Shown: positions 1 through 64,000 of the stretch, one piece after another
Position numbering within the stretch: the stretch's first letter is position 1
Layout: each line of letters starts with the position of its first letter
Origin: an uncultured Bryobacteraceae bacterium
GTDB taxonomy: Bacteria > Acidobacteriota > Terriglobia > Bryobacterales > Bryobacteraceae
DNA: 64,000 bases
Direction: 5' to 3'
NCBI GenBank assembly: GCA_938003835.1
Contig: CALKXJ010000002.1
Coordinates: forward strand, 1-64,000
Position numbers and translations under genes: made by a program
Notes under the pieces: generated by a model
Told to the model about the DNA's origin: nothing
What the model saw: the letters and a program-made list of their open reading frames with translations, nothing else
Database searches by the model: none

Positions 1-399
<399 letters not shown>

Positions 400-690
400 T
401 CACTTCTCGATAATGCCGAGGACTTCGTCCTCTCGCAGGATCAAGTACTCCTCGCCATCGATCTTGATGTCGTTACCGGAGTACTTGCCGAACAGGATCC
501 TGTCGCCGACCTTCACCTCCAGGGGGATGATCTTGCCGTCCTCGAGGCGCTTGCCCTTGCCGGCAGCGATGACCTCACCCTCCTGGGGCTTCTCCTTGGC
601 GGAATCGGGGATGATGATGCCCCCTTGCATCTGTTCCTTCTGCTCGATCCTCTTGACGACCAGGCGGTCGTAAAGCGGACGCAAATGCAT
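400..690 (-). CDS. groES: Co-chaperonin GroES
   Basis: The 96-residue protein is the normal length for the 10-kDa co-chaperonin. It begins [14 protein letters not shown], has the mobile-loop segment [17 protein letters not shown], and ends with the family-typical [15 protein letters not shown]. It forms the heptameric lid of GroEL. A strong ribosome site (AAGGAGGAAGG on the minus strand, about 700-710) precedes the ATG. It is the first gene of the groESL operon, with a CIRCE operator inside its promoter and a hairpin in its leader. Confidence 0.98.
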
Positions 691-729
691 GTTTGCCTTC
701 CTCCTTGGTGCACTCAGGTGAGAGTTGGC

Positions 730-749
730 GGCTCTCCGGGAGGAGAGCC
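730..749 (-). other. Perfect hairpin in the groES 5' leader
   Basis: An 8-bp perfect inverted repeat, GGCTCTCC / GGAGAGCC with a 4-nt loop, lies between the predicted groES transcription start (about 754) and the groES ribosome site. There is no U-tract, so it is not an intrinsic terminator. A role in mRNA stability or processing is an inference. Confidence 0.6.
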
Positions 750-760
750 CTCGAAGACCA

Positions 761-790
761 TTATTAGCACTCTCCTGGGAGGAGTGTCAA
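761..790 (-). promoter_or_regulatory. groESL promoter with embedded CIRCE (HrcA operator)
   Basis: Read on the plus strand, 764-790 is TTAGCACTC-N9-GAGTGTCAA. This matches the CIRCE consensus TTAGCACTC-N9-GAGTGCTAA except for two swapped bases in one arm. On the minus strand the same DNA gives a -35 TTGACA (785-790) and a -10 TAATAA (761-766) with an 18-bp spacer, so HrcA bound to CIRCE would cover the whole promoter. The expected start is near 754, about 60 nt upstream of groES. No hrcA gene is visible in the window. Confidence 0.9.
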
Positions 791-822
791 TATCTGCCGG
801 CAAGTATAAGCGAAATCGCAAT

Positions 823-1230
823 TTACTTGGATTGCTCCGCAATGACCCCGGGGTCGAGAAGGTCGAACTCCCCGTCGGGGGCGGCCTCGGCCTCGCCGGC
901 GTCGATCGCCTCCTGGCAGCGGACACAGTAGGCGGCCCAGGGAATCGCCTCCAGGCGGCGAGGGGCGATCGGCTCCTCGCAGTTCAGGCAGATGCCGTAG
1001 GTGCCCTCGTCAAGGCGGGCCAGAGCGGCCCGGACCTCGCGGAGAAGACGGAAGTCGCGATTCAGCTTGCTGATCGCCAGCTCGCGCAGGGTGGTGAGCT
1101 GGAGGTCGTCGACGGCGTCGGGCGCCTTTTCGATGGTAATCTCCTCGCGCCGGCTCCGTGAGGCGAGGAGCTCGGCGAGCTTGGCCTCGAGGGCGGAGCG
1201 GTACTTGGCCAAACGGTTGTTGGTGGGCAT
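823..1230 (-). CDS. DksA/TraR-family C4 zinc-finger protein
   Basis: This 135-residue protein has a long helical N-terminal half (residues 1-75, a likely coiled coil) and a C4 zinc finger: Cys81-x2-Cys84 and Cys102-x2-Cys105, the latter in YCVRCQEAID, which is typical of DksA/TraR/YocK proteins. Family members bind the RNA polymerase secondary channel and modulate initiation, often with ppGpp. The start has an AAGGTG ribosome site. It lies upstream of groES on the same strand, but the groES promoter lies between them, so they are probably separate units. Whether it acts like DksA or like the shorter YocK/TraR forms cannot be told from sequence alone. Confidence 0.9.
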   Translation of the reverse strand: MPTNNRLAKYRSALEAKLAELLASRSRREEITIEKAPDAVDDLQLTTLRELAISKLNRDFRLLREVRAALARLDEGTYGICLNCEEPIAPRRLEAIPWAAYCVRCQEAIDAGEAEAAPDGEFDLLDPGVIAEQSK

Positions 1231-1391
1231 GGGAAACGCACCTTAGGGATGCACCAAGCCCGGCGTCCGCTTCCCGGATTGAGAGCCGTAAGGCGTCTGA
1301 GCGGGGGAAGGGGCGGCAGGCAGGTGCTCGCCAAGGAGAGGGACGACGGTGGGGGGTGAGAGGTTTCAGGAATCAGACTCTAAATATGATA
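1231..1391. other. Intergenic region between divergent dksA-like and hsp20 genes
   Basis: This is the promoter-distal part of a 289-bp gap between divergently transcribed genes. I see no ORF with codon support, no RNA gene and no repeat here. The recognisable elements (palindrome, promoter, leader hairpin) all lie in 1392-1519. Confidence 0.5.
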
Positions 1392-1403
1392 TTAGCATGC
1401 TAA
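1392..1403. promoter_or_regulatory. Perfect 12-bp palindrome upstream of hsp20 promoter (candidate operator)
   Basis: TTAGCATGCTAA is a perfect palindrome sitting 10 bp upstream of the -35 box of the hsp20 operon. It is flanked by further partly symmetrical A/T sequence (ATAT...ATAT). It equals the outer hexamers of the two CIRCE arms joined without a spacer. Regulator identity is unknown. Confidence 0.5.
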
Positions 1404-1413
1404 GAAAATATGC

Positions 1414-1442
1414 TTGACAAGATGAAGATCCTGGTGTACACT
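1414..1442 (+). promoter_or_regulatory. Sigma70-type promoter of the hsp20 operon
   Basis: A perfect -35 TTGACA (1414-1419) is followed after exactly 17 bp by TACACT (1437-1442), four of six matches to the -10 consensus. The predicted start is near 1449, leaving a leader of about 70 nt before the first hsp20 ATG at 1520. This is the strongest housekeeping-type promoter I can see in the window. Confidence 0.8.
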
Positions 1443-1450
1443 GTCTCTAG

Positions 1451-1481
1451 ATGCCGGGCCAACCACCGCGACGGCCCGCAT
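1451..1481 (+). other. Stem-loop at the 5' end of the hsp20 leader
   Basis: ATGC(C)GGGCC at 1451-1460 pairs with GGCCCGCAT at 1473-1481, a 9-bp stem with one bulge and a 12-nt loop. It lies just after the predicted transcription start and does not cover the AGGAGG ribosome site at 1502-1507. It could stabilise the mRNA; a thermosensor role is not shown by the sequence. Confidence 0.45.
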
Positions 1482-1519
1482 CCGTTGCTCAATCTTCAAC
1501 CAGGAGGTAACAAGCGACG

Positions 1520-1987
1520 ATGTTTGCCAGAATGTTTGAAGAACTGGAGCAATTGCGGCGCTCCATGGACCGGCTGTTCGAGCAGACCCTGCCCGCACGC
1601 TGGAGCGCCGGCGAGACGACCTCGGAGTGGTGCTTCGCTCCGCCCGTCGAGACCGGCTGGACCGACGAGTCGCTCAACCTGCGCGTCGTCCTGCCGGGCG
1701 TCACCGAAAAGGACCTGAACCTTTCCATCCAGGGCAATCAGCTTCAGATCCGCGGCGAGCGCAAGGCTCCGGAGAACTTCGGCCGCGAGGACGCCGTCTG
1801 GCACGTGATCCCCTACGGGAAATTCGAGCGGACCGTGGACCTGCCGAACGGCCTGAACCTCGATGCGCTGGAGGCGCGCCTGCACGACGGCGTGCTGGAC
1901 ATCCGGATCCCGCTGGCCGCTGAGGTGAAGCCGAAGAGAATCCAGATCCAGGTGGGCGAGGAGCGCAAGCAGCTCGCCGCCGCCTGA
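1520..1987 (+). CDS. Small heat-shock protein HSP20 (paralogue 1)
   Basis: A 155-residue small heat-shock protein. A short N-terminal arm (MFARMFEELEQLRRSMDRLFEQ) is followed by an alpha-crystallin domain of about residues 40-140 with the family pattern LNLRVVLPGVTEKDLNLSI, LQIRGERKAP and the closing GVLDIRIP. These proteins bind unfolding clients without ATP and pass them to DnaK or GroEL. AGGAGG at 1502-1507 lies upstream of the ATG. It is the first gene of a run of three HSP20 genes and a J-protein, driven by the promoter at 1414-1442. Confidence 0.95.
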   Translation: MFARMFEELEQLRRSMDRLFEQTLPARWSAGETTSEWCFAPPVETGWTDESLNLRVVLPGVTEKDLNLSIQGNQLQIRGERKAPENFGREDAVWHVIPYGKFERTVDLPNGLNLDALEARLHDGVLDIRIPLAAEVKPKRIQIQVGEERKQLAAA

Positions 1988-2059
1988 GCTCGCCGCGCCC
2001 GCTCCGGCGCCCCGGGTGGCGCCGGAGCCGGTCTGGCGCCAGATGCAAGGAGGAAAAAG

Positions 2060-2515
2060 ATGCGAAGAACGTGGCCGTCAAGCTCGTTTCCTTTCCGAGG
2101 GGGTTTCCCCGACCCCGCACGGATCCGGCGCGAAATGGAGCGCCTGTTCGATCTGCTCGAGGCCGAGGCGCCGTCGGCGGCGCCGGCGGGGGTCTTCCCG
2201 CCCATAAACGTCACGCAGGACGGGCAGAACTTCTATGTCCGTACCGAACTGCCGGGCATCGATCCCGCCGCGCTGAACATCTCGGTGGAGCGCAACAAGC
2301 TGACTCTAGCCGGCAAGCGTGAGATCCCGATCGAGCAGGACGGGGTGAGCTACCATCGCCGCGAGCGTGTGGGCGGCGCCTTCAACCGCAGCATCACCCT
2401 GCCCGGCGACATCGATCCGGACCGTGTGGAGGCCAACTACCGCCACGGTATCCTCACCATCACGTTGCCCAAGGCCGAGGCGGTGAAGGCGAGGAAGATT
2501 GCGGTGCGTTCGTAA
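2060..2515 (+). CDS. Small heat-shock protein HSP20 (paralogue 2)
   Basis: A 151-residue protein with an N-terminal arm (residues 1-45, including REMERLFDLLE) and an alpha-crystallin domain: INVTQDGQNFYVRTELPGIDPAALNISV, LTLAGKREI and the closing GILTITLPKAEAVKARKIAV. The final IAV is close to the C-terminal IxI motif used in oligomer assembly. An AAGGAGG site lies just before the ATG. It is clearly diverged from the flanking paralogues, so the tandem copies are not a recent duplication. It probably shares the transcript that starts near 1449. Confidence 0.95.
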   Translation: MRRTWPSSSFPFRGGFPDPARIRREMERLFDLLEAEAPSAAPAGVFPPINVTQDGQNFYVRTELPGIDPAALNISVERNKLTLAGKREIPIEQDGVSYHRRERVGGAFNRSITLPGDIDPDRVEANYRHGILTITLPKAEAVKARKIAVRS

Positions 2516-2534
2516 GCCAAAGGAGGACTCCCCG

Positions 2535-2933
2535 ATGATTCGAGAACAGGAACTGGATCCCGGACGGGCCGCCGCGCGGCGCGCCGAGCAGACGCGAGAG
2601 GGCCCGGTCTTCGAGCCCGCCGTGGACATCTATGAAAACGCCGAGGGGCTGACCCTGCTGGCCGACATGCCGGGGGTGGCGCCCGAGAAGCTAACCATCG
2701 ATTTGAGAGAGAACGTGCTCACGCTGCGGGGCGAGGTCACGAGACCGGAAGGGGAAAACGAAACCGACGTCCTGCGCGAGTTTCAGACGGGGAACTACTT
2801 CCGGCAGTTCACCCTGGCCGACACCATCGACCAGAGCCGGATCGAAGCGACGATGAAGGACGGCGTGTTGCGGCTGAAGCTCCCCAAGGTGGAGCGCGCC
2901 CGCCCGCGGACGATCACGGTGAAAGCCGGCTGA
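2535..2933 (+). CDS. Small heat-shock protein HSP20 (paralogue 3)
   Basis: I chose the ATG at 2535, which follows AAGGAGG at 2519-2525 by the expected distance and gives 132 residues; a frame-open extension to 2499 overlaps the previous gene. The alpha-crystallin domain covers about residues 25-125 (VDIYENAEGLTLLADMPGV, LTLRGEVTRP, FTLADTIDQSRIEA, GVLRLKLPK) and the chain ends in RTITVKAG, where ITV is an IxI-like motif. The N-terminal arm is shorter than in the other two copies, which can alter oligomer size and client range. Third HSP20 gene of the run. Confidence 0.94.
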   Translation: MIREQELDPGRAAARRAEQTREGPVFEPAVDIYENAEGLTLLADMPGVAPEKLTIDLRENVLTLRGEVTRPEGENETDVLREFQTGNYFRQFTLADTIDQSRIEATMKDGVLRLKLPKVERARPRTITVKAG

Positions 2934-2978
2934 AGGCGTCCGCCCCTCGCCGGAGCACGTTGCTAGCTGCGACGCGCG

Positions 2979-3596
2979 ATGGCGATCAAGAATTACTATC
3001 TGATTCTTGGCGTCTCCCGCGGTGAAAGTGCGGAGGGAATACGCGCGGCTTTCCGGCAACTCGCCAAGCGCTACCATCCCGACCGGGCCGGCGCGGAGAG
3101 CACCCCGGAGTTTCGAGAGATCCTGGAGGCTTACGAGGTGCTCTCGGATCCGGAGCGGCGCCGGCAATATAACAGCGAGCTGGAGGCGGCCGAGCGCCGC
3201 CTGGAAGCCGCCGCGGCGCCGCCGGCGGAGCAACCTTCCCGACCCTGGTCACGCGAGCTCTGGGCCGAATTCGCGGCCCGGCTGGCGGCCAAGGCCCCTC
3301 CGGCCAGCATCATTGCCTTGGAGGCCGCGCTCCGTCCGGAGGAAGCCCTGCTCGGCACGACGCTCCGGATAGAGCTCCCGGTGGCAGCCTCCTGTCCCGC
3401 CTGCGGCGGAAGCGGCTGGGAGTGGCCCTTCCCCTGCCTCGCGTGCGGCGGCCAGGGCGTCCGGCGCCTCCGCCGGCCCCTTGCCGTGCCGATCCCCCCG
3501 CGCACGCGCCACGGCACGGTCCTCGAAATTCCATATTCTGATGCCGCAATCGGCCGCATCCTCCTGCGGATCCGCGTGCGCGTGGCGCCGTTCTAA
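2979..3596 (+). CDS. Minimal DnaJ-like co-chaperone with a single zinc site
   Basis: A 205-residue protein starting with a J domain (residues 5-66) that carries the HPD motif at 33-35, needed to stimulate DnaK ATPase. Full DnaJ has a G/F linker and four CxxCxGxG repeats. This protein has an Ala/Glu-rich linker (about 68-125) and only two repeats, CPACGGSG (139-146) and CLACGGQG (153-160), enough for one zinc. It ends with one short client-binding-like strand region (PLAVPIPPRTRHGTVLEIP). It follows the HSP20 genes on the same strand and overlaps the convergent transporter gene by 4 nt, so it probably passes sHSP-bound clients to DnaK. Not the main DnaJ. Confidence 0.85.
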   Translation: MAIKNYYLILGVSRGESAEGIRAAFRQLAKRYHPDRAGAESTPEFREILEAYEVLSDPERRRQYNSELEAAERRLEAAAAPPAEQPSRPWSRELWAEFAARLAAKAPPASIIALEAALRPEEALLGTTLRIELPVAASCPACGGSGWEWPFPCLACGGQGVRRLRRPLAVPIPPRTRHGTVLEIPYSDAAIGRILLRIRVRVAPF

Positions 3597-4927
3597 GCCG
3601 GGCGCAACGACGGCCGCGGCGGCCGGATCTTGGAGCCCTCAAAGGCGTAGTAGGTCACGAAGACATAGCAGACGCCGGGAATGAGCATGGCCAGCGCCAT
3701 CGACCGCGTCAGCTCGAAGACCAGACCCATCAGGGGCGTGAAGATCGCGCCTCCGATGATGGCCATCACGATGAGCGAGCCGCCCAGCTTCGTGTTGGGC
3801 CCGAGTTCCTTGATGCCCAGCGCGAAGATGGTCGGAAACATCAGCGACATGAAGAAGCTGGTGAAGAAGACGGCCCAGACGCCCACCCAGCCGGGGAAGG
3901 CGGCGGCCACGGCGATCAGCCCTATGTTGATGGCCCCGTAGATGCCCATGAGGATGCTCGGCTGGACGTACTTCATCAGCCAGGTGGCGGTGAAGCGGCC
4001 GACGCCGAAGGCCACAAGCGTCCCGGTGAGAAAGTAGCCGGCCGATTTCTCCGGCAGGCCCGTGTAGTCCTGCACATACTGGATGTAGTAACTCCAGGTG
4101 CCGACCTGCGCGCCGACGTAGAAGCACTGGGCAATGACGCCGAGCACGAAGTGGCGGTGGTGGAACAGATCACGGAAGCGCCCCTTGTGCCGCGCCTGGT
4201 CCGGCTCGGCCTCCTCGGCCACCTTGGGGAAGCGGGTCAGCAGGATCAGCAGCGCCCAGACAAACATCACCGTACCGAGCACGAGATAGGGCGTTACAAC
4301 CCGCATCGTCTCGTGCTCGAGATAGGCGTCGTAGGTGCCGGCGGCCTTCATCGCCTCGATCTCGGCCGGAGTGAGCTCGATGCCGGAGAAAATGAAGACC
4401 GTGCCGACCAGCACCCCGGTGACGGCGCCCAGGGGATTGAAGGCCTGCGAGAAATTGAGCCGCCGCTCCGAGGTGCGCGGATCGCCAAGCTGGGCAACGA
4501 AGGGATTGGCGCCGGTCTCCAGGAACGCCAGCCCGCTGGCGATGACGAACAGCGCAAACAGGAAGAAGCCGTACTCGCGGATGTGGGCGGCCGGCCAGAA
4601 CAGGTAAGTCCCCGTGCCGTAGAGCAGCAAGCCCACCACCAGGCCCGCCTTGTAGCCGTGGCGGCGCATGAGCAGCGCGGCGGGCATCGACAGCAGGAAG
4701 TAGCCCATGTAGAAGGCCGACTGGATGAAGCCCGCCTGGAGACGGCTGATCTCGAACGACTTCATGAACTGCTTGATCAGGATGTCGTTCAGGTTGTTTG
4801 GAATCCCCCAGAACAGAAACAGCGCCGTCACCAGCACGAACGGCAGGGTATTGCCCGGGGCAAGCATCGGGGGGTGTTCCCGCGCCGACTTGCCCGTCGG
4901 GGTCTCGAGGCTGCTCGGAATCTCCAT
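3593..4927 (-). CDS. fucP: FucP-type sugar:proton symporter (MFS)
   Basis: A 444-residue polytopic protein with about 12 hydrophobic segments. The first helix region (FLFWGIPNNLNDILIKQF) and the second (AFYMGYFLLSMPAA, then RRHGYKAGL) are characteristic of the FHS family, which includes the L-fucose:H+ symporter FucP and the glucose/galactose transporters GluP/GlcP. It imports a hexose or deoxyhexose across the inner membrane with protons. The exact sugar cannot be read from the sequence. It lies downstream of two CBM9-like lipoproteins on the same strand, which fits a carbohydrate-uptake role. Confidence 0.88.
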   Translation of the reverse strand: MEIPSSLETPTGKSAREHPPMLAPGNTLPFVLVTALFLFWGIPNNLNDILIKQFMKSFEISRLQAGFIQSAFYMGYFLLSMPAALLMRRHGYKAGLVVGLLLYGTGTYLFWPAAHIREYGFFLFALFVIASGLAFLETGANPFVAQLGDPRTSERRLNFSQAFNPLGAVTGVLVGTVFIFSGIELTPAEIEAMKAAGTYDAYLEHETMRVVTPYLVLGTVMFVWALLILLTRFPKVAEEAEPDQARHKGRFRDLFHHRHFVLGVIAQCFYVGAQVGTWSYYIQYVQDYTGLPEKSAGYFLTGTLVAFGVGRFTATWLMKYVQPSILMGIYGAINIGLIAVAAAFPGWVGVWAVFFTSFFMSLMFPTIFALGIKELGPNTKLGGSLIVMAIIGGAIFTPLMGLVFELTRSMALAMLIPGVCYVFVTYYAFEGSKIRPPRPSLRPA

Positions 4928-4971
4928 AGCCGGAAATTACGAAGGTAGCACGCCCGCGCCCCGTGGGGCGG

Positions 4972-5868
4972 TCAGCGGCCGGCGCGAGCGTCCGGAGCGC
5001 GGCGGCTGAAGACCACCTCGGTGAACCGCTCCGGGATGTGGGAGTCGTAGTGCCCGTGGCGGTTCCAGGTCCAGCCGGGCGCGCCGGGCAGGGGCGCCCC
5101 TTTGGCGTCGAAGTGCTGGAAGCGCGAGCAGTCGATCAGCCAAAGGTCGCCCCCGGCGGGCGGCAGCGGGCGGCCGTCGGCCAGATCGCGCAAGCCCTGC
5201 CAGGGGAAGGCAAGCTCGACGCTCCAGCCGCGATCGATGTCGTCGTCTTGGTTGATGGTCCCGTCGACGTGCACCGCCCATTCGAGGCCGGGAAAGTCCC
5301 AGTCCATGAAGCCCCAGCGCTCGCCGCGCGGATGGACGTGGCCGCCCACGCCGGCCAGCGTCGCCGTTCGCTGTTTCGCCGGATCGAATTCCGGCCGCCC
5401 GTAGTAGGGTCCGCCAGGCCGGTGGATATCCTTCCAGATCCAGAAGACCTCGTAAATGGTTCCGAAGGCGTTCACCTCAAATTCGTAGTAAGCGTCCTTT
5501 CCGGCGATGAAGACTTCGACGTCGTTGTCGTTGTAAATCGGCGAATCGCGCTCGGTGAGCGTCGCGCGGACATAGGGTTCAGGTACATCGAAAGCGATGT
5601 AAAGGTTATCGTCGTCCCAGACGATGGCGCAGCGGGTGGGGAAGAGGGCCGGCTCGCCCGTGACGATGTCGACAAACGGTGGAGACCACGGCGCCTGTCT
5701 CCAGATGGCCTCCTCGAGCCGGCCGTCGATGCGAATCGGTTCCGGAGTGCGGTAGGCGGTATAGCGGGCAACCTTCTCCAGCTCCACGCTCGTGTCCTTT
5801 CTTCCGGCACAGCCGGCGAGGGCAGCGGTGAGGATGACGGCGGCCGGCAGCGCGCGAAATCGACTCAT
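4972..5868 (-). CDS. CBM9-like surface lipoprotein (paralogue A)
   Basis: A 298-residue protein with a lipoprotein signal (LAGC, lipid-modified Cys at about 20) and a single long domain of the carbohydrate-binding family 9-like type: the IRIDGRLEEAIW start, then FPTRCAIVWDDDNLYIAF, NDNDVEVFI, and a C-terminal CSRFQHF. This fold occurs in xylanase-associated modules and in stand-alone sugar-binding lipoproteins of Acidobacteriota and Bacteroidota. Likely anchored in the outer membrane or periplasm and binding glycan ends. It is a tandem paralogue of the next gene, 1 nt away, and precedes the FucP-type transporter. Confidence 0.8.
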   Translation of the reverse strand: MSRFRALPAAVILTAALAGCAGRKDTSVELEKVARYTAYRTPEPIRIDGRLEEAIWRQAPWSPPFVDIVTGEPALFPTRCAIVWDDDNLYIAFDVPEPYVRATLTERDSPIYNDNDVEVFIAGKDAYYEFEVNAFGTIYEVFWIWKDIHRPGGPYYGRPEFDPAKQRTATLAGVGGHVHPRGERWGFMDWDFPGLEWAVHVDGTINQDDDIDRGWSVELAFPWQGLRDLADGRPLPPAGGDLWLIDCSRFQHFDAKGAPLPGAPGWTWNRHGHYDSHIPERFTEVVFSRRAPDARAGR

Positions 5869-5869
5869 T

Positions 5870-6799
5870 CTACTTCCGCGCGGCCTCGGCAGCCGTTCTT
5901 CGCGTGAAGGTCACCTGGGTGAATCGCTCCGGGATATGCGAATCCCAGTAGCCGTGGACGTTCCAGGCCCAGCCGGCGTCGGTGCCGGGAATCTCCTCAC
6001 CCGACGGATAGTAATGCTGGAACCGTGAGCAGTCGATGCGCAACTGGTCGCCCTCGTTCGGCGGCATGGCCCGCTCCGGCTCGAACTGGCGGAGATCCGA
6101 CCAGGGGAAGCCGATCTCGACCGTCCAGCCCTGATCGATGTCGTCGTCCTTGTTCAGCGTCCCCTGGATCGAGATGCCGTGGCGCAAGCCGGGCATGTTC
6201 CAGTCGCGGAAGCCGTAGCGCCAGCCGCGGGGATGGGGGCGATTCTGGGAAATGCCGGCCATGGTGAGCGTCCGGGGCGATTTCGGCTCGAGGTCCGCCC
6301 GGCCGAACCAGGGCCGGCCGGCGACCCAGGCGTCCTTCCAGACCCAGAAGATGTCCAGGATCGTCCCGAGAGCATTGGCCTCGTATTCAAAGTAAGTGTC
6401 TTTGAAAGCAATGAAAACTTCGACGTCGTTATCCATCCAGATATCGGCGTCGTGCTGGGTCAACGTCGCGCGGACGTAGGTTTCAGGCACATCGAAGGCG
6501 ACATAAAGATACTCGTCGTCCCAGACCACGGCGCAACGGGTGGGGAAAAAGCCCGGCTCGCCCGTGATGAGATGGACGAACGGGGTCGACCAGGGCGCCT
6601 GTTTCCAGACCGGCTCCTCCAGCTTGCCGTCGAGGTTGACCGGCCCGCCGGTGCGGTAGGCGGTGTAAGTGGCCACCTTCGGCAACTTGTCGAGTTCCAT
6701 GATCCTGATATCCTGAGCTGGCTCCGTCTTCTTCTGCTGACAGCCGCCGACGAGGATCCCCACCAGCAACAAAGCAAACGCACAATGGTTTGGCTTCAT
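5870..6799 (-). CDS. CBM9-like surface lipoprotein (paralogue B)
   Basis: I start at 6799, where MKPNHCAFALLLVGILVGGC forms a clean lipoprotein signal ending in the lipobox GGC; the frame stays open 14 codons further upstream. The 309-residue product has the same CBM9-like architecture as paralogue A (VNLDGKLEEPVW, FPTRCAVVWDDEYLYVAFDV, MDNDVEVFI, CSRFQHY) and clearly came from a duplication, although the two have diverged widely. Probable glycan-binding lipoprotein. It lies 45 nt downstream of dapD on the same strand, so it could be co-transcribed with dapA-dapD. Confidence 0.8.
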   Translation of the reverse strand: MKPNHCAFALLLVGILVGGCQQKKTEPAQDIRIMELDKLPKVATYTAYRTGGPVNLDGKLEEPVWKQAPWSTPFVHLITGEPGFFPTRCAVVWDDEYLYVAFDVPETYVRATLTQHDADIWMDNDVEVFIAFKDTYFEYEANALGTILDIFWVWKDAWVAGRPWFGRADLEPKSPRTLTMAGISQNRPHPRGWRYGFRDWNMPGLRHGISIQGTLNKDDDIDQGWTVEIGFPWSDLRQFEPERAMPPNEGDQLRIDCSRFQHYYPSGEEIPGTDAGWAWNVHGYWDSHIPERFTQVTFTRRTAAEAARK

Positions 6800-6844
6800 C
6801 CAGGCCTGACCTGCAAAGTTATAAATGTTGGGATTCAGCAAGTC

Positions 6845-7681
6845 TCAGCGGAGCAGTTCCTCCAGGCGGATCTTTGCGTCGGTGCGCGCGTCGCGGTACT
6901 TGACGATCACGGGTGTGTAGAGGCTGATGCCGTGCGCCGCGGCCGGGCCGCTCTTCACCGCCCGGGCTCCGGAGACGACCACCGCCTCGGGTGGAATCAC
7001 CAGAGGCGTTTCGTCGTCGGCGGCGATCACGCGGTCGTTGACCAGGTCAAAGACCGGCGTCGAACGGTTGAGGATGACTCCGGTGCCCAGGACCGCGCGG
7101 CGCTTCACTACCGTTCCCTCATAGACGCCGCAGTTGCCTCCGACGAGCACCTCGTCCTCGATGATCACGGGCAGGGCGCCCACGGGCTCGAGCACGCCCC
7201 CGATCTGCGCGCCGGCTGAAATGTGGCAATTCCGGCCGATTTGGGCGCAACTGCCCACCAGCGCGTGGGAATCGATCATGGTGCCCTCGTCGACCCAAGC
7301 GCCGGCGTTGATGTACATCGGCGGCATGCAGGTGACGCCGCGCGCGACATAGCAGCCGTCGCGGATGCTCGAGCCGCCGGGCACGATGCGCACGCCCATC
7401 GCGGCCGTGATGCGCTTCACCGGCCAGGTGGCCTTGTCGAACCAGGGCTGCCGCGACGGATCGATCGACATGTCGACCAGCTCGCCCATGCGGAAGCCGA
7501 GCAGGATCCCCTTCTTGACCCAGCCGTTAACGCGCCAGCCGGTGGGCGAGCCCGCATCGGGCTCGGCCGCGCGGATGCGGCCGGCGTTCAGAGCGTCCTT
7601 GAAGCGCTGGAACAGCTCGAAATGACGCTCCTCGTAGCGCTCGGGGCGGGCGTCAAAGAGCGCTTCGATCTCAGCCTGCAA
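6845..7681 (-). CDS. dapD: Tetrahydrodipicolinate N-succinyltransferase DapD
   Basis: A 278-residue protein of the expected length with left-handed beta-helix hexapeptide repeats in the middle ([28 protein letters not shown] region, then [15 protein letters not shown] and [12 protein letters not shown]). DapD transfers succinyl from succinyl-CoA to tetrahydrodipicolinate, the committed succinylase step to meso-DAP and lysine in the cytoplasm. It overlaps dapA by 11 nt, so the two are translationally coupled. Its presence shows the organism uses the succinylase branch rather than DapL or Ddh. Motifs and context make the assignment secure. Confidence 0.95.
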
Positions 7682-8573
7682 CGTGGACCCTCCGCTCGAT
7701 CGGCAATCCCAGTTGGCGCAAAACCCGCTCGATCTTCTCGAGACTGGCGGGCGAGGGTGGCGTTAGCGGAAGCCGCCAGACCGGCTCGAGCAGGCCCATC
7801 AGGGCCAGGGCCGCCTTCACCGGTATGGGGTTCGTCTCGATGAAGTTGACGTCCATGAGCGCCAGATACCGCTTCTGAAGCCGGCGGGCCGTGGCGAAGT
7901 CCCCGTCCAGACACGCCTTGACGAGGGCGGTCATCTCCGCCGGGATTTCGTTCGCGACCACCGAGATGACGCCCTTGCCCCCGAGCGCGATCAGGGGGAG
8001 CGTCACCGCGTCGTCGCCGGAGAGAACAAGAAAATCTTCCGGGGTCTGCGCCACCACCTGGGCGATCTGGCCGATGTTGCCCGATGCCTCCTTGACGCCG
8101 ATGATGTTGTCGATCTCGGCCAGGCGGGCGAGCGTCGACGGCAGCACGTTGACGCCGGTGCGGCTCTGGACGCTGTAGACGACGATGGGAATCCGCACCG
8201 AGGCGGCGATCGCCTTGAAGTGCTGGTAGAGGCCCTCCTGGGTCGGCTTGTTGTAATAAGGCGTCACGGAGAGGATGCCGTCGGCGCCGAGGGCTTCGAC
8301 CTCGCGCGCCAGCTCGATGACCTCGGCGGTGTTGTAGCCGCCGGCGCCGGCCAGTACGGGAACTTTGCCCTTGGCCTCCTCGAGCGTGATCTCGACGACA
8401 CGCAGGTGTTCGCGGCGCGTGAGGGTCGGATTCTCGCCGGTGGTGCCGCAGGGGACCAGGAAATCGATGCCCGCCTCGATCTGCCGGCGCACCAGAGCCC
8501 GCAGGGCCGCCTCATCGAGGGACTGATCGGCACGGAACGGGGTCACCAGCGCGGTGCCGCATCCGGTAAACAT
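7671..8573 (-). CDS. dapA: 4-hydroxy-tetrahydrodipicolinate synthase DapA
   Basis: The 300-residue TIM-barrel protein begins [10 protein letters not shown] and has [12 protein letters not shown] (pyruvate and hydroxyl-binding Thr-Thr), the tyrosine segment [12 protein letters not shown], and the Schiff-base lysine in [10 protein letters not shown]. DapA condenses pyruvate with aspartate semialdehyde, the first dedicated step to DAP and lysine. A strong AAGGAGG site precedes the ATG. The aspartate semialdehyde comes from LysC and Asd, whose genes are about 7 kb upstream on the same strand beyond the TonB-receptor island. Confidence 0.96.
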
Positions 8574-8642
8574 CGTGCACCTCCTTCGGGATAGATTATC
8601 AAGGCGAGGACGGCTCGAGCGGAGGCGGCCCGGCAGGCGGCC

Positions 8643-9881
8643 TCAGCGCGTTTGTTGGGTGGAACGCTCCTCGCCCAGGATGTGGTGAAACTTATAGCTG
8701 ACCTCGACCGGCATGCCCTGCTTCAGGCGCGCGTGAAGCACCACCTGGTAGTGGCGAGGCAGGCGCCCTCCCTCCTTGAGCCTGGCGACCAGATCGGCCG
8801 CGTAGGACGGCTGCGTCATATAGCGGACCGCGGCGAGCGTTCCCTCGGTCGAGTTCGCCCCGAGGATCAGGATCTCGCCTCGCTGATGCAGCCCATGAAT
8901 GCGCGTGATGAGAGCATAGTCGGAGATCCGGTAAGGAGACTCGGGCGGCCACTCGCCGCGCAGCGACACCGGCTCGCCCGGCCGCGGCTTCAAATTCAGG
9001 ATTTCGCCCGGAACCATCAGCAGTTCCAGCCCCCCCGGCAACTCCCGGAGCTGGGGGTTGAACTTGGTGGAACCTAGAAAGATGACGTCCTGACGTTCGA
9101 TGTCTTCCCAGGAGACGCTAGTTGAGCGTTTGATGTTGACCTCACGGCGCCGGCCGGCGAGCAGCCGCACGAGCTCCGTCGCCCCGATCGCCTCGCCCAC
9201 GCCCGTGTACAGGTAGGTCGGCACAGGCGCCAGCTCTGGGAACCCTCGGCGGAGGGCGGCCAGGTACGGGGAAAGGTCGAGTTCTTGTGGCTCGTTGGCC
9301 GCCGGATCTCGGAGGAAGACCCGGCCCAGATGCGCGAACATGGGTGTCCCAAGGCCGATCAGGAGCGGCCGGGAGCTGGTCAGGAACGGGCGCCACAGCT
9401 CCTCGAGCGCCGGCGTCCATGCCACGGCCGGCGGCGCAGGGTGGCGCTGAACTGGCAGGAGCACGAGCAGCGAGAGCGCAACGCCGAGGAGCGCGCCAAA
9501 CAGGCCGGCCAGCAGCAGCTTGGGCAGCCACGTCTTCCTCGGCACCGGCTCTTGTGGTCGGGTCTCGAATTCGAGCTTGAAGCGTCCCTTGGGAAACTGG
9601 ACCCGCACCAGATCGCCGGAGCCTTCCGTGCGGTAGTATTCTTCAAGCTTCTGCCGGAGCTTGGCCGCCTGGACCCGAACCGACGCATCCTGCTGGGGGT
9701 TATAAGTGGGCGGCTTGCCGAAGGCCTCCAGCCCGACCGTGTACTCTTTGAGCTGGTCGGCCTCGCCGTTGAGCGATTTCTCGCCCAGATAAGCCAGGAG
9801 CCGCCGCAGACCGCCGGCTTGACGGAACGTCTCCGAGTTGAGAATGCGGTCGAGCTGGCGCCGCCTCTCCTCGGTGACCAT
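8643..9881 (-). CDS. Membrane-anchored regulator-like protein
   Basis: A 412-residue protein. Residues 1-110 look like a compact helical, possibly winged-helix domain (LDRILNSETFRQ ... DASVRVQAAKLRQKLEEYY), a type I associate with acidobacterial regulator-like proteins. One transmembrane segment follows (about 118-145, LLLAGLFGALLGVALSLLVLL), then a large soluble domain of about 260 residues with no motif I recognise. The layout suggests a CadC/ToxR-like one-piece regulator with a periplasmic sensor. The gene is divergent from the TonB receptor with a 128-bp gap containing an imperfect palindrome, consistent with control of that receptor. DNA binding is inferred, not proven. Confidence 0.55.
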   Translation of the reverse strand: MVTEERRRQLDRILNSETFRQAGGLRRLLAYLGEKSLNGEADQLKEYTVGLEAFGKPPTYNPQQDASVRVQAAKLRQKLEEYYRTEGSGDLVRVQFPKGRFKLEFETRPQEPVPRKTWLPKLLLAGLFGALLGVALSLLVLLPVQRHPAPPAVAWTPALEELWRPFLTSSRPLLIGLGTPMFAHLGRVFLRDPAANEPQELDLSPYLAALRRGFPELAPVPTYLYTGVGEAIGATELVRLLAGRRREVNIKRSTSVSWEDIERQDVIFLGSTKFNPQLRELPGGLELLMVPGEILNLKPRPGEPVSLRGEWPPESPYRISDYALITRIHGLHQRGEILILGANSTEGTLAAVRYMTQPSYAADLVARLKEGGRLPRHYQVVLHARLKQGMPVEVSYKFHHILGEERSTQQTR

Positions 9882-9918
9882 CAGCGGGCAACCTCTTAAC
9901 TTCTCCCAGGATATCGCA

Positions 9919-9938
9919 GTTAACGACCGGTAGCTAAC
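9919..9938. promoter_or_regulatory. Imperfect 20-bp palindrome between divergent regulator and TonB receptor
   Basis: The 20 bp are centred on CCGG, with outer arms GTTA/TAAC; 16 of 20 positions are symmetric. It lies 22 bp upstream of the TTGACA of the receptor promoter, where a repressor or activator site would be expected. Confidence 0.4.
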
Positions 9939-9959
9939 CTCGGCTGCACCAAGAGCTCC

Positions 9960-9988
9960 TTGACAGCCGGCTATCGTCCTCCCATCAT
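9960..9988 (+). promoter_or_regulatory. Candidate promoter of the TonB-receptor operon
   Basis: A perfect -35 TTGACA (9960-9965) is followed after 17 bp by CATCAT (9983-9988, four of six consensus bases). A GGGAGG ribosome site lies at 9993-9998, which would leave a very short leader, so the start point is uncertain. Confidence 0.45.
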
Positions 9989-10009
9989 TGAGCGGGAGGC
10001 AGAATATCG

Positions 10010-13000
10010 ATGCGTCGACTACTCGCCCTGACCCTGGTCACCGGGGTCGGGCTTTTGGCTCAGGACTACCGGGGCAGTCTGCTGGGGCGCGTAACGGACC
10101 CGACGGGCGCCGTCATCCCCGGCGCCGGGGTGGTGGCCGAGCGCGAAGGAACCAGCGTCCGGCTGAGCACCGCAACCAACGCCGAGGGAAACTACCTGCT
10201 ACCGAATCTTGAACCGGGCAACTACACCCTCACATTCGAATCGAGCGGTTTCAAGAAGCTCGTCCGGCCCGGCATCACGATCCGGACCGGCGACAAATTG
10301 GAAGTCAATGTGCAGCTGGAGGTCGGAACGCCGACCGAATCGATCACCATCACGGCCGAGCTGCCGCTGCTACAGACCGCCTCGGCCGACATTGCCCAGG
10401 TGGTCGAGCGCCGCTTCGTCGACATGCTCTATGTTCCGAACCGGAACCCGCTCTCATTGATTGCGCTCACCCCCGGGGTGCGCAGCGAATCGGAGTGGTT
10501 CGGCGGGCGATTTGCCGACTCGCAGCAGCACTTCTTCAGCGTCCACGGCGGCGGCGCCACCATGGGGCGCAACGAAATCGTCGTCGATGGCGCCTCGGTC
10601 GTCATGCCCCGGCAAGGGGGCTCGATCGGAACTTCGCCCTCCGGGGACACCGTCGAGGAATTGCGCGTGCAGACCACGATGTTCGACGCCGCTTACGGGC
10701 ACTCCAACGGCGGCGTCATCAGCTATGCCACCCGTTCCGGCACCAACGACCTGCACGGCTCCTTTGAGGGCTTCATTCGCAATGAGATCTTCAACGCCAA
10801 CTCCTGGACGAACAACAAACGCGGCGTCCCCCGGCCCGATGACAACCGCCAGTTCTACTCGGGCACGCTCGGAGGACCGCTCTATTTACCCAAGCTCTAC
10901 GACGGCCGCAACCGAACCTTCTTCTTCACCTCGGTGCAATGGGAGGGCAGCAAGGGCGGCACCACCTACTCGGCGCGCGTTCCGACGGAGGCGGAGCGCA
11001 AGGGCGATTTCTCGCAGACGCTGAACGCTCAGGGCACGCCGCTCACCATCTACAATCCGTACTCGAGCGTCGTCAGCGGGACGAAGGTCACCCGAGAGCC
11101 CTTCCCGGGCAACGTGATCCCCGGATCGCTGCACAACGAGACGGGGCGGGCGGTCATGTCCGTCTACCCCGCCCCCAATCTCAACGTCCCCGCCCAGATC
11201 GGCCTCTACAACTGGGTGGCCCAATCCAGCACCAGCGTGCCTTCCAAGCAGATCAGCCAGCGGATCGATCATGTCATCAGCCCCCGGCAGCGCCTCTTTG
11301 GCCGCTTCGCCTTCATGGACTATGGCGTACACTTCAGCGCGATCCCGCAAGGGCTTCGCAGCGCCCCCATCGGCGGGACGCCGAATGCCGATTTCCGGCA
11401 CTTCTATAACGCCAGCCTCAACGACGACTTCACCTTTTCGCCGACCGCCTTCGGCTCACTCCGAATCGCCTTCAGCCGCTACTGGAGCGACACGGTCTTC
11501 TCGGGCAACAGCCTTGATCCCAAGGTTCTCAAGCTCCACCCGGATATCCTTGCCAACCAGATGCGGCCGGCCTGGCCCGGCATCGACATGAGCGAAGGCT
11601 TTTACATGATCGGGCACCGCTTCAAGATCCGCGCCAACGACTCCTACGTCATCACGCCGGCCTTGACCCAACTGAGCGGCGCCCACAACCTGCGCTTCGG
11701 CGGCGACTTCCGCATCGTGAACTGGAACGAGATCAGCCCGGACTCGCAGGCCGCCGGCTACTTTACTTTTCGGCCCACCTTCACCGTCTCCGACCCGTTC
11801 GTCGCGGCGTCCAGTCGCGTCAGCGGCACCGCCATGGCCAGTCTTTTGATGGGCATACCGGATTCGGGCGCGATCTCCGGCCCGGCGCCCTACGCGCTGC
11901 GCAGCTACTATAGCGCGGTCTATGTACAGGACGACTGGAAGATCACGCGCAAACTCACGCTCAATATCGGCCTGCGCTGGGAGGTCGAGACGCCCTACAC
12001 GGAGCGGTTCAATCAGTTGAGCTGGGGCTTCGATTACTACGCCGCCAATCCCGTCAAGGTTCCCGGCCTGGATCTCAGAGGGGGCCTGATCTTTGCGGGC
12101 GTCGACAATGTGAGCCGGCGGCAGGGCAAGACCGACTGGAACAACCTGGGCCCCCGCTTCGGCTTCGCCTACCAGTTGCTGCCCTCCACGGTGATCCGCG
12201 GCGGCTACGGCCTGTTCTACTCGAGCGGGGTGATCAACCAGGACATCACGCTGGCGATCCCGCCGACCTTCTCCACCTCCATCCCTTACGTGGGCACGGT
12301 GGATCGGGGCGTGACGCCTTACACGACGCTCGCCGCTCCGTTTCCGCAGGGCGTACCCCGGCCGAGCGGCGCCTCCGAGCGGCTGGCGGCGCGCGTGGGA
12401 GACTCGATCTCGTTTCTGGCGCAGGATCGCGTGCTGCCCTACGCCCAGCAGTGGCAGTTCGGCATCCAGCAGGCACTGCCCGCGCAAACCCGAATTGAGG
12501 CCGCTTTCGTGCGGATGCTCAGCGTCAAGGGCTTCCAGGGTTTCAACCTGAACGAGAAGCCGGACAGATACCTGGAGCTGGGCGCCGCTGAGAACACCCG
12601 CGTGCCCAATCCCTTCTACGGGGTCCTGCCGGCCAACCGCCCGCTCGGCAGCTCCAGCACGATTGCGCAGCGGCAGTTCTGGCTCGCCTATCCGCAGTTC
12701 ACCTCCGTCAGCCAGCAAGGCACCAACGCCGCCACAACGGTCTATCATGCGGTTTTCCTGAACGTCGAGAAGCGGCTGACGCACGGCCTGACCGTGCTGT
12801 TCAACCACACGATCTCGAAGATGATCGAGAACAATCTGAGCAGCCTGGTCAACAAGCGCTACTGGCGGGCGATCTCCGATATGGACCGGCCGCACGTGAC
12901 GAATCTGGCCTTCGTCTATGACCTGCCGTTCGGCAAGGGGCGGCCGTGGCTTCACAACGGGGGCGTCTTCGGAGCGCTCTTCGGCGGCTGGAGCCTCAGC

Positions 13001-13447
13001 GGCCGCTTCTACTACAGCTCCGGCACGCCGCTATCGATCTCCGACAGCAACGGCCGGCCCTACCGGCTTCGGAACGCCGCGCTGAGCGGCCCGATCCGCG
13101 ACCGGATCGGTGACCGGATCGATCCGGTCACCCGCGAGGTGCTCAATCCGTACTTCGACACCAAGGCGTTCGCCTCCTTGCCGACCCAATACATGGTCTC
13201 ACCCGAGCCGCCGCACTTTGCCGAGCTGCGCGCGCCTCACCGCAAGACCATGGACGCTTCCCTCATCAAACGGATCCGCGTCTACGAACGGCTGAATCTC
13301 GATTTTCGGGCCGATGCGGCGAATATCACCAACAGCCCGCAATGGGACGGCCCGGGCACGAACATGGCGAACAAGGCCACCTTCGGCGTCATTCAGACCG
13401 CGGGTGGAAACCGGGTGATCCAGCTTTCGATCCGAGGAGTCTTCTGA
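10010..13447 (+). CDS. Oar-like TonB-dependent outer-membrane receptor
   Basis: A 1145-residue protein with a short signal peptide (MRRLLALTLVTGVGLLAQ). A carboxypeptidase-regulatory-like beta-sandwich follows at about 20-105 (GSLLGRVTDPTGAVIPGA ... GYKKL-type ending), then a plug (about 110-230, with NEIVVDGASV and GDTVEELRVQT) and a long beta-barrel ending in the aromatic-containing IQLSIRGVF. This architecture is expanded in Acidobacteriota and is related to myxobacterial Oar. It imports an unknown large ligand, or acts in surface transport, using the TonB-ExbBD system. It is translationally coupled to the next gene. Confidence 0.92.
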   Translation: MRRLLALTLVTGVGLLAQDYRGSLLGRVTDPTGAVIPGAGVVAEREGTSVRLSTATNAEGNYLLPNLEPGNYTLTFESSGFKKLVRPGITIRTGDKLEVNVQLEVGTPTESITITAELPLLQTASADIAQVVERRFVDMLYVPNRNPLSLIALTPGVRSESEWFGGRFADSQQHFFSVHGGGATMGRNEIVVDGASVVMPRQGGSIGTSPSGDTVEELRVQTTMFDAAYGHSNGGVISYATRSGTNDLHGSFEGFIRNEIFNANSWTNNKRGVPRPDDNRQFYSGTLGGPLYLPKLYDGRNRTFFFTSVQWEGSKGGTTYSARVPTEAERKGDFSQTLNAQGTPLTIYNPYSSVVSGTKVTREPFPGNVIPGSLHNETGRAVMSVYPAPNLNVPAQIGLYNWVAQSSTSVPSKQISQRIDHVISPRQRLFGRFAFMDYGVHFSAIPQGLRSAPIGGTPNADFRHFYNASLNDDFTFSPTAFGSLRIAFSRYWSDTVFSGNSLDPKVLKLHPDILANQMRPAWPGIDMSEGFYMIGHRFKIRANDSYVITPALTQLSGAHNLRFGGDFRIVNWNEISPDSQAAGYFTFRPTFTVSDPFVAASSRVSGTAMASLLMGIPDSGAISGPAPYALRSYYSAVYVQDDWKITRKLTLNIGLRWEVETPYTERFNQLSWGFDYYAANPVKVPGLDLRGGLIFAGVDNVSRRQGKTDWNNLGPRFGFAYQLLPSTVIRGGYGLFYSSGVINQDITLAIPPTFSTSIPYVGTVDRGVTPYTTLAAPFPQGVPRPSGASERLAARVGDSISFLAQDRVLPYAQQWQFGIQQALPAQTRIEAAFVRMLSVKGFQGFNLNEKPDRYLELGAAENTRVPNPFYGVLPANRPLGSSSTIAQRQFWLAYPQFTSVSQQGTNAATTVYHAVFLNVEKRLTHGLTVLFNHTISKMIENNLSSLVNKRYWRAISDMDRPHVTNLAFVYDLPFGKGRPWLHNGGVFGALFGGWSLSGRFYYSSGTPLSISDSNGRPYRLRNAALSGPIRDRIGDRIDPVTREVLNPYFDTKAFASLPTQYMVSPEPPHFAELRAPHRKTMDASLIKRIRVYERLNLDFRADAANITNSPQWDGPGTNMANKATFGVIQTAGGNRVIQLSIRGVF

Positions 13448-13450
13448 AAG

Positions 13451-14932
13451 TTGCGACGCTGGCTGCTCGCCCTGACGCTCGGCTTCTGTCTGGAGGCAAC
13501 GCCCGCCGAGCGCTACAGGGAAACGGTCCGTGTCTTTCTCGACACCATGATCGAGAGGGGCACGGACCGTTACGGGGTGGAGCATTCGCCGCTGTTTGCG
13601 GCAATGCTCGACCTCGAAACGCTTTCGCTGCCGGTGACCTCCCTGCCCGAAGAGTTCTTTCCGCCGCGCGCGGCTCAGCTTCGCGCGGTCGGCCACGGCA
13701 TCCCGGATCCCCCGCCGGGCGTCCGGGCCGGGGATCGTGCCCCCATCGGCAACAACCTCGAGCATGACATCCTCCTGCTACGCACGCTCTACGAGTTTTC
13801 GGCGCTGACGGGCGAAGCTCATTACGCCCGTCACGCCGACGCCTGCCTGCGCTTCTGGCTCACGCGCTGCCAGAGCCCGGTCACCGGATTGATGTACTCC
13901 GGTGAGCATGCCAGTTGGGACTTCCTCCACGAGCGCGGCTACGCCGACACCTATGAGGTCTACCGCCGCTTTCCCTTTTGGGAGAAGCTCTACGCGATCG
14001 ATCCGGATCGAGCGGTGCGGTTCGCCGAGGCCCTGTGGACGGCGCAGATCGGCAACAAGCATGTCGGCGACTACAGCCGGCATGCGGCCATTTCGCGCTA
14101 CGGACCTTCCACCGGAGCGGCCTACCCTCGGCATGCCGGTTTCTACATCTGGGCCTACGCGCATGCTTACGCGCAGACGCGCGAGGCGAAGTTCATCGAG
14201 CGCGCCGAGACGTTGATCGAGAGCCGCACCGGCCTGCGGCCGCAGCCCTTCAGCCTCCTGATCCAGCCGGGCGCCTGGCAGCCGGAGCGCTCGGCCGACC
14301 CAACTCTCCGGGCCTTGCTCTGGGAGGCGGCCTCGCTGGTGCCCTCACGGACGGAGCCGTGGCGGCGCCTGGTCCGCCAGCTCGACGAGCGCGCCTTTGC
14401 GGATCCGGCGAGCGAGTTGCTGTCGGCCAGCTCGAACCCGGCGCCGACATCGAACCGGCCGTCCCGGCCACGCCCGTCCGCTCTCGGTCCGCTCTGGGAC
14501 ATGGCCTACGGAAGCGCCGGCGTCTCCGGCCGGGCTTTGCTCGATTACACCCGTTACCGGCAAACCGGTGACCGGCGCTTCCTCGACGCCGTCGAAGCCG
14601 TCGCGGAGCGATTTCTCGCCGAGGGTCTGCCTCAACAAAGGGCGCACCTTTGGCCGCGCGCCGCCGGGCAGGTCATTTCGCTGATGGTGGCGCTCTGCGA
14701 GGAGGCGGCGCTCGGTGAGGAAAAACGGGGGCGCTATCTCGAGTTCGCCCGGCAGACCGCAGACATGGCGCTCGAGGTATTCGCCAAAAATGGCCTGTTT
14801 CGGGCGGCGGGCTCGGCGCAGCACTACGAAGCGATCACCGGCGCCGACGACCTTCTGTATGCCCTGCTCCAGCTTCACTGCGTGCTTACCGGCTCTTCGC
14901 GGCGCCTGCCGCACATCGACGTCAACTGGTGA
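13451..14932 (+). CDS. Secreted, predicted alpha/alpha-toroid protein, possible glycan-active enzyme
   Basis: The TTG at 13451 is my start: it follows AGGAG (13436-13440) inside the end of the receptor gene by 10 nt and is followed by a signal peptide (RRWLLALTLGFCLEATPA). The 493-residue product is rich in paired helices with repeated aromatic and acidic patches (HDILLLRTLYEFSALTGEAHYARHAD-type helix pairs, YAITGADDLLYALLQ-like end), resembling six-hairpin glycosidases or lyases. I cannot assign a family or catalytic residues with certainty. Coupling to the TonB receptor suggests it processes the ligand that the receptor imports. Confidence 0.6.
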   Translation: MRRWLLALTLGFCLEATPAERYRETVRVFLDTMIERGTDRYGVEHSPLFAAMLDLETLSLPVTSLPEEFFPPRAAQLRAVGHGIPDPPPGVRAGDRAPIGNNLEHDILLLRTLYEFSALTGEAHYARHADACLRFWLTRCQSPVTGLMYSGEHASWDFLHERGYADTYEVYRRFPFWEKLYAIDPDRAVRFAEALWTAQIGNKHVGDYSRHAAISRYGPSTGAAYPRHAGFYIWAYAHAYAQTREAKFIERAETLIESRTGLRPQPFSLLIQPGAWQPERSADPTLRALLWEAASLVPSRTEPWRRLVRQLDERAFADPASELLSASSNPAPTSNRPSRPRPSALGPLWDMAYGSAGVSGRALLDYTRYRQTGDRRFLDAVEAVAERFLAEGLPQQRAHLWPRAAGQVISLMVALCEEAALGEEKRGRYLEFARQTADMALEVFAKNGLFRAAGSAQHYEAITGADDLLYALLQLHCVLTGSSRRLPHIDVNW

Positions 14933-14941
14933 GCGAAGCCT

Positions 14942-15658
14942 TCAGGCGGGCGGCGAAAACAGGATGTCCTTGAACTCGAAGAAGCCCTGCTTGCCCACGA
15001 TCCAGCGCGCCGCGTAGAGCGCCCCGCGGGCGAAGCCTTCGCGGGTGCGCGTGGTGTGACGCAGGGTGATGGTGTCGGCCGAGGAGTCGAAGCCGATCTC
15101 GTGCACGCCCGGATGGCGTCCGGCGCGATTCGAGGCGGTGCTGATCGCGCGGTCCCAACCGGCGCGCCGCATCTCGTCGACCAGCATCAGCAGGGTGCCC
15201 GACGGGGCGTCGCGTTTGGCGTCGTGATGCAGTTCCCAGCCCCAGGCGCCGTAGTCGGCGTGCGCCGCAACCAGGCGCGCCGCATCCGCCACCAGGCGCG
15301 CGAAGATGTTCACGCCGATGGAAAAATTCGGAGCCCAGACCAGCCCGGTGCGATGCTCGGCGACAGCGCTGCGGACGCGCTCGAGCGAGCCCAGCCAGCC
15401 GGTGGTGCCGGTGGCGGCGTTGACGCCCAGGGCGGCCAGCCGGACGAGATTCTCCGGCGCCGCCTCGGGCGTGGAAAACTCAATGGCCACGTCGATGCCC
15501 GCGAAGTTTTCCGGGGTGAGCCCTTCGAAGCGGGCGTTGTTGTCGACGTCGAGCCGGAGGCGCACCTCGAAGCCATATTCGGGCGCCAGGGCTTCGACGA
15601 TGCGCCCCATCTTGCCGTAGCCGACCAGGGCCAGCCGGAGCCGCTCAGGCGAAGACAT
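14942..15658 (-). CDS. dapB: 4-hydroxy-tetrahydrodipicolinate reductase DapB
   Basis: A 238-residue protein, a little shorter than the E. coli enzyme (273). It has an N-terminal dinucleotide-binding GYGKMGR motif, EFSTPEAAPENL, the GTTGW turn, and the substrate-binding signature LHHDAKRDAPSGT. It reduces the DapA product to tetrahydrodipicolinate with NAD(P)H. It overlaps lysC by 14 nt, so it is translationally coupled. The convergent neighbour ends 9 nt away. Catalytic residues (His-His and Lys of the HHxxK motif) are all present. Confidence 0.95.
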   Translation of the reverse strand: MSSPERLRLALVGYGKMGRIVEALAPEYGFEVRLRLDVDNNARFEGLTPENFAGIDVAIEFSTPEAAPENLVRLAALGVNAATGTTGWLGSLERVRSAVAEHRTGLVWAPNFSIGVNIFARLVADAARLVAAHADYGAWGWELHHDAKRDAPSGTLLMLVDEMRRAGWDRAISTASNRAGRHPGVHEIGFDSSADTITLRHTTRTREGFARGALYAARWIVGKQGFFEFKDILFSPPA

Positions 15659-16988
15659 TCGGATCGACCTCGGTGAAAAACTCCGCGTGGAGCGCTTCGA
15701 GCGCGGCCTCGAGATCCTGGTTCGCGACGACGAAGCCGAGGTTGAGCCGCGAGGCCCCCTGGGAGATCATCCGGATGTTGATGCCCCCCAAAGCGCGGAA
15801 GGCGCGCGCGGCCACGCCGGGCGTGTAGCGTATGTTGTCGCCCACAATGCAGACGATGGCCTGGTTGTCTTCGACGTCCACCTGAGCGAACTGCTCGAGC
15901 TCGCTCCGGATGGCGGCGAGCGCCGCCGGCCGGTCGATGGTGGCCGAGACGCTGACCTCGCTCGTTGAAACCATGTCGACCGAGGTCTGGCTCCGCTCAA
16001 ACGCCTCGAAGATGCGCCGCAGGAAGCCGTGCGCGCCGATCATGCGCGTCGAGGTGATGTTGACGACGGTGATGTTGCGCTTCGAGGAGATCGATTTGAC
16101 GACGTTGGTGCACGGCACCCGCTCGGCGACAATGCGCGTGCCCTCGACCTCCGGCCGGTAGGAGTTCAGGATCAGCACCGGGATGTTTTTCTCTATGGCC
16201 GGCAGCAGCGTCGAGGGATGCAGCACGCGGGCGCCGAAGTAGGCGAGCTCGGAGGCCTCCTCGAAGGAGATCACCCTGACCCGGCGCACGTTCTTGACCA
16301 CGCGCGGGTCGGCCGTCAGCAGGCCGTCCACGTCGGTCCAGATCTGGATCTCCTCGGCGCCGATGCCCGCGCCGACGATCGAAGCGGTGAAGTCGGAGCC
16401 GCCGCGGCCGAGCGTGGTGGTGACGCCGTCCTTGCGCGAGGCGATGAAGCCGCCCATCACCACGATCTGCTTTTCGAGCAGCGGCGGCAGGCGCCCGGCC
16501 AGACGGGCATAGGTCTCGGCGTAGAGCGGCGAAGCGGCGGTGTGGCGGTCGTCGGTGACGATCACCTCGCGCGAATCCACATGCACGGCGTCGAGGCCGG
16601 CGCGCCGGAATGCCTCGGTGACGATCACGCTCGAGAGTCGTTCCCCGTAGCTGGAGAGGGCGTCCACCGAGCGCGGCGTCATCTCGCCCATCACCGCCAG
16701 GCCTCGCACCAGCTCGCCCAGCTCCTCAAACAGAGCGCGGACGCGCCCGTCAACCAGGCCCCCCTCCTGGTAGTGGTACTCTTCGAGGCTCTTGAGCAGC
16801 TCGAGAGCCTGCTGGCGCCGGCCCGCCACGGCATTCGAGCCGATCTCGAGCAGCCGGTCCGTCGTCTTGCCCATGGCGGAGACCACCACCGCCGGGCGGC
16901 GGTCCTGGCGCGCAGCGACGATCGAGGTGACGCGACGGATGGCTTCGGCATTGGCGACCGAGGAGCCGCCGAATTTCATCACGATCAT
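15645..16988 (-). CDS. lysC: Aspartate kinase LysC (monofunctional)
   Basis: A 447-residue kinase starting MIVMKFGGSSVANAEAIRR, the conserved KFGGSS phosphate-binding motif, with TLGRGGSDFTA and WTDVDGLLTADPR in the amino-acid-kinase domain. Two ACT domains follow (about 300-445, e.g. ITSTRMIGAHGFLRRIFEAF and RMISQGASRLNLGFVV), so feedback inhibition by lysine and/or threonine is likely. It phosphorylates aspartate, the entry point for lysine, threonine and methionine. It lies 1 nt after asd and overlaps dapB, in a compact minus-strand operon. No homoserine dehydrogenase is fused. Confidence 0.95.
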   Translation of the reverse strand: MIVMKFGGSSVANAEAIRRVTSIVAARQDRRPAVVVSAMGKTTDRLLEIGSNAVAGRRQQALELLKSLEEYHYQEGGLVDGRVRALFEELGELVRGLAVMGEMTPRSVDALSSYGERLSSVIVTEAFRRAGLDAVHVDSREVIVTDDRHTAASPLYAETYARLAGRLPPLLEKQIVVMGGFIASRKDGVTTTLGRGGSDFTASIVGAGIGAEEIQIWTDVDGLLTADPRVVKNVRRVRVISFEEASELAYFGARVLHPSTLLPAIEKNIPVLILNSYRPEVEGTRIVAERVPCTNVVKSISSKRNITVVNITSTRMIGAHGFLRRIFEAFERSQTSVDMVSTSEVSVSATIDRPAALAAIRSELEQFAQVDVEDNQAIVCIVGDNIRYTPGVAARAFRALGGINIRMISQGASRLNLGFVVANQDLEAALEALHAEFFTEVDPNVFA

Positions 16989-16989
16989 C

Positions 16990-18039
16990 TCAGTCCAGCC
17001 ATCCTTCCGCGCGCAGCAGCTCCGCGTTCAGCACGGCGGCGCCGGCGGCGCCCCGCACGGTGTTGTGACCGAGCGCCAGGAACTTCCAGTGCAGCACCGG
17101 GCACTCGCGAAGCCGGCCCACGAACACCGCCATGCCGTGGAAGCGGTTCACGTCGCGGCGCGGCTGCGGCCGGTCCTCCTCTTCCATGTAGATGACCGGG
17201 CAAGGGGGAGCACTTGGAAGGTTTCGCTCCTGCGGCACGCCCCGGAAGCTCCGGAAGGCGCTGAGAATCGCCTCGCGCGACGGTTTCTCGTCGAATTCGA
17301 CGGCGATCGTCTCGGTGTGGCCGTCGAGCACCGGAACGCGGTTGCAGGACGCGCTGACCTTCATCGGATGGGGCACGAAGTTGCCGTCGATCAGCTCGCC
17401 CAGGATCTTCTGGGTCTCGCTTTCCATCTTCGGCTCTTCATTCCGAATGAAGGGGATGACGTTGGCGTTGGCGTCGTAGGCGGGATGCCCCGGATGGCCG
17501 GCGCCGGAGAGAGCCTGCATCGTCGTCACCATGACCTTGCGGATGCCGAACGGCTTGAGCGGCGCCAGGGCCATCGTCAGCACCACGGTCGAACAGTTCG
17601 GGTTCGTGATGATGCGCCCCTTCCAGCCGCGCGCCGCCTGCCGGTCGAGCACCTTCAGGTGGCCGGCATTGATCTCCGGCACCAGCAGCGGCACGTCCGG
17701 CTCCATGCGGTGATTGCGCGAGTTGGAGACGACGAAGTGGCCGGCCTCGGCGAAGGCCCGCTCGATCTCGGTGGCCACGGAGGCGTCCATGGCCGAGAAG
17801 ACCAGCTTGGGAGCGTTGCCCGGCTTGCACTCGTTCACCATCAGATCCGCCACGTTCGCGGGCATGACGCCGTCCAGGCGCCAGTAAGTGGCCTCCCGGT
17901 ACTTCTTGCCGGCCGAACGGTCGCTGGCGCCGAGCCAGGCGATCTCGAACCAGGGATGATCCTGAAGAAAGTTAATAAATTGCTGGCCCACCATGCCGGT
18001 GGCGCCCAAAATTCCCACTTCGATTTTATTCGATGACAT
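16990..18039 (-). CDS. asd: Aspartate-semialdehyde dehydrogenase Asd
   Basis: The 349-residue protein begins with a nucleotide-binding VGILGATGMVGQQF and carries the nucleophilic cysteine in ITNPNCSTVVL. ALSGAGHPGHPAYDANANVIP and the downstream His of VLDGHTETIAVEF complete the catalytic set. The spacing and the N-terminus resemble the archaeal/fungal-type subfamily more than the E. coli type. It converts aspartyl phosphate to aspartate semialdehyde with NADPH and so supplies DapA. It is followed directly by lysC and preceded by the M20 deacylase gene. Confidence 0.95.
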   Translation of the reverse strand: MSSNKIEVGILGATGMVGQQFINFLQDHPWFEIAWLGASDRSAGKKYREATYWRLDGVMPANVADLMVNECKPGNAPKLVFSAMDASVATEIERAFAEAGHFVVSNSRNHRMEPDVPLLVPEINAGHLKVLDRQAARGWKGRIITNPNCSTVVLTMALAPLKPFGIRKVMVTTMQALSGAGHPGHPAYDANANVIPFIRNEEPKMESETQKILGELIDGNFVPHPMKVSASCNRVPVLDGHTETIAVEFDEKPSREAILSAFRSFRGVPQERNLPSAPPCPVIYMEEEDRPQPRRDVNRFHGMAVFVGRLRECPVLHWKFLALGHNTVRGAAGAAVLNAELLRAEGWLD

Positions 18040-18048
18040 ACGTTGACC

Positions 18049-19062
18049 TTAACCTTGAGAGAGTAATCGTTTGACCATCGTCTTGTAAATTCCGACGGCC
18101 TCGACGAGCTCGCGCTTGGGCACGCGCTCCTCGGCGGTATGCGCCAGGTGAATCGAGCCGGGTCCGATGAGGAAGGGCCGGCCCCAGGCGTCCCCGAAGG
18201 CCGGAATGTCCGTGGTGTAGGCCACAACGGTGGTTTCAAAGCCGTCCAAAGCGGTGAGGCGCACGGCGGGAACGGCGAGCACCTCTTCGACCCGCACCCG
18301 CCCGGCGGCGGCACGCCGGACGAGCTCGCGGACCGGTTCGGCGTCGCTCACCAGGCGGATCATGACCTCCGCCTTGGCGAAGTCCGGGATGATGTTGGGC
18401 GCCCGGCCGCCGGCGATGGTGCCGATGTTCAGCGTGCTCGGTCCGAGCAGCTCATCGCGCGGCAGCCCGAGCCGCCGCAGCGCCTCGAGCACGTCGAGCA
18501 GCTTCTCGATGGCCGATTCGCCGAGCTCGGGATAGGCCGAGTGGGCCATGCGCCCCTCGGCATACAGCTCGTAGCGCAGCGCGCCTTTCGATCCCAGCGC
18601 CAGCTTGTTCTCGGTCGGCTCGCCGTTGATCAGGTAGCGCGAGCCGCGGCCGCACCGGGCCGCGTGGAAGGCCCCGACACTGTTGCGCTCCTCGCCGACG
18701 ACGAACAGCAGCGCGAAATCGCGAATGCCTTCTTCGAGCAACTCCTCGGCCGCCACCAGCATGGCGGCGAGCAGACCTTTGACGTCGCAGGCGCCGCGGC
18801 CCCAGATGAACTCCTCGTCCTCGCTGGAGGGGATGAAGGGCGGCACAGTGTCCTGGTGGGTCGACAAGGTCACCACAGGCCGCCCCCAGCAGGCGAAGAC
18901 ATTGAAGCGGTCCGGTTCGACCTCCCAGAGCTCGATTCCGCCTTCATAGCGCGCCGACAGCGGAGCCAGATACTCGCGCAGGTATTCGCCGATGCGCCGT
19001 TCGCTGCCGGTCGTCGACTCGATGTCGATGAGCCGGCGCGCCAGATCAAACAGTTTTCTCAT
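18049..19062 (-). CDS. dapE: M20-family deacylase, probable DapE (or ArgE/LysK-like)
   Basis: A 337-residue M20 metallopeptidase. The metal-binding residues are recognisable: His in STHQDTVPP, Asp in GRGACDVKG, the Glu pair in VVGEERNS, and a late His near HLAHTAEERV. A dimerisation insert spans roughly 160-270. Because it heads the asd-lysC-dapB operon in a genome with dapD, succinyl-diaminopimelate desuccinylase is the economical assignment. The protein is shorter than typical DapE (about 375) and also resembles acetylornithine/acetyl-lysine deacetylases, so the substrate is not certain. Confidence 0.75.
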   Translation of the reverse strand: MRKLFDLARRLIDIESTTGSERRIGEYLREYLAPLSARYEGGIELWEVEPDRFNVFACWGRPVVTLSTHQDTVPPFIPSSEDEEFIWGRGACDVKGLLAAMLVAAEELLEEGIRDFALLFVVGEERNSVGAFHAARCGRGSRYLINGEPTENKLALGSKGALRYELYAEGRMAHSAYPELGESAIEKLLDVLEALRRLGLPRDELLGPSTLNIGTIAGGRAPNIIPDFAKAEVMIRLVSDAEPVRELVRRAAAGRVRVEEVLAVPAVRLTALDGFETTVVAYTTDIPAFGDAWGRPFLIGPGSIHLAHTAEERVPKRELVEAVGIYKTMVKRLLSQG

Positions 19063-19347
19063 GCTTGCCCGAACCGGCCGGGAGCGGGAAGAGGAAGATG
19101 CACGGAAGGCGATGCTTCGTTCCTCGATAGCGCTCCATCCGTTGACCGGATGACAGTGGGCAGGTATTAGCCTGGCCCCCCAACCGCAACGGGCGGCGCC
19201 TGCCCGCAGCAGTTTCGGCGGGAATTTTCCCCCTTTCGGCCGGCCTCGGAGGCGCCCCGAACAGCGACCGGCGTACTCTTGGGTCCCGCGCCTCTACCGG
19301 GATTTTTCACAATAACGAACCCCGGAGGCGGACGTCAAATCGAAGCC
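19063..19347. other. Intergenic region between dapE-like and P1 peptidase genes
   Basis: A 285-bp gap between two minus-strand genes. It contains a GC-rich imperfect stem (19289-19301 with 19321-19330) without a U-tract. I see no ORF with coding support and no RNA gene. The promoter of the lysine operon must lie here, but I cannot point to convincing boxes. Confidence 0.4.
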
Positions 19348-20310
19348 TCAGCCTGCTAGCCCCGGCAGGCCGCCGAGAGAGGGCGCTTTCCGGGCAGCGC
19401 GCACAATGGCGCGGGCGACCACGTCGGCGGCGGCCACGCCCAGGGTGTTCAGGTCTGCCTCCGCCTCGCCCAGCGATAAGGCGATGACCAGGTCGCCGTC
19501 GAGCGTCGTCCAGGCCGGGCTGAGCGCGCGCGCCAGGCCGATCGAGGCCAGTTGCGCGAGCTTGGTCGCCTCCACTTTCGTGAGCCGGGCATTGGTCGCC
19601 ACGACGGCGAGTGTGGTGTTCTGCGCGAAACCGGCCGGCGGCGCCACACCCTCGAGCATCCGGCGGGCGGTGTCGGCCAGCTCCAGGCTGTCGGGCGAGC
19701 GCCGAGCGCCGGCTACGAGCCGCCCGGTCTCCGGATCGCGAATGTCGCCGAAGGGATTGGCGGCCACCAGCGCCGCTACGCGGACGCCGGCGTGCCTGCC
19801 CTCGAGCTCGAGCGAGTAGGAGCCGATGCCCGTCTTCATGGCCTGGCTCATGCCGTAGAGTTTCCCCGCCGTGGCGCCGGTGCCCGCCCCCACGGCCCCC
19901 TCGATCACCGGCTCGTCGGTGGCGGCGGCGGCCGCCGCCTCGCCCATCTCGCGCGTGGGCCGCACGCTGGCCTTGCCGATGCCCAGATCGTAGAGGATCG
20001 CCGCCGGCACCAGGGGCACGCGCCCGGCGCGGGTGGGGAAGCCGACGCCTTTCTGCTCGAGGAACCGGCGCACGCCGCTTGCCGCCTCCAGACCGAAGGC
20101 GCTGCCGCCAGCCAGAGTGACGGCGTGGATCCGGCCGGTCAGGTGCAGGGGAGAGAGCACGTCGAACTCCTCGGTTCCGGTGGCCGAGCCGCGGATGTCG
20201 CAGCCGGCCACGGCGCCGGCTTCGCACAGCACGACCGTGCAGCCGGTCAGGGCCTCGTAGTCGGAGACGTGTCCCACGCGGATGCCCGCGATGTCGGTCA
20301 GGCCTTTCAT
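19348..20310 (-). CDS. P1-family (DmpA-type) N-terminal-nucleophile aminopeptidase
   Basis: Starting at 20310 (MKGLTDIAGIRVGHV) gives 320 residues; the upstream open codons carry no conserved sequence. The protein has GCTVVLCEAGAVAGCDIRGSATGT, GGSAFGLEAASGVRRFLE and the self-cleavage region QNTTLAVVATNARL, where the second Thr is the expected new N-terminal nucleophile. Family members (DmpA, BapA) are autoprocessed and remove D- or L-amino acids, including beta-peptides. Substrate unknown. A TG-C-TACCAT element at 20318-20326 lies immediately upstream, suggesting a leaderless transcript. Confidence 0.85.
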   Translation of the reverse strand: MKGLTDIAGIRVGHVSDYEALTGCTVVLCEAGAVAGCDIRGSATGTEEFDVLSPLHLTGRIHAVTLAGGSAFGLEAASGVRRFLEQKGVGFPTRAGRVPLVPAAILYDLGIGKASVRPTREMGEAAAAAATDEPVIEGAVGAGTGATAGKLYGMSQAMKTGIGSYSLELEGRHAGVRVAALVAANPFGDIRDPETGRLVAGARRSPDSLELADTARRMLEGVAPPAGFAQNTTLAVVATNARLTKVEATKLAQLASIGLARALSPAWTTLDGDLVIALSLGEAEADLNTLGVAAADVVARAIVRAARKAPSLGGLPGLAG

Positions 20311-20350
20311 CGCAGGTATGGTAGCATCGAGGTGACGAGGCATCACGGTC

Positions 20351-21109
20351 TTGCTCGATCTGCTGAAGCCGCCCATCCTCGCCTTTCAAGAGTTTTTTCT
20401 CCTTACCGGGCGGACCTTCCGGAACCTGTTCCGCAAGCCCCATTACGTCGACGACATCACCATTCAGATGGATATCATCGGCGTGGGCAGCCTGCCGATC
20501 GTGATGCTGACGGGCTTCTTCGCCGGCGCAGTGATGGCGCTTCAGATGTCGCGGGCGCTCAACCAGTACGGCGCCACCGATCAGGTCGGGCAGATCGTTT
20601 CGATCACTCTGGCGCGTGAGATGGGGCCGGTGCTGACGGCGCTGCTCGTGGCCGGGCGCAATGCCAGCGGCATGGCCAGCGAGCTCGGCTCGATGAAGGT
20701 CACCGAGCAGATCGACGCCATGCGCGCCCTAGGAACCGATCCGGTGCAAAAGCTGGTCAAGCCGCGGCTGGTGGCCACGGCGATCGTGCTGCCGCTGCTC
20801 ACCATCATTGCCGACTTCGTGGGCATGTTCGGCGGCTGGGTGGTGGCCTGCCCGATGCTGAACCTCACCACCTCGTCGCAGTACTGGAGCATGGCCTGGC
20901 GCTCGCTCGAGTACAACGACATCGCCCAGGGGCTGATAAAACCTTTCGTCTTCGCCATCGTCATCGCGCTGGTGGGCTGCTTCTACGGCCTGCGCACCAC
21001 CGGAGGCACACAGGGCGTGGGCCTGGCCACGACCAAGGCGGTGGTGGTGGCCTCCGTCTGGGTGTTCGTGCTGACCTTCTTCATCGGGAAGTTCTTCGTG
21101 AGTCTGTGA
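20351..21109 (+). CDS. mlaE: MlaE-family ABC permease (lipid transport)
   Basis: A 252-residue membrane protein with about five or six hydrophobic segments and the family signatures MTGFFAGAVMALQMS, LAREMGPVLTALLVAGR and ASELGSMKVTEQIDAMRALGTDP. The TTG start at 20351 is forced, because an in-frame stop lies at 20333; GAGG at 20337-20340 supports it. MlaE permeases move phospholipids between inner and outer membranes together with MlaF and MlaD, whose genes follow at once. Direction (import or export) is not resolved by sequence. MlaB and MlaC are absent from this locus. Confidence 0.93.
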   Translation: MLDLLKPPILAFQEFFLLTGRTFRNLFRKPHYVDDITIQMDIIGVGSLPIVMLTGFFAGAVMALQMSRALNQYGATDQVGQIVSITLAREMGPVLTALLVAGRNASGMASELGSMKVTEQIDAMRALGTDPVQKLVKPRLVATAIVLPLLTIIADFVGMFGGWVVACPMLNLTTSSQYWSMAWRSLEYNDIAQGLIKPFVFAIVIALVGCFYGLRTTGGTQGVGLATTKAVVVASVWVFVLTFFIGKFFVSL

Positions 21110-21116
21110 TCGCGAA

Positions 21117-21947
21117 ATGACGGGCGATCGCGGCGAACCGATCCTCCGCTTCGAGCACGTCAGTCTGTTCTTCGACGAGCAGCCGGCGCTCGACGACGTC
21201 TCGTTTGCTTTGTTCCCCGGCGCATCCTGCGTGATCCTGGGCGCGGCCGGCAGCGGCAAGACGGTGCTGCTCAAGACGGCCATCGGCCTCGTCAAGCCGG
21301 ACCGGGGCCATGTGTGGCTGTTCGGCCGCGACATCACGGCGATACCGGAAAGCGAGCTGGTGGACCTGCGCAGCCGCGTGGGCATTCTTTTTCAGGAGGG
21401 CGGCCTGTTCGATTCGCTCACCATCGAGGAAAATGTCGCCTATCCTTTGCTGAACCAGCGGGCCTTGCGCTGCCCGCGCGATCAGGTGCGGGCCCGGGTG
21501 GAGGCCGCCCTCGCGCGCGTGGAGCTCGAGCATACACTCGAGAAGTACCCGAGCGAGCTCTCCGGAGGCATGCGCCGCCGCGTCGGCATCGCCCGCGCCA
21601 ACGTCACCGAGCCGCCGCTGGTGCTCTACGATTCGCCGACGGCGGGCCTGGATCCGATCACCGCCCACACGATCATGACCCTGATCCTGAAGGAGCGCGA
21701 CACCAAGAACACCACCACGGTGATCGTCACCCATCGCTACCAGGACGGGCATCTGCTAGCGAATTTCCGCTACAACCCGGCGACGAACCGGATCGAGCCG
21801 CTCGCGCACGACGGGCGTCACGCCGCCTCCGACACGAAGTTCCTGGTGATGCGCGAGGGCCGGCTGGTGTTCGAGGGGTCGCAGGCGGAACTGGAGGCTT
21901 CGGCCGATCCGTACGTCCAAAAGTTCGTCAAACCTCTGAGAAACTAA
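21117..21947 (+). CDS. mlaF: MlaF-family ABC ATPase
   Basis: The 276-residue ATPase has a Walker A LGAAGSGKT, Q-loop in ILFQEGGLFDSLT, signature LSGGMRRRV and Walker B VLYDSPTAGLDP. FQEGGLFDSLT and the SGGMRRR signature are typical of the MlaF/Ttg2A subfamily that energises MCE transporters. The C-terminal tail (about 215-276) is longer than in E. coli. It lies 7 nt downstream of mlaE and 13 nt upstream of mlaD, forming a three-gene operon. Confidence 0.93.
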   Translation: MTGDRGEPILRFEHVSLFFDEQPALDDVSFALFPGASCVILGAAGSGKTVLLKTAIGLVKPDRGHVWLFGRDITAIPESELVDLRSRVGILFQEGGLFDSLTIEENVAYPLLNQRALRCPRDQVRARVEAALARVELEHTLEKYPSELSGGMRRRVGIARANVTEPPLVLYDSPTAGLDPITAHTIMTLILKERDTKNTTTVIVTHRYQDGHLLANFRYNPATNRIEPLAHDGRHAASDTKFLVMREGRLVFEGSQAELEASADPYVQKFVKPLRN

Positions 21948-21960
21948 AAGGAAGAGAGAA

Positions 21961-23034
21961 ATGCCATCAGCCAAAAGAGTTCGATGGGCCCAGCTCAAGG
22001 TGGGCATCATGGCGGCCGTCGCCCTGTTGCTGCTGGCGATTCTGGTCTTCCTGCTCACCGGCGAACGGCGCTTCTTCGCCGAACGGGTCAAGATCTACAC
22101 CTATCTCGACGATTCCTACGCCATTACGCCGGGATCTCCGGTGCGGCTGAACGGGATCCTCATCGGCGAGATCCGCAGCGTCACGTTATCCGGTGAGGCC
22201 GATCCCAACCGGGTGGTCCGGGTCGAGATGGAGGTGGACCGGGAGACGCTGCGCGGCATCCCCACGGATTCGATCGCCACCGTGGCGGCGCTCAACGTGC
22301 TCGGCGCCAAGTACATCAACATCAAGCGCGGGCGCGCGCAGGCGACGGTGGAGCCGGGCGGCGAAATCGCCAGCCTGGACACGCGGGGCTTCGAGGAAGT
22401 GGTGGCCTCGGGCTACGAGGTGATGACGGCGGTTCGGGGGCTGGTCAAGCGCGCTTCGGATATCATCGAGGACGTCGAAGCCGGCAAGGGCAGCATCGGC
22501 AAGCTGCTCACCGACGAGTCGCTGTACAACAATCTGAACGGCACCGTCGCCGAGGCGCGCAAGATCACCGAGGCACTGAACCGCGGCGAAGGCACCATCG
22601 GAAAGCTCCTCTATGACGAAGGCGTCTATAACGACGTGCGCGCCACGGTGGCGCGTGTCGACCGGCTGATCGAAGAGATCGAAGGCGGGCAGGGCACGGC
22701 CGGCAAGTTCCTGAAAGATCCGGCGGTCTACGACGAGCTGCGCTCCACCATCGGCGAGGCGCGCAAGCTGATTGCCGGTTTGAACGAGGGCAGGGGCACC
22801 GCGGGCAAGCTGCTCAAGGACGAGGAGCTTCACCGGCAGATCGCCCGCGTGGTCGAGCGCCTGGACCAGACGCTCGAGAAGGTAAACACGGGCGAAGGCA
22901 CGCTCGGCCAGTTGCTGGTGAATCCGCAACTGTACGAATCGCTCAACGGCACCACCCGGGAGATGCACGAGCTGATGAAGGACTTCCGGGCCAATCCCAA
23001 GAAGTTCCTGCGCATCAAGCTGGCGCTGTTCTAA
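21961..23034 (+). CDS. mlaD: MlaD/MCE-domain protein with 34-residue C-terminal repeats
   Basis: The 357-residue protein has one N-terminal transmembrane helix (about 14-33) and an MCE domain (about 42-125: YLDDSYAITPGSPVRLNGILIGEI ... LGAKYINIKRG). The C-terminal half then contains five copies of a motif G-x-G-T-x-G-K-L-L beginning at residues 175, 209, 243, 277 and 311, an exact 34-residue period. MCE domains form hexameric rings; the repeats may build the helical barrel that spans the periplasm. AAAGGAAGAG precedes the ATG. Solid assignment; the exact lipid substrate is unknown. Confidence 0.92.
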   Translation: MPSAKRVRWAQLKVGIMAAVALLLLAILVFLLTGERRFFAERVKIYTYLDDSYAITPGSPVRLNGILIGEIRSVTLSGEADPNRVVRVEMEVDRETLRGIPTDSIATVAALNVLGAKYINIKRGRAQATVEPGGEIASLDTRGFEEVVASGYEVMTAVRGLVKRASDIIEDVEAGKGSIGKLLTDESLYNNLNGTVAEARKITEALNRGEGTIGKLLYDEGVYNDVRATVARVDRLIEEIEGGQGTAGKFLKDPAVYDELRSTIGEARKLIAGLNEGRGTAGKLLKDEELHRQIARVVERLDQTLEKVNTGEGTLGQLLVNPQLYESLNGTTREMHELMKDFRANPKKFLRIKLALF

Positions 23035-23066
23035 GCGCCGCGCGGGGTGAAGTATAAGATGGTTCC

Positions 23067-24356
23067 ATGCAGCGGAGGACCTTTCTGTTCACGGCCGCCT
23101 CGGCGCGTCGGGTCGCGGGCGCCGGCGAGCGCGTCGTGGTCGGCCTCATCGGCTGCGGAGGACGGGGCATGTACGTGGCGCGTCACATGCGCGACTCCGG
23201 CGGCGCCCTCTTCGGCGCGGTCTGTGACGTCTACGAGCCGAACCGCACCAAGGCGCGCGAGTGGGCCGGGGCGCAAGCGCGGGCCTATGGCGATTTCCGC
23301 CACCTGCTCGAGCAGAAAGATCTGGACGCGGTTCTCGTAGCCACCCCCGACCACTGGCACGCCATCCCGACAATTCTGGCCTGCGAGGCAGGCAAGCATG
23401 TCTATGTGGAGAAGCCGCTGGCGCACAACATCCGCGAGGGGCGCGCCATGGTCGAGGCGGCGCGGCGCACCGGCCGGATCGTCCAGACGGGCACGCAGCA
23501 ACGCTCGGCGCCGCATTTTGCCGAGCTCGCCGAAATCGTTCAGAGCGGCGCGCTCGGCCAAGTCCATTTCGTCCGGGTCTGGAACTACTTCAACACCTAT
23601 CCGGACGGGATCGGCCGGGAGCCGGATTCCGAGCCGCCGCCGGGCCTGGACTGGGACTTCTACCTCGGGCCGGCGCCGTGGGTCCCCTTCAACCGGAAGC
23701 GCTTTCTCGGCACCTACCGGTTCTTCTGGGACTATGCCGGCGGGTACATCACTGACTTCGGTACCCACCGTTTCGATACGGTCCACCAGATCATGGGCCG
23801 GGACGCGCCGGTGACGGTGGCGGCGGCCGGAGGGCGCTTCGCGCTGGCCGATGCCGGAGAGATGCCGGACGTCTTGCAGGTCACGTACGAATACCCCGGA
23901 TTCATCCTCTCCTATGAGACGTGCAGCCTGAATGCGCACGGCATGGGCGGCAGGACGCCAGGGATGGAATATTATCGCGCTCGCGGGCCTTACGACCAGC
24001 CGCACGGGATGGCCTTCTATGGGACCAACGGCACGATCTTCGCCGAGCGCATCGGCTACGAAATCTTTCCCGAGGATGATCGCATCGCCGCGCGGCGCAA
24101 GAACGTCCCCGATGCCACGCCGCAGCACGCCCGGAACTTCATCGACGCCATCCGGGGCCTGGCGAAGCCCGCCGCGCCCGTCGAGGCCGGTCACCGGGCC
24201 ACCACGGTGGGCCACTTGGGCAACATCGCGTATCTAACGGGGCGCAAGCTCGTCTGGAACGCGCAGAAGGAAGAGTGCGACGGCGACGCCGAAGCCAACC
24301 GCCTGCTCGGGCGCAAGGCGCGAAAACCTTGGGATCTCGTAGGATGGGAGCGATGA
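23067..24356 (+). CDS. Gfo/Idh/MocA-family NAD(P)-dependent oxidoreductase
   Basis: A 429-residue oxidoreductase. The N-terminus (QRRTFLFTA) resembles the start of a Tat signal, but a charged ARRVAG segment interrupts the hydrophobic part, so secretion is doubtful. The Rossmann fold has GLIGCGGRGMYVA, then ATPDHWHA and the catalytic-lysine EKP motif in VYVEKPLAHN; GGYITDFGTHRFDTVH follows in the C-terminal domain. Such enzymes oxidise or epimerise sugars or inositols. TATAAG at 23053-23058 is 8 nt before the ATG, so the transcript may be leaderless. It overlaps the HAD phosphatase start by 4 nt, placing it at the head of the sugar operon. Confidence 0.88.
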   Translation: MQRRTFLFTAASARRVAGAGERVVVGLIGCGGRGMYVARHMRDSGGALFGAVCDVYEPNRTKAREWAGAQARAYGDFRHLLEQKDLDAVLVATPDHWHAIPTILACEAGKHVYVEKPLAHNIREGRAMVEAARRTGRIVQTGTQQRSAPHFAELAEIVQSGALGQVHFVRVWNYFNTYPDGIGREPDSEPPPGLDWDFYLGPAPWVPFNRKRFLGTYRFFWDYAGGYITDFGTHRFDTVHQIMGRDAPVTVAAAGGRFALADAGEMPDVLQVTYEYPGFILSYETCSLNAHGMGGRTPGMEYYRARGPYDQPHGMAFYGTNGTIFAERIGYEIFPEDDRIAARRKNVPDATPQHARNFIDAIRGLAKPAAPVEAGHRATTVGHLGNIAYLTGRKLVWNAQKEECDGDAEANRLLGRKARKPWDLVGWER

Positions 24357-25159
24357 TCGAATGTTTACGGCCCGGTGTGTCGGCCGAGCGCGCGCGGGTG
24401 GTTCTCTTTGACTTCGACGGCACGCTCTCGCTCATCCGCTCCGGATGGGTCGAGGTGATGGTGCCGATGATGGTGGAGATTCTGGCCGACCTCAAGACCG
24501 GGGAAAGCGAAGCCGAATTGCGCGCCGTGGTCGAGGAGTACGTGGGGCGCCTCACCGGCAAGCAGACCATTTACCAGATGATCGCCCTGGCCGAGGAGGT
24601 GCGCAAACGCGGCGGCACGCCGAAGGATCCGCTCGAGTACAAGCACCAGTACCTCGCCCTGCTCTGGGAGCGGATCAAGGACCGCGTGGCCGAGCTCGAG
24701 CGGGGCGAGGCGCCGCCGGAAAAATATCTCGTCCCCGGCTCGATTGAGCTGCTCGAAAGCCTGAAGGAGCGCGGCCTGAAGATGTACCTGGCGAGCGGCA
24801 CGGATCAGGTCTACATGCGGCGCGAGGCGGAGCTTCTGGGGCTGACGCGGTACTTCGACGGGGGCGTCTACGGGGCGCTCGACGATTACAAGAGCTTCTC
24901 CAAGGCCATCCTGATCCAGCGCATCATCTCGACCGCCGAGGCGCGCGGCGAGGAGCTGCTCGGCTTTGGCGACGGTTATGTCGAGATCGAAAACGTCAAG
25001 CAGGTGGGCGGCGTCGCCGTCGGCGTAGCTACCGACGAGCCTGAGTGCCGGCAGATCAATGAATGGAAACGGCGCCGCCTGGCCGGCGTGGGTGCGGATC
25101 TGATTATCCCGAACTATCTGGAACGCGACGAACTGTTGCGCCTGCTGTTTCCGCGGTGA
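24353..25159 (+). CDS. HAD-superfamily phosphatase
   Basis: The ATG at 24353 overlaps the preceding stop (ATGA), giving 268 residues. HAD motif I is FDFDGT (nucleophile Asp20, acid Asp22), motif II is YLASGTD, motif III Lys lies in DDYKSFSKA and motif IV is GFGDGYVEIE. An alpha-helical cap covers about 40-130. It should remove phosphate from a small sugar phosphate or similar molecule. It is not of the GmhB subfamily found in known heptose pathways, but sits in an operon with GmhA-like and HldE1-like proteins. Substrate is inferred only from neighbours. Confidence 0.82.
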   Translation: MIECLRPGVSAERARVVLFDFDGTLSLIRSGWVEVMVPMMVEILADLKTGESEAELRAVVEEYVGRLTGKQTIYQMIALAEEVRKRGGTPKDPLEYKHQYLALLWERIKDRVAELERGEAPPEKYLVPGSIELLESLKERGLKMYLASGTDQVYMRREAELLGLTRYFDGGVYGALDDYKSFSKAILIQRIISTAEARGEELLGFGDGYVEIENVKQVGGVAVGVATDEPECRQINEWKRRRLAGVGADLIIPNYLERDELLRLLFPR

Positions 25160-26124
25160 GCTCCAAGTATCCGATTTTCGACCGTTCGCGGCTGAAGGTG
25201 AAGCCGCTTGCCGAACGCAAGAGCGATCTGAGCGTCGAGGCCTGGCTGGGGTTGGACGACCCCGCGCCGGAGTTCTCCCACCCGGAGCTCGCCCGGGTGG
25301 CGGCGCGCCTCGATGAAGCCCGCCGCCGGGGCGGCGCCCGAATTCTCATGATGGGCGCGCATCTGGTCCGCGCCGGTGTCAGCCGGCACCTGATCGATTT
25401 GATCGAACAGGGCTGGATCGACCACATCGCGATGAACGGCGCCGGGGCCATTCACGATTGGGAACTGGCCCGCATCGGCGCCACCACCGAGAGCGTTGCC
25501 CGCTACATCGCGACGGGCGAATTCGGCCTGTGGCGCGAGACCGGCGAGCTCAATGATGTGGTGCGCGAAGCGGCAGCCTGCTCGCTCGGCCTGGGGGAAA
25601 ACGTCGGGCGAAGGATCGCCCAAAGCGACTTTCCCTACCGCGACCTCAGCATTCTGGCGGCGGCCTGGCAAAGGTCGGTGCCCGCCACCGTGCACGTCGG
25701 CATCGGCTACGACATCCTCCACGAACATCCCAACTGCGACGGGGCGGCCTTCGGCGAAGCCAGTTACCGCGACTTCCTCATCTTTGCCCGCACGGTGGAG
25801 CGGCTCGAAGGCGGCGTGCTGCTCAGCTTCGGCTCCGCCGTCATGGCGCCCGAGGTTTATCTCAAGGCTCTGGCGATGGCGCGCAACGTGGCGCATCAGG
25901 AAGGGCGTGTGATCCGGCACTTCGCCACGGCGGTCTTCGACATCGTGCCGATCCGCGGCGACATCCATCGAGAGCTCGACAAGAGCGATCCCGGCTACTA
26001 CTTCCGGCCGCACAAGACGATCCTGGTGCGTACGGTGGCTGACGGCGGGGAGAGCTTCTATTTCTGCGGCCCGCACCGGGCGACGCTACCGGCGCTGTGG
26101 CGGCTGCTCCGGAGCTTCGAATGA
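25156..26124 (+). CDS. Deoxyhypusine-synthase-like protein
   Basis: The GTG at 25156 overlaps the HAD stop (GTGA) and gives 322 residues. ILMMGAHLVRAGVSRHLIDLI followed by WIDHIAMNGAGAIHDWELA resembles the NAD-binding core of deoxyhypusine/homospermidine-synthase-like proteins. I do not see the WGK-type catalytic lysine motif of true deoxyhypusine synthase near the C-terminus; LSFGSAVMAPEVYLKAL is found there instead. Bacteria lack eIF5A, so a different reaction is likely, perhaps an NAD-dependent redox step on a substrate supplied by the flanking sugar enzymes. Coupled to both neighbours by 4-nt overlaps. Confidence 0.65.
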   Translation: MSSKYPIFDRSRLKVKPLAERKSDLSVEAWLGLDDPAPEFSHPELARVAARLDEARRRGGARILMMGAHLVRAGVSRHLIDLIEQGWIDHIAMNGAGAIHDWELARIGATTESVARYIATGEFGLWRETGELNDVVREAAACSLGLGENVGRRIAQSDFPYRDLSILAAAWQRSVPATVHVGIGYDILHEHPNCDGAAFGEASYRDFLIFARTVERLEGGVLLSFGSAVMAPEVYLKALAMARNVAHQEGRVIRHFATAVFDIVPIRGDIHRELDKSDPGYYFRPHKTILVRTVADGGESFYFCGPHRATLPALWRLLRSFE

Positions 26125-27101
26125 ACGCGGGCGAAATCCTCGAGCGGTTGCGGAATCTGGCGGCGCTGGTTGTCGGCGACATTTGCCTTGATCGCTGGTG
26201 TGAATACGACCCGGCGGCCACGGAGCCCTCGCGCGAAACCGGCCTGGCGCGCATCGCGGTGGTCCGCACCGAGGTCACGCCCGGCGCCGGGGGCACGGTG
26301 GCCAACAACCTGGCGGCGCTGGGGGTCGCCCGGACGGCGGTTCTGGGCGCCATCGGCGAAGACGGCTTCGCCTACGAGCTCGTCGGCGCCCTTCGCGCCC
26401 GCCATATCGAGTCCGAGCTGCTGGTCACCAGCGCCAGGATCCAGACCTTCACCTACACGAAGCTGCTCAACGCCGAGACCGGCGTCGAGGACCTGCCCCG
26501 CGTCGACTTCATCAACAACCGTCCGCTGCCCGAAGAGCTGGAACGCGAAGTGGTCGATCGCCTCCGGCGCCACGCGCGGGACTTCGACGTCATCCTGGTG
26601 TCCGACCAGGCAGAGACGGCGCAGGGAGGCGTGGTGACCGCCGCGGTCCGGGAACTGCTTCGCGAGCTGGCCGCCGCGTTCCCGGAGAAGGTCTTCTGGG
26701 TGGACTCGCGCATGCGGGCGGAGCTGTTTCGCGGCGTCATTGTCAAGCCCAACCGGGAGGAGGCCGAGGCGGCCTGCCGCCGCGCCTTCGGCGAGGTCGA
26801 CTTCGAGCGGCTGCGGCGGCATGTCGGGGCGCCCTTTCTGGTGGTCACGCACGGCGCGCGCGGGGCGCTCGTGGTGACGCCGGAGGGCGAAAGCTGGGTG
26901 CCGACCCGTCCGGTGGCGAACCCCGTGGACATATGCGGCGCCGGCGACAGCTTCTCGGCCGGGGCGGCGCTGGCGCTGAGGGTCACCGGCTCTCCGATCG
27001 AGGCCGCGCGCTTCGGCAATCTCATCGCTTCGATCACCATCATGAAGAAGGGCACCGGTACGGCCTCGCCCGAAGAGGTGCTGAGAGCGGCGGCATGTTG
27101 A
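26121..27101 (+). CDS. PfkB-family kinase, HldE1/RfaE domain-I-like
   Basis: The ATG at 26121 overlaps the previous stop. The 326-residue kinase has an N-terminal VVGDICLDRW, a Gly-rich TPGAGGTVANNLAALG, and the catalytic-base motif CGAGDSFSAG with GAGD at 273-276. The N-terminal pattern matches the sugar-kinase half of HldE (D-glycero-beta-D-manno-heptose-7-phosphate kinase) better than fructokinase or ribokinase. It lacks the nucleotidyltransferase half. Substrate is probably a sugar-7-phosphate made by the GmhA-like isomerase encoded downstream, but this is inferred. Confidence 0.8.
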   Translation: MNAGEILERLRNLAALVVGDICLDRWCEYDPAATEPSRETGLARIAVVRTEVTPGAGGTVANNLAALGVARTAVLGAIGEDGFAYELVGALRARHIESELLVTSARIQTFTYTKLLNAETGVEDLPRVDFINNRPLPEELEREVVDRLRRHARDFDVILVSDQAETAQGGVVTAAVRELLRELAAAFPEKVFWVDSRMRAELFRGVIVKPNREEAEAACRRAFGEVDFERLRRHVGAPFLVVTHGARGALVVTPEGESWVPTRPVANPVDICGAGDSFSAGAALALRVTGSPIEAARFGNLIASITIMKKGTGTASPEEVLRAAAC

Positions 27102-27943
27102 CTTTGGCGATCGATATCGGCGGCACGAAGTTCTCCATGGCGCTCTTTGACGGCGAGCGCATGAAGCGGCGCGAATCCCGCGCCACGGACCGCGAAGGCG
27201 GGCGGGCCTGGATGATGGAGCAGATCCTGGCGATCGCCCGGCTCTGGCAGCAGGCAGAGCGGATTGAACGCTGCGGGATCGGCTTCGGCGGGCCGGTGAT
27301 CTTCCGCGAGCAACGCGTGGCGCTCTCGACCCACGTGGGCGGATGGAGCAATGTGCCGCTGGCGGCCGAGATCGAAGCCGAGCTCGGCATCCCGTGCGTC
27401 ATGGACAACGACGCCAACACGGGCGCACTGGGCGAAGCGCTGTACGGGGCGGGCGTCGGCTACGACCCGCTTTTCTACATGACGCTGTCCACCGGCATCG
27501 GCGGCGGCATCATCTCCGAGGGCCGCATCTGGCGGGGCGCTGATTCCTATGCCGGCGAGGTCGGCCACCTGACCACCCGCCCGGACGGCCCGGAATGCCT
27601 CTGCGGCGCGCGCGGATGCTATGAACGCATGTGCAGCGGCCTGTGGCTGGAACGCGATTACGGCCGCCCCGCCACAGAGCTCCTCAAAGATCCGGCCTTC
27701 GTCGCCCGCTACGTCGTCGATCTGGCGCTGGGCCTGAAGGCCGTCATCATGCTGCTCAATCCGGCGCGGATCGTCATCGGCGGCGGCATCAGCAAGGCGG
27801 GCGAGGCGCTGTTTGGGCCACTCCGGGCCGAACTCCGCCGGCAGATCACCTCTTGGTCGCAGGCACGGCTGGACGTCGTCCCGGCCGCGCTCGGCGACGA
27901 CAGCGTTCTTTACGGGGCGCTCGCACTGGCCGCGTCGCGATAG
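27095..27943 (+). CDS. ROK-family sugar kinase
   Basis: The ATG at 27095 overlaps the PfkB gene by 7 nt; 282 residues. The ATP-binding IDIGGTK is at residues 7-13, the catalytic Asp is in MDNDANTG (Asp106), and the ROK zinc site is complete, with His158 and Cys168-x-Cys170-x4-Cys175. No N-terminal helix-turn-helix is present, so this is a kinase and not a ROK repressor. Family members phosphorylate glucose, N-acetylmannosamine, allose and related sugars. It gives the operon a second sugar kinase. Confidence 0.87.
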   Translation: MLTLAIDIGGTKFSMALFDGERMKRRESRATDREGGRAWMMEQILAIARLWQQAERIERCGIGFGGPVIFREQRVALSTHVGGWSNVPLAAEIEAELGIPCVMDNDANTGALGEALYGAGVGYDPLFYMTLSTGIGGGIISEGRIWRGADSYAGEVGHLTTRPDGPECLCGARGCYERMCSGLWLERDYGRPATELLKDPAFVARYVVDLALGLKAVIMLLNPARIVIGGGISKAGEALFGPLRAELRRQITSWSQARLDVVPAALGDDSVLYGALALAASR

Positions 27944-27960
27944 GATCGGAAAGGAAGGTC

Positions 27961-28521
27961 ATGAATTATCCGGCGGAATACAGGAGCGAACTTCTGCGCG
28001 CGCTCGAGAGCATCGATCTGGCCAAGGTGGCGCAGGCCATCGAGTGGTTCCGCGAGGCGCGCCGCGAGGGCAAGACCATCTTCGTGTGCGGAAACGGCGG
28101 CAGCGCCGCCACGGCCTCGCACTTCGTCTGCGACATGGTCAAGGGCGCCAGCTTCAACCGTCCGGAGCGGTTCCGCATCCAGGCCCTCACCGACTCGCTA
28201 CCCACCATCACCGCGTACGCCAACGACCTAAGCTACGAGGTGGTTTTCGTCGAGCAGCTCAAGAACTTCGCCCAGCCGGGCGATCTGGTGGTGGCCATCA
28301 GCGGCTCGGGCAACTCTCCCAACGTCCTCCGCGCGGTGGAATACGCCAATTCGATCGGCTGCCGCACGCTGGCGCTCACGGGTCGCGACGGCGGGCGCCT
28401 GGGGGAGCTGGCCCAACTGAACCTGCATGTGCCGGTCATGCACATGGGCCGCATCGAAGACGCCCACCTGGTGATCTGCCACATGATCGCCTATCACTTC
28501 ATGGACGCCGAGAAGCCGTAA
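27961..28521 (+). CDS. gmhA: SIS-domain isomerase, GmhA-like (phosphoheptose isomerase)
   Basis: A 186-residue single SIS domain with FVCGNGGSAATASHFVCDM, AISGSGNSPNVLRAVEYA and the C-terminal helix IEDAHLVICHMIAYHF, all matching GmhA/DiaA-type proteins. GmhA converts sedoheptulose 7-phosphate to D-glycero-D-manno-heptose 7-phosphate. DiaA-type replication regulators share this fold, but the sugar-operon context favours GmhA. GGAAAGGAAGG precedes the ATG at 27961. Confidence 0.85.
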   Translation: MNYPAEYRSELLRALESIDLAKVAQAIEWFREARREGKTIFVCGNGGSAATASHFVCDMVKGASFNRPERFRIQALTDSLPTITAYANDLSYEVVFVEQLKNFAQPGDLVVAISGSGNSPNVLRAVEYANSIGCRTLALTGRDGGRLGELAQLNLHVPVMHMGRIEDAHLVICHMIAYHFMDAEKP

Positions 28522-28555
28522 GGCGCCGGGCCGGTGATATCGTGGAGGAGACTCT

Positions 28556-29034
28556 ATGGAGCTCAAGGTCGTTCGTCTGGAAATTCCCGAAGGCGGCAAC
28601 ATCATCGTCGGACACACGCACTTCATCAAGACCGTCGAAGACGTCTATGAGGCCATCGTGAACACGGTGCCGCAGATGAAGTTCGGCATCGCCTTCAACG
28701 AGGCCTCGGGGCCGTGCCTGGTGCGGGCCGACGGCAACGACGAGACGCTCAAGGCGCTGGCGATCCGCAACGCGCAGGCCATCGGCGCCGGCCATACCTT
28801 CGTCATCGCGCTGCGCGAGGGCTATCCGATCAATATTCTTGGCCGGCTCAAGGAAGTGCCCGAGGTTTGCACCATCCACTGCGCCACCGCCAATCCGGTC
28901 GAGGTCGTCGTGGCCGAGACCGAGCAGGGGCGCGGCGTACTGGGCGTCATCGACGGCTCGAGCCCCAAAGGGGTGGAGAGCGAGCAGGACGTGGCGCACC
29001 GCAAGGAATTCCTCCGCAAAATCGGCTACAAGCG

Positions 29035-29038
<4 letters not shown>
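28556..29038 (+). CDS. Adenosine-specific-kinase family protein (DUF355)
   Basis: The 160-residue protein is the normal length for this small family, described from hyperthermophile structures as adenosine-binding. Recognisable stretches are [37 protein letters not shown] and [19 protein letters not shown], followed by [13 protein letters not shown]. Its physiological role is not established. A GGAGGAG site (28543-28549) lies ahead of the ATG, and its stop overlaps the next start (ATGA). Its place in a sugar-phosphate operon suggests binding or phosphorylation of a nucleoside-linked intermediate; that is inference only. Confidence 0.82.
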
Positions 29039-30057
<1,019 letters not shown>

Positions 30058-30113
30058 GGCCCGCGCTTGACCGCGCCGGGGCGATCCCCTAGCTGAGAGG
30101 AGCTGGAGGAGCC

Positions 30114-30641
30114 ATGGAAATTCTCACCGCAGAACAGGCGGAGTCTCTGACGGGGTTGGTGCTCGGGGGCCTTCAGAACGAATGGCAGACTACCCGGAAG
30201 GTGATTCTGGCGATTCCGGCCGAAAAGGCGTCGTACCGGCCGGACGAGAAGTCGCGCAGCGCGATGGAGCTGGCCTGGCACATCGCCGCCTCGGAGGTCT
30301 GGTTCCTGGAAGGCGTGCTGGCCGGGGAGTGGCCAAAGGAGGCCGGCATGCCCGAGGAAGTTCGCACACCGGCCGATATCGTCACCTGGTACGAGCGGAC
30401 CGCGCCGGGACTCATCGAGAAGATCCGGGCGCTCCCGGGCGCAGTGCTGGCCGAGACGATGGATTTCTTCGGCCTCTTTCGCGCCTCCCGGGCGCTGTTT
30501 CTGCACATGGACTGGCTGCACGTGGTTCACCACCGCGGCCAGCTCTCGACCTATCTCCGGCCGATGGGGGCAAAGGTGCCGTCCATCTACGGGCCGAGCG
30601 GCGACCAGGAGATGCCGCCCGCAGGCGAGAGCGCGGGCTGA
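30114..30641 (+). CDS. DinB-family protein
   Basis: A 175-residue four-helix-bundle protein of the DinB/YfiT type. Three His candidates for metal binding are visible: one in ELAWHIAASEVW and two in WLHVVHHRGQLSTYLR, the family-typical C-terminal signature. DinB proteins are metal-binding and some are thiol-dependent (bacillithiol or mycothiol) S-transferases; a specific reaction cannot be assigned. AGGAGCTGGAGGAG precedes the ATG. It stands apart from the upstream operon by 56 nt and converges with the DnaC-like gene. Confidence 0.85.
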   Translation: MEILTAEQAESLTGLVLGGLQNEWQTTRKVILAIPAEKASYRPDEKSRSAMELAWHIAASEVWFLEGVLAGEWPKEAGMPEEVRTPADIVTWYERTAPGLIEKIRALPGAVLAETMDFFGLFRASRALFLHMDWLHVVHHRGQLSTYLRPMGAKVPSIYGPSGDQEMPPAGESAG

Positions 30642-30646
30642 GAGCG

Positions 30647-31426
30647 CTAGAGTCCGGGCATCCGCGCCTTGCGCAAGCGATAGTCCTCGGCGCCGCGAGT
30701 CGAAATCAGCCGGCACATCTCGAACAGGCGGGACCGCGCCCGCGGGCCGATCCTCTCCGCCAGATAGTACTTGCCGGTTATCTCCCCGGCGACGCCTCCG
30801 GGCAACGGCGCATCGCCCGCCTCCGGATCCCGCAGGTTGCTGGTGGCCAGCAACGGTTTGCCGTGGTTGGCGCGGTAGGTAATGATCTGCGTGATCGTGT
30901 CCTCAACCCATTCGGTGACGCGATGGGCGCCCAGATCGTCGAGCAGCAGCACTTCGGCCTCGAGCGCCACGCGATAAGCCTCGCGGTCGCTCGCTCCGGA
31001 TGCGGGGTCGTAGCCGGAACGGATCTTTTCAAGCAGGTGTTGATAGTCGAAAAAGACGCCCTCGACGCCCCAGCGCGAGATGAGCGCGCGCAGCACGGCA
31101 ACGGCCAGGTGTGTCTTTCCGGTGCCCGGCTCGCCCAGGAAGAGCAGCCCGCGGCGCGTCGTGCCCGGCAGGAAGTCGCGCACGTAGGCCCGCGCGGCGG
31201 TGACGGCAGCGGTCAGAATGCGATTGGCGACCGGGTTGTCGGGCAGCGTGGAGAAATTGGCGAAAGAGGCTTCCCGGTACAGGGGCGGGATGCCGGCTCT
31301 TTCCTCCAGGCGGCGCGCCCGGTCCGTCAGGGCGCACTCGCAGCGCTCCACCCCGGTGATGCCGTCACGGTCAAGGACCTTCCACCCGGTGCCCCCGCAC
31401 AGCGGGCACTCGACGTCGGCACTCAT
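30647..31426 (-). CDS. DnaC/DnaI-like helicase-loader ATPase
   Basis: A 259-residue AAA+ protein. An N-terminal zinc-binding stretch (CPLCGGTGW ... CECAL) precedes Walker A FLGEPGTGKTHLA and Walker B VLLLDDLGAH, with sensor-1 LLATSN and a C-terminal ERIGPRARSRLFEMC arginine-finger region. This is the usual layout of DnaC/DnaI/IstB-type proteins that load DnaB helicase. There is no adjacent transposase, so it is not an IstB of an insertion sequence. It is monocistronic, divergent from fur and convergent with dinB. Confidence 0.88.
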   Translation of the reverse strand: MSADVECPLCGGTGWKVLDRDGITGVERCECALTDRARRLEERAGIPPLYREASFANFSTLPDNPVANRILTAAVTAARAYVRDFLPGTTRRGLLFLGEPGTGKTHLAVAVLRALISRWGVEGVFFDYQHLLEKIRSGYDPASGASDREAYRVALEAEVLLLDDLGAHRVTEWVEDTITQIITYRANHGKPLLATSNLRDPEAGDAPLPGGVAGEITGKYYLAERIGPRARSRLFEMCRLISTRGAEDYRLRKARMPGL

Positions 31427-31513
31427 CGTCTCATGGTAGCCTTTGGAGCGGACTCGAGGGACGCCACGCGGTATAGTGGAGGGAAAGGTCCGTCACTGGC
31501 GGCAGGCGATCGT

Positions 31514-32029
31514 ATGGCCCCGAAGAGCATCAAAACGTCTCTCGCGCAGCGCGGCGTGCGGCTCACCCGGCAGCGGCAGATCCTGCTCGATCTGATCGAC
31601 GGCTCCGGCAAACATCTCGACGCGGAAGCCCTCTACCAGCTTGCTCGGGCCAAGGACCCGAAGATCAATCGCGTCACCGTCTACCGGACTCTGAAAATGC
31701 TCAAGGAGACCCGGCTGATCGACGAACTCGATCTGATGCACCTCGAGGGAGACCAGCATTACTACGAGACGCGGCTCAAGCAGGAGCATGCTCACGTCAT
31801 CTGCCTGAATTGCGGCAAGGTAGAGGAGTTTTTCGGCGAGCCGTTACAGCGGCTCCGGCACCAGGTGGAGAAGAACCTCGGCTTCCAGGTGGTGCTGGCA
31901 CGCACCGAAATCGGCGGCTACTGCTCGCACTGCCAGCTCCTCCGCGCGCGCGAGCTGGAAGAGGCCAAAGCCCTGCCGGTGCCCGTCGTCAAGTCCCGGG
32001 GGCGCCGCGCCGCCTCGCCGACGGCATGA
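31514..32029 (+). CDS. Fur-family metal-dependent repressor
   Basis: A 171-residue regulator: winged helix at about 10-85 (GVRLTRQRQILLDLIDG, INRVTVYRTLKML) and a dimerisation domain with HAHVICLNCGKVEEF and GGYCSHC, which give the two CxxC pairs of the structural zinc site. Fur, PerR and Zur share this layout and cannot be separated safely here. A basic tail (KSRGRRAASPTA) extends the C-terminus. TATAGT at 31472-31477 may be its -10 box. Its stop overlaps the start of the FHA-GAF-PP2C gene by 4 nt, an unusual coupling. Confidence 0.9.
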   Translation: MAPKSIKTSLAQRGVRLTRQRQILLDLIDGSGKHLDAEALYQLARAKDPKINRVTVYRTLKMLKETRLIDELDLMHLEGDQHYYETRLKQEHAHVICLNCGKVEEFFGEPLQRLRHQVEKNLGFQVVLARTEIGGYCSHCQLLRARELEEAKALPVPVVKSRGRRAASPTA

Positions 32030-33699
32030 TGAACCCGCCGGGCGACAGACCGCGCCGCCAGGCCTGCCTGATCGTTACCAGCCCGTCGGGACACCGGCGA
32101 CGGATCGCTCTCGAGAAGACGCCGTTCACCATCGGCCGGCAGCCTGACAACGATCTGGTGATCCGCGACACCCGTGCCTCCCGGCGCCATGCCCAGATCA
32201 TCGAGGAAGACGGCGCGTATGTGATTGAGGATCTCGAGAGCAAGCACGGCGTGACGGTCAACGGGGAACGCATTCGCCGGCGCGCCCTCCGGCCCGGCGA
32301 TGTGATCCGTCTGGGCTTCGAAGACTCCGATGAGCTGACGTTCACGCTCGAGGCGCCGGAGCTGGGCCGCCTGCTCGAGAATCTGCCTGACGCCGGTGCG
32401 GTGCCGGCGGCGGCGCAGAACCTGATCAAGCTCCGGGCGGTGCTCGAGGTCGCCCGGGCCTTGCAAAGCTCGCTTTCGACCGACGATGTGCTCGCCGCCG
32501 TCGTCGACGCGGCTCTCACCATCACCGGCACGGAGCGGGGCTTCCTGCTGCTCAAGGAAGGCGAGGATTTGGGGATCCGCGTCGCGCGCGATTCGAGCGG
32601 CATGAGCCTTCCCAAGGAGGCCCTCCAGGTGCCCACACGCCTGATTCACCGCGCACTCCGAGAGCGGCGCGAGCTGCTGTCGATGAACTTCGACCCCTTC
32701 GGCGGCGTGCGGCCGGACGGCTCGGTGGCCAATCTCGAGCTGCGGAGCGTGGTGGCCGTGCCGCTCGTCCGGGTGCGGACTTCCGATCCCGGCGAAACGA
32801 TGACCACGAGCCTCAACGAGACCGTGGGCCTGATCTATCTGGACTCCCGCCGGGCTTCGGCGGATCTTTCGGCCGGAAACCGCGAACTGCTCCAGTCGCT
32901 TGCCATCGAGGCCTCGACGATACTGGAGAACGCGCGGCTGCTCGAGCAGGAACGCGCCCGGCAGGCGCTCGAGGAGGAGTTGCGCATCGCGCGGCTGATC
33001 CAGCAGAGCCTGCTGCCGGACCGGTTGCCGGCCGGCGGCTGGTTCCGGGCGGCCGGCTCGAGCATCGCCTCGCGCCAGGTCGGGGGCGACTATTACGACG
33101 TCATCCAGATCGGCCCGGAAGCCTGGTCGGCCGTCGTCGCCGATGTCTGCGGCAAAGGGGTCAGCTCGGCGCTGCTTGCGGCCCTGCTGCAAGGCGCGGC
33201 ACTCCGCTCGGCCGGCGAACCCGGGGAGATCGAGGAGATGTTCGCGCAGCTCAACCGGTTCCTGCTCGAACGGACCCAGGGGGAGAAGTACGCGACCCTC
33301 TTCTACGCCGTGCTTCGCTCCGGCGGAGAGCTCGAATGGGCCAACGCGGCGCACTGTCCTCCGCTCGTGGTGCGGCGCTCCGGCGCCATCGAGCTGCTCG
33401 AGCCGACGGGGCTGCCCGTGGGCATGCTCGAATCGGCGGCGTACGAGGTCAAGCGCGAGCGCCTGGCGCCGGGCGACAAGTTGGTCATTTACACGGATGG
33501 GCTGACCGAAGCGCGCAACCCGCAGGGGCAGTTCTTCGAGACGCCGCGCCTGCACCGGCTGGTCCGCGAGAACGCGCAGGCAAGCTGCACCGAGCTGCAT
33601 GCGCTGCTCGTCCAGGAGCTCGATCGCTTCACCGGCGGCGCCCCGCAAGCCGACGACGTGACGCTGCTCGTGGTGGAATACCAGCCGGAGAGCGCCTGA
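32026..33699 (+). CDS. FHA-GAF-SpoIIE (PP2C) phosphatase
   Basis: A 557-residue signalling protein. An FHA domain occupies residues 12-110, with FTIGRQPDND, Ser52-x2-His55 and Asn79 for phosphothreonine binding. A GAF domain follows (about 130-300, ITGTERGFLLLKEG), then a linker helix (EEELRIARLIQQSLLP) and a PP2C/SpoIIE-RsbU phosphatase domain with metal-binding GGDYYD, VADVCGKGV, IYTDGLTEA and QADDVTLLVV. Such proteins usually dephosphorylate an anti-anti-sigma factor in a partner-switching system, but no such partner gene lies nearby. ATGA overlap with fur implies a joint transcript. Confidence 0.9.
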   Translation: MMNPPGDRPRRQACLIVTSPSGHRRRIALEKTPFTIGRQPDNDLVIRDTRASRRHAQIIEEDGAYVIEDLESKHGVTVNGERIRRRALRPGDVIRLGFEDSDELTFTLEAPELGRLLENLPDAGAVPAAAQNLIKLRAVLEVARALQSSLSTDDVLAAVVDAALTITGTERGFLLLKEGEDLGIRVARDSSGMSLPKEALQVPTRLIHRALRERRELLSMNFDPFGGVRPDGSVANLELRSVVAVPLVRVRTSDPGETMTTSLNETVGLIYLDSRRASADLSAGNRELLQSLAIEASTILENARLLEQERARQALEEELRIARLIQQSLLPDRLPAGGWFRAAGSSIASRQVGGDYYDVIQIGPEAWSAVVADVCGKGVSSALLAALLQGAALRSAGEPGEIEEMFAQLNRFLLERTQGEKYATLFYAVLRSGGELEWANAAHCPPLVVRRSGAIELLEPTGLPVGMLESAAYEVKRERLAPGDKLVIYTDGLTEARNPQGQFFETPRLHRLVRENAQASCTELHALLVQELDRFTGGAPQADDVTLLVVEYQPESA

Positions 33700-33723
33700 G
33701 TCTTGAGTCGTCCGCCCACCGGC

Positions 33724-35010
33724 TCACTCGACGATCGCCTGCGTCGCCAGCACCCGGAATTTCTCGTGCAAGCGCAGGTTGCCGCTCGGGTGAAGCTGCG
33801 TCATGAACACTCCGATCAGCTCCTCCTGCGGGTCGATGAAGAAGTCCGTGTAGAAGAATCCGCCCCAGCCATAGCGGCCGATGCTCGCCAGCTCTTTGAG
33901 ATCCCGCTCATCGCGGATGATGCCGAAGCCAAGCCCGAAGCCCAGATTCGCCTCGACGGGGCCCACGTGGTTCGTCGTCATCAGTTCGACCGTCTTCGGA
34001 CTCAGCAGCCGAATGCCATCGAACTCGCCACCGTTGAGGAGCATCTGGGCGAAACGGGCATAGTCCTCGGCGGTCGAGACCAGGCCGGCGCCGCCGGAGA
34101 AATACCGTTTCGGGCTTTGGTAGGGGTAGGTGGCGGAGTAGACGAGGCCCACATCGCCGGGGATCGGCCCGTCGGGGGCGCGGCGAATCGGCCCGTCCTG
34201 CTCGCGCTGATAGACCACCGCCAGGCGTTGCACCTGGTCGTCGGGCACGAAGAACTGCGTGTCCTCCATGCCGAGCGGCTCGAAAATCCGCTTCCGGAAG
34301 AACTCCTCGAGCGTCATGCCGGAGACGGCCTCGACGAGCGCGCCGAGCACGTCGGTGGAAAGCCCGTATTCGTAGCGTTCGCCGGGATGATGGACCAGCG
34401 GCAGCCTGGCGAGGATCTTCATCTTCTCGCGCAGCGTGCCCTCCTCTTCCACCAGCCCGTGGGGGACGCCCGCCTCCTTGTAGGCCATGCCCAACCGCTT
34501 GTTCCAGTGATAGGTCAGGCCGGAGGTGTGGGTCAGCAGGTGGCGGATGGTGATCGGCCCCCGCGCCGGCTGCGGCTCGGTTTCGGCGGACCCCTCGGGC
34601 GGGAGCACCTTCATCTGGGCAAACTCCGGCAGGTAGAGCGAGACCGGGTCGCTCAACAGGAACCTGCCCTCCTCGTACAACATCATGACGGCGACGCTGG
34701 TCACCGGCTTGGTCATGGAAGCGATGCGGAACAGCGTGTCGGTACGCATCGGCCGCTTGGCTTCGACGTCCCGCATGCCGTAGGCTTTGAAATGCGCGAT
34801 GGCGCCGCGGCGGGCCACGAGCGTGACGGCGCCGGCGATCTGGCGTTTGGCGACGTGCTCCTCCATGACGGCGTCGATTCGCGCCAGCCGGTCGGAGGCG
34901 AGTCCCACCTCCTCCGGGTTGACGACGTCGAGGCCTTCAGGGCGCACCGTCACGACGAGCAGCAACAGCAGACAGGCCAACCGGCCCGGAAGACTCACAG
35001 CCTGGCTCAT
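33724..35010 (-). CDS. Serine beta-lactamase-like esterase (EstB/family VIII type)
   Basis: A 428-residue protein with an N-terminal hydrophobic signal (about 8-24). The nucleophile motif is Ser98-Met-Thr-Lys101 in IASMTKPVTSVA. The second motif is YEYGLSTDVLGAL, which resembles the Y-x-x of EstB-type esterases more than the YxN of class C beta-lactamases. GRYGWGGFFYTDFF supplies the W/H-x-G-type third motif. Likely a periplasmic esterase or D-aminopeptidase-like hydrolase; antibiotic hydrolysis is not implied. Confidence 0.85.
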   Translation of the reverse strand: MSQAVSLPGRLACLLLLLVVTVRPEGLDVVNPEEVGLASDRLARIDAVMEEHVAKRQIAGAVTLVARRGAIAHFKAYGMRDVEAKRPMRTDTLFRIASMTKPVTSVAVMMLYEEGRFLLSDPVSLYLPEFAQMKVLPPEGSAETEPQPARGPITIRHLLTHTSGLTYHWNKRLGMAYKEAGVPHGLVEEEGTLREKMKILARLPLVHHPGERYEYGLSTDVLGALVEAVSGMTLEEFFRKRIFEPLGMEDTQFFVPDDQVQRLAVVYQREQDGPIRRAPDGPIPGDVGLVYSATYPYQSPKRYFSGGAGLVSTAEDYARFAQMLLNGGEFDGIRLLSPKTVELMTTNHVGPVEANLGFGLGFGIIRDERDLKELASIGRYGWGGFFYTDFFIDPQEELIGVFMTQLHPSGNLRLHEKFRVLATQAIVE

Positions 35011-35192
35011 CGATCTCCTCGATTCCGACCGTTCAATTGTAGCCGAGCGCCCGGCGGTTTCCGAAGCCGCCCGGTGCGGCGCTTCTTGAGAAGCGAAAGC
35101 AGATTGTATTATCCTGAAACAGAGTCTGAGTCTCAGGCGTCACCCACTCAGATCACGTAGAAACGAAGAAACACTCGGAAGGAGCTTGCGTG

Positions 35193-35531
35193 ATGAAAGC
35201 AGTCGCCGGAATGATCATTTGCCTTTCTTTATTTGTCGGACTGGCTGTCGTGGCGGCGGAGGCCCCCGACAAGATCGTCTATGAGTCGAAGATGGGCAAT
35301 GTCACCTTCGATCATACGAAGCATGTCGAGCGGGCCAAGAACGACTGTAAGGTTTGCCACGATAAACTCTTCCCACAGGCCAAGGCTCCGCTCAATTATA
35401 AGGAGAAGATGCACCGCGTGGCCGAGGAAAAGAAGATCTCCTGCGGTGGTTGCCATCATCCCGGCGGGCCGGCTTTCGAGTCGAAAGGCAATTGCAACAA
35501 GTGCCACGTCAAGGGGGCGGCCAAATCCTGA
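35193..35531 (+). CDS. Periplasmic triheme cytochrome c7
   Basis: The ATG at 35193 follows GGAAGGAG (35178-35184) at good spacing; 112 residues. A signal peptide (1-23) precedes a small domain with three CxxCH haem sites at residues 52-56, 84-88 and 101-105. Extra histidines at 41, 44, 74 and 89 can serve as second axial ligands, giving three bis-His haems, as in c7 proteins such as Geobacter PpcA. It shuttles electrons in the periplasm. No other redox gene is adjacent, so its partner is unknown. Confidence 0.9.
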   Translation: MKAVAGMIICLSLFVGLAVVAAEAPDKIVYESKMGNVTFDHTKHVERAKNDCKVCHDKLFPQAKAPLNYKEKMHRVAEEKKISCGGCHHPGGPAFESKGNCNKCHVKGAAKS

Positions 35532-35546
35532 CCGCCTGCCAATTCC

Positions 35547-36236
35547 TTAATCGCGCTGGGGCAAACGCAGTTCGGTCTGCTGCCGCAGAACCTGAAGCTC
35601 ATCCTCCAGACGCTCGATGCGGCGGGTGAGCTCTTCGATGGCTTGGGCCTCTGGGTCGGGTAGCCGGCCGTGCTCGAGAACCTCCGCGTCGGTGAGCGGC
35701 ACTCCGTGGCGGCGCACGATCCGCCCGGGCACGCCGACTACGGTGGAGTGGTCGGGCACAGAGTGGATCACGACGCTACCGGCGCCGATCTTCACGTGAT
35801 CTCCGATGGTGATGTTGCCGAGCACCTTGGCGCCGCTGCCGATCACCACATGGTTCCCGATCGTCGGGTGGCGTTTTCCTTTCTCCTTGCCCGTCCCTCC
35901 CAGAGTCACGCCCTGATAGAGCAACACGTCGTCGCCGATCTCCGTCGTCTCGCCGATCACCACGCCCATGCCGTGATCGATGAAGAAGCGGCGGCCGATC
36001 TTCGCCCCAGGGTGGATCTCGATGCCGGTGAAGAAGCGGCTCATCTGTGAGATGAGGCGGGGCAGCAGCGGCACGCCGGCCCTGTAGAGCCGGTGGGCCA
36101 CCCGGTGCGCCATGACGGCGTGAAAGCCCGGGTAGCACAGTACGATCTCGAGCACGCTTCGGGCAGCCGGGTCTTCACGGAAGATCGTCTCGATCTGTTC
36201 GCGAAGGTCCCGAAGGAAGCGTTTCACAGTCACCAT
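35547..36236 (-). CDS. cysE: Serine O-acetyltransferase CysE
   Basis: A 229-residue enzyme. The helical N-terminus (about 1-70) includes [15 protein letters not shown], and the left-handed beta-helix has [22 protein letters not shown], where His-Asp-His form the catalytic set, and [16 protein letters not shown]. It makes O-acetylserine from serine and acetyl-CoA, the entry to cysteine. A C-terminal coiled-coil extension (about 195-229) is longer than in E. coli and lacks the usual Ile-terminated tail that docks CysK. Monocistronic here; cysK is not in the window. Confidence 0.94.
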
Positions 36237-36304
36237 TATGGAACGAAACCGGGGCGGCGGCAGTCCCCGGCGTTGCTCGGCGCTGGCCTCGCGCCGGAGG
36301 CGCG

Positions 36305-36313
36305 TGCTATATT
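36305..36313 (+). promoter_or_regulatory. Extended -10 promoter of nuoA
   Basis: TGC-TATATT is an extended -10 element. No -35 box is seen 17 bp upstream. The expected start is near 36320, only about 3 nt before the nuoA ATG, so the mRNA would be almost leaderless. Confidence 0.5.
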
Positions 36314-36322
36314 AGGGAATCC

Positions 36323-36679
36323 ATGCCGCAAGGCTACGTCCTGCTGTTTCTGTTCATGGCGATTGCCCTCGCCTTCGTGCTGGCGCTGTTGTTGCTGGCC
36401 AAGATCCTGAGGCCGTCCTCGCCGTTTGAGACGAAGCTCGAGGCCTATGAGTGCGGCATCAAAGCCGTTTCGGACGCGCGCGGCCGGTACGCCGTCCGCT
36501 ATTACATCATTGCCATCCTGTTTGTGATCTTCGACGTGGAAACCATCTTCCTGTTCCCCTGGGCGGTGCGCTACAAGGTCCTCGGCTGGTTCGGAGTGGC
36601 TGAGGTCGCGGTCTTTCTGGGCATCCTGATTGTCGGCTACATTTGGGCGTACAAGAAGGGTGCGCTCGAATGGGTCTGA
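36323..36679 (+). CDS. nuoA: NADH-quinone oxidoreductase subunit A NuoA
   Basis: A 118-residue, three-helix membrane protein. It has KLEAYECGIKAV and the signature YYIIAILFVIFDVETIFLFPWA, which are diagnostic for NuoA/NdhC, a core subunit of the complex I membrane arm at the quinone-site loop. In most genomes nuoB follows. Here the next gene overlaps the nuoA stop by 10 nt and is an unrelated secreted protein, so the remaining complex I subunits must be elsewhere. Confidence 0.96.
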   Translation: MPQGYVLLFLFMAIALAFVLALLLLAKILRPSSPFETKLEAYECGIKAVSDARGRYAVRYYIIAILFVIFDVETIFLFPWAVRYKVLGWFGVAEVAVFLGILIVGYIWAYKKGALEWV

Positions 36680-38397
36680 GGCTGACACGTCTGGCGCTGC
36701 TGGTTTGGCCGGCCCTCTGGAGCGCGGCGACTCTGCACGCCCATCCAATCCTGCGGCTGACGACGGCGGCGCTCGGTCCGCTCTCGGTCCCAGTGGGAGC
36801 CGATGGCCCGGATCAGACCATCGAGGCTTTCAACATCGGCGACGGCGCCCTGAAGTTGACCGTTTCCTCGAACGCGTCCTGGCTGGCGGCGTCAGTCGGG
36901 GGCTCTCGTCCCTGTTCTGCGCGGGCGGGCGCGTGCCTGCCGATTGCGATCCGCCTGCGAACGGCGGCGCTGCCCCGCGGCATCCACACCGGCGTCCTCA
37001 CCGTGAGCGATCCCAACGCCTGGGATGCGCCGCAGACGGTGACCGTGACGGTGCAGGCGGGCGGCGGCGTTCCCGATCGGGCAGACTTTTTTGTCGCGCC
37101 TAACGGCTCCACCGACAGCCTGCTCTTCGAGACCAATCACCCGATCCAGGCGCGAGCGAGCACCGAGAGCGGCGGCGACTGGCTCTCGGTGGCGCTCGAA
37201 GGCTTGGGGAGCTTCCGCTTCGTGCTTCCGTACCGGATCCGTGTACGCCATCTGCCGGAGATGGCCGAGGGCACCTACAGTGGGCGCGTCGAGGTTACCG
37301 GCTCGGGCTTCGCTCCGGACAACAAGACGGTCCCCGTCACACTGCGCGTCACCAGTGACCCGATCGCGCGTCTGGCGCCGGCCCGCCTGGAGTTGCGAGC
37401 TGCTCAGGGCGCCATCAAGGCGCAGGGGTTTCTCGTTGTCGCCAACCGCGGCCTGGGTGAGCTCAGGCTGAGCGGCGTCGAGACGACCGTCTCCGGCGGC
37501 GGAACCTGGCTGGCAGCCGCGGTGGATGCTCCGAGCCTGGTTTCCGTGACCGCAGACCCAAAAGACCTGGTGCCTGGCATTTACGAGGGCGCCGTCACCA
37601 TCCAGTCGAACGCGGCCAATTCGCCGCTCCGAGTGCCTGTCAGGTTCGAAGTTGCGCCGCAGAGGCCGCCGCTCATCGCCTTCGGCGGCGTCACCAATAA
37701 CACCTTTGGCGGCGGCGACCCGATCGCTCAAGGCGGCATCGCTTCGCTCTACGGCGAACAGTTCCGGTATGGAGAACCGGTGCAGGGGACGATTCCGCTC
37801 GCCGAAGAACTGGGAGGCGTGAAGGTCTACGTCAACGGCATCGCCGCCCGGCTTTTTTATGCCTCCTACGGACAGATCAACTTCCAGATGCCTTTCGAGG
37901 TGCCGCCCGGCGTGGTAAGCGTCCAGGTGCTCAGGGACGGCCAAGCGAGCAATGTCGTTACCGCGGAGGTAGCTGAGCGCGCCCCGCTGCTGCTGCGCCT
38001 GGGCATTGACGACTACGGCATCATCGTCAACCAGGACGGAACCTTCCCGATCCCGCCGACGCCGGGGATTCCAAGCCGACCGGCGCGGCCGGGCGACGCC
38101 CTGGTGATCTATGCCATCGGATTCGGCCAGACCGAGCCGCCGGTGGGGCTCGGCCAGGCGTCGCCTGAAGCGGAACCCTTGGCGCGGATCGTGCCCACGC
38201 CTAGGGTCTATTTCGGCGCCGGACTCACGGGCGGCGTCGCCGTCGAGCCGTTCTACGCCGGCTTGACGCCCCGTCTCGTGGGTCTGTTCCAGATCAACGT
38301 CTACGTTCCGCAGAACGCGCCGAAAGGAGAGAGGATTCCCCTGCGCATCGAGGGCCCCGGCTATCGGACGAACTCCGTCGATCTGGCCATCGAATGA
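36670..38397 (+). CDS. Secreted protein with Solibacter-type (TIGR03437) C-terminal domain
   Basis: The ATG at 36670 lies inside the nuoA end; 575 residues with a signal peptide (about 1-24). Residues 30-340 form three Ig/BACON-like beta-sandwich repeats, each with a SWLAASV or GDWLSVALEG-type tryptophan and a closing GIHTGVLTVS / GTYSGRVEV / GIYEGAVTI strand. The last 230 residues, starting at about AFGGVTNNTFGG, contain IASLYGEQF, GGVKVYVNGIAARLFYASYGQINFQMP and a final FQINVYVPQNAPKG. I recognise this as the domain seen almost only in Solibacter relatives. Probably adhesive or substrate-binding; function unknown. Confidence 0.85.
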   Translation: MGLRLTRLALLVWPALWSAATLHAHPILRLTTAALGPLSVPVGADGPDQTIEAFNIGDGALKLTVSSNASWLAASVGGSRPCSARAGACLPIAIRLRTAALPRGIHTGVLTVSDPNAWDAPQTVTVTVQAGGGVPDRADFFVAPNGSTDSLLFETNHPIQARASTESGGDWLSVALEGLGSFRFVLPYRIRVRHLPEMAEGTYSGRVEVTGSGFAPDNKTVPVTLRVTSDPIARLAPARLELRAAQGAIKAQGFLVVANRGLGELRLSGVETTVSGGGTWLAAAVDAPSLVSVTADPKDLVPGIYEGAVTIQSNAANSPLRVPVRFEVAPQRPPLIAFGGVTNNTFGGGDPIAQGGIASLYGEQFRYGEPVQGTIPLAEELGGVKVYVNGIAARLFYASYGQINFQMPFEVPPGVVSVQVLRDGQASNVVTAEVAERAPLLLRLGIDDYGIIVNQDGTFPIPPTPGIPSRPARPGDALVIYAIGFGQTEPPVGLGQASPEAEPLARIVPTPRVYFGAGLTGGVAVEPFYAGLTPRLVGLFQINVYVPQNAPKGERIPLRIEGPGYRTNSVDLAIE

Positions 38398-39581
38398 CTG
38401 AGCGTCTTTACTACGACGACTCCTATCTGCGGCAATTCCGGGCCAGAATCCTCGAGCGCTCCTGCGACGGCCTGGAAGTCTATCTGGACCGGACGGCATT
38501 CTACCCCACCTCCGGAGGACAGCCGCACGACACCGGTTGGATCAATCAGGTCCCCGTAATCGACGTGATCGACGAGGGGAGATGGATCCGCCACCGTCTG
38601 GCCCGGCCGGTCGAAGCTGAGGTGGTCGACTGCGAGCTCGACTGGGAGCGCCGCTTCGATCACATGCAGCAGCACAGCGGCCAGCACGTGCTGTCGGCCG
38701 TACTGGACCGGCATCACGGCGCCCCGACGCTCAGCTTCCACCTGGGACGGGACATCTCGACCATTGACGTGGGCGTCCCGGCGCTCGAACCCGAACGGCT
38801 CCAGGAGGCCGAGCGGCAGGCGAACGAGATCATCTTCGAGAATCGCCAGATTCGCGTGAGCTATCAGGAGGCGTCCCAAGCCGAGGGACTGCGGCGTGCT
38901 TCCGACCGCGAGGGCCTGCTCCGAATCGTCGAGATCGACGGTCTGGACCGCAGCGCCTGCGGCGGCACCCATGTCCGGAGCACCGGCGAAATCGGCCTCG
39001 TTCTGCTCCGCCGGACGGAGAAGGTTCGCGGCAACCTCCGTATCGAGTTTCTTTGCGGGCGGCGCGCGATCGCACGGTCGCGGGCTGACTACGATGCCCT
39101 GGCGGAGATCGCCCGCCTGTTCTCGGCGCCTCTCGACGAAGCCCCGGCGCTGGTGGCTTCGCAGCAGGCACGCCTGGTGGAGGCGGAAAAGAGCCGGGCG
39201 CGGCTGGCGCTCGAGCTCGCCTCGGCGCGAGGCCGTGAACTCTACCGTGAGGCGGCGCCCGACGCAGGCGGCCTGCGCCGGCTGGTGCGGCACTCGGCCG
39301 CGGGCGCCATCACCGACGAGCTGCGCCGAGAGGCACAGAGCTTCACCGCTTCAGCCAAGGCGATCTTCCTGGCAACCTTCGAGGAGCCGCCGGCGGTATT
39401 GCTCGCGGTTTCCGAGGACGCGGGGTTGAACGCCGGGCAGCTCCTCAAGACGGCTCTGGCCGAGGTCGGGGGCCGGGGCGGCGGCAGCGCCCGCATCGCG
39501 CAGGGCAGCTTGCCGCGCGAGGCGCTCGCCGGCCTCCGGCAAAGACTTGAAGCGGCCCTCGGAGGGGGTTCCGGAAGCTGA
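38394..39581 (+). CDS. AlaX-type alanyl-tRNA editing protein with DHHA1 domain
   Basis: A 395-residue stand-alone editing protein starting at an ATGA overlap. The editing domain has TAFYPTSGGQPHD, the zinc motif HMQQHSGQHVLSAVL (HxxxH) and ACGGTHVRSTGEIG, the same set as in AlaRS. A coiled coil (about 240-290) leads to a DHHA1-like C-terminal domain with GGRGGGSARIAQG. It should hydrolyse Ser- or Gly-tRNA(Ala). The aminoacylation domain is absent, so it is not AlaRS. Pairing with the Solibacter-domain gene is puzzling. Confidence 0.92.
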   Translation: MTERLYYDDSYLRQFRARILERSCDGLEVYLDRTAFYPTSGGQPHDTGWINQVPVIDVIDEGRWIRHRLARPVEAEVVDCELDWERRFDHMQQHSGQHVLSAVLDRHHGAPTLSFHLGRDISTIDVGVPALEPERLQEAERQANEIIFENRQIRVSYQEASQAEGLRRASDREGLLRIVEIDGLDRSACGGTHVRSTGEIGLVLLRRTEKVRGNLRIEFLCGRRAIARSRADYDALAEIARLFSAPLDEAPALVASQQARLVEAEKSRARLALELASARGRELYREAAPDAGGLRRLVRHSAAGAITDELRREAQSFTASAKAIFLATFEEPPAVLLAVSEDAGLNAGQLLKTALAEVGGRGGGSARIAQGSLPREALAGLRQRLEAALGGGSGS

Positions 39582-39628
39582 TCCCGCCCGAAGGACGGGC
39601 CGGAAACGCCCATTCCCGGCCGCCGGCC

Positions 39629-40807
39629 TCACCTGCGCAGCGCCGCCTCGATCTGGCGCAGGGCCCGGGCGAATTGCCGCGGGTTGCTCACCTGGAAGAC
39701 CTTGCCGCCGAGAGCCCGTGTCAGCCTCTCGATCGGATCGCCGAAAGGAAACCAGCTCGGGAAATAGTTCAGGCGGAGGTAGAACACTGGTGGAGGGGGG
39801 TCCGGCAAAGCTCCGAGCAGGCGGCGGAGGTCGCCGGCCCCCTCGCGCGTCGCAGGACCGATGAAGATCAGCGCCTCCGGCGGCTCGGCCCCCGCCATTT
39901 GCTCGGACGCCAGCGAAGCCAGCAGGCGGGCGGCGCCGTCGGCGGCCCGCAACTGCTCGATCCCGATCGTCGCCAGCTCGAGCTCGTCCATGGCTGCGCG
40001 CAGCTCGCGCAGGACCTTCTCGTCGAAGCCGGGCGCCCGTAACAGCTCTTGCTGGCGGTGCAGGCTGATGGCGTGAAACGAGACGGGCCACAATGATGTC
40101 TGCTCGAGCAAGGAAACCAGCGTCGTCACGAGCAAAGCCTGATCGAACGGCCCCAACTGGACCGAGCGGGGATGCGCCGGGGCGACATGAAGGAACACAG
40201 CCACGCGGTGAGTCTCGCGGCTGACGGCGGGCTGGCGCCGCCATGAGGCGAGCGCCAGGGGGGCCACCTCGCCCGCCCTCATCGGAGCCGCCATTTCCCT
40301 CTCTGCCGGTTTGAGCCGCAGGCGGATGTCCCAGGACTTCCGGCAGACGCGGCCGCCCGTGTCGCTGACCAGCCACTCGACACGGTAATCGCCCTCGCCG
40401 ACGAGAAAGCCGCCGGCGAGACCCGCCTGATCACGGCGGCGGCGCAAGCCCGGCGGCAAGGTTCCCGTACGGCGGAAATAGTAGCGGGCGCCGGTGGCTA
40501 GCGACGTGACCCGGAAGCGGGTGTAGAGCTGCGTCGCGCTCTCGGGGAACTGATCCACCGGAAGGCTGGCCTCGTAGCCCGCCTGGTAGCGAAGGGCGAA
40601 GTTGATGACCGGCCTGAGCGGGCGCACGCTGCAAACGAGTCTCGGCGCGGAGGACGCCGCCTCCAGGTCTCGCTCGAACCGCTCGATCCAGGCCCGTCCG
40701 CCGGCCGTACGGGACGAAATCATCTCCTGACCCTGGGCAAGCAAGGCGCCGGCCAGCAGCAGGAAGGCCAGGCGGAATCCGGCTGCCGTTCGAGACGCCT
40801 CAGCCAC
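39629..40807 (-). CDS. Secreted protein of unknown function, coupled to moaA
   Basis: The GTG at 40807 overlaps the end of moaA by 8 nt and opens with a signal peptide (AGFRLAFLLLAGALLAQGQE); longer upstream versions would overlap moaA deeply. The 392-residue product has a middle beta-rich part (about 60-190) and a C-terminal half with alternating strands and helices (VAVFLHVAPAH, PEALIFIGPATREG, LRRIEAALRR-like end). This is compatible with a von Willebrand A-like fold, though no complete MIDAS motif is visible. No role in molybdopterin synthesis is indicated. Confidence 0.6.
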   Translation of the reverse strand: MAEASRTAAGFRLAFLLLAGALLAQGQEMISSRTAGGRAWIERFERDLEAASSAPRLVCSVRPLRPVINFALRYQAGYEASLPVDQFPESATQLYTRFRVTSLATGARYYFRRTGTLPPGLRRRRDQAGLAGGFLVGEGDYRVEWLVSDTGGRVCRKSWDIRLRLKPAEREMAAPMRAGEVAPLALASWRRQPAVSRETHRVAVFLHVAPAHPRSVQLGPFDQALLVTTLVSLLEQTSLWPVSFHAISLHRQQELLRAPGFDEKVLRELRAAMDELELATIGIEQLRAADGAARLLASLASEQMAGAEPPEALIFIGPATREGAGDLRRLLGALPDPPPPVFYLRLNYFPSWFPFGDPIERLTRALGGKVFQVSNPRQFARALRQIEAALRR

Positions 40808-41798
40808 CAATGGCGTACATTGGGCGGGGCGGCGCGACGAAGCGGCTGGAGCTGATCTCGTGACCCAGCCATTTGGCTCGAACCGTCGCTCGAATCGTCG
40901 CGGCGATCGTTTCATCGGACGCCCCGCTCCGGAGCAAACCCTTGACGTCGGTCTCCTCCAGAGCGAACAGGCAGTAGCGCAGCTTGCCATCGGCGGTGAG
41001 CCGGATGCGGTTGCATTTGAGACAAAACGGCCGGCTCACTGAGCCGATAAAGCCGATCTTGCCGACGCCGTCGGCAAAGAGGTACTCGGCGGCGGGAGCA
41101 CGTGGGTCACCGTCGGGAACCGGCACCAGCGGGCCGAACTCCCGGCCGAGAATCTCCAGAATCTGGTCGGCGGTCAGGACCCGGTCAGGCCTCCAGAGCC
41201 CCTGGGCATCGAGCGGCATGAACTCGATGTAGCGCACCTCGAGGCCGTGGCGCCGCCCGAAGTGGGCGAGCGGAACGATGTCCGGCTCGGTGAGGCCCTT
41301 GACGGCCACGGCGTTGATCTTGATCGGCCGGTAGCCGATCCGGAGGCAGGCGTCGATGCCCGCCAGCACGCGATGGAGCTCGTCGCGCCGGGTGATCTCG
41401 AGGAAGCGCTGCCGGTCGAGCGTGTCCAGATGGATGTTGATGCGCCGCAAGCCCGCCTCATAAAGCGGCCGGGCCAGCTCGGCCAGCAGCAGCCCGTTGG
41501 TGGTGAGCGCCAGGTCGGTCACTCCTTCGATGCGGCTCAGCTTGCCGATCAGCACCGGCAGGTCCTTGCGCAGCAGCGGCTCGCCCCCGGTGACGCGCAG
41601 TTTTCGGACTCCCAGGCCGACGGCGATGCGCACGAACCGCTCGATCTCCTCGAAGCCCAGGATTTCGGCCCGGGGAACGAACTCGACCGGGTGCTCCGGC
41701 ATGCAGAAGAAGCAGCGAATGTTGCAGCGGTCGGTGACACTGATGCGCAGGTTGTCGTGCAAACGACCGAAGGTGTCAATGAGAGCCTCGGCGGACAT
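40800..41798 (-). CDS. moaA: GTP 3',8-cyclase MoaA (radical SAM)
   Basis: The 332-residue enzyme has the radical-SAM cluster CNIRCFFC (Cys-x3-Cys-x2-Cys) near residue 25, RVTGGEPLLRKDL for SAM binding, and a second C-terminal cluster in FCLKCNRIRLTADGKLRYCLF. It ends with the essential Gly-Gly. MoaA performs the first rearrangement of GTP in molybdenum cofactor synthesis; MoaC is not in the window. The gene lies 12 nt downstream of nadA and overlaps the following secreted-protein gene. Confidence 0.96.
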   Translation of the reverse strand: MSAEALIDTFGRLHDNLRISVTDRCNIRCFFCMPEHPVEFVPRAEILGFEEIERFVRIAVGLGVRKLRVTGGEPLLRKDLPVLIGKLSRIEGVTDLALTTNGLLLAELARPLYEAGLRRINIHLDTLDRQRFLEITRRDELHRVLAGIDACLRIGYRPIKINAVAVKGLTEPDIVPLAHFGRRHGLEVRYIEFMPLDAQGLWRPDRVLTADQILEILGREFGPLVPVPDGDPRAPAAEYLFADGVGKIGFIGSVSRPFCLKCNRIRLTADGKLRYCLFALEETDVKGLLRSGASDETIAATIRATVRAKWLGHEISSSRFVAPPRPMYAIGG

Positions 41799-41810
41799 GG
41801 CGGCCCCGGC

Positions 41811-42740
41811 TCAGGAGAGGGCGAGCATGCGCTCGATGGGCACCAGGGCGCGCCGGATCAGCTCCGGCTCGAGTTCGACGCGGGGCTCCAGCCTGAGCAG
41901 CGCGTCGCGCAACTTCTCGAGCGTGTTCCGCTTCATGTAAGGGCACTCGCTACAGTTGCACTGCTCGTTGGCGACGAAGTAAAAACGCTTTCCCGGCGCC
42001 AGCCGCTCGAGCGAGTACAGCACGCCGCTTTCGGTGACCACGATGAATTCCTCGGCCGGGTGCCTCGTGCACCACTCGATGATGGCGGAGGTGGAGCCGA
42101 CGAAATCGGCCATCGCCAGGGTCTCCTTCGGGCACTCCGGATGAGCGGCCACCAGGGCGCCGGGATGCTGCGTCTTGATGGCGGCCACGCGGCGGGCCGA
42201 AAAGGTGGCGTGGACGATGCAGGCGCCCTGCCAGACGCGCAGGTTTTCGCGGCCGGTCTGGCGCTTGACGTAGTTACCCAGGTTGATATCCGGGACGAAC
42301 AGGATCGTCTTGTCCCGGGGAATTGAATTTACCACCTTGACCGCGTTGCGCGAGGTGCAGAGGATGTCGCTTTCCGCCTTAACCTCGACCGAGGTATTGA
42401 TGTAGCTGACGATGACGTGATCCGGATAACGGCGCTTGTAAGCCCGGAGCTGTTCAACCGGACAGGCGTCCACCAAACTACAGCCGGCCTCGCGGTCCGG
42501 AACCACGACGATCCGATTGGGGTTGAGAACCTTCGCCGTTTCGGCCATGAACCAGACGCCGCAAAAGGCGATGACGTCTCCCTCGAAATCGCGCGCCTTG
42601 CGAGCCAGCTCCAGGCTGTCGCCGACCGCGTCGGCCAGCTCCTGAATTTCCGGTTCCTGGTAGTGGTGGGCCAGCAGGATGGCGCGACGCTTGCGCTTGA
42701 GATCTACGATTTCCTCGGCGAGTGTCTGCGTGGCCAGCAT
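41811..42740 (-). CDS. nadA: Quinolinate synthase NadA
   Basis: Start chosen at 42740 (MLATQTLAEEI), 309 residues; the -10 element at 42762-42770 is incompatible with the longer open frame. Motifs are LLAHHYQEPEIQELADAVGDS, FCGVWFMAETAKVLNP, DREAGCSLVDACP, and C-terminal CNCSECPYMKRNTLEKL, which supply the three [4Fe-4S] cysteines. NadA condenses iminoaspartate and DHAP to quinolinate for NAD synthesis. nadB and nadC are not adjacent; moaA follows by 12 nt, so two Fe-S-dependent cofactor genes share a transcript. Confidence 0.95.
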   Translation of the reverse strand: MLATQTLAEEIVDLKRKRRAILLAHHYQEPEIQELADAVGDSLELARKARDFEGDVIAFCGVWFMAETAKVLNPNRIVVVPDREAGCSLVDACPVEQLRAYKRRYPDHVIVSYINTSVEVKAESDILCTSRNAVKVVNSIPRDKTILFVPDINLGNYVKRQTGRENLRVWQGACIVHATFSARRVAAIKTQHPGALVAAHPECPKETLAMADFVGSTSAIIEWCTRHPAEEFIVVTESGVLYSLERLAPGKRFYFVANEQCNCSECPYMKRNTLEKLRDALLRLEPRVELEPELIRRALVPIERMLALS

Positions 42741-42761
42741 CGGAGACCGGGTTGTGCTTCC

Positions 42762-42770
42762 ATTGTAACA
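42762..42770 (-). promoter_or_regulatory. Extended -10 promoter of nadA
   Basis: On the minus strand this reads TGT-TACAAT, an extended -10 box with five of six consensus bases. The predicted start is near 42755, 15 nt before the nadA ATG. No -35 box is visible. Confidence 0.55.
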
Positions 42771-42813
42771 GCACGACCCGGCTGCGCCTGCCGGTCCGCG
42801 GCCGGTCTCCCAC

Positions 42814-43287
42814 TTACTCGTAGTCGGGCGACCGCTCTCGTCTGGGGCGTCTCGGCTTCGGGGGTCCCGGCGGGACGGGCGGTCCCGGCCGCACTCCGAA
42901 CGGCCGCCACCGGGCACGCCGTTCCTGCAACTTTTTCCACTGCTCCTGAGTCAGCACCATGCGTAACCGGAGACTCAACTCGGTGAAGGCGCGCGTGAGC
43001 TCGCCCCGCGCGGTCACCAAGCGGTCGATCGCCTGCTCGGCCCGCGCCTGATCGAGAACCGGTTCGGCAAACAGGTCCTCGATCTCCGCTTCGGCTTTTT
43101 CCACGGCGGCACGCTTGTCAATCAGCGAAGCGCGGCTCTCCCGGACGATGGCGGCGATCTTCTCCCGCTGCTGCTCCGAGAGGTTGAGTTCGCGCGCCAG
43201 TGGACTCTCCCACCAGGGGAAGTAGGCGCGCGGCGGCTGCGCCTGCACCGGCGCAAGCAGAACGAGACAAAGCAACGCGAGCCTCAT
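42814..43287 (-). CDS. Spy/CpxP-like periplasmic protein
   Basis: A 157-residue protein: signal peptide (1-17), then long helices with two LTxxQ-like motifs (LNLSEQQREKI and VLTQEQWKKLQ), as in Spy/CpxP periplasmic chaperones and metal-resistance proteins. The tail is Pro/Arg-rich (about 125-157). There is no histidine in the chain, so CnrX-like metal sensing by His ligands is unlikely. Its start overlaps the anti-sigma stop (ATGA), which makes it the third gene of a sigma / anti-sigma / periplasmic-helper operon. A direct role in releasing the anti-sigma factor is inferred. Confidence 0.8.
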   Translation of the reverse strand: MRLALLCLVLLAPVQAQPPRAYFPWWESPLARELNLSEQQREKIAAIVRESRASLIDKRAAVEKAEAEIEDLFAEPVLDQARAEQAIDRLVTARGELTRAFTELSLRLRMVLTQEQWKKLQERRARWRPFGVRPGPPVPPGPPKPRRPRRERSPDYE

Positions 43288-43706
43288 GGCTGCTCCTCAA
43301 ACAGAGCATGAATCGCCCCGGCCGCCTGCGGCTCGGCGCTCTCGACCAGCGCGTAGATCTCGGCAAAGAACTGGGGATCGGCGGCTGCCCGGGTCGGCTG
43401 GCGCTCGGGGGCAGGCAGCGACAGGAGCAAGCCCAACACCAGGACGCCCAGCGCCGCCAGAGCCGGCACAGGCTGGAGGCCGAAGTGCGGGCGCCGGTCC
43501 GCCTCGAGTCTCTGGTAGATGCGCCGCCGCTGCTCGGCTAGGAAGGCTTCCGACGGTTGCGGCAACGCCTCCAGATACTGGCTCCGCCGCTCGAGCAGGT
43601 CCTGCCAGCGCCTCCGGCAAAACTCGCACGACTCGAGCAGCGAAACATCCGGACCCAGTCCGTAGAGGAGCTCGACCAGCTCCTCCTCGCTCAGATGGGT
43701 GTGCAT
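43284..43706 (-). CDS. Probable membrane anti-sigma factor
   Basis: Start at 43706 (MHTHLSEEELVELLYG), which follows GAGGGAAG and lies 10 nt after the sigma-factor stop; 140 residues. The cytoplasmic N-terminus has Cys-x2-Cys in LESCEFCRRRWQD, but the His four residues before the first Cys in zinc-binding anti-sigma (ZAS) domains is Leu here. One transmembrane helix (about 82-98, ALAALGVLVLGLLLSL) and a short periplasmic tail follow. Its position directly after an ECF sigma factor is the main evidence for function. Confidence 0.78.
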   Translation of the reverse strand: MHTHLSEEELVELLYGLGPDVSLLESCEFCRRRWQDLLERRSQYLEALPQPSEAFLAEQRRRIYQRLEADRRPHFGLQPVPALAALGVLVLGLLLSLPAPERQPTRAAADPQFFAEIYALVESAEPQAAGAIHALFEEQP

Positions 43707-43716
43707 GCTTCTTCCC

Positions 43717-44331
43717 TCAGTCAACTTCACCCCGCTTCCGGGGCGTTCGCTGCGCCCCGTACAAGTCTTTCAACAGCTCGCGCAATTTGCTCAATGCGCG
43801 GGCCATATGGGCCTTCACCGTGCCGACGTCGAGCCCGAGGATCTCGGCGATCTCCTCCAGGCGCCGGTCCTCGTAATGCTTGAGCAAGAACACGGCGCGC
43901 TGCCGCGGCGAGAGCTGGCGGAGCGCCTCAGCCAGCCGCGCCTCGATCTGGCGCGCAAAGAGCCGGTCCTCAGGCGACGGCGCCCTGGAAGGGGCCATTG
44001 CCAGGATGAGCTCTTCGTCCTCCGCGCTCGGCCTCCGCTTCCAGAACTTCCAGGCCCGTGATCGCAACCGGTCCAGGCAGGTGTTCACGGCGATCCGCGT
44101 CAGCCACTTCGCCCGGTCTCCCACCGGTGGCGCCCCGGCGTTCCGCAACGCCCGATACGCCTTCAGGAACGAGTCCTGCGCGGCGCTATCGGCTTCGTCC
44201 CGGTCCTCCAGCAGCCGGTAGCAGAGGTTGAAGATGCGCCGCTGTTCCAAGAGCATCCAGTGGTCGAACTCTTCCGCGCGTGCCACCTCGCCCGCACCCG
44301 CCGCCCATTCGCCGGCCACGGCGCCCATCAC
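43717..44331 (-). CDS. ECF-type RNA polymerase sigma factor
   Basis: A 204-residue sigma factor. Region 2 spans about 25-95 (RRIFNLCYRLLEDRDEADSAAQDSFLKAYRAL) and region 4 about 130-190 (LSPRQRAVFLLKHYEDRRLEEIAEILGLDVGTVKAHMARALSKLREL), a RpoE-like layout without region 3. The first codon is one of two adjacent ATGs. It directs polymerase to a stress or envelope regulon. It lies only 12 nt downstream of the PqaA-like hydrolase gene, so the hydrolase genes may belong to the same transcript. Confidence 0.92.
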   Translation of the reverse strand: MMGAVAGEWAAGAGEVARAEEFDHWMLLEQRRIFNLCYRLLEDRDEADSAAQDSFLKAYRALRNAGAPPVGDRAKWLTRIAVNTCLDRLRSRAWKFWKRRPSAEDEELILAMAPSRAPSPEDRLFARQIEARLAEALRQLSPRQRAVFLLKHYEDRRLEEIAEILGLDVGTVKAHMARALSKLRELLKDLYGAQRTPRKRGEVD

Positions 44332-44343
44332 TTTGACAGACGC

Positions 44344-45774
44344 TCACCGCCCGAAAGAGTTTACACCGCCGGGCTGCCACCGGATGGGAGGTTTGCGGCG
44401 GGGCTTGGGAGGCGGATGCGGCAGAGTGTCCGGGACCACGCGGACCGGAGTGGTCAACTTGAGCGGGTAGCGGCCACCGGTCGGGAATGTGAGCTCCAGC
44501 AAGTACGCCGTCCAGCCCTTGGGCGGCGCCTGAACCAGGGCCCGGTAAACGCCGCCGCCCTCGTCCTCCACCGGCGAGCTCTTGAACCCAGGACCGATGC
44601 GGTCCAGGCGGAAATCCCGCGCCGCAGGGTTGGTCGCCTGCCAGAGGGTGACCGCCTGCGGTTTATCCTCGGTCTTGACCACGATGCCGCCCTCGGGCGG
44701 CAGAGTCCAGGAGAAACGCGGCCGCGGCCGCTCACGAATGATCGCCTCGAAGAAGGCGACCAGGGTCTCGGCGGCGTCCGAGCCGCGCAGGGAATGATCG
44801 GCGTTGGGGACGTAGCGCAGGTATTTCTCGCCCGGCAGGTCGTCGAAGTAGAACTGGGAGGAGTCCGGCAGGAAAAACTGGTCGCCCGTGGCGTTGACGA
44901 TCAGCTTGGGCATGGTGAAGCGCTCGCGGTATTCGTACGGCTCCACCTCGCGGAGCAGCGCCCGGAACTGGGGCGTGCCCATCCAGTTCATGATTCCCAT
45001 CTGTTCGTAGTCGGCGATGGCCGGCGCCCAGAAGCCGTAGGCGCGCCAGTGGTGGATCATCGAGGGCTCCAGGTTCAGCAGGTCGATGACGAAGGGCACA
45101 ATCGCCACCACGCGTTTGTCCACCGCCGCCGTGGTCCAGGTGGTCCAGCCACGCTTGGAGCCTCCGCAGACGACGAACCGGTCCACCGTGAGCCCGCCGC
45201 CCGCCTCGCTTTTGAGAAACTCCGTCACCGTGTCCATGGCGCGCACTGCGGCCTTGGTCATGGGCAGGCGGGGTAACCACCTGGCCTCCCCGGTGCGGAG
45301 GAACTTGTCCCAGGCGTAGGCGATGAGGGAATCCTCGCTGCGGGGACGGCGCTCGCCATGAAAGAGAAGCGGCTGATTGGGAACCATCCGGAGTTCGGCG
45401 GCGACGGCGCCCGTGTTCCTGGCGATCCGCACCAGCATCGGGTCGGCGGCCACCGGCGCGGCATCGCCATTCTTGCCTCCGCCGATGAAGAGAAGCCCGA
45501 TCGAGCTGGTCAGCTTCCGGGGAACGACGATTACCAGCCAGTGCCTCCATTCCGGCCGGTCGACCTCTTTCCGGGTGAGCCAGGTCTGCGACGTCATCTC
45601 GAGCACATGCGTCGTCTCGTCGAGGCTCGGATAACTCCGGACGAGGCTGATGCGATAGGCGGGATCCGGCTCGGCAACGTAGCGGTCAAGCGCCCTTTCG
45701 GCAGCGAGCGCGGGCGCGGCCGGAAGCGTCCAGGCCGCCAGCAGTACAGCGAGGCAACTCAAGCGATGCTTCAT
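44344..45774 (-). CDS. PqaA-like secreted alpha/beta-hydrolase (paralogue 1)
   Basis: A 476-residue protein with a signal peptide (about 1-24). It begins ALDRYVAEPDPAYR and has the nucleophile elbow VVCGGSKRGWTTW, IVPFVIDLLNLEPSM, LIVNATGDQFFLPDSS with the likely acid, and YVPNADHSL with the catalytic His. This pattern is the PhoPQ-activated pathogenicity-related (PqaA/AprA) family. Family members are membrane-associated or secreted proteins of unclear enzymatic role. It overlaps paralogue 2 by 4 nt and ends with a Pro-rich tail. Confidence 0.87.
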   Translation of the reverse strand: MKHRLSCLAVLLAAWTLPAAPALAAERALDRYVAEPDPAYRISLVRSYPSLDETTHVLEMTSQTWLTRKEVDRPEWRHWLVIVVPRKLTSSIGLLFIGGGKNGDAAPVAADPMLVRIARNTGAVAAELRMVPNQPLLFHGERRPRSEDSLIAYAWDKFLRTGEARWLPRLPMTKAAVRAMDTVTEFLKSEAGGGLTVDRFVVCGGSKRGWTTWTTAAVDKRVVAIVPFVIDLLNLEPSMIHHWRAYGFWAPAIADYEQMGIMNWMGTPQFRALLREVEPYEYRERFTMPKLIVNATGDQFFLPDSSQFYFDDLPGEKYLRYVPNADHSLRGSDAAETLVAFFEAIIRERPRPRFSWTLPPEGGIVVKTEDKPQAVTLWQATNPAARDFRLDRIGPGFKSSPVEDEGGGVYRALVQAPPKGWTAYLLELTFPTGGRYPLKLTTPVRVVPDTLPHPPPKPRRKPPIRWQPGGVNSFGR

Positions 45775-47849
45775 TGGAAATTCACCGTTACGATATTCGC
45801 GGCTTTCCCGCGAAGCGTGAACTCGATGGGGACCTCGCCCCGGCCGGCCAGCGCGCGAGGCAGGGGGCCCAGATTGACCTGGTCGAGCCCGGGAAATTGG
45901 GGCTGGGCCACCGGGCCGGCCACGGGGACCGCGAGGCCGCCGACCCAGGCTGAGGCCTCGCCCGGCGCACGGCGCAAGCCGGTGCCGAACAGGGAGAGGT
46001 ACACCTGGTCGCCCGGCTCCCCGAGGCTCGTGGGCGCCGGCCGGCGCCTGCCCGGAGGCGCGTTCGCGTCGAAGATCTCACGAATGATCTGGCGCCCGTC
46101 CGGCTTGACCGTCACGGAAAGCGCGGCCGCGACCCCCGCGCCGTCGCCGTTGGCGCTGAAGAAGGCCGGCGCGACGTCTTCGACCAGCAGGGCGCCCGCG
46201 GCCACCTCCTGCCCGTGGCGGCGCAGCGCCACCCGCGCAAGTCCCGGCGCCACCTCTCGAGGCAGCACGAAATTCACCTGGGCGGGCGAAACGAAGGAAA
46301 GCGAACCTTTTCCCACCAGGTCGCGCGAATCGCGGATATGCACCTCGACGCCGCCCAGCTCGGCGGGCAGCGGCGGGACAGCCACCAAGGCAGCGGCAGC
46401 CAGTCCGCTGCCGTAGAGGCTCACGATTCCCTCCGGCGCGGTCAGTGGCACGTCCGTGGCCGCCGAGAAAGCCGCCAGAGGCGCCGGGAACGGCATCGTC
46501 TCGGGAATCACGCGGACCGGCGTAGTCAACTTGAGCATGAAAGCGCCGACGGAATAGGAGAGCTCGACAAAGAAGGCGGTCCAGCCCTGCGCGGGCGGCG
46601 ACGGGCGTGCCTCGAAGCTTCCGCCGGGGCCCGCCTCGAGCGGGCTGCTTGTCCACGTGCGGCCGATGGTCACCACCCGGAAATCGCGCGCCGAAGGGTT
46701 CGTCGCCTGCCAGAGTTTCACCTCCGAGGGCCGATCCTGGGCGCGGACCACGATTGCCCCGCCAGGCGCGAACTCCCACCAGAAGCGCGGGCGCGGAACG
46801 CCGGCGAGGATCATCTGCGAATAAGCCAGGATCGACGCCAGCACATCGCTTTCCTCCAGGCTGTGGCTCGAGTTGGGGACGTAGCGCAAATACTTCTCGC
46901 CCGGCAGCTCGTCGAAGTAGAACCGGGAGGAGTCCGGCAGGAAGAATTGATCGCCTGAGGCGTTGACGATGTACTTGGAGAGCGCCAGCCGGTCCCGATA
47001 GGAAAACGGATCGATCAGGCGGAGCAGCGCCTGCTGGCGGCGGGAGCCGAGCCAGGCCATGACGCCTAGTTCCTCGTAGTCGGAGACGGCGGGCGCCCAG
47101 AAGCCGTAGGCCTGCCGGTGGTGCCGGAACGAGGCCTCGACGTTAAGCACATCGATGACCAGAGGGACGGCGGCCACGACGCGGCGATCGACGGCGGCTG
47201 CAAGCCAGGCCACCCAGCCCCGCTTGGACGCCCCGGAGACGATGAATTTGTCGATGGTGAGGCCCCCGCCTTCCTGAGTCCTGAGGAAGGCCGAGACGGT
47301 GTCCATGGCGCGCACGGCGGCTTTCGTCATGGGAAGTTGCAGTGGCCAGCGCTCGTCGCCGCCCCGCAGGAACTGATCCCAGGTGTAAGCCACCAGAGCA
47401 TCCTCGCTCCGCGGGCGAGTCTCGTCGCGGAACAGGAGGGGCTGGTTGGGCACCGCCTGAATCTCGGCCACCACGGTCTGGCTCGCCACGGCGGCAAGGC
47501 CCAACGCGAGGTCCGCCCCGGCGGGCTGCGGCTCGTCGGTCGAACCGCCGGCTACGAGCAGGAACGCGGTCGAAAAGCGGACCGAGGCCGGGACGACGAT
47601 CCGCAGCCAGTGGCGCCAGACGGGCCGGTCGACCTCCGCCTCCGAGCGCCAGCGCTGCGAGGTCATCTCGAGCACATAGGTTCGAAAGCCGAGCGCGGGG
47701 ACGGGAATCGTGGCCACCAGGCGCCAGCAATAGGCCGGATCCGGCTCGGCGACGTAGCGGTCGAGCTCGGTCTCGGAGGCGGCCGCCGGCCAAACGGCGA
47801 GCAAGAGCGCCGCCAGCGTGCCGATCCGTCGTGTGCGCTTCGGGACCAT
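45771..47849 (-). CDS. PqaA-like hydrolase fused to Solibacter-type C-terminal domain (paralogue 2)
   Basis: A 692-residue protein with a signal peptide (about 1-24). Residues 25-455 are a full PqaA-like hydrolase (ELDRYVAEPDPAYC, VSGASKRGWVAW, IVNASGDQFFLPDSS, YVPNSSHSLEE) paralogous to the neighbour. The remaining 230 residues (from about VPLTAPEGIVSLYGSGL, then SFVSPAQVNFVLP and DQVNLGPLPRALAG) match the TIGR03437 Solibacter domain. The domain is likely a surface or glycan-binding module. The first base lies directly next to the M28 peptidase stop, so the genes are co-transcribed. The tandem pair with only one copy fused suggests domain gain after duplication. Confidence 0.87.
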   Translation of the reverse strand: MVPKRTRRIGTLAALLLAVWPAAASETELDRYVAEPDPAYCWRLVATIPVPALGFRTYVLEMTSQRWRSEAEVDRPVWRHWLRIVVPASVRFSTAFLLVAGGSTDEPQPAGADLALGLAAVASQTVVAEIQAVPNQPLLFRDETRPRSEDALVAYTWDQFLRGGDERWPLQLPMTKAAVRAMDTVSAFLRTQEGGGLTIDKFIVSGASKRGWVAWLAAAVDRRVVAAVPLVIDVLNVEASFRHHRQAYGFWAPAVSDYEELGVMAWLGSRRQQALLRLIDPFSYRDRLALSKYIVNASGDQFFLPDSSRFYFDELPGEKYLRYVPNSSHSLEESDVLASILAYSQMILAGVPRPRFWWEFAPGGAIVVRAQDRPSEVKLWQATNPSARDFRVVTIGRTWTSSPLEAGPGGSFEARPSPPAQGWTAFFVELSYSVGAFMLKLTTPVRVIPETMPFPAPLAAFSAATDVPLTAPEGIVSLYGSGLAAAALVAVPPLPAELGGVEVHIRDSRDLVGKGSLSFVSPAQVNFVLPREVAPGLARVALRRHGQEVAAGALLVEDVAPAFFSANGDGAGVAAALSVTVKPDGRQIIREIFDANAPPGRRRPAPTSLGEPGDQVYLSLFGTGLRRAPGEASAWVGGLAVPVAGPVAQPQFPGLDQVNLGPLPRALAGRGEVPIEFTLRGKAANIVTVNFQ

Positions 47850-49433
47850 TTAGTGCTCCGGAGGCTTCTGTTCCGCCTTGGGCTTTGGCTTCGGTTTCGG
47901 CAACGGCTTCCGGGGAAGCATTTCCGGCCGCGTCGCGGCGTGATAGACGAAGGAGGCCATGATCGCGGCGGCCTGCATCAGGTCGCCCGCCTGCACGTTG
48001 TCGTAGACATCGAGATTCGAGTGGTGCGTCCGCGTGCCGTATTCGATCGGGTCCTGGATGAACTGGAAGCCGGGTAGGCCCACGGCGTCGAAGGAGAGGT
48101 GGTCGGTGCCCGTGGTGTTGCGTATGGTGACGGTCGTCGCGCCCAGGTCGCGGAACGGCTCGAGCCAGGCCTCAAAGATGGGCCGCACCATGTCGTTGCC
48201 TTGCAGATAGATGCCGCGAATCCGCCCGGTGCCGTTGTCGAGGTTGAAGTAGGCGGACAGGCGCGCGTGCTCCGGCTTGAGCTCCATCGTCTCCGGATCC
48301 GCGAAGTGCTGCTTGACATAGGCCTTCGAACCCAGCAAGCCCTGCTCTTCCCCGGCCCAAAGCGCCAGCCGGACCGTGCGGTCCATCGGGAGGTTCAGCG
48401 CCTTCAAGATCCGCACCGCCTCGATCACCACGGCGCAGCCGGCGGCATTGTCGGTGGCGCCGGTGCCGCCGTGCCAGGAGTCCAGATGCGCCCCCAGCAT
48501 CACGATCTCGTCCTTCTTCGCCCGGCCGGGAATCTCGGCGATGACGTTCATCGACTCGAGCGTCTCGTCGTGAAACCGGGCCTCGACCTCAAGCTCCAGC
48601 CGCACCGGCACCTTCTTTTCGAGCAGGCGCACGATGCGATTGTAATGAACCGGCACCAGCGCGATCATGGGCGGCGGCACCGGCTCTTTCGGATCTTCGC
48701 TGCCGCCTTTGGAGGCGAAGATCATATTCGCGTCGTTGCGGAAGCCGGCGGTGAGCACGGCCAGGGCGCCCTCGTCCCGGAGGAACTGGTTGCGCCGGGA
48801 GACGAAACGACGTCGCTTGTCCTGCTCCTCGTCATTGCCGGGCTTGCGCGGCTGCGGCATTTCGGCCAGCGCCCGCTCGGCCAGCTCTGACTCCGAGAGC
48901 CGTTTCGCCAGCGGCTCCGTGCTTAGGCGCGCTGGCGGCGCCTCGTCGATGAGGACGATCTTGCCCCCGAGCTTGCCCTGGTGTTTCTCAAAATCCTCTT
49001 CCGACTTGAGTACCGCCAGAACCGGCTCGCCCGTGATGCGGCCTCCGGTCGAAGGGCTCCAGGCCAGCGGGAAGCCGATGAGGGGCGCGTAAGAGGGCTC
49101 GAGCAGGTGCGCGGCGAAACGCGAATAGGACCAGCCACGCCCGAACGGTCCCCAGGGCTCCAGGCGCGCGCCCGTCAGGCCATAAGCTTTCAGGCGCTCG
49201 ACAGCCCATTCGGCGGCGGCGCGGTACTGAGGCGAACCGGTGACGCGCGGGCCGATGACGTCGGTGAGATAAAACAGGTGGTCCATCACCTGGGAGTTGT
49301 CGAAGGCTTCCGCCTTGATGCGGTGCACCACGGCGAGATCAGCCTTATCGGCGGCGGCCGCGGCGGCGGCCAGGAGCAGGCACGCAACGAGGGCCTGCGG
49401 TTTCACGGCTCGGCAAGCGGGCAAGATCGGCAT
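47850..49433 (-). CDS. Secreted M28-family zinc aminopeptidase with PA-like insert
   Basis: A 527-residue secreted protein. The M28 metal ligands are visible: LGAHLDSWHGG, GATDNAAGCAVV, LWAGEEQGLLGS (catalytic Glu plus ligand Glu), FNLDNGTG, and a final His in GTRTHHSNLDVYD. A PA-like insert lies at about 100-290 (GKIVLIDEAPP). The C-terminus is a Lys-Pro repeat tail (PKPKPKPKAEQ). It should cleave N-terminal residues from peptides in the periplasm or outside. Start separated by only 21 bp from the divergent DtxR/MntR-type gene. Confidence 0.9.
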   Translation of the reverse strand: MPILPACRAVKPQALVACLLLAAAAAAADKADLAVVHRIKAEAFDNSQVMDHLFYLTDVIGPRVTGSPQYRAAAEWAVERLKAYGLTGARLEPWGPFGRGWSYSRFAAHLLEPSYAPLIGFPLAWSPSTGGRITGEPVLAVLKSEEDFEKHQGKLGGKIVLIDEAPPARLSTEPLAKRLSESELAERALAEMPQPRKPGNDEEQDKRRRFVSRRNQFLRDEGALAVLTAGFRNDANMIFASKGGSEDPKEPVPPPMIALVPVHYNRIVRLLEKKVPVRLELEVEARFHDETLESMNVIAEIPGRAKKDEIVMLGAHLDSWHGGTGATDNAAGCAVVIEAVRILKALNLPMDRTVRLALWAGEEQGLLGSKAYVKQHFADPETMELKPEHARLSAYFNLDNGTGRIRGIYLQGNDMVRPIFEAWLEPFRDLGATTVTIRNTTGTDHLSFDAVGLPGFQFIQDPIEYGTRTHHSNLDVYDNVQAGDLMQAAAIMASFVYHAATRPEMLPRKPLPKPKPKPKAEQKPPEH

Positions 49434-49439
49434 TTTCGT

Positions 49440-49445
49440 TACAAT
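49440..49445 (+). promoter_or_regulatory. -10 element of the DtxR/MntR-type gene
   Basis: TACAAT (five of six consensus bases) ends 9 nt before the GTG start at 49455. With no visible -35 box, transcription would start almost at the coding region. Confidence 0.45.
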
Positions 49446-49454
49446 TTGAGGCGC

Positions 49455-50141
49455 GTGAGGATCACGACCTCAAAGGAGAATTATCTCAAGGCGATCCTCG
49501 AGGCTGAAGCCGAAGGCGAGACGGTGATCGCCGCCACGCTCGCCCGCTGGTTGCGCGTCTCGCCCCCGGCGGTGGCGATGGCGGTGCGCCGACTACAGCG
49601 AGACGGCCTGATCACGGTCCGCAAGACTGGGGAGATCGGCCTCACGCCGGCCGGCCGCGACATCGCCACCCGCCTCTTCGCGCGTCATCAACTAATCGAG
49701 CGGATGCTGGCGGAGATCTTCGGGATGGAGTGGTTCCGGGTGCACGATGAAGCCGAGCAGCTCGAGCACGCCGTCTCGGAAGATTTCGAGCGGCTGCTGG
49801 TGGAGAAACTGGGCCCGGGCGGACGCTCGCCGCTCGGCGGCCGCACGGGGCTGATCTCGGCGCAGGAGCGCCGGCAGCGTGGCTGGCGTCCGCTGTCCGA
49901 GGTAAGCGGAGAGACGCCGGTGGAGGTCCAGACGATTTTCGACCGGGACCGCGCCCTGCTCGAGTATCTCGACCGGCTCGAGATCCGCCCGGGTGCCGCG
50001 CTCGAGGTCACGGCCCGGAACGTCGATCAGACCATCACGTTGCGCGTGCGGGGAAAAGTGGTGCAACTCGGCCTGGCCGCGGCGGGCAAGATCTGGGTGC
50101 GGCCGCAGGCGCTCGTCTCGCCGGCGGGCATACGCCAGTGA
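49455..50141 (+). CDS. DtxR/MntR-family metal-dependent regulator
   Basis: I favour the GTG at 49455 (RITTSKENYLKAILEAEAEG), 228 residues; an in-frame TTG at 49446 is possible. An N-terminal winged helix (about 5-65, AATLARWLRVSPPAVAMAVRRLQRDGLI) is followed by the dimerisation helices (ARHQLIERMLAEIFGMEWFRVHDEAEQLEHAVSEDF), which carry the His/Glu metal ligands, and then by a FeoA/SH3-like C-domain (about 150-228). It likely represses manganese or iron uptake when metal is bound. It is divergent from the M28 peptidase with only 21 bp between the two starts, so binding here could affect both. Confidence 0.85.
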   Translation: MRITTSKENYLKAILEAEAEGETVIAATLARWLRVSPPAVAMAVRRLQRDGLITVRKTGEIGLTPAGRDIATRLFARHQLIERMLAEIFGMEWFRVHDEAEQLEHAVSEDFERLLVEKLGPGGRSPLGGRTGLISAQERRQRGWRPLSEVSGETPVEVQTIFDRDRALLEYLDRLEIRPGAALEVTARNVDQTITLRVRGKVVQLGLAAAGKIWVRPQALVSPAGIRQ

Positions 50142-50148
50142 GGAATCC

Positions 50149-51078
50149 TCAGAGAAGCTTGCGGAAGTATTCGATCGTCCTGGCCAGCCCCTCCTCGAGC
50201 GACACCCTTGGCGCCCAGCCCATCAGGCGCCGCGCCTTGGAGATATCCGGGCAGCGCCGGCGCGGATCGTCCTCGGGCAGCGGCCGGTGTTCGATGGGCG
50301 AGGAGCTGCCCGTCAGGCGCAGCACCAGCCGGGCGAAGTCGATGACGGTGATCTCCACCGGATTACCGAGATTCACCGGGTAGCGCTCCTCGGTGTCGAG
50401 CAGGCGGCGAATCCCCTCGACGAGATCGTCGACATAGCAGAGGCTGCGCGTCTGAAGCCCGTCGCCGTTGACGGTGAGCGGTTCCCCGCGCAGCGCCTGC
50501 ATGATGAAGGCGGGCACCATCCGGCCGTCCGCGGCGTGCATGCGCGGCCCGTAAGTGTTGAAGATGCGCACGATGTGGGTCTTCAGGCCATACTCGCGGT
50601 GGTAGGCCATGGTGAGCGCCTCGGCGAAGCGTTTGCTCTCGTCGTAGCAGGATCTCGGACCGACCGGGTTGACGTTGCCCCAGTAGGTCTCCTTCTGGGG
50701 ATGCTCGAGCGGGTCGCCGTAGCACTCCGAGGTGGAGGCAAGCAGGAAACGCGCGGCGTGCCGGCGCGCCAGCTCGAGCAGATTCCGCGTGCCGTCCGAG
50801 CCGGCGCGTAGCGTGGCGATCGGGCGCTCGAGATAGTGGACGGGACTGGCGGGCGAGGCCAGATGCAGCACAAATTCGACCGGGCGGTCGATCTCCACCG
50901 GCTCGGTGACATCGGCCAGCAGGAAGCGAAACCGTTCGTGACCCTCCAGATGAGCCAGATTGGCGCGGGAGCCGGTGACGAGATTGTCGAGTCCCGTCAC
51001 CGAGTGCCCTTCGGCCAGCAGCCGGTCACACAGGTGGGAGCCGATGAAGCCCGCCGCCCCGGAGATTACAAGGTGCAA
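50149..51078 (-). CDS. UDP-glucuronate decarboxylase (UDP-xylose synthase)
   Basis: A 309-residue extended SDR with [12 protein letters not shown], the catalytic Thr/Ser and Glu of STSECYGDP, and [11 protein letters not shown] carrying the YxxxK motif. [19 protein letters not shown] is typical of UXS enzymes. It converts UDP-glucuronate to UDP-xylose, used for cell-surface polysaccharide. TAGAAT (minus strand, 51100-51105) is a likely -10 box. It converges with the DtxR/MntR-type gene, only 7 bp separating the ends. UDP-glucose dehydrogenase is not in this window. Confidence 0.93.
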
Positions 51079-51127
51079 GCGCCCACCTCCACGCGGTCCA
51101 TTCTAGCGGAGCCGGCGCTTCCGACAG

Positions 51128-51136
51128 TGTTACATT
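51128..51136 (+). promoter_or_regulatory. Extended -10 promoter of the EtfD-like gene
   Basis: TGT-TACATT is an extended -10 element 16 nt upstream of the ATG at 51152. There is no clear -35 box. The leader would be under 10 nt and I see no ribosome site. Confidence 0.5.
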
Positions 51137-51151
51137 CGTGGTTCTACCGCG

Positions 51152-52981
51152 ATGAGCGAGCCGACGGGGGTCGAACAGCTTCTGCTGGCGCTGCTGCTGG
51201 CGAGTTCGGTAGCGCTGACCGCGATGCCCCTGAGGCGCATCATCGGCAACATCGTGCGGTCGCGCCCGGACGCCGGGTTCCGCCTGCGCCCGCTCACGCC
51301 CCGCCTTCGCCGCTTTCTCCTGGAGGTCCTGCTTCAGAGCAAGGTCATCCGCGAGCGGCCGGCGGCGGGCCTGGCGCACGCCGTGGTCTTCTGGGGATTC
51401 TGCGCCTTCGCGCTCGCGACGCTGGACCATCTGGCCCGCGGCTTCAGCGCTGAACTCGTAAGCCGCGAGAGCACGTTCGGTAGAGCCTACTTCGCCGCGG
51501 TTGCCCTCTTCGCCGCCGCCGTGGCCTGCGCCATCACGGGCCTGGCCGTCCGGCGGTTCCTCGTGCGGCCGAAGTGGCTGGGACCGCTATCGCTCGAATC
51601 GGGCCTGATCGCCGGGCTCATCCTGGCGCTGATGCTGACGTATCTGGCCGAATACCTGGGCCAGGGCAACCAGCGTCTGGTGTGGTGGAGCCACACGATA
51701 GCTTTGGCGGTCTTTCTGCCTCTGATCCCCCGCAGCAAGCACCTGCATCTGGCGCTCAGTCCCATCACCGTGTTCCTGAAGCGCGAGGGCTTCGCCACGA
51801 TCCCGCCGCTCGCCGGCGAGGAGGACTTCGGTCTCGAGTCGGGCCGCGACATCACCCGCCTGGCGGCATTGTCTGCCTACACGTGCGTCGAGTGCGGCCG
51901 GTGCACCGAGCACTGCCCGGCCACGAACACGGGCAAGCGGCTCGATCCCAAGCAGATCGTGCTGGGATTCCGCCGGTTCCTGAATGAAAACGGCGCCCGC
52001 GCCGGAGCCAGCCTGCTCGGAGTCCACCTGGCGCAAGAGGCCGTCTTCCAGTGCACCACCTGCGGGGCCTGCGAGCATCAGTGCCCGGTCGGCATCCAGC
52101 ATCTCAGCCTGATCGTCGGGCTGCGGCGCGGCGCGGTCAACACCGGCAAGTGGGAGGACGAGCACGGCACGCGGCTGATGCTCAATCTCGAGCGCCACGG
52201 CAACCCGCTCGGGCTGCCTTCCACGGAGCGCGAAAAGTTCATCACCGCCCGAGGCCTGCCCCTGTATGACGGCTCCCAGCAATACTGCCTGTGGCTTGGC
52301 TGCATGGGCGCCTACGACCCCCAGGGCCGCGCCGCCATCGGCGCCCTCGCCGAGGTTCTCGACCGTTTCGGGATCTCCTTCGGCGTGCTTCGCCGCGAAC
52401 GTTGCAGCGGCGATGCCGCGCGGCGTCTCGGCAACGACCTTGTCTTTGAAGAACTCGTCCAATTCAACCTGGCGGAGATCGACAAAGCGGGAGTCAAGCG
52501 GCTGCTTTCGATCTGCCCGCACTGCGTCCGGACGATCAGCGAGGATTGGCGCCAGGTGGGGGAAGCCCCTCCCATCGAACACCATTCCGAGCTGCTGGCC
52601 CGTCTGGCCGGCGGGCTCCAACGGCAGGAGGGCGGCCGCCGGGTGGTCTTCCACGATCCCTGCTACCTCGGCCGCTACCGGCGAAGCTATGAGCAGCCCC
52701 GGCGCGTTGCGGCTCTGGCCGGACCGCTTGCCGAGTCGCGCCGCACGCGCGGGCGCTCCTTCTGCTGCGGCGCCGGAGGGGGACTCGCCTTCCTGGGGGA
52801 AGAGAAAGGCAAGCGCATCAACCAGGAGCGCACCGAGGAGCTCCTCGCCACGGGCGCAGGGGTGATCGCCGCCGCCTGCCCCTTCTGTCAGACGATGTTC
52901 CGCGACGCGCTGGCCGCGCAGCCGAGCCCGCCTGAGCTCCTCGATATCGCTCAGATCGCCGCCGCCCGGCTGCGCGCCTGA
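51152..52981 (+). CDS. Membrane Fe-S protein, EtfD-like (ETF:quinone oxidoreductase type)
   Basis: A 609-residue fusion. The N-terminal half has about five transmembrane helices (6-30, 74-95, 110-135, 150-170, 178-192) resembling a nitrate-reductase gamma-type haem b subunit. Two [4Fe-4S] motifs follow, CVECGRCTEHCP (245-256) and CTTCGACEHQCP (301-312). Two CCG domains complete it (CLWLGCMG, CPHC, then CYLGRYR, FCCGAGGG, CPFC). This matches EtfD/HdrD-like proteins that pass electrons from ETF or similar carriers to menaquinone. No etfAB or acyl-CoA dehydrogenase genes are adjacent. Confidence 0.87.
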   Translation: MSEPTGVEQLLLALLLASSVALTAMPLRRIIGNIVRSRPDAGFRLRPLTPRLRRFLLEVLLQSKVIRERPAAGLAHAVVFWGFCAFALATLDHLARGFSAELVSRESTFGRAYFAAVALFAAAVACAITGLAVRRFLVRPKWLGPLSLESGLIAGLILALMLTYLAEYLGQGNQRLVWWSHTIALAVFLPLIPRSKHLHLALSPITVFLKREGFATIPPLAGEEDFGLESGRDITRLAALSAYTCVECGRCTEHCPATNTGKRLDPKQIVLGFRRFLNENGARAGASLLGVHLAQEAVFQCTTCGACEHQCPVGIQHLSLIVGLRRGAVNTGKWEDEHGTRLMLNLERHGNPLGLPSTEREKFITARGLPLYDGSQQYCLWLGCMGAYDPQGRAAIGALAEVLDRFGISFGVLRRERCSGDAARRLGNDLVFEELVQFNLAEIDKAGVKRLLSICPHCVRTISEDWRQVGEAPPIEHHSELLARLAGGLQRQEGGRRVVFHDPCYLGRYRRSYEQPRRVAALAGPLAESRRTRGRSFCCGAGGGLAFLGEEKGKRINQERTEELLATGAGVIAAACPFCQTMFRDALAAQPSPPELLDIAQIAAARLRA

Positions 52982-52987
52982 ACACCG

Positions 52988-54751
52988 CTATTCGAGGGTC
53001 GCTTGCAACGGCTCGAAGTACTCGAGCAGAGCCGCCGGCGAGACCTGCTCCCCGGTGACCTCGCGGAGCACGTCGCGCCAGTCGCGCGTGGCCCCGATCC
53101 GCAGGATCCCGCCCAGCCATTCCCCGGCGGCACGGCTGCCGTAGTAGTTGGCGTCGCGCAAGTCCTGTTTGAGGATGTGCCGGGCGATGTGCCGGTGGAG
53201 TTGATACTTGAGCAGCGCCGCAATCGCGTAGTCGTAATACTGCGCCGGATCGTCGATGATGTGGGTCTTGGTGCAGGCGTCGCAGAACTCCTCGCCGCGC
53301 GGCGCCGGCGGCACGATGCCCTGGTACGCCTCGACGAGTTCCCACCAGCGGCGGTTGAACTGACTGACGGGAAGCTCCTTCTCGTAGAGCTCGTACTCGA
53401 AGCGTGTCATGACGCCGGCGGCAAACGGGATGAAGACAATGGCGTCGTCCAGCGCCTCGTTGAGCAGCAGTTGCTGCTGATCGATCTGGCGTTCCGGAGG
53501 CAGCAGTCCGATGGCGCGAAGATAGGCCGGCTGGCGGGCCACCATGCCCGTCAGCTCCCCGATCGCCTCGTGGAAGGCGCGGTTGAGCCCTTCGCGCAGC
53601 ACGTGGGGCACCCCGGGATTGGAGTACGCCAGGTAGTAATAGACGTGACCGAACTCGTGATGGACCGTCTCGAACCAGCGGAAGCTCGGCGTGATGCTCA
53701 TCAGGCACCGCACGTCGTGGTCCCGGTCGATGTGCCAGGCGGAAGCGTGGGTGTTCTTGCGCCGCCCGGAGCCGGGCGCCAGCTCATAAAGGTCGGAGCG
53801 GCTCCAGAAAGTTTCCGGCAGCGGCGCCATTCCCAGGGAAACGAAAAAACGCTCGGCCTGCCGCGGGATCCATTCCGGGGGATGGCGCCGCACCAGCGGA
53901 TCGAGATCGACGGACTCGATCAATCCACCCCAGGCCTGGCCCCACCGGTTGGGCAGCCAGTGGGCGGGAATCTTCTCCGGCACGCTTTGGCGGTAGCGCT
54001 CGGCCAAGCGCAGGCGCGCAAAGCGGTGGAGCCGGTCGTAGAGAGGCTTGACGGCCGCCACCGTCTCCTCCATCAGCTTCAACATCTCGGCCACCGACAT
54101 GCCGTAGTCGGCCACCTGAAGGTGAAAGTAGGAGGAGTAGCCGAGCTGCCGCGCCACCTGGTTGCGAAGATCGCGAAGCTCGGCTAGACCCTGCTTGAGA
54201 GCCGGTCCGCTCTGTTTGGAGACCTCCCAGTAGCGACGGCGCTCCGCCAGATTTGTCGAAGCGCGCAAGACCTCGTCGATCGCATTGGGCGTCACCGGCT
54301 TCAGGCAGCTCGCCCCGCGCCGCTCCAGGCAGAAAGTGAAGCCGTCGAGGATCGCGCCCAGGCGCGCTTCGGCCTCGATGCGGCGGCGGACGATGTCGGG
54401 AGCGGTCCCCGGCGATTCGGCGGCGTTCAGCAGGATCTTGTCGAGCTGCCGGAATTCGAGATTGGAGAGCTCGTCCTTGCGAGCCTCGAGCAATCGCCGG
54501 CTGGTCTCGATGACGTACGGGCTGCCGCGGAAGGCGGCCAGCGCCGAATCGGCGCCGATGCGGCGGCCGGTGTGCTCCTCCGTCACGTCGGTCGAGGCCT
54601 GCCAGGCAGCCTCCATGGCGACCGTGTAGAGCCGCTGGTCCACCGTGTTGTACATGCGGAGGAACTGCTCGACGTCGGTCCCAGCGTCCGGGGAGGAATC
54701 TCCGCACGCCAGCAGTCCCAACGCGGCGCAGACGACCGCCGGACGTTTCAC
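52988..54751 (-). CDS. M2-family peptidyl-dipeptidase (ACE-like) lipoprotein
   Basis: From the GTG at 54751 (587 residues) the protein opens with KRPAVVCAALGLLAC, a short lipoprotein signal; another in-frame GTG lies at 54772. The zinc motif is HHEFGHVYYYL (HExxH), followed by the third ligand Glu in NRAFHEAIGEL, as in angiotensin-converting enzyme. DDPAQYYDYAIAALLKYQLH is also typical of M2 enzymes. It releases C-terminal dipeptides outside the cytoplasm. It converges with the EtfD-like gene. Confidence 0.92.
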   Translation of the reverse strand: MKRPAVVCAALGLLACGDSSPDAGTDVEQFLRMYNTVDQRLYTVAMEAAWQASTDVTEEHTGRRIGADSALAAFRGSPYVIETSRRLLEARKDELSNLEFRQLDKILLNAAESPGTAPDIVRRRIEAEARLGAILDGFTFCLERRGASCLKPVTPNAIDEVLRASTNLAERRRYWEVSKQSGPALKQGLAELRDLRNQVARQLGYSSYFHLQVADYGMSVAEMLKLMEETVAAVKPLYDRLHRFARLRLAERYRQSVPEKIPAHWLPNRWGQAWGGLIESVDLDPLVRRHPPEWIPRQAERFFVSLGMAPLPETFWSRSDLYELAPGSGRRKNTHASAWHIDRDHDVRCLMSITPSFRWFETVHHEFGHVYYYLAYSNPGVPHVLREGLNRAFHEAIGELTGMVARQPAYLRAIGLLPPERQIDQQQLLLNEALDDAIVFIPFAAGVMTRFEYELYEKELPVSQFNRRWWELVEAYQGIVPPAPRGEEFCDACTKTHIIDDPAQYYDYAIAALLKYQLHRHIARHILKQDLRDANYYGSRAAGEWLGGILRIGATRDWRDVLREVTGEQVSPAALLEYFEPLQATLE

Positions 54752-54802
54752 ACCGTGATTGTATATGACCACGACGGACCGCCGGCGATCGGGGCCGGCC
54801 TC

Positions 54803-56113
54803 TTAGGAAAGAGGGCCGAGCAGGCGCTCCAGGCGCGAGCCTTCGGCCACGGCGGTCTGGTTGCGCTCGGCGCCGATCGAGACGACGCCGATCTCCACGC
54901 CGGTCCGCTCTTCGAGAAAGCGCAGATAGGCGCGCGCATTCGGGGGAAAGTCTTCGAAGCGGCGCACCTCGCGCGTCGAACTCTTCCAGCCGGGCAGCCG
55001 CTCGTAGATCGGCTCGACACGGGCCAGCACCCCATGAGCGGCGGGCATCTCCTCGATCTCTTCGCCGTCCAGCCGGTAGCCGACGCAGACCAGGATCTCC
55101 TCGAGGCCGTCCAGCACGTCGAGCTTGGTGATGGCCAGGCTGTCGAAGCCGTTGATCATCGCCGTGTAACGAATGAGCGGGACATCGAACCAGCCGCAGC
55201 GCCGGGGCCGCCCGGTCACCGTGCCGTATTCGCCGCCGGCATTGCGGATGCGCTCGCCGGCCTCATCCAGCGCCTCCGACGGGAAGGCACCACCGCCCAC
55301 CCGCGTCACATAGGCCTTGGAGACACCCACGACGCCGTCGATCTTCGTCGGCGGGAAGCCGGCGCCGGTAGCCACGCCGCCCGCCGTGGCGTTCGAGGAG
55401 GTGACGAATGGATAGGTGCCATGGTCGATGTCGAGCATCGAGCCCTGGGCCCCCTCGAAGAGAATGCGTTTTCCCTGGCCGACGGCCTGATGAAGCAGCC
55501 GGGCGGTATCGCAGACCATGGGGCGCAGCCGGCGTCCGTAGGCGAGATACTCCTCGAGGATCGCCCCGTAATCGAGTTTGTCCTGGATGCCGAAGGCGCG
55601 CGCCAGCGTCGCCTTGTCCTCGGCCAGGGCGCGGAACAGCTCAGGGAAGGCCCTTTCGTCCACCAGGTCCGCCATCCGGATGCCGCGGCGGCCGACCTTG
55701 TCCTCATAGCAGGGGCCGATGCCGCGCGAGGTGGTGCCGATCGCCGTGCGCCCTTCGCGCGCCTCGGAGACCTTCTCCACCGTGCGGTGGAAGGGAAAGA
55801 TGACGTGGGCACGGTTGCTGACGGCGAGCTTGCCGGCGACATCGACGCCGGCGGCTTCGAGCGTCTCGATCTGGCGGATCAACTCGGCGGGATCGATGAC
55901 CAGGCCGTTGCCGATGACCACCTGCTTGCCCCGCAGGATGCCGCTTGGCACCAGCGTCAACACATAGCGCTGATCGCCGATGAAGACGGTGTGGCCCGCG
56001 TTGTGCCCTCCCTGGTAGCGGACGACGATGTCGAACCGCTCGGAGAACAGATCCACCATCTTCCCCTTGCCCTCGTCGCCCCACTGAGCGCCGAGGATGA
56101 CGACATTGCTCAT
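54803..56113 (-). CDS. purA: Adenylosuccinate synthetase PurA
   Basis: Start at 56113 (MSNVVILGAQWGDEGKGK), 436 residues, normal length. It has the GDEGKGK P-loop, HNAGHT, SRGIGPCYEDKVGR, EGAQGSMLDIDHGTYPFVTSS and TGRPRRCGWFD, the family set. It joins IMP and aspartate using GTP, on the way to AMP. TACAAT on the minus strand (56135-56140) gives a start near 56128 and supports this ATG over the longer open frame. The closest gene on the other strand is the small protein ahead of pheS. Confidence 0.96.
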   Translation of the reverse strand: MSNVVILGAQWGDEGKGKMVDLFSERFDIVVRYQGGHNAGHTVFIGDQRYVLTLVPSGILRGKQVVIGNGLVIDPAELIRQIETLEAAGVDVAGKLAVSNRAHVIFPFHRTVEKVSEAREGRTAIGTTSRGIGPCYEDKVGRRGIRMADLVDERAFPELFRALAEDKATLARAFGIQDKLDYGAILEEYLAYGRRLRPMVCDTARLLHQAVGQGKRILFEGAQGSMLDIDHGTYPFVTSSNATAGGVATGAGFPPTKIDGVVGVSKAYVTRVGGGAFPSEALDEAGERIRNAGGEYGTVTGRPRRCGWFDVPLIRYTAMINGFDSLAITKLDVLDGLEEILVCVGYRLDGEEIEEMPAAHGVLARVEPIYERLPGWKSSTREVRRFEDFPPNARAYLRFLEERTGVEIGVVSIGAERNQTAVAEGSRLERLLGPLS

Positions 56114-56218
56114 AAGATCAGACCAAAACCTCTCATTGTAGCCCACCCAAGGCTTCAGCCGGAGGCTGTGTTACGCTAAATAGTTCCGCCGACAGCGTGC
56201 CGGCGGTCCGCCGAGCGA

Positions 56219-56692
56219 ATGCAGACCAGCCAGATTTTTCAAGCACTTGGACAGGATGGGTTTGCCGGCCTCGTCCGCTCGATTTCGATTGGGAAACTCA
56301 GGACCTACCAGCTCTACGAAGCCCTGAAAGCGCGCGCACACCTGCCGAAGCTCAATGTCGAGGGTTTGCGGCGCGTCACGCCGCGCTTCTGGGAACGGAT
56401 CGGCCAGGGCGACGAAGCCCTGGCGGCGGATCTCGCGCAGGCGGTCCTGGTCTCGCACCTGGACATGATCATCGACGTGCTCGACTTTCTCGGCGTGCCG
56501 CACCGCGACGGGTTCTTCGAGAAGGATCTGGATGCCTCCGCGTGGCTCAACGAGGGCTGGCAGCAGCGCGCCTTCGAAAAGTTCCGGTCCAAGTACCCGC
56601 GCCCGGCCCTGCTGTTTTATCTGAACCACCTGGCCATGGAGCTGGCCAAGGCTGAGGAGCTGTTCCTGCCGGCGGAGGCGGAGCAGAAATGA
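56219..56692 (+). CDS. Conserved-looking small protein of unknown function, coupled to pheS
   Basis: A 157-residue cytoplasmic protein, mostly helical, with no signal peptide. I recognise no family. It has a basic N-terminal part (SIGKLRTYQLYEALKARAHLPKLN, about residues 23-46) that could contact nucleic acid, a middle rich in Asp/Ile/Leu (HLDMIIDVLDFLGVPHRDGFFE) and a C-terminal helix rich in Glu/Ala. Its stop overlaps the pheS ATG (ATGA), so it is translated with pheS-pheT. A link to tRNA(Phe) charging or its control is only contextual. Confidence 0.8.
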   Translation: MQTSQIFQALGQDGFAGLVRSISIGKLRTYQLYEALKARAHLPKLNVEGLRRVTPRFWERIGQGDEALAADLAQAVLVSHLDMIIDVLDFLGVPHRDGFFEKDLDASAWLNEGWQQRAFEKFRSKYPRPALLFYLNHLAMELAKAEELFLPAEAEQK

Positions 56693-57711
56693 TGGAAAAG
56701 GAACTGGAGGCGCTCGCCGCGCGTGCGCTCGAGCGCATCGAAGCGGCCGGAAGCCCGGAAGAGCTCGAAGCGGTCCGCATCGAGGTGCTGGGGCGCAAAG
56801 GGGCGCTGGCGCGCTTCTCCAAGCAACTGGGGACGCTGGCGCCTGAAGAGCGGGCGCGTGTGGGAAGAATCCTGAACTCGGCCAAGGAGCAGCTCGAGCG
56901 GAGTTTCGAGGCCAGGAAGGAAGCCTTTCACCGCCGCGCGCTCGAGCAGCGCCTGGAGGCGGAGTGGTTCGACCTGACGCTGCCGGCGCCCGGACCGCGG
57001 CCGGGAAGCCTGCATCCGGTCACGCAGGTCCAGCGGGAGATCGAGGAAGTTTTCCTCTCGATGGGCTTCACGGTCTTGAGCGGGCCGGAGGTTGAGACCG
57101 AGTACAACAACTTCGACGCGCTCAACATCCCGCCGGATCACCCCGCGCGCGACGTGCAGGACACCTTCTGGGTGGAAGGCGGCCACCTGTTGCGCACCCA
57201 CACTTCGCCGGTGCAGGTGCGCGGCATGGAGCGGCTGGGACCGCCGCTGCGGATGATCGCCCCGGGCCGGGTCTTCCGCAACGAGGAGGTCGACGCCTCC
57301 CACGAACACACCTTCTACCAGCTCGAAGGCATGATGGTGGACCGCGAGGTCTCGGTGGCGCACCTGGTCTACTTCATGAAGCAGATGCTGAGCGCGGTCT
57401 TCCGCCGCGAGGTAAGCGTGCGCCTGCGGCCCGGCTACTTCCCGTTCGTCGAGCCAGGCTTCGAGCTGGACATCCGCTGTCTGATTTGTGGCGGCTCCGG
57501 TTGCGCCGTCTGCAAGTACAACGGGTGGCTGGAGCAGCTCGGCTGCGGGCTGGTCCACCCCAACGTGCTGCGCATGAGCGGCATCGACCCGGAGGAGTGG
57601 ATGGGCTTCGCTTTCGGGCTGGGTCTTACCCGGCTGGTGATGATGCGCTACGCCATCGATGACGTGCGCCTCTTCCAGAGCGGCGATCTCAGGTTCCTCA
57701 TGCAGTTCTAG
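56689..57711 (+). CDS. pheS: Phenylalanyl-tRNA synthetase alpha subunit PheS
   Basis: The 340-residue alpha subunit has a coiled-coil N-terminus (about 1-85) and the class II core: HPVTQVQREIEEVF, motif 2 MIAPGRVFRNEEVDASHEHTFYQLEG, and motif 3 GFAFGLGLTRLVMMRY. FPFVEPGFELDI is the phenylalanine-pocket stretch. A Cys-rich insert, CLICGGSGCAVCK (about 261-273), looks like a zinc knuckle. The first codon is one of two adjacent in-frame ATGs. It forms the alpha2beta2 enzyme with PheT, encoded 28 nt downstream. Confidence 0.96.
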   Translation: MMEKELEALAARALERIEAAGSPEELEAVRIEVLGRKGALARFSKQLGTLAPEERARVGRILNSAKEQLERSFEARKEAFHRRALEQRLEAEWFDLTLPAPGPRPGSLHPVTQVQREIEEVFLSMGFTVLSGPEVETEYNNFDALNIPPDHPARDVQDTFWVEGGHLLRTHTSPVQVRGMERLGPPLRMIAPGRVFRNEEVDASHEHTFYQLEGMMVDREVSVAHLVYFMKQMLSAVFRREVSVRLRPGYFPFVEPGFELDIRCLICGGSGCAVCKYNGWLEQLGCGLVHPNVLRMSGIDPEEWMGFAFGLGLTRLVMMRYAIDDVRLFQSGDLRFLMQF

Positions 57712-57739
57712 ATTCTTTGCCGAAAGACCTCGAGAGCTG

Positions 57740-60073
57740 ATGAAATTCTCCTACAACTGGATCTGCGAACTCGTCGAGGGCGTGCAGGTGAGCCCGAAGG
57801 AGCTCGGCCATCTCATCACGATGAAGACGGCCGAGTGCGAGGCCGTCGAACCGTTCGGCGAGCACCTGGCGAAGGTCTGCGCCGCGCGCGTCGTGGAGGC
57901 CGAGCCGATCCCGGGGACGCGCAACAAGAAGGTTCTCGTCAACACGGGCCGCTACGGGTTGAAAACGGTGGTCTGCGGGGCCCCGAATTGCCGCCCGGGA
58001 ATGACCTCAGCCTACGTGCCCGCCGGCGTCGCGCTGCCCGGCGGCGAAATCCGGTGTCTTGAGATCTCCGGCGTCGTGAGCGACGGCATGCTGGCCAGCG
58101 GGGCCGAACTGGGCGTCAACCGCGACGCCGAAGGCATTCTCGAGCTCCTGGCCGAGCCGGGCGAGCCGATCCCCGGCTGCCGGCCGGACTGGGTGCTCGA
58201 GATCGACAACAAATCGATCACGCACCGGCCGGATCTTTGGGGCCACCTCGGCCTGGCGCGTGAGGTGGCGGCGATCCTGCGGCTTCCCTTGCGCGATCCG
58301 GTGCGGCTGGACTGGCTGCCCGAGGCCGCGGCCGACCTCGAGATCGAGATCCTCAACGACGAGCTGTGCCCGCGCTACAGCGCCCTCACCTTCGAAATGG
58401 TCTCCGTGCAGAGCTCCCCGCTCTGGCTGGCCTACCGGCTCGAGACGATCGGCCTGAATCCGATCAACAACATTGTCGATGTGACCAACTACATCATGGC
58501 CGAGCTCGCCCAGCCCATGCACGCCTTCGACCGCGACACGCTACGCGGCAACACGATCTTCGTGCGCACGGCGGCGCCTGGGGAGTTCCTGGTGGCGCTC
58601 AACGGCGAGACGTACAAACTGGATCCGGCGACCGTGGTGATCGCCGACGCCCGCGGCCCGGTGGCCATTGGCGGCGTCATCGGCGGCCTGGACACCGGCA
58701 TCGTCGCCGGAACGCGGCGCATCGTGCTCGAGAGCGCCAACTTCCACGCCTCGAGCATTCGCAAGACCTCGGGCCGGCTCAAGCTGCGCACCGACGCCTC
58801 GATGCGCTTTGAGAAAGGCCAGGATCCGGCCAATACCGTCCGGGGCCTGGCGCGGGCGATCGAGCTGTTTCAGGAGATCTCGCCCGGCATCCGCTTGAGC
58901 GGCGGGCTGGCCGACGCGAAAAGGGAGTTGCCTCCGCCGCCCCGCATCGCACTCGAGCTCGATTGGATGGAGCGAAAACTCGGCCGGGAGGTGGCGCGCG
59001 AGCAGGTAGTGGAGATTCTTCGCGCGCTCGCCTTCGGCGTCGAAGAGGAGTCGCCGCGGCGGCTGCTGGTGAGCGTGCCGAGCTGGCGCGCGACGCGCGA
59101 CGTCTCGATCAAGGACGACCTGGTCGAGGAGGTCGGCCGGATGGTCGGCTACGATTCGATTACGCCGCAGGCGCCGCTCATCCCCTCGGCGCCGCCCCCG
59201 GCCAACGAGCTCCGCACGTTCCATCATGCCGTACGCGAGATGCTGGCGGCGCAGGGTTTCACCGAAGTGTACAACTACTCGTTCGTGAGCGAGGAGACGG
59301 CGCGGCGCTTCGGCTTCGATCCGGCCGAGCATGTCGCGGTGCTCAATCCCATCGCCAGCGACCAGGGTCTGCTGCGGAAGAGCCTCGTTCCCGGTATCTG
59401 GAAGAACCTCCTCGATAACAGCCGGCACTTCGATTCCTTCCGGCTGTTCGAGATCGGCTACGAAATTCACAAACGCCCAGGCGAGCTTCCCGACGAGATC
59501 GACCATCTGGCCGCCGCCGTCTACGAGCGCGAGGGCGACGGCCGCCCCGGGTTGTTCGAGCTTAAGCGCCTGGCCGAGTGCCTGATGCCGGGCTGCGAAG
59601 TGCGGCCCGCCTCCGCGCGCCCCTTCGAACATCCCGCGCGGAGCTGGGAGCTCCGCTGGCGGGAGTGCGCGCTCGGGCGGCTCTTCGAGCTTCACCCGAC
59701 GTTGGCCGCCGGCCGCGCCGCCGTCCTCGATGTGGACTTGCGCAAGATGCGCGAGCTCGGGCCGCCTCCCAAGCGCTATCAGCCGCTCCGGCGCTTCCCC
59801 TCGAGCGCCTTCGACCTGTCGGTCGTCGCGGGACTGCGCGATCTGGCCGGCGACATCGAGAAGCGCCTGGTGGAGCTGGCGGGCGAGAACCTCGAATCGA
59901 TCCGCTTCCTTCGCCAGTACAGCGGCCCGCCGTTGCCCGAAGGCAAGCAGAGCCTGACCTGGCGTTTGAGCGTCTTTGCCGCCGATCACACCCTGACCGC
60001 CGAAGAGGTCGGCGCCATCCGGGCGCGACTGATCGACGGGCTGCGCGCCGCCGGCTACGACCTGCGTCTTTAA
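57740..60073 (+). CDS. pheT: Phenylalanyl-tRNA synthetase beta subunit PheT
   Basis: The ATG at 57740 (MKFSYNWICELV) gives 777 residues, close to the family norm. The domains are an EMAP-like tRNA-binding fold (about 40-150), B3/B4 editing domain (about 200-400, NNIVDVTNYIM and GGVIGGLDTGIVAGT), B5 (about 405-475), a catalytically inactive class II core, and the FDX-ACB anticodon-binding domain at the end (RRFPSSAFDLSVV ... SLTWRLSVFAADHTLTAEEV). It removes mischarged Tyr-tRNA(Phe) and binds tRNA. It converges with the GH127-like gene at 2 bp. Confidence 0.96.
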   Translation: MKFSYNWICELVEGVQVSPKELGHLITMKTAECEAVEPFGEHLAKVCAARVVEAEPIPGTRNKKVLVNTGRYGLKTVVCGAPNCRPGMTSAYVPAGVALPGGEIRCLEISGVVSDGMLASGAELGVNRDAEGILELLAEPGEPIPGCRPDWVLEIDNKSITHRPDLWGHLGLAREVAAILRLPLRDPVRLDWLPEAAADLEIEILNDELCPRYSALTFEMVSVQSSPLWLAYRLETIGLNPINNIVDVTNYIMAELAQPMHAFDRDTLRGNTIFVRTAAPGEFLVALNGETYKLDPATVVIADARGPVAIGGVIGGLDTGIVAGTRRIVLESANFHASSIRKTSGRLKLRTDASMRFEKGQDPANTVRGLARAIELFQEISPGIRLSGGLADAKRELPPPPRIALELDWMERKLGREVAREQVVEILRALAFGVEEESPRRLLVSVPSWRATRDVSIKDDLVEEVGRMVGYDSITPQAPLIPSAPPPANELRTFHHAVREMLAAQGFTEVYNYSFVSEETARRFGFDPAEHVAVLNPIASDQGLLRKSLVPGIWKNLLDNSRHFDSFRLFEIGYEIHKRPGELPDEIDHLAAAVYEREGDGRPGLFELKRLAECLMPGCEVRPASARPFEHPARSWELRWRECALGRLFELHPTLAAGRAAVLDVDLRKMRELGPPPKRYQPLRRFPSSAFDLSVVAGLRDLAGDIEKRLVELAGENLESIRFLRQYSGPPLPEGKQSLTWRLSVFAADHTLTAEEVGAIRARLIDGLRAAGYDLRL

Positions 60074-60075
60074 AG

Positions 60076-62085
60076 CTACCGGGCGATCAACGGGAATGCC
60101 GTGATGCGCAGTTTGGCGGCGCCGTAGGGGATGAGCGTCACCTCCTCGTCGGACTGGGCGGAGGTAACGGGGCTGACCGGCAACGGACCGGCCGAACTGT
60201 TCACCATCGTCCATTCGGGAATCCGCCGCGCCTTGACGCGCGCCACAATCGGGGCCTCGTCGCCAAGAAACGGATTGCGGCCCAGGGGGCGTCGCTCGAT
60301 GGTCACCTCGCTGGCGGCGCGCGCCGGGTCGATCAGCAGGCCGTAGTTCCAGGGGGTGGTGGGATAGACTTCCCAATCGGCATGCGGCTCCTCGCCGCGA
60401 ATCTTCCTCCACTGCTCCCCAATCTTGAGCGCCAGCACGAGCGGCCCGCGCCGCAGCACGACCGAGTTCCGCCAGTGGCGCTCCGCTTCGACGGGCATCG
60501 GGAGGACGAGCTCCACCGAGTCACCTGGCCCCCAGCGTCGCTCGATGGGATGGAAGGAGCCCGGGCGTAACTCTGCCGCTAGCTCCGCGTCACCCACGCG
60601 AAGCTTCGCGCTGCGCACCCAGGCCGGAACTCGCAGGTACAGCGGAAAGACGGCCGGCCTCTCCGGATACACCCGCAGTCGGATGGTCTCTTCGAACGGA
60701 TACTCCGTATCTTCGACGATGGCGACGGCGACGCCGCCCCGCACGCGCGCATCGACCCGCGAGGGCGCATAAGCGATCGCCGCCAGCCCCTCGTCGCGCG
60801 TGGCCATCCACAGGTGCGAGGCGAACTTCGGCCAACCCTGGTGCATATTGGCGGTGCAGCAGCCGAAGTTCGTCTCCAGTCCGAAAAGGTTCGCCTCGGG
60901 CCCGTTGGTGGTCCAGTTGCGGTTCTTGTCGATGCTGCACTGGACCTGGTTCGGCTGCTGGTCGTACTGGCGCGCCCACATATCGGGCTTGAAAGGCGCC
61001 GGCAGGGCATTGAAGGCGATGCGCTCCAGGCGGTCGCCGAACATCGGATCTCCCAGAATCGCCGCTAGCATCTCCAATGAGAACATCCCCTCGACCACGG
61101 CGCACGTCTCAGTTCCCTGCGAGGGATCGAGCCCGGCATAATGCTCGTCGCCGGAATGCACGCCGTTGGGATGCAGATGATAGCGGTCCATGACCTCGAG
61201 CAGCCGGTAGATCGCCTTGCGGTCGCTCTCAGCGCCCGAAACCTGCCACCAGACCGCGGAGGTCTTCATCGCCATGGCGTTGTTGACCACATGGGTGGAG
61301 AGATTGGTTTGCTCGCGGCGGACCTTTTCCGGGAAACGGAAATCGGCGAAATGCGCCTTCCAGTCGAAAGCCTGGCCGGCCAGCTTGCGCGCCAGCTCCA
61401 GCAATTCGGTCTCGCCGGTGCGATTGTAGAGCCAGACGATGCTGAGGATCTCCTCGGCCCACCGCATTTGGGCCCAGCGGATCAGGGGCCGCTGGTCGGC
61501 CTGAGCCAGGTGATGGCGGAAATAACGGGACATCACCGGGATCACCCGCTCGTCGCCGGTGGCTTCCTGAAACTGCGTGAGCGCCTTGAGCATGATCATG
61601 TTGGGCCACCAGTCTTGCGCTTGCCAGTCGGCGGCGTAGCGGCCGCGCGCCGGGTCTGGCCCGATGGCGCCGTCAGGCCGCTGGTTGTTGAGCGTCCAGT
61701 CCAACCATTTGCGCGCCTTGGCGATGAGTCGCTCGTCTTCGAGCAACCAGGCGAGCGGCACCAGGCCGTCCAGATAGTACGGCCCTCGCTCCCAGCTTTC
61801 TCCCGTGCCGCCGAGCCAGCCGCTATCGGGCCCGAGGTCGGGCCAGAACTCGTCGAGATGCCCGCTCAGGCCCGCCGCCTGAATCTCGAGCTGGTTGCGC
61901 AGCCAGCCGCGTGGCTTGATCGAGCCGAGGGGCAAGGGCGCGAAGGCATTCGGCTGAAGCGGCGCGCGGTTCCAGTAAACCGCGGTGGGAGCGGGTTGCG
62001 GCCGTATCTCCGGCCGCGGGCGGCGCCGACAGGCCGGAGCCGCAGCCAGCAACACCATGCGGGCGATCCATTCTCGCCGGTCCAT
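60076..62085 (-). CDS. GH127-like beta-L-arabinofuranosidase, secreted
   Basis: Start at 62085: AAGGAGG (62094-62100) sits 8-9 nt before this ATG, and a GTG at 62094 lies inside that site. The 669-residue protein has an RR-containing, Cys-ending signal (MDRREWIARMVLLAAAPAC), possibly Tat/lipoprotein. An (alpha/alpha)6 barrel follows, with GTGESWERGPYYLDGLVPLA, YAGLDPSQGTETCAVVE and ETNFGCCTANMHQGW, where the Cys pair with the preceding Glu matches the GH127 cysteine-nucleophile centre. A beta-sandwich closes the chain. It likely releases L-arabinofuranose from plant glycans. Confidence 0.87.
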   Translation of the reverse strand: MDRREWIARMVLLAAAPACRRRPRPEIRPQPAPTAVYWNRAPLQPNAFAPLPLGSIKPRGWLRNQLEIQAAGLSGHLDEFWPDLGPDSGWLGGTGESWERGPYYLDGLVPLAWLLEDERLIAKARKWLDWTLNNQRPDGAIGPDPARGRYAADWQAQDWWPNMIMLKALTQFQEATGDERVIPVMSRYFRHHLAQADQRPLIRWAQMRWAEEILSIVWLYNRTGETELLELARKLAGQAFDWKAHFADFRFPEKVRREQTNLSTHVVNNAMAMKTSAVWWQVSGAESDRKAIYRLLEVMDRYHLHPNGVHSGDEHYAGLDPSQGTETCAVVEGMFSLEMLAAILGDPMFGDRLERIAFNALPAPFKPDMWARQYDQQPNQVQCSIDKNRNWTTNGPEANLFGLETNFGCCTANMHQGWPKFASHLWMATRDEGLAAIAYAPSRVDARVRGGVAVAIVEDTEYPFEETIRLRVYPERPAVFPLYLRVPAWVRSAKLRVGDAELAAELRPGSFHPIERRWGPGDSVELVLPMPVEAERHWRNSVVLRRGPLVLALKIGEQWRKIRGEEPHADWEVYPTTPWNYGLLIDPARAASEVTIERRPLGRNPFLGDEAPIVARVKARRIPEWTMVNSSAGPLPVSPVTSAQSDEEVTLIPYGAAKLRITAFPLIAR

Positions 62086-62150
62086 CCGTGGCACCTCCTT
62101 GTCTTGTTCGGTCCGTTTTCTTAGGATACTTCGGGGCTAGAATCGGGGAG

Positions 62151-63983
62151 ATGCCAGCCAGGGACTTCTTCAGGCTTGCGATTGCCGCAGCGGCGGTCTC
62201 GTCCGTCGCGGCGGCTGTGGCGACCACCACCGTCGAGATTCGCCGGCCGATGACGCCGCCCGCCTGGGCGTTGCTCGAGCGCGAGCTGCTGCGCGCCGGC
62301 TCGGAGGCGGTGAAACGCTTCTATGAGCACTACTTCGACGAGCGCGGCTATCTCATGCATGTGGCGCGCTGGGGCATCCTGGACGGCACCGACGACGCCA
62401 TCGAGACTTTTCACAACTGGACGCTGTTTCACGCCCTGGGCGCAGGCGACGCCGTCCTGGCGCTCTATCGCAAGGCGCTCGAGGGCCACTTCGAGCAGTA
62501 TACGAAGGTCACCACGAAGACCACCGACATCGCCCGCGACGGCGTCTACTGGCGCGAGTTCTACCGGCACACGGACTGGCTGCACGCCGGCGAGGGACTC
62601 CGCGCCTTTTTCTTCCAGAGTCTCTCGGATCCGCATGACGCCCGTTACGAGCGCCGCCTGCGCCGCTTCGCCGGCCTGTATCTGAACGAGGACGCCGAGG
62701 CGCCCAATTACGACCCGAAGCATCGCATCATCCGGAGCGTGCTGAACGGCTCCAAGGGGCCGCTCCTGCGGCCGCTCAAGCCCGAGGACTGGATCGGCGA
62801 TCCGGTCCCCGGCCGCTTCCACCTACTGCATAGCGAGACCTCCACCACCGAGATGCTCGACTTCGAGGCCGAGTACCCCCAGATGCTCAAGGCGGTGAGC
62901 GACCCGGTCTTCGAGTCGGCCGCCGGCGATAACCCTCTCAACCTGGCGGCGACGAACCTCGCCCTGGGCGCGTTTCTGGTGACCGGCGAGGCGAAGTACC
63001 GCGACTGGATTCTCGAATATGTGGGCGCCTGGCGCGAGCGCACAGAAGCCAATGGCGGCATCATTCCCGGCAACATCGGCCTGGACGGAACGATCGGCGG
63101 CGCTTACGGCGGCAAGTGGTACAAGGGGATCTTCATGTGGGACCGCGAGAGCTACGAGGGCAGCCTCGCCAGTTGGGGCATGTGGCCGGGCTTCTCCAAC
63201 GCCTACCTGCTAACCGGCGACCGTAGCTGGATCGATCCCCTGCGGCGGCAGATCGACATCCTTTACTCGCACGGCCGCGAGGTGAACGGGCGGTTCATGG
63301 TGCCGAACAACTATGGCGATCAGGGCTGGTACCGCCTGCGCGAGTACACCTTCACGCACGAGCTCGCCAAGATCTGGACCTGGACCATGGAGGAGCGCGA
63401 CCGGGCGCGCCTGCCCCAGCAGGACTGGATCGGCTTTCTGGCCGGCAGGGAGCCTGACTATCCGGAGAGGGCCCTGCGGCGCGAGCTCGAACACGTAAGG
63501 GCGCAGATGGAGCGGCTGCGCCGGGACCCGACCACGCCGGACAGTCGCCTGGCCGACTGGGCGATGCAGTTCAACCCGGTCTCGACGCGCGCGCTGGTGG
63601 AGCTCACCTGCGGCGGCCATCGCATCGATAACAATCTCGACCGGCTCTTCGGCGTGCTGCACGTGCGCCTGCGCTACTTCGACCCGGAGCGGCGCCGCGC
63701 CGGGCTACCGGAAGACGTAGCGGCGCTCATCACGGCGATGGATGCCGATTCGGTCCGGCTGACGCTGGTGAACGTCAACGCGGTCGAACCCCGCACGGTG
63801 GTTGTCCAGGGCGGCGCCTACGGGGAGCACCAGATCAGAGAAGTCGAGCACGCCGGCGAGCACAGGCCGGTCGGCGCGTCGTGGTTCGTGGTGAAGCTGG
63901 CGCCGGGCGCCGGCGGCGAGCTGTTGATCCGCGACCGCCGTTACGCCAACCAGCCCACCGCCCGGATGCCCTGGGACCACTGA
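62151..63983 (+). CDS. Secreted protein of unknown function, predicted alpha-helical toroid
   Basis: I start at the ATG at 62151, directly after GGGGAG; an in-frame GTG at 62088 would overlap the divergent gene. The 610-residue product has a signal peptide (ARDFFRLAIAAAAVSSVAAA). It is helix-rich with aromatic and acidic patches (ETFHNWTLFHALGAG, GGKWYKGIFMWDRESYEG, MVPNNYGDQGWYRLREY) and a beta-rich C-terminus (about 540-600). The pattern suggests an (alpha/alpha) barrel carbohydrate enzyme, but no family can be named. It shares the divergent control region with the GH127-like gene, so both may act on the same glycan. Confidence 0.7.
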   Translation: MPARDFFRLAIAAAAVSSVAAAVATTTVEIRRPMTPPAWALLERELLRAGSEAVKRFYEHYFDERGYLMHVARWGILDGTDDAIETFHNWTLFHALGAGDAVLALYRKALEGHFEQYTKVTTKTTDIARDGVYWREFYRHTDWLHAGEGLRAFFFQSLSDPHDARYERRLRRFAGLYLNEDAEAPNYDPKHRIIRSVLNGSKGPLLRPLKPEDWIGDPVPGRFHLLHSETSTTEMLDFEAEYPQMLKAVSDPVFESAAGDNPLNLAATNLALGAFLVTGEAKYRDWILEYVGAWRERTEANGGIIPGNIGLDGTIGGAYGGKWYKGIFMWDRESYEGSLASWGMWPGFSNAYLLTGDRSWIDPLRRQIDILYSHGREVNGRFMVPNNYGDQGWYRLREYTFTHELAKIWTWTMEERDRARLPQQDWIGFLAGREPDYPERALRRELEHVRAQMERLRRDPTTPDSRLADWAMQFNPVSTRALVELTCGGHRIDNNLDRLFGVLHVRLRYFDPERRRAGLPEDVAALITAMDADSVRLTLVNVNAVEPRTVVVQGGAYGEHQIREVEHAGEHRPVGASWFVVKLAPGAGGELLIRDRRYANQPTARMPWDH

Positions 63984-64000
63984 CGGGGCCCCGCACCGGC

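Follow-up and report, generated by a model that had tools for sequence, protein, structure and literature searches.

The window analysed here, a 64,000-nucleotide stretch of DNA from an uncultured Bryobacteraceae bacterium, carries five co-directional genes in the order HAD, GSU2086, PfkB, ROK and SIS (Table 1). A preliminary description had placed the second of these in a bacterial sugar operon, and the Pfam and NCBIfam assignments confirm that setting. The genes are tightly packed: HAD and GSU2086 overlap by 4 nt (GTGA, 25156–25159), GSU2086 and PfkB by another 4 nt (ATGA, 26121–26124; the PfkB ATG at 26121 lies over the GSU2086 stop), and PfkB and ROK by 7 nt. Translation of HAD may in fact begin further in, at an ATG near 24344. 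Whether the Gfo/Idh/MocA oxidoreductase gene directly upstream belongs to the operon is uncertain, because in other loci it adjoins the core just occasionally. Also upstream are three MCE/Mla-type transporter-like genes, recognized by eye, and the operon is followed directly by a gene for a protein of the Adenosine_kin family, about which little is known.

Table 1. Genes of the window and related genes mentioned in the text
Feature	Location	Strand	Basis or remark
MCE/Mla-type transporter-like genes (three)	window 20351–23034		permease, ATPase, MCE protein; by eye
Gfo/Idh/MocA oxidoreductase	window 23067–24356	+	directly upstream
HAD phosphatase	window 24275–25159	+	PF00702; C1-cap type, not GmhB type
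GSU2086-family protein, clade A	window 25156–26124	+	NF052581; DHS/OCD fold (model)
PfkB sugar kinase	window 26121–27101	+	nearest HldE domain I (rfaE_dom_I 131.8 bits, cut-off 345)
ROK-family sugar kinase	window 27095–27943	+	7-nt overlap with PfkB
GmhA-like SIS isomerase	window 27961–28521	+	TIGR00441 117.8 bits, cut-off 209.45; D65/E172
Adenosine_kin protein	window 28556–29038		PF04008
Second GSU2086 gene, clade B	same genome, L113 (C7:304000–323500), 9488–10450	−	near uvrA, an IF-2B-type gene and two enolase-family genes
DS-family gene	same genome, C7:475441–476322 (L179)		SWGK present
OCD-type gene	same genome, C7:263267–264448 (L193)		TIGR00300
D65/E172 SIS isomerase	L111, 12043–12603		
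D65/E172 SIS isomerase	L112 (plasmid pDCAR1), 10920–11543		

The GSU2086-family reading frame, which has a GTG start and encodes 322 amino acids, is a real gene: its start is common to homologues (‘MxSKYxxFD’), and the full length is conserved as well. A search of genome_contigs returned 438 relatives, the best 80 of which were kept and are 70–80% identical to the window gene. Neither viral_contigs nor phage records held relatives of the protein, and a viral or phage origin was dropped on that ground. The preliminary description had held that a repurposed enzyme of this kind would be new; the family is in fact already in sequence databases as NCBIfam NF052581, ‘GSU2086 family protein’, named after a Geobacter gene and without an assigned function. 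The window protein matches this model over residues 8–316 of 322 with 382.5 bits (cut-off 250). What is new here is the link to heptose, the division of the family into two clades with two types of isomerase, and the mutual exclusion with HldD.

In a tree, NF052581 splits into clades A and B, separated by a long branch and supported at 1.0 and 0.935, with the window copy in clade A. The partners of the window gene recur in this clade, HAD in 74 of 78 loci, PfkB in 75 of 76, ROK in 54 of 72 and SIS in 27 of 63. Plasmids carry variants of the arrangement: HAD-GSU-PfkB-SIS in Chloroflexota and, in Solidesulfovibrio, an NTase-PfkB fusion with GSU2086 and SIS, HAD being absent. The latter region (Solidesulfovibrio carbinolicus plasmid pDCAR1, 7561–14391) also encodes a NeuB-like synthase and radical SAM proteins, and its fusion has a reversed domain order.

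Fold and conserved residues

Single-profile searches with the window protein fell short of every cut-off: 15.2 bits with Pfam DS (PF01916) and 25.6 bits with PF21570, each against a cut-off of 27, and 22.6 bits with TIGR00300, whose equivalog cut-off is 410.8. Profile–profile comparison (hhalign) gave clearer matches, with E = 7e-7 to the OCD profile and E = 1e-6 to the DS profile. A predicted model, built from 70 sequences (pLDDT 83.9, pTM 0.87), agrees with these. Its best match is ArgZ (6juy; VIA Z 19.6, 3.0 Å, 207 residues), followed by LOR/SDH (3c2q; VIA Z 18.8) and human deoxyhypusine synthase (DHS; 1dhs; VIA Z 17.4, 3.9 Å, 246 residues). The DHS-like NAD core read from the sequence at the outset is thus borne out by structure prediction and fold search, both of which were run and place the DHS Rossmann fold in the model. 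As to closest relatives, the DHS-type fold stands, and the NAD domains of ArgZ/AgrE and LOR/SDH come out slightly ahead of DHS itself. On the predicted model, the window protein has the DHS/OCD NAD fold, marginally nearer OCD than DHS, and would be expected to bind NAD.

The OCD domain of ArgZ/AgrE and LOR/SDH (TIGR00300, PF21570), which shares the same Rossmann-type fold in the model, also has in common with the window protein the motif N94-G95...H100-D101-x-E103. It differs in having only 17% identity to the window protein and in genomic setting, OCD proteins being found among amino-acid genes and the window protein among heptose genes. Deoxyhypusine synthase (PF01916), with the same predicted fold, shows weak sequence similarity across the NAD half, but its WGK motif is absent from the window protein, as the preliminary description had noted. 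An alignment against DHS, of low confidence in the C-terminal half, puts no family-invariant lysine at the catalytic position: across a family alignment of 136 members from both clades, the lysines that fall near it vary (K276 in 84 of 136, K287 in 92 of 136). K287 (RPHKT) was considered as a shifted DHS lysine and set aside, being kept in just part of the family.

Invariant over all 136 sequences are H69, H100, D101, E103, E112, E128, D186, E233, K237, R243, D262, R284, R292 and H307, with K237 the sole fully invariant lysine. The basic residues among them, K237, R243, R284 and R292, would suit phosphate binding. A candidate metal site, H180-x5-D186-x2-H189-x-H191, lost weight, since some proteins that are otherwise intact differ at one of H180, H189 and H191.

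The DHS-type fold without a WGK lysine, in a sugar-phosphate operon, indicates that the window protein is not a deoxyhypusine synthase. Elsewhere in the same genome are a genuine DS-family gene, which keeps SWGK, and a genuine OCD-type gene of TIGR00300 (Table 1), which argues against the window gene doing either job; three branches of the DHS/OCD fold are thus present together in this genome. These observations bear on the reading that the protein eliminates ammonia or oxidizes an amine, by OCD or DHS chemistry, on an amino sugar or polyamine within the same operon. Its fold, and the N-terminal NAD-region motif common to OCD and DS, are compatible with such an activity. We nevertheless consider it improbable, given the separate DS and OCD genes, the lack of conservation of the DHS lysine, and the absence of any conserved aminotransferase, polyamine or amino-acid gene from the neighbourhoods examined. 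The earlier suggestion of a repurposed NAD enzyme acting on a sugar or polyamine-sugar therefore survives in its first half: the context is of heptose-phosphate type (isomerase, HldE-like kinase, HAD phosphatase), and nothing points to polyamines or polyamine-sugars.

Two clades and two isomerase types

Clades A and B differ in the isomerases encoded near them. At positions with functional roles in the active site of Escherichia coli GmhA, the window SIS protein retains H61 and H180 and carries the changes E65→D, T120→G and Q172→E (E. coli numbering). By these residues (D65, G120, E172) and by its TIGR00441 score below the cut-off, it is not a canonical GmhA. D65 and E172 recur in the clade A SIS proteins of all 25 Acidobacteriota examined and of two other phyla. 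By contrast, SIS genes near clade B keep E65, T120 and Q172 in ten of ten cases. The partner of clade B is thus genuine GmhA, and that of clade A a modified version of it. A heptose reading of clade A calls for caution, as its SIS does not reach the equivalog cut-off of GmhA, nor its PfkB that of HldE.

In about 24 cases, almost all of them in clade B, a GSU2086 gene has gmhA on its own strand at a distance of roughly 1 kb or less (lists compared by hand), and one cluster (L164/L212) has the order GmhB-GSU-HldE-GmhA. The Geobacter sulfurreducens namesake of NF052581 is encoded between hldE and gmhA (PMC5585712). In Tn-Seq of this bacterium on electrodes, the three genes had similar losses: −3.1 for hldE (GSU2085), −3.2 for GSU2086 and −3.7 for gmhA (GSU2087) (PMC5585712). 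Geobacter GSU2086 is probably clade B-like, since the NF052581 model gives clade B the higher scores.

Many clade B genes, including the second copy in the window genome, have other neighbours. They lie beside housekeeping genes (UvrA, QueA, TilS, CoaE) and far from sugar genes, and clade B neighbourhoods, GmhA excepted, were discarded as a guide to function. This scatter matters for the idea that the protein is no enzyme but assists or regulates the isomerase or kinase. Tight translational coupling to its neighbours would fit such a role, but a partner protein would hardly be expected so far from the genes it serves, nor with some 14 charged or histidine positions invariant over 136 sequences and two clades; we regard this as the least probable of the readings considered, well into the very unlikely.

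Distribution relative to HldD

Among 297 Acidobacteriota genomes, GSU2086 is present in 93 and HldD, the ADP-glyceromanno-heptose 6-epimerase (TIGR02197), scores over the cut-off in 66; only two genomes (G024 and G050) have both. The GSU2086 protein of G050 (L162) belongs to clade A by the tree, and G024, whose copy is unplaced, is of the same genus. HldD can thus coexist with clade A, and clade A itself can coexist with clade B (G000). Of 188 genomes with a strong GmhA match, 72 have GSU2086, 62 have HldD and none has both; gmhA without hldD is accordingly common in the Acidobacteriota sampled (126 of the 188), and the 72 genomes with GSU2086 fall within those 126.

The pattern is sharpest within a single taxonomic family (f21), where 119 genomes divide into 73 with GSU2086, 36 with HldD (one a fragment), 10 with neither and none with both. 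On an rpoB tree of 80 of its genomes the GSU2086 and HldD labels swap seven times (bootstrap range 6–7), at least four of the swaps falling on strongly supported branches, and every independent pair that differs in both traits goes in opposite directions. A conservative sign test on four independent pairs gives p = 0.125, a value set by there being just four swaps on strongly supported branches. Counting taxonomic families instead of genomes gives no significant exclusion (both genes in 3 families, where about 5 would be expected from 40 and 10 among about 80), so its weight rests on the repeated swaps within the family and on the lack of any genome there with both. Mutual exclusion with HldD is in this way shown for clade B, in one phylum.

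One swap can be seen within a genus of this family. A genome with GSU2086 (G105) and one with HldD (G251) share the same GmhA-containing NTase fusion, HldE-I kinase and heptosyltransferase-like gene; the kinase of the former scores 391.7 bits against the cut-off of 345. By exclusion in the 119 genomes, HldD occupies the same pathway slot as clade B. The two proteins are otherwise dissimilar: HldD is an extended SDR with a fold different from that of DHS and OCD, and TIGR02197 gave no match to the window protein in the NCBIfam scan. As a separate observation, the HldD matches in seven genomes of one genus (g37; G174, G150, G106, G053, G087, G205 and G027) each contain one in-frame stop codon.

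Proposed reaction

In DHS and OCD, NAD oxidizes the substrate and the hydride is then returned, with no net redox change. Transferred by analogy to a sugar phosphate, this hydride chemistry would make an epimerase or redox isomerase: bound NAD would oxidize a sugar hydroxyl to the ketone, and re-reduction would complete an epimerization. The substrate would be a heptose phosphate that the GmhA-like isomerase supplies and on which the HldE-like kinase and the HAD phosphatase also act. Clade B, often a neighbour of canonical gmhA, would substitute for the ADP-heptose 6-epimerase HldD. Clade A, with an isomerase, kinase and phosphatase of its own, would probably carry out the same type of reaction on a related sugar phosphate, though this is less certain. 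To the whole of this reading, in which the window protein is an NAD-dependent heptose-phosphate enzyme without net redox change, probably an epimerase, with clade B replacing HldD and clade A serving a parallel pathway, we give an even chance. The epimerase chemistry is proposed by analogy with DHS and OCD, and the substrate from the gene context. Of the papers searched, one mentions GSU2086 and none connects deoxyhypusine synthase with heptose.

Two features of clade B would narrow the reaction further. Replacement of HldD points to C6, and proximity to gmhA favours a phosphorylated heptose over ADP-heptose. On this basis the family could be a second heptose C6 epimerase, unrelated in fold to the first, that works ahead of nucleotide activation and has taken over from HldD on repeated occasions, with clade A performing the same step in an unrecognized heptose-like pathway; so specific a version is somewhat likelier to be wrong than right.

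The exclusion could also reflect two alternative heptoses rather than one reaction. Bound NAD might then serve in the synthesis of an altered heptose (a deoxy or keto form, or one of other stereochemistry), HldD and GSU2086 leading to different core heptoses. Linkage and exclusion fit this too, and the E65→D and Q172→E changes of the clade A isomerase in three phyla suggest a different sugar. The within-genus swaps, however, leave the GmhA, HldE and heptosyltransferase operon unchanged, for which replacement of one step is the simpler account, and we hold a modified heptose to be possible but rather unlikely.

In many Gram-negative bacteria heptose is among the core constituents of the outer membrane; ADP-heptose acts as a signal to innate immunity. 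If these proteins supply the step that is missing from genomes with gmhA but no hldD, a widespread uncharacterized family would acquire a function, and the DHS/OCD fold would reach beyond amine chemistry to that of sugars. The GmhA-like SIS proteins with D65 and E172, found in three phyla (Table 1), form a subfamily in their own right, possibly the isomerase for another sugar.
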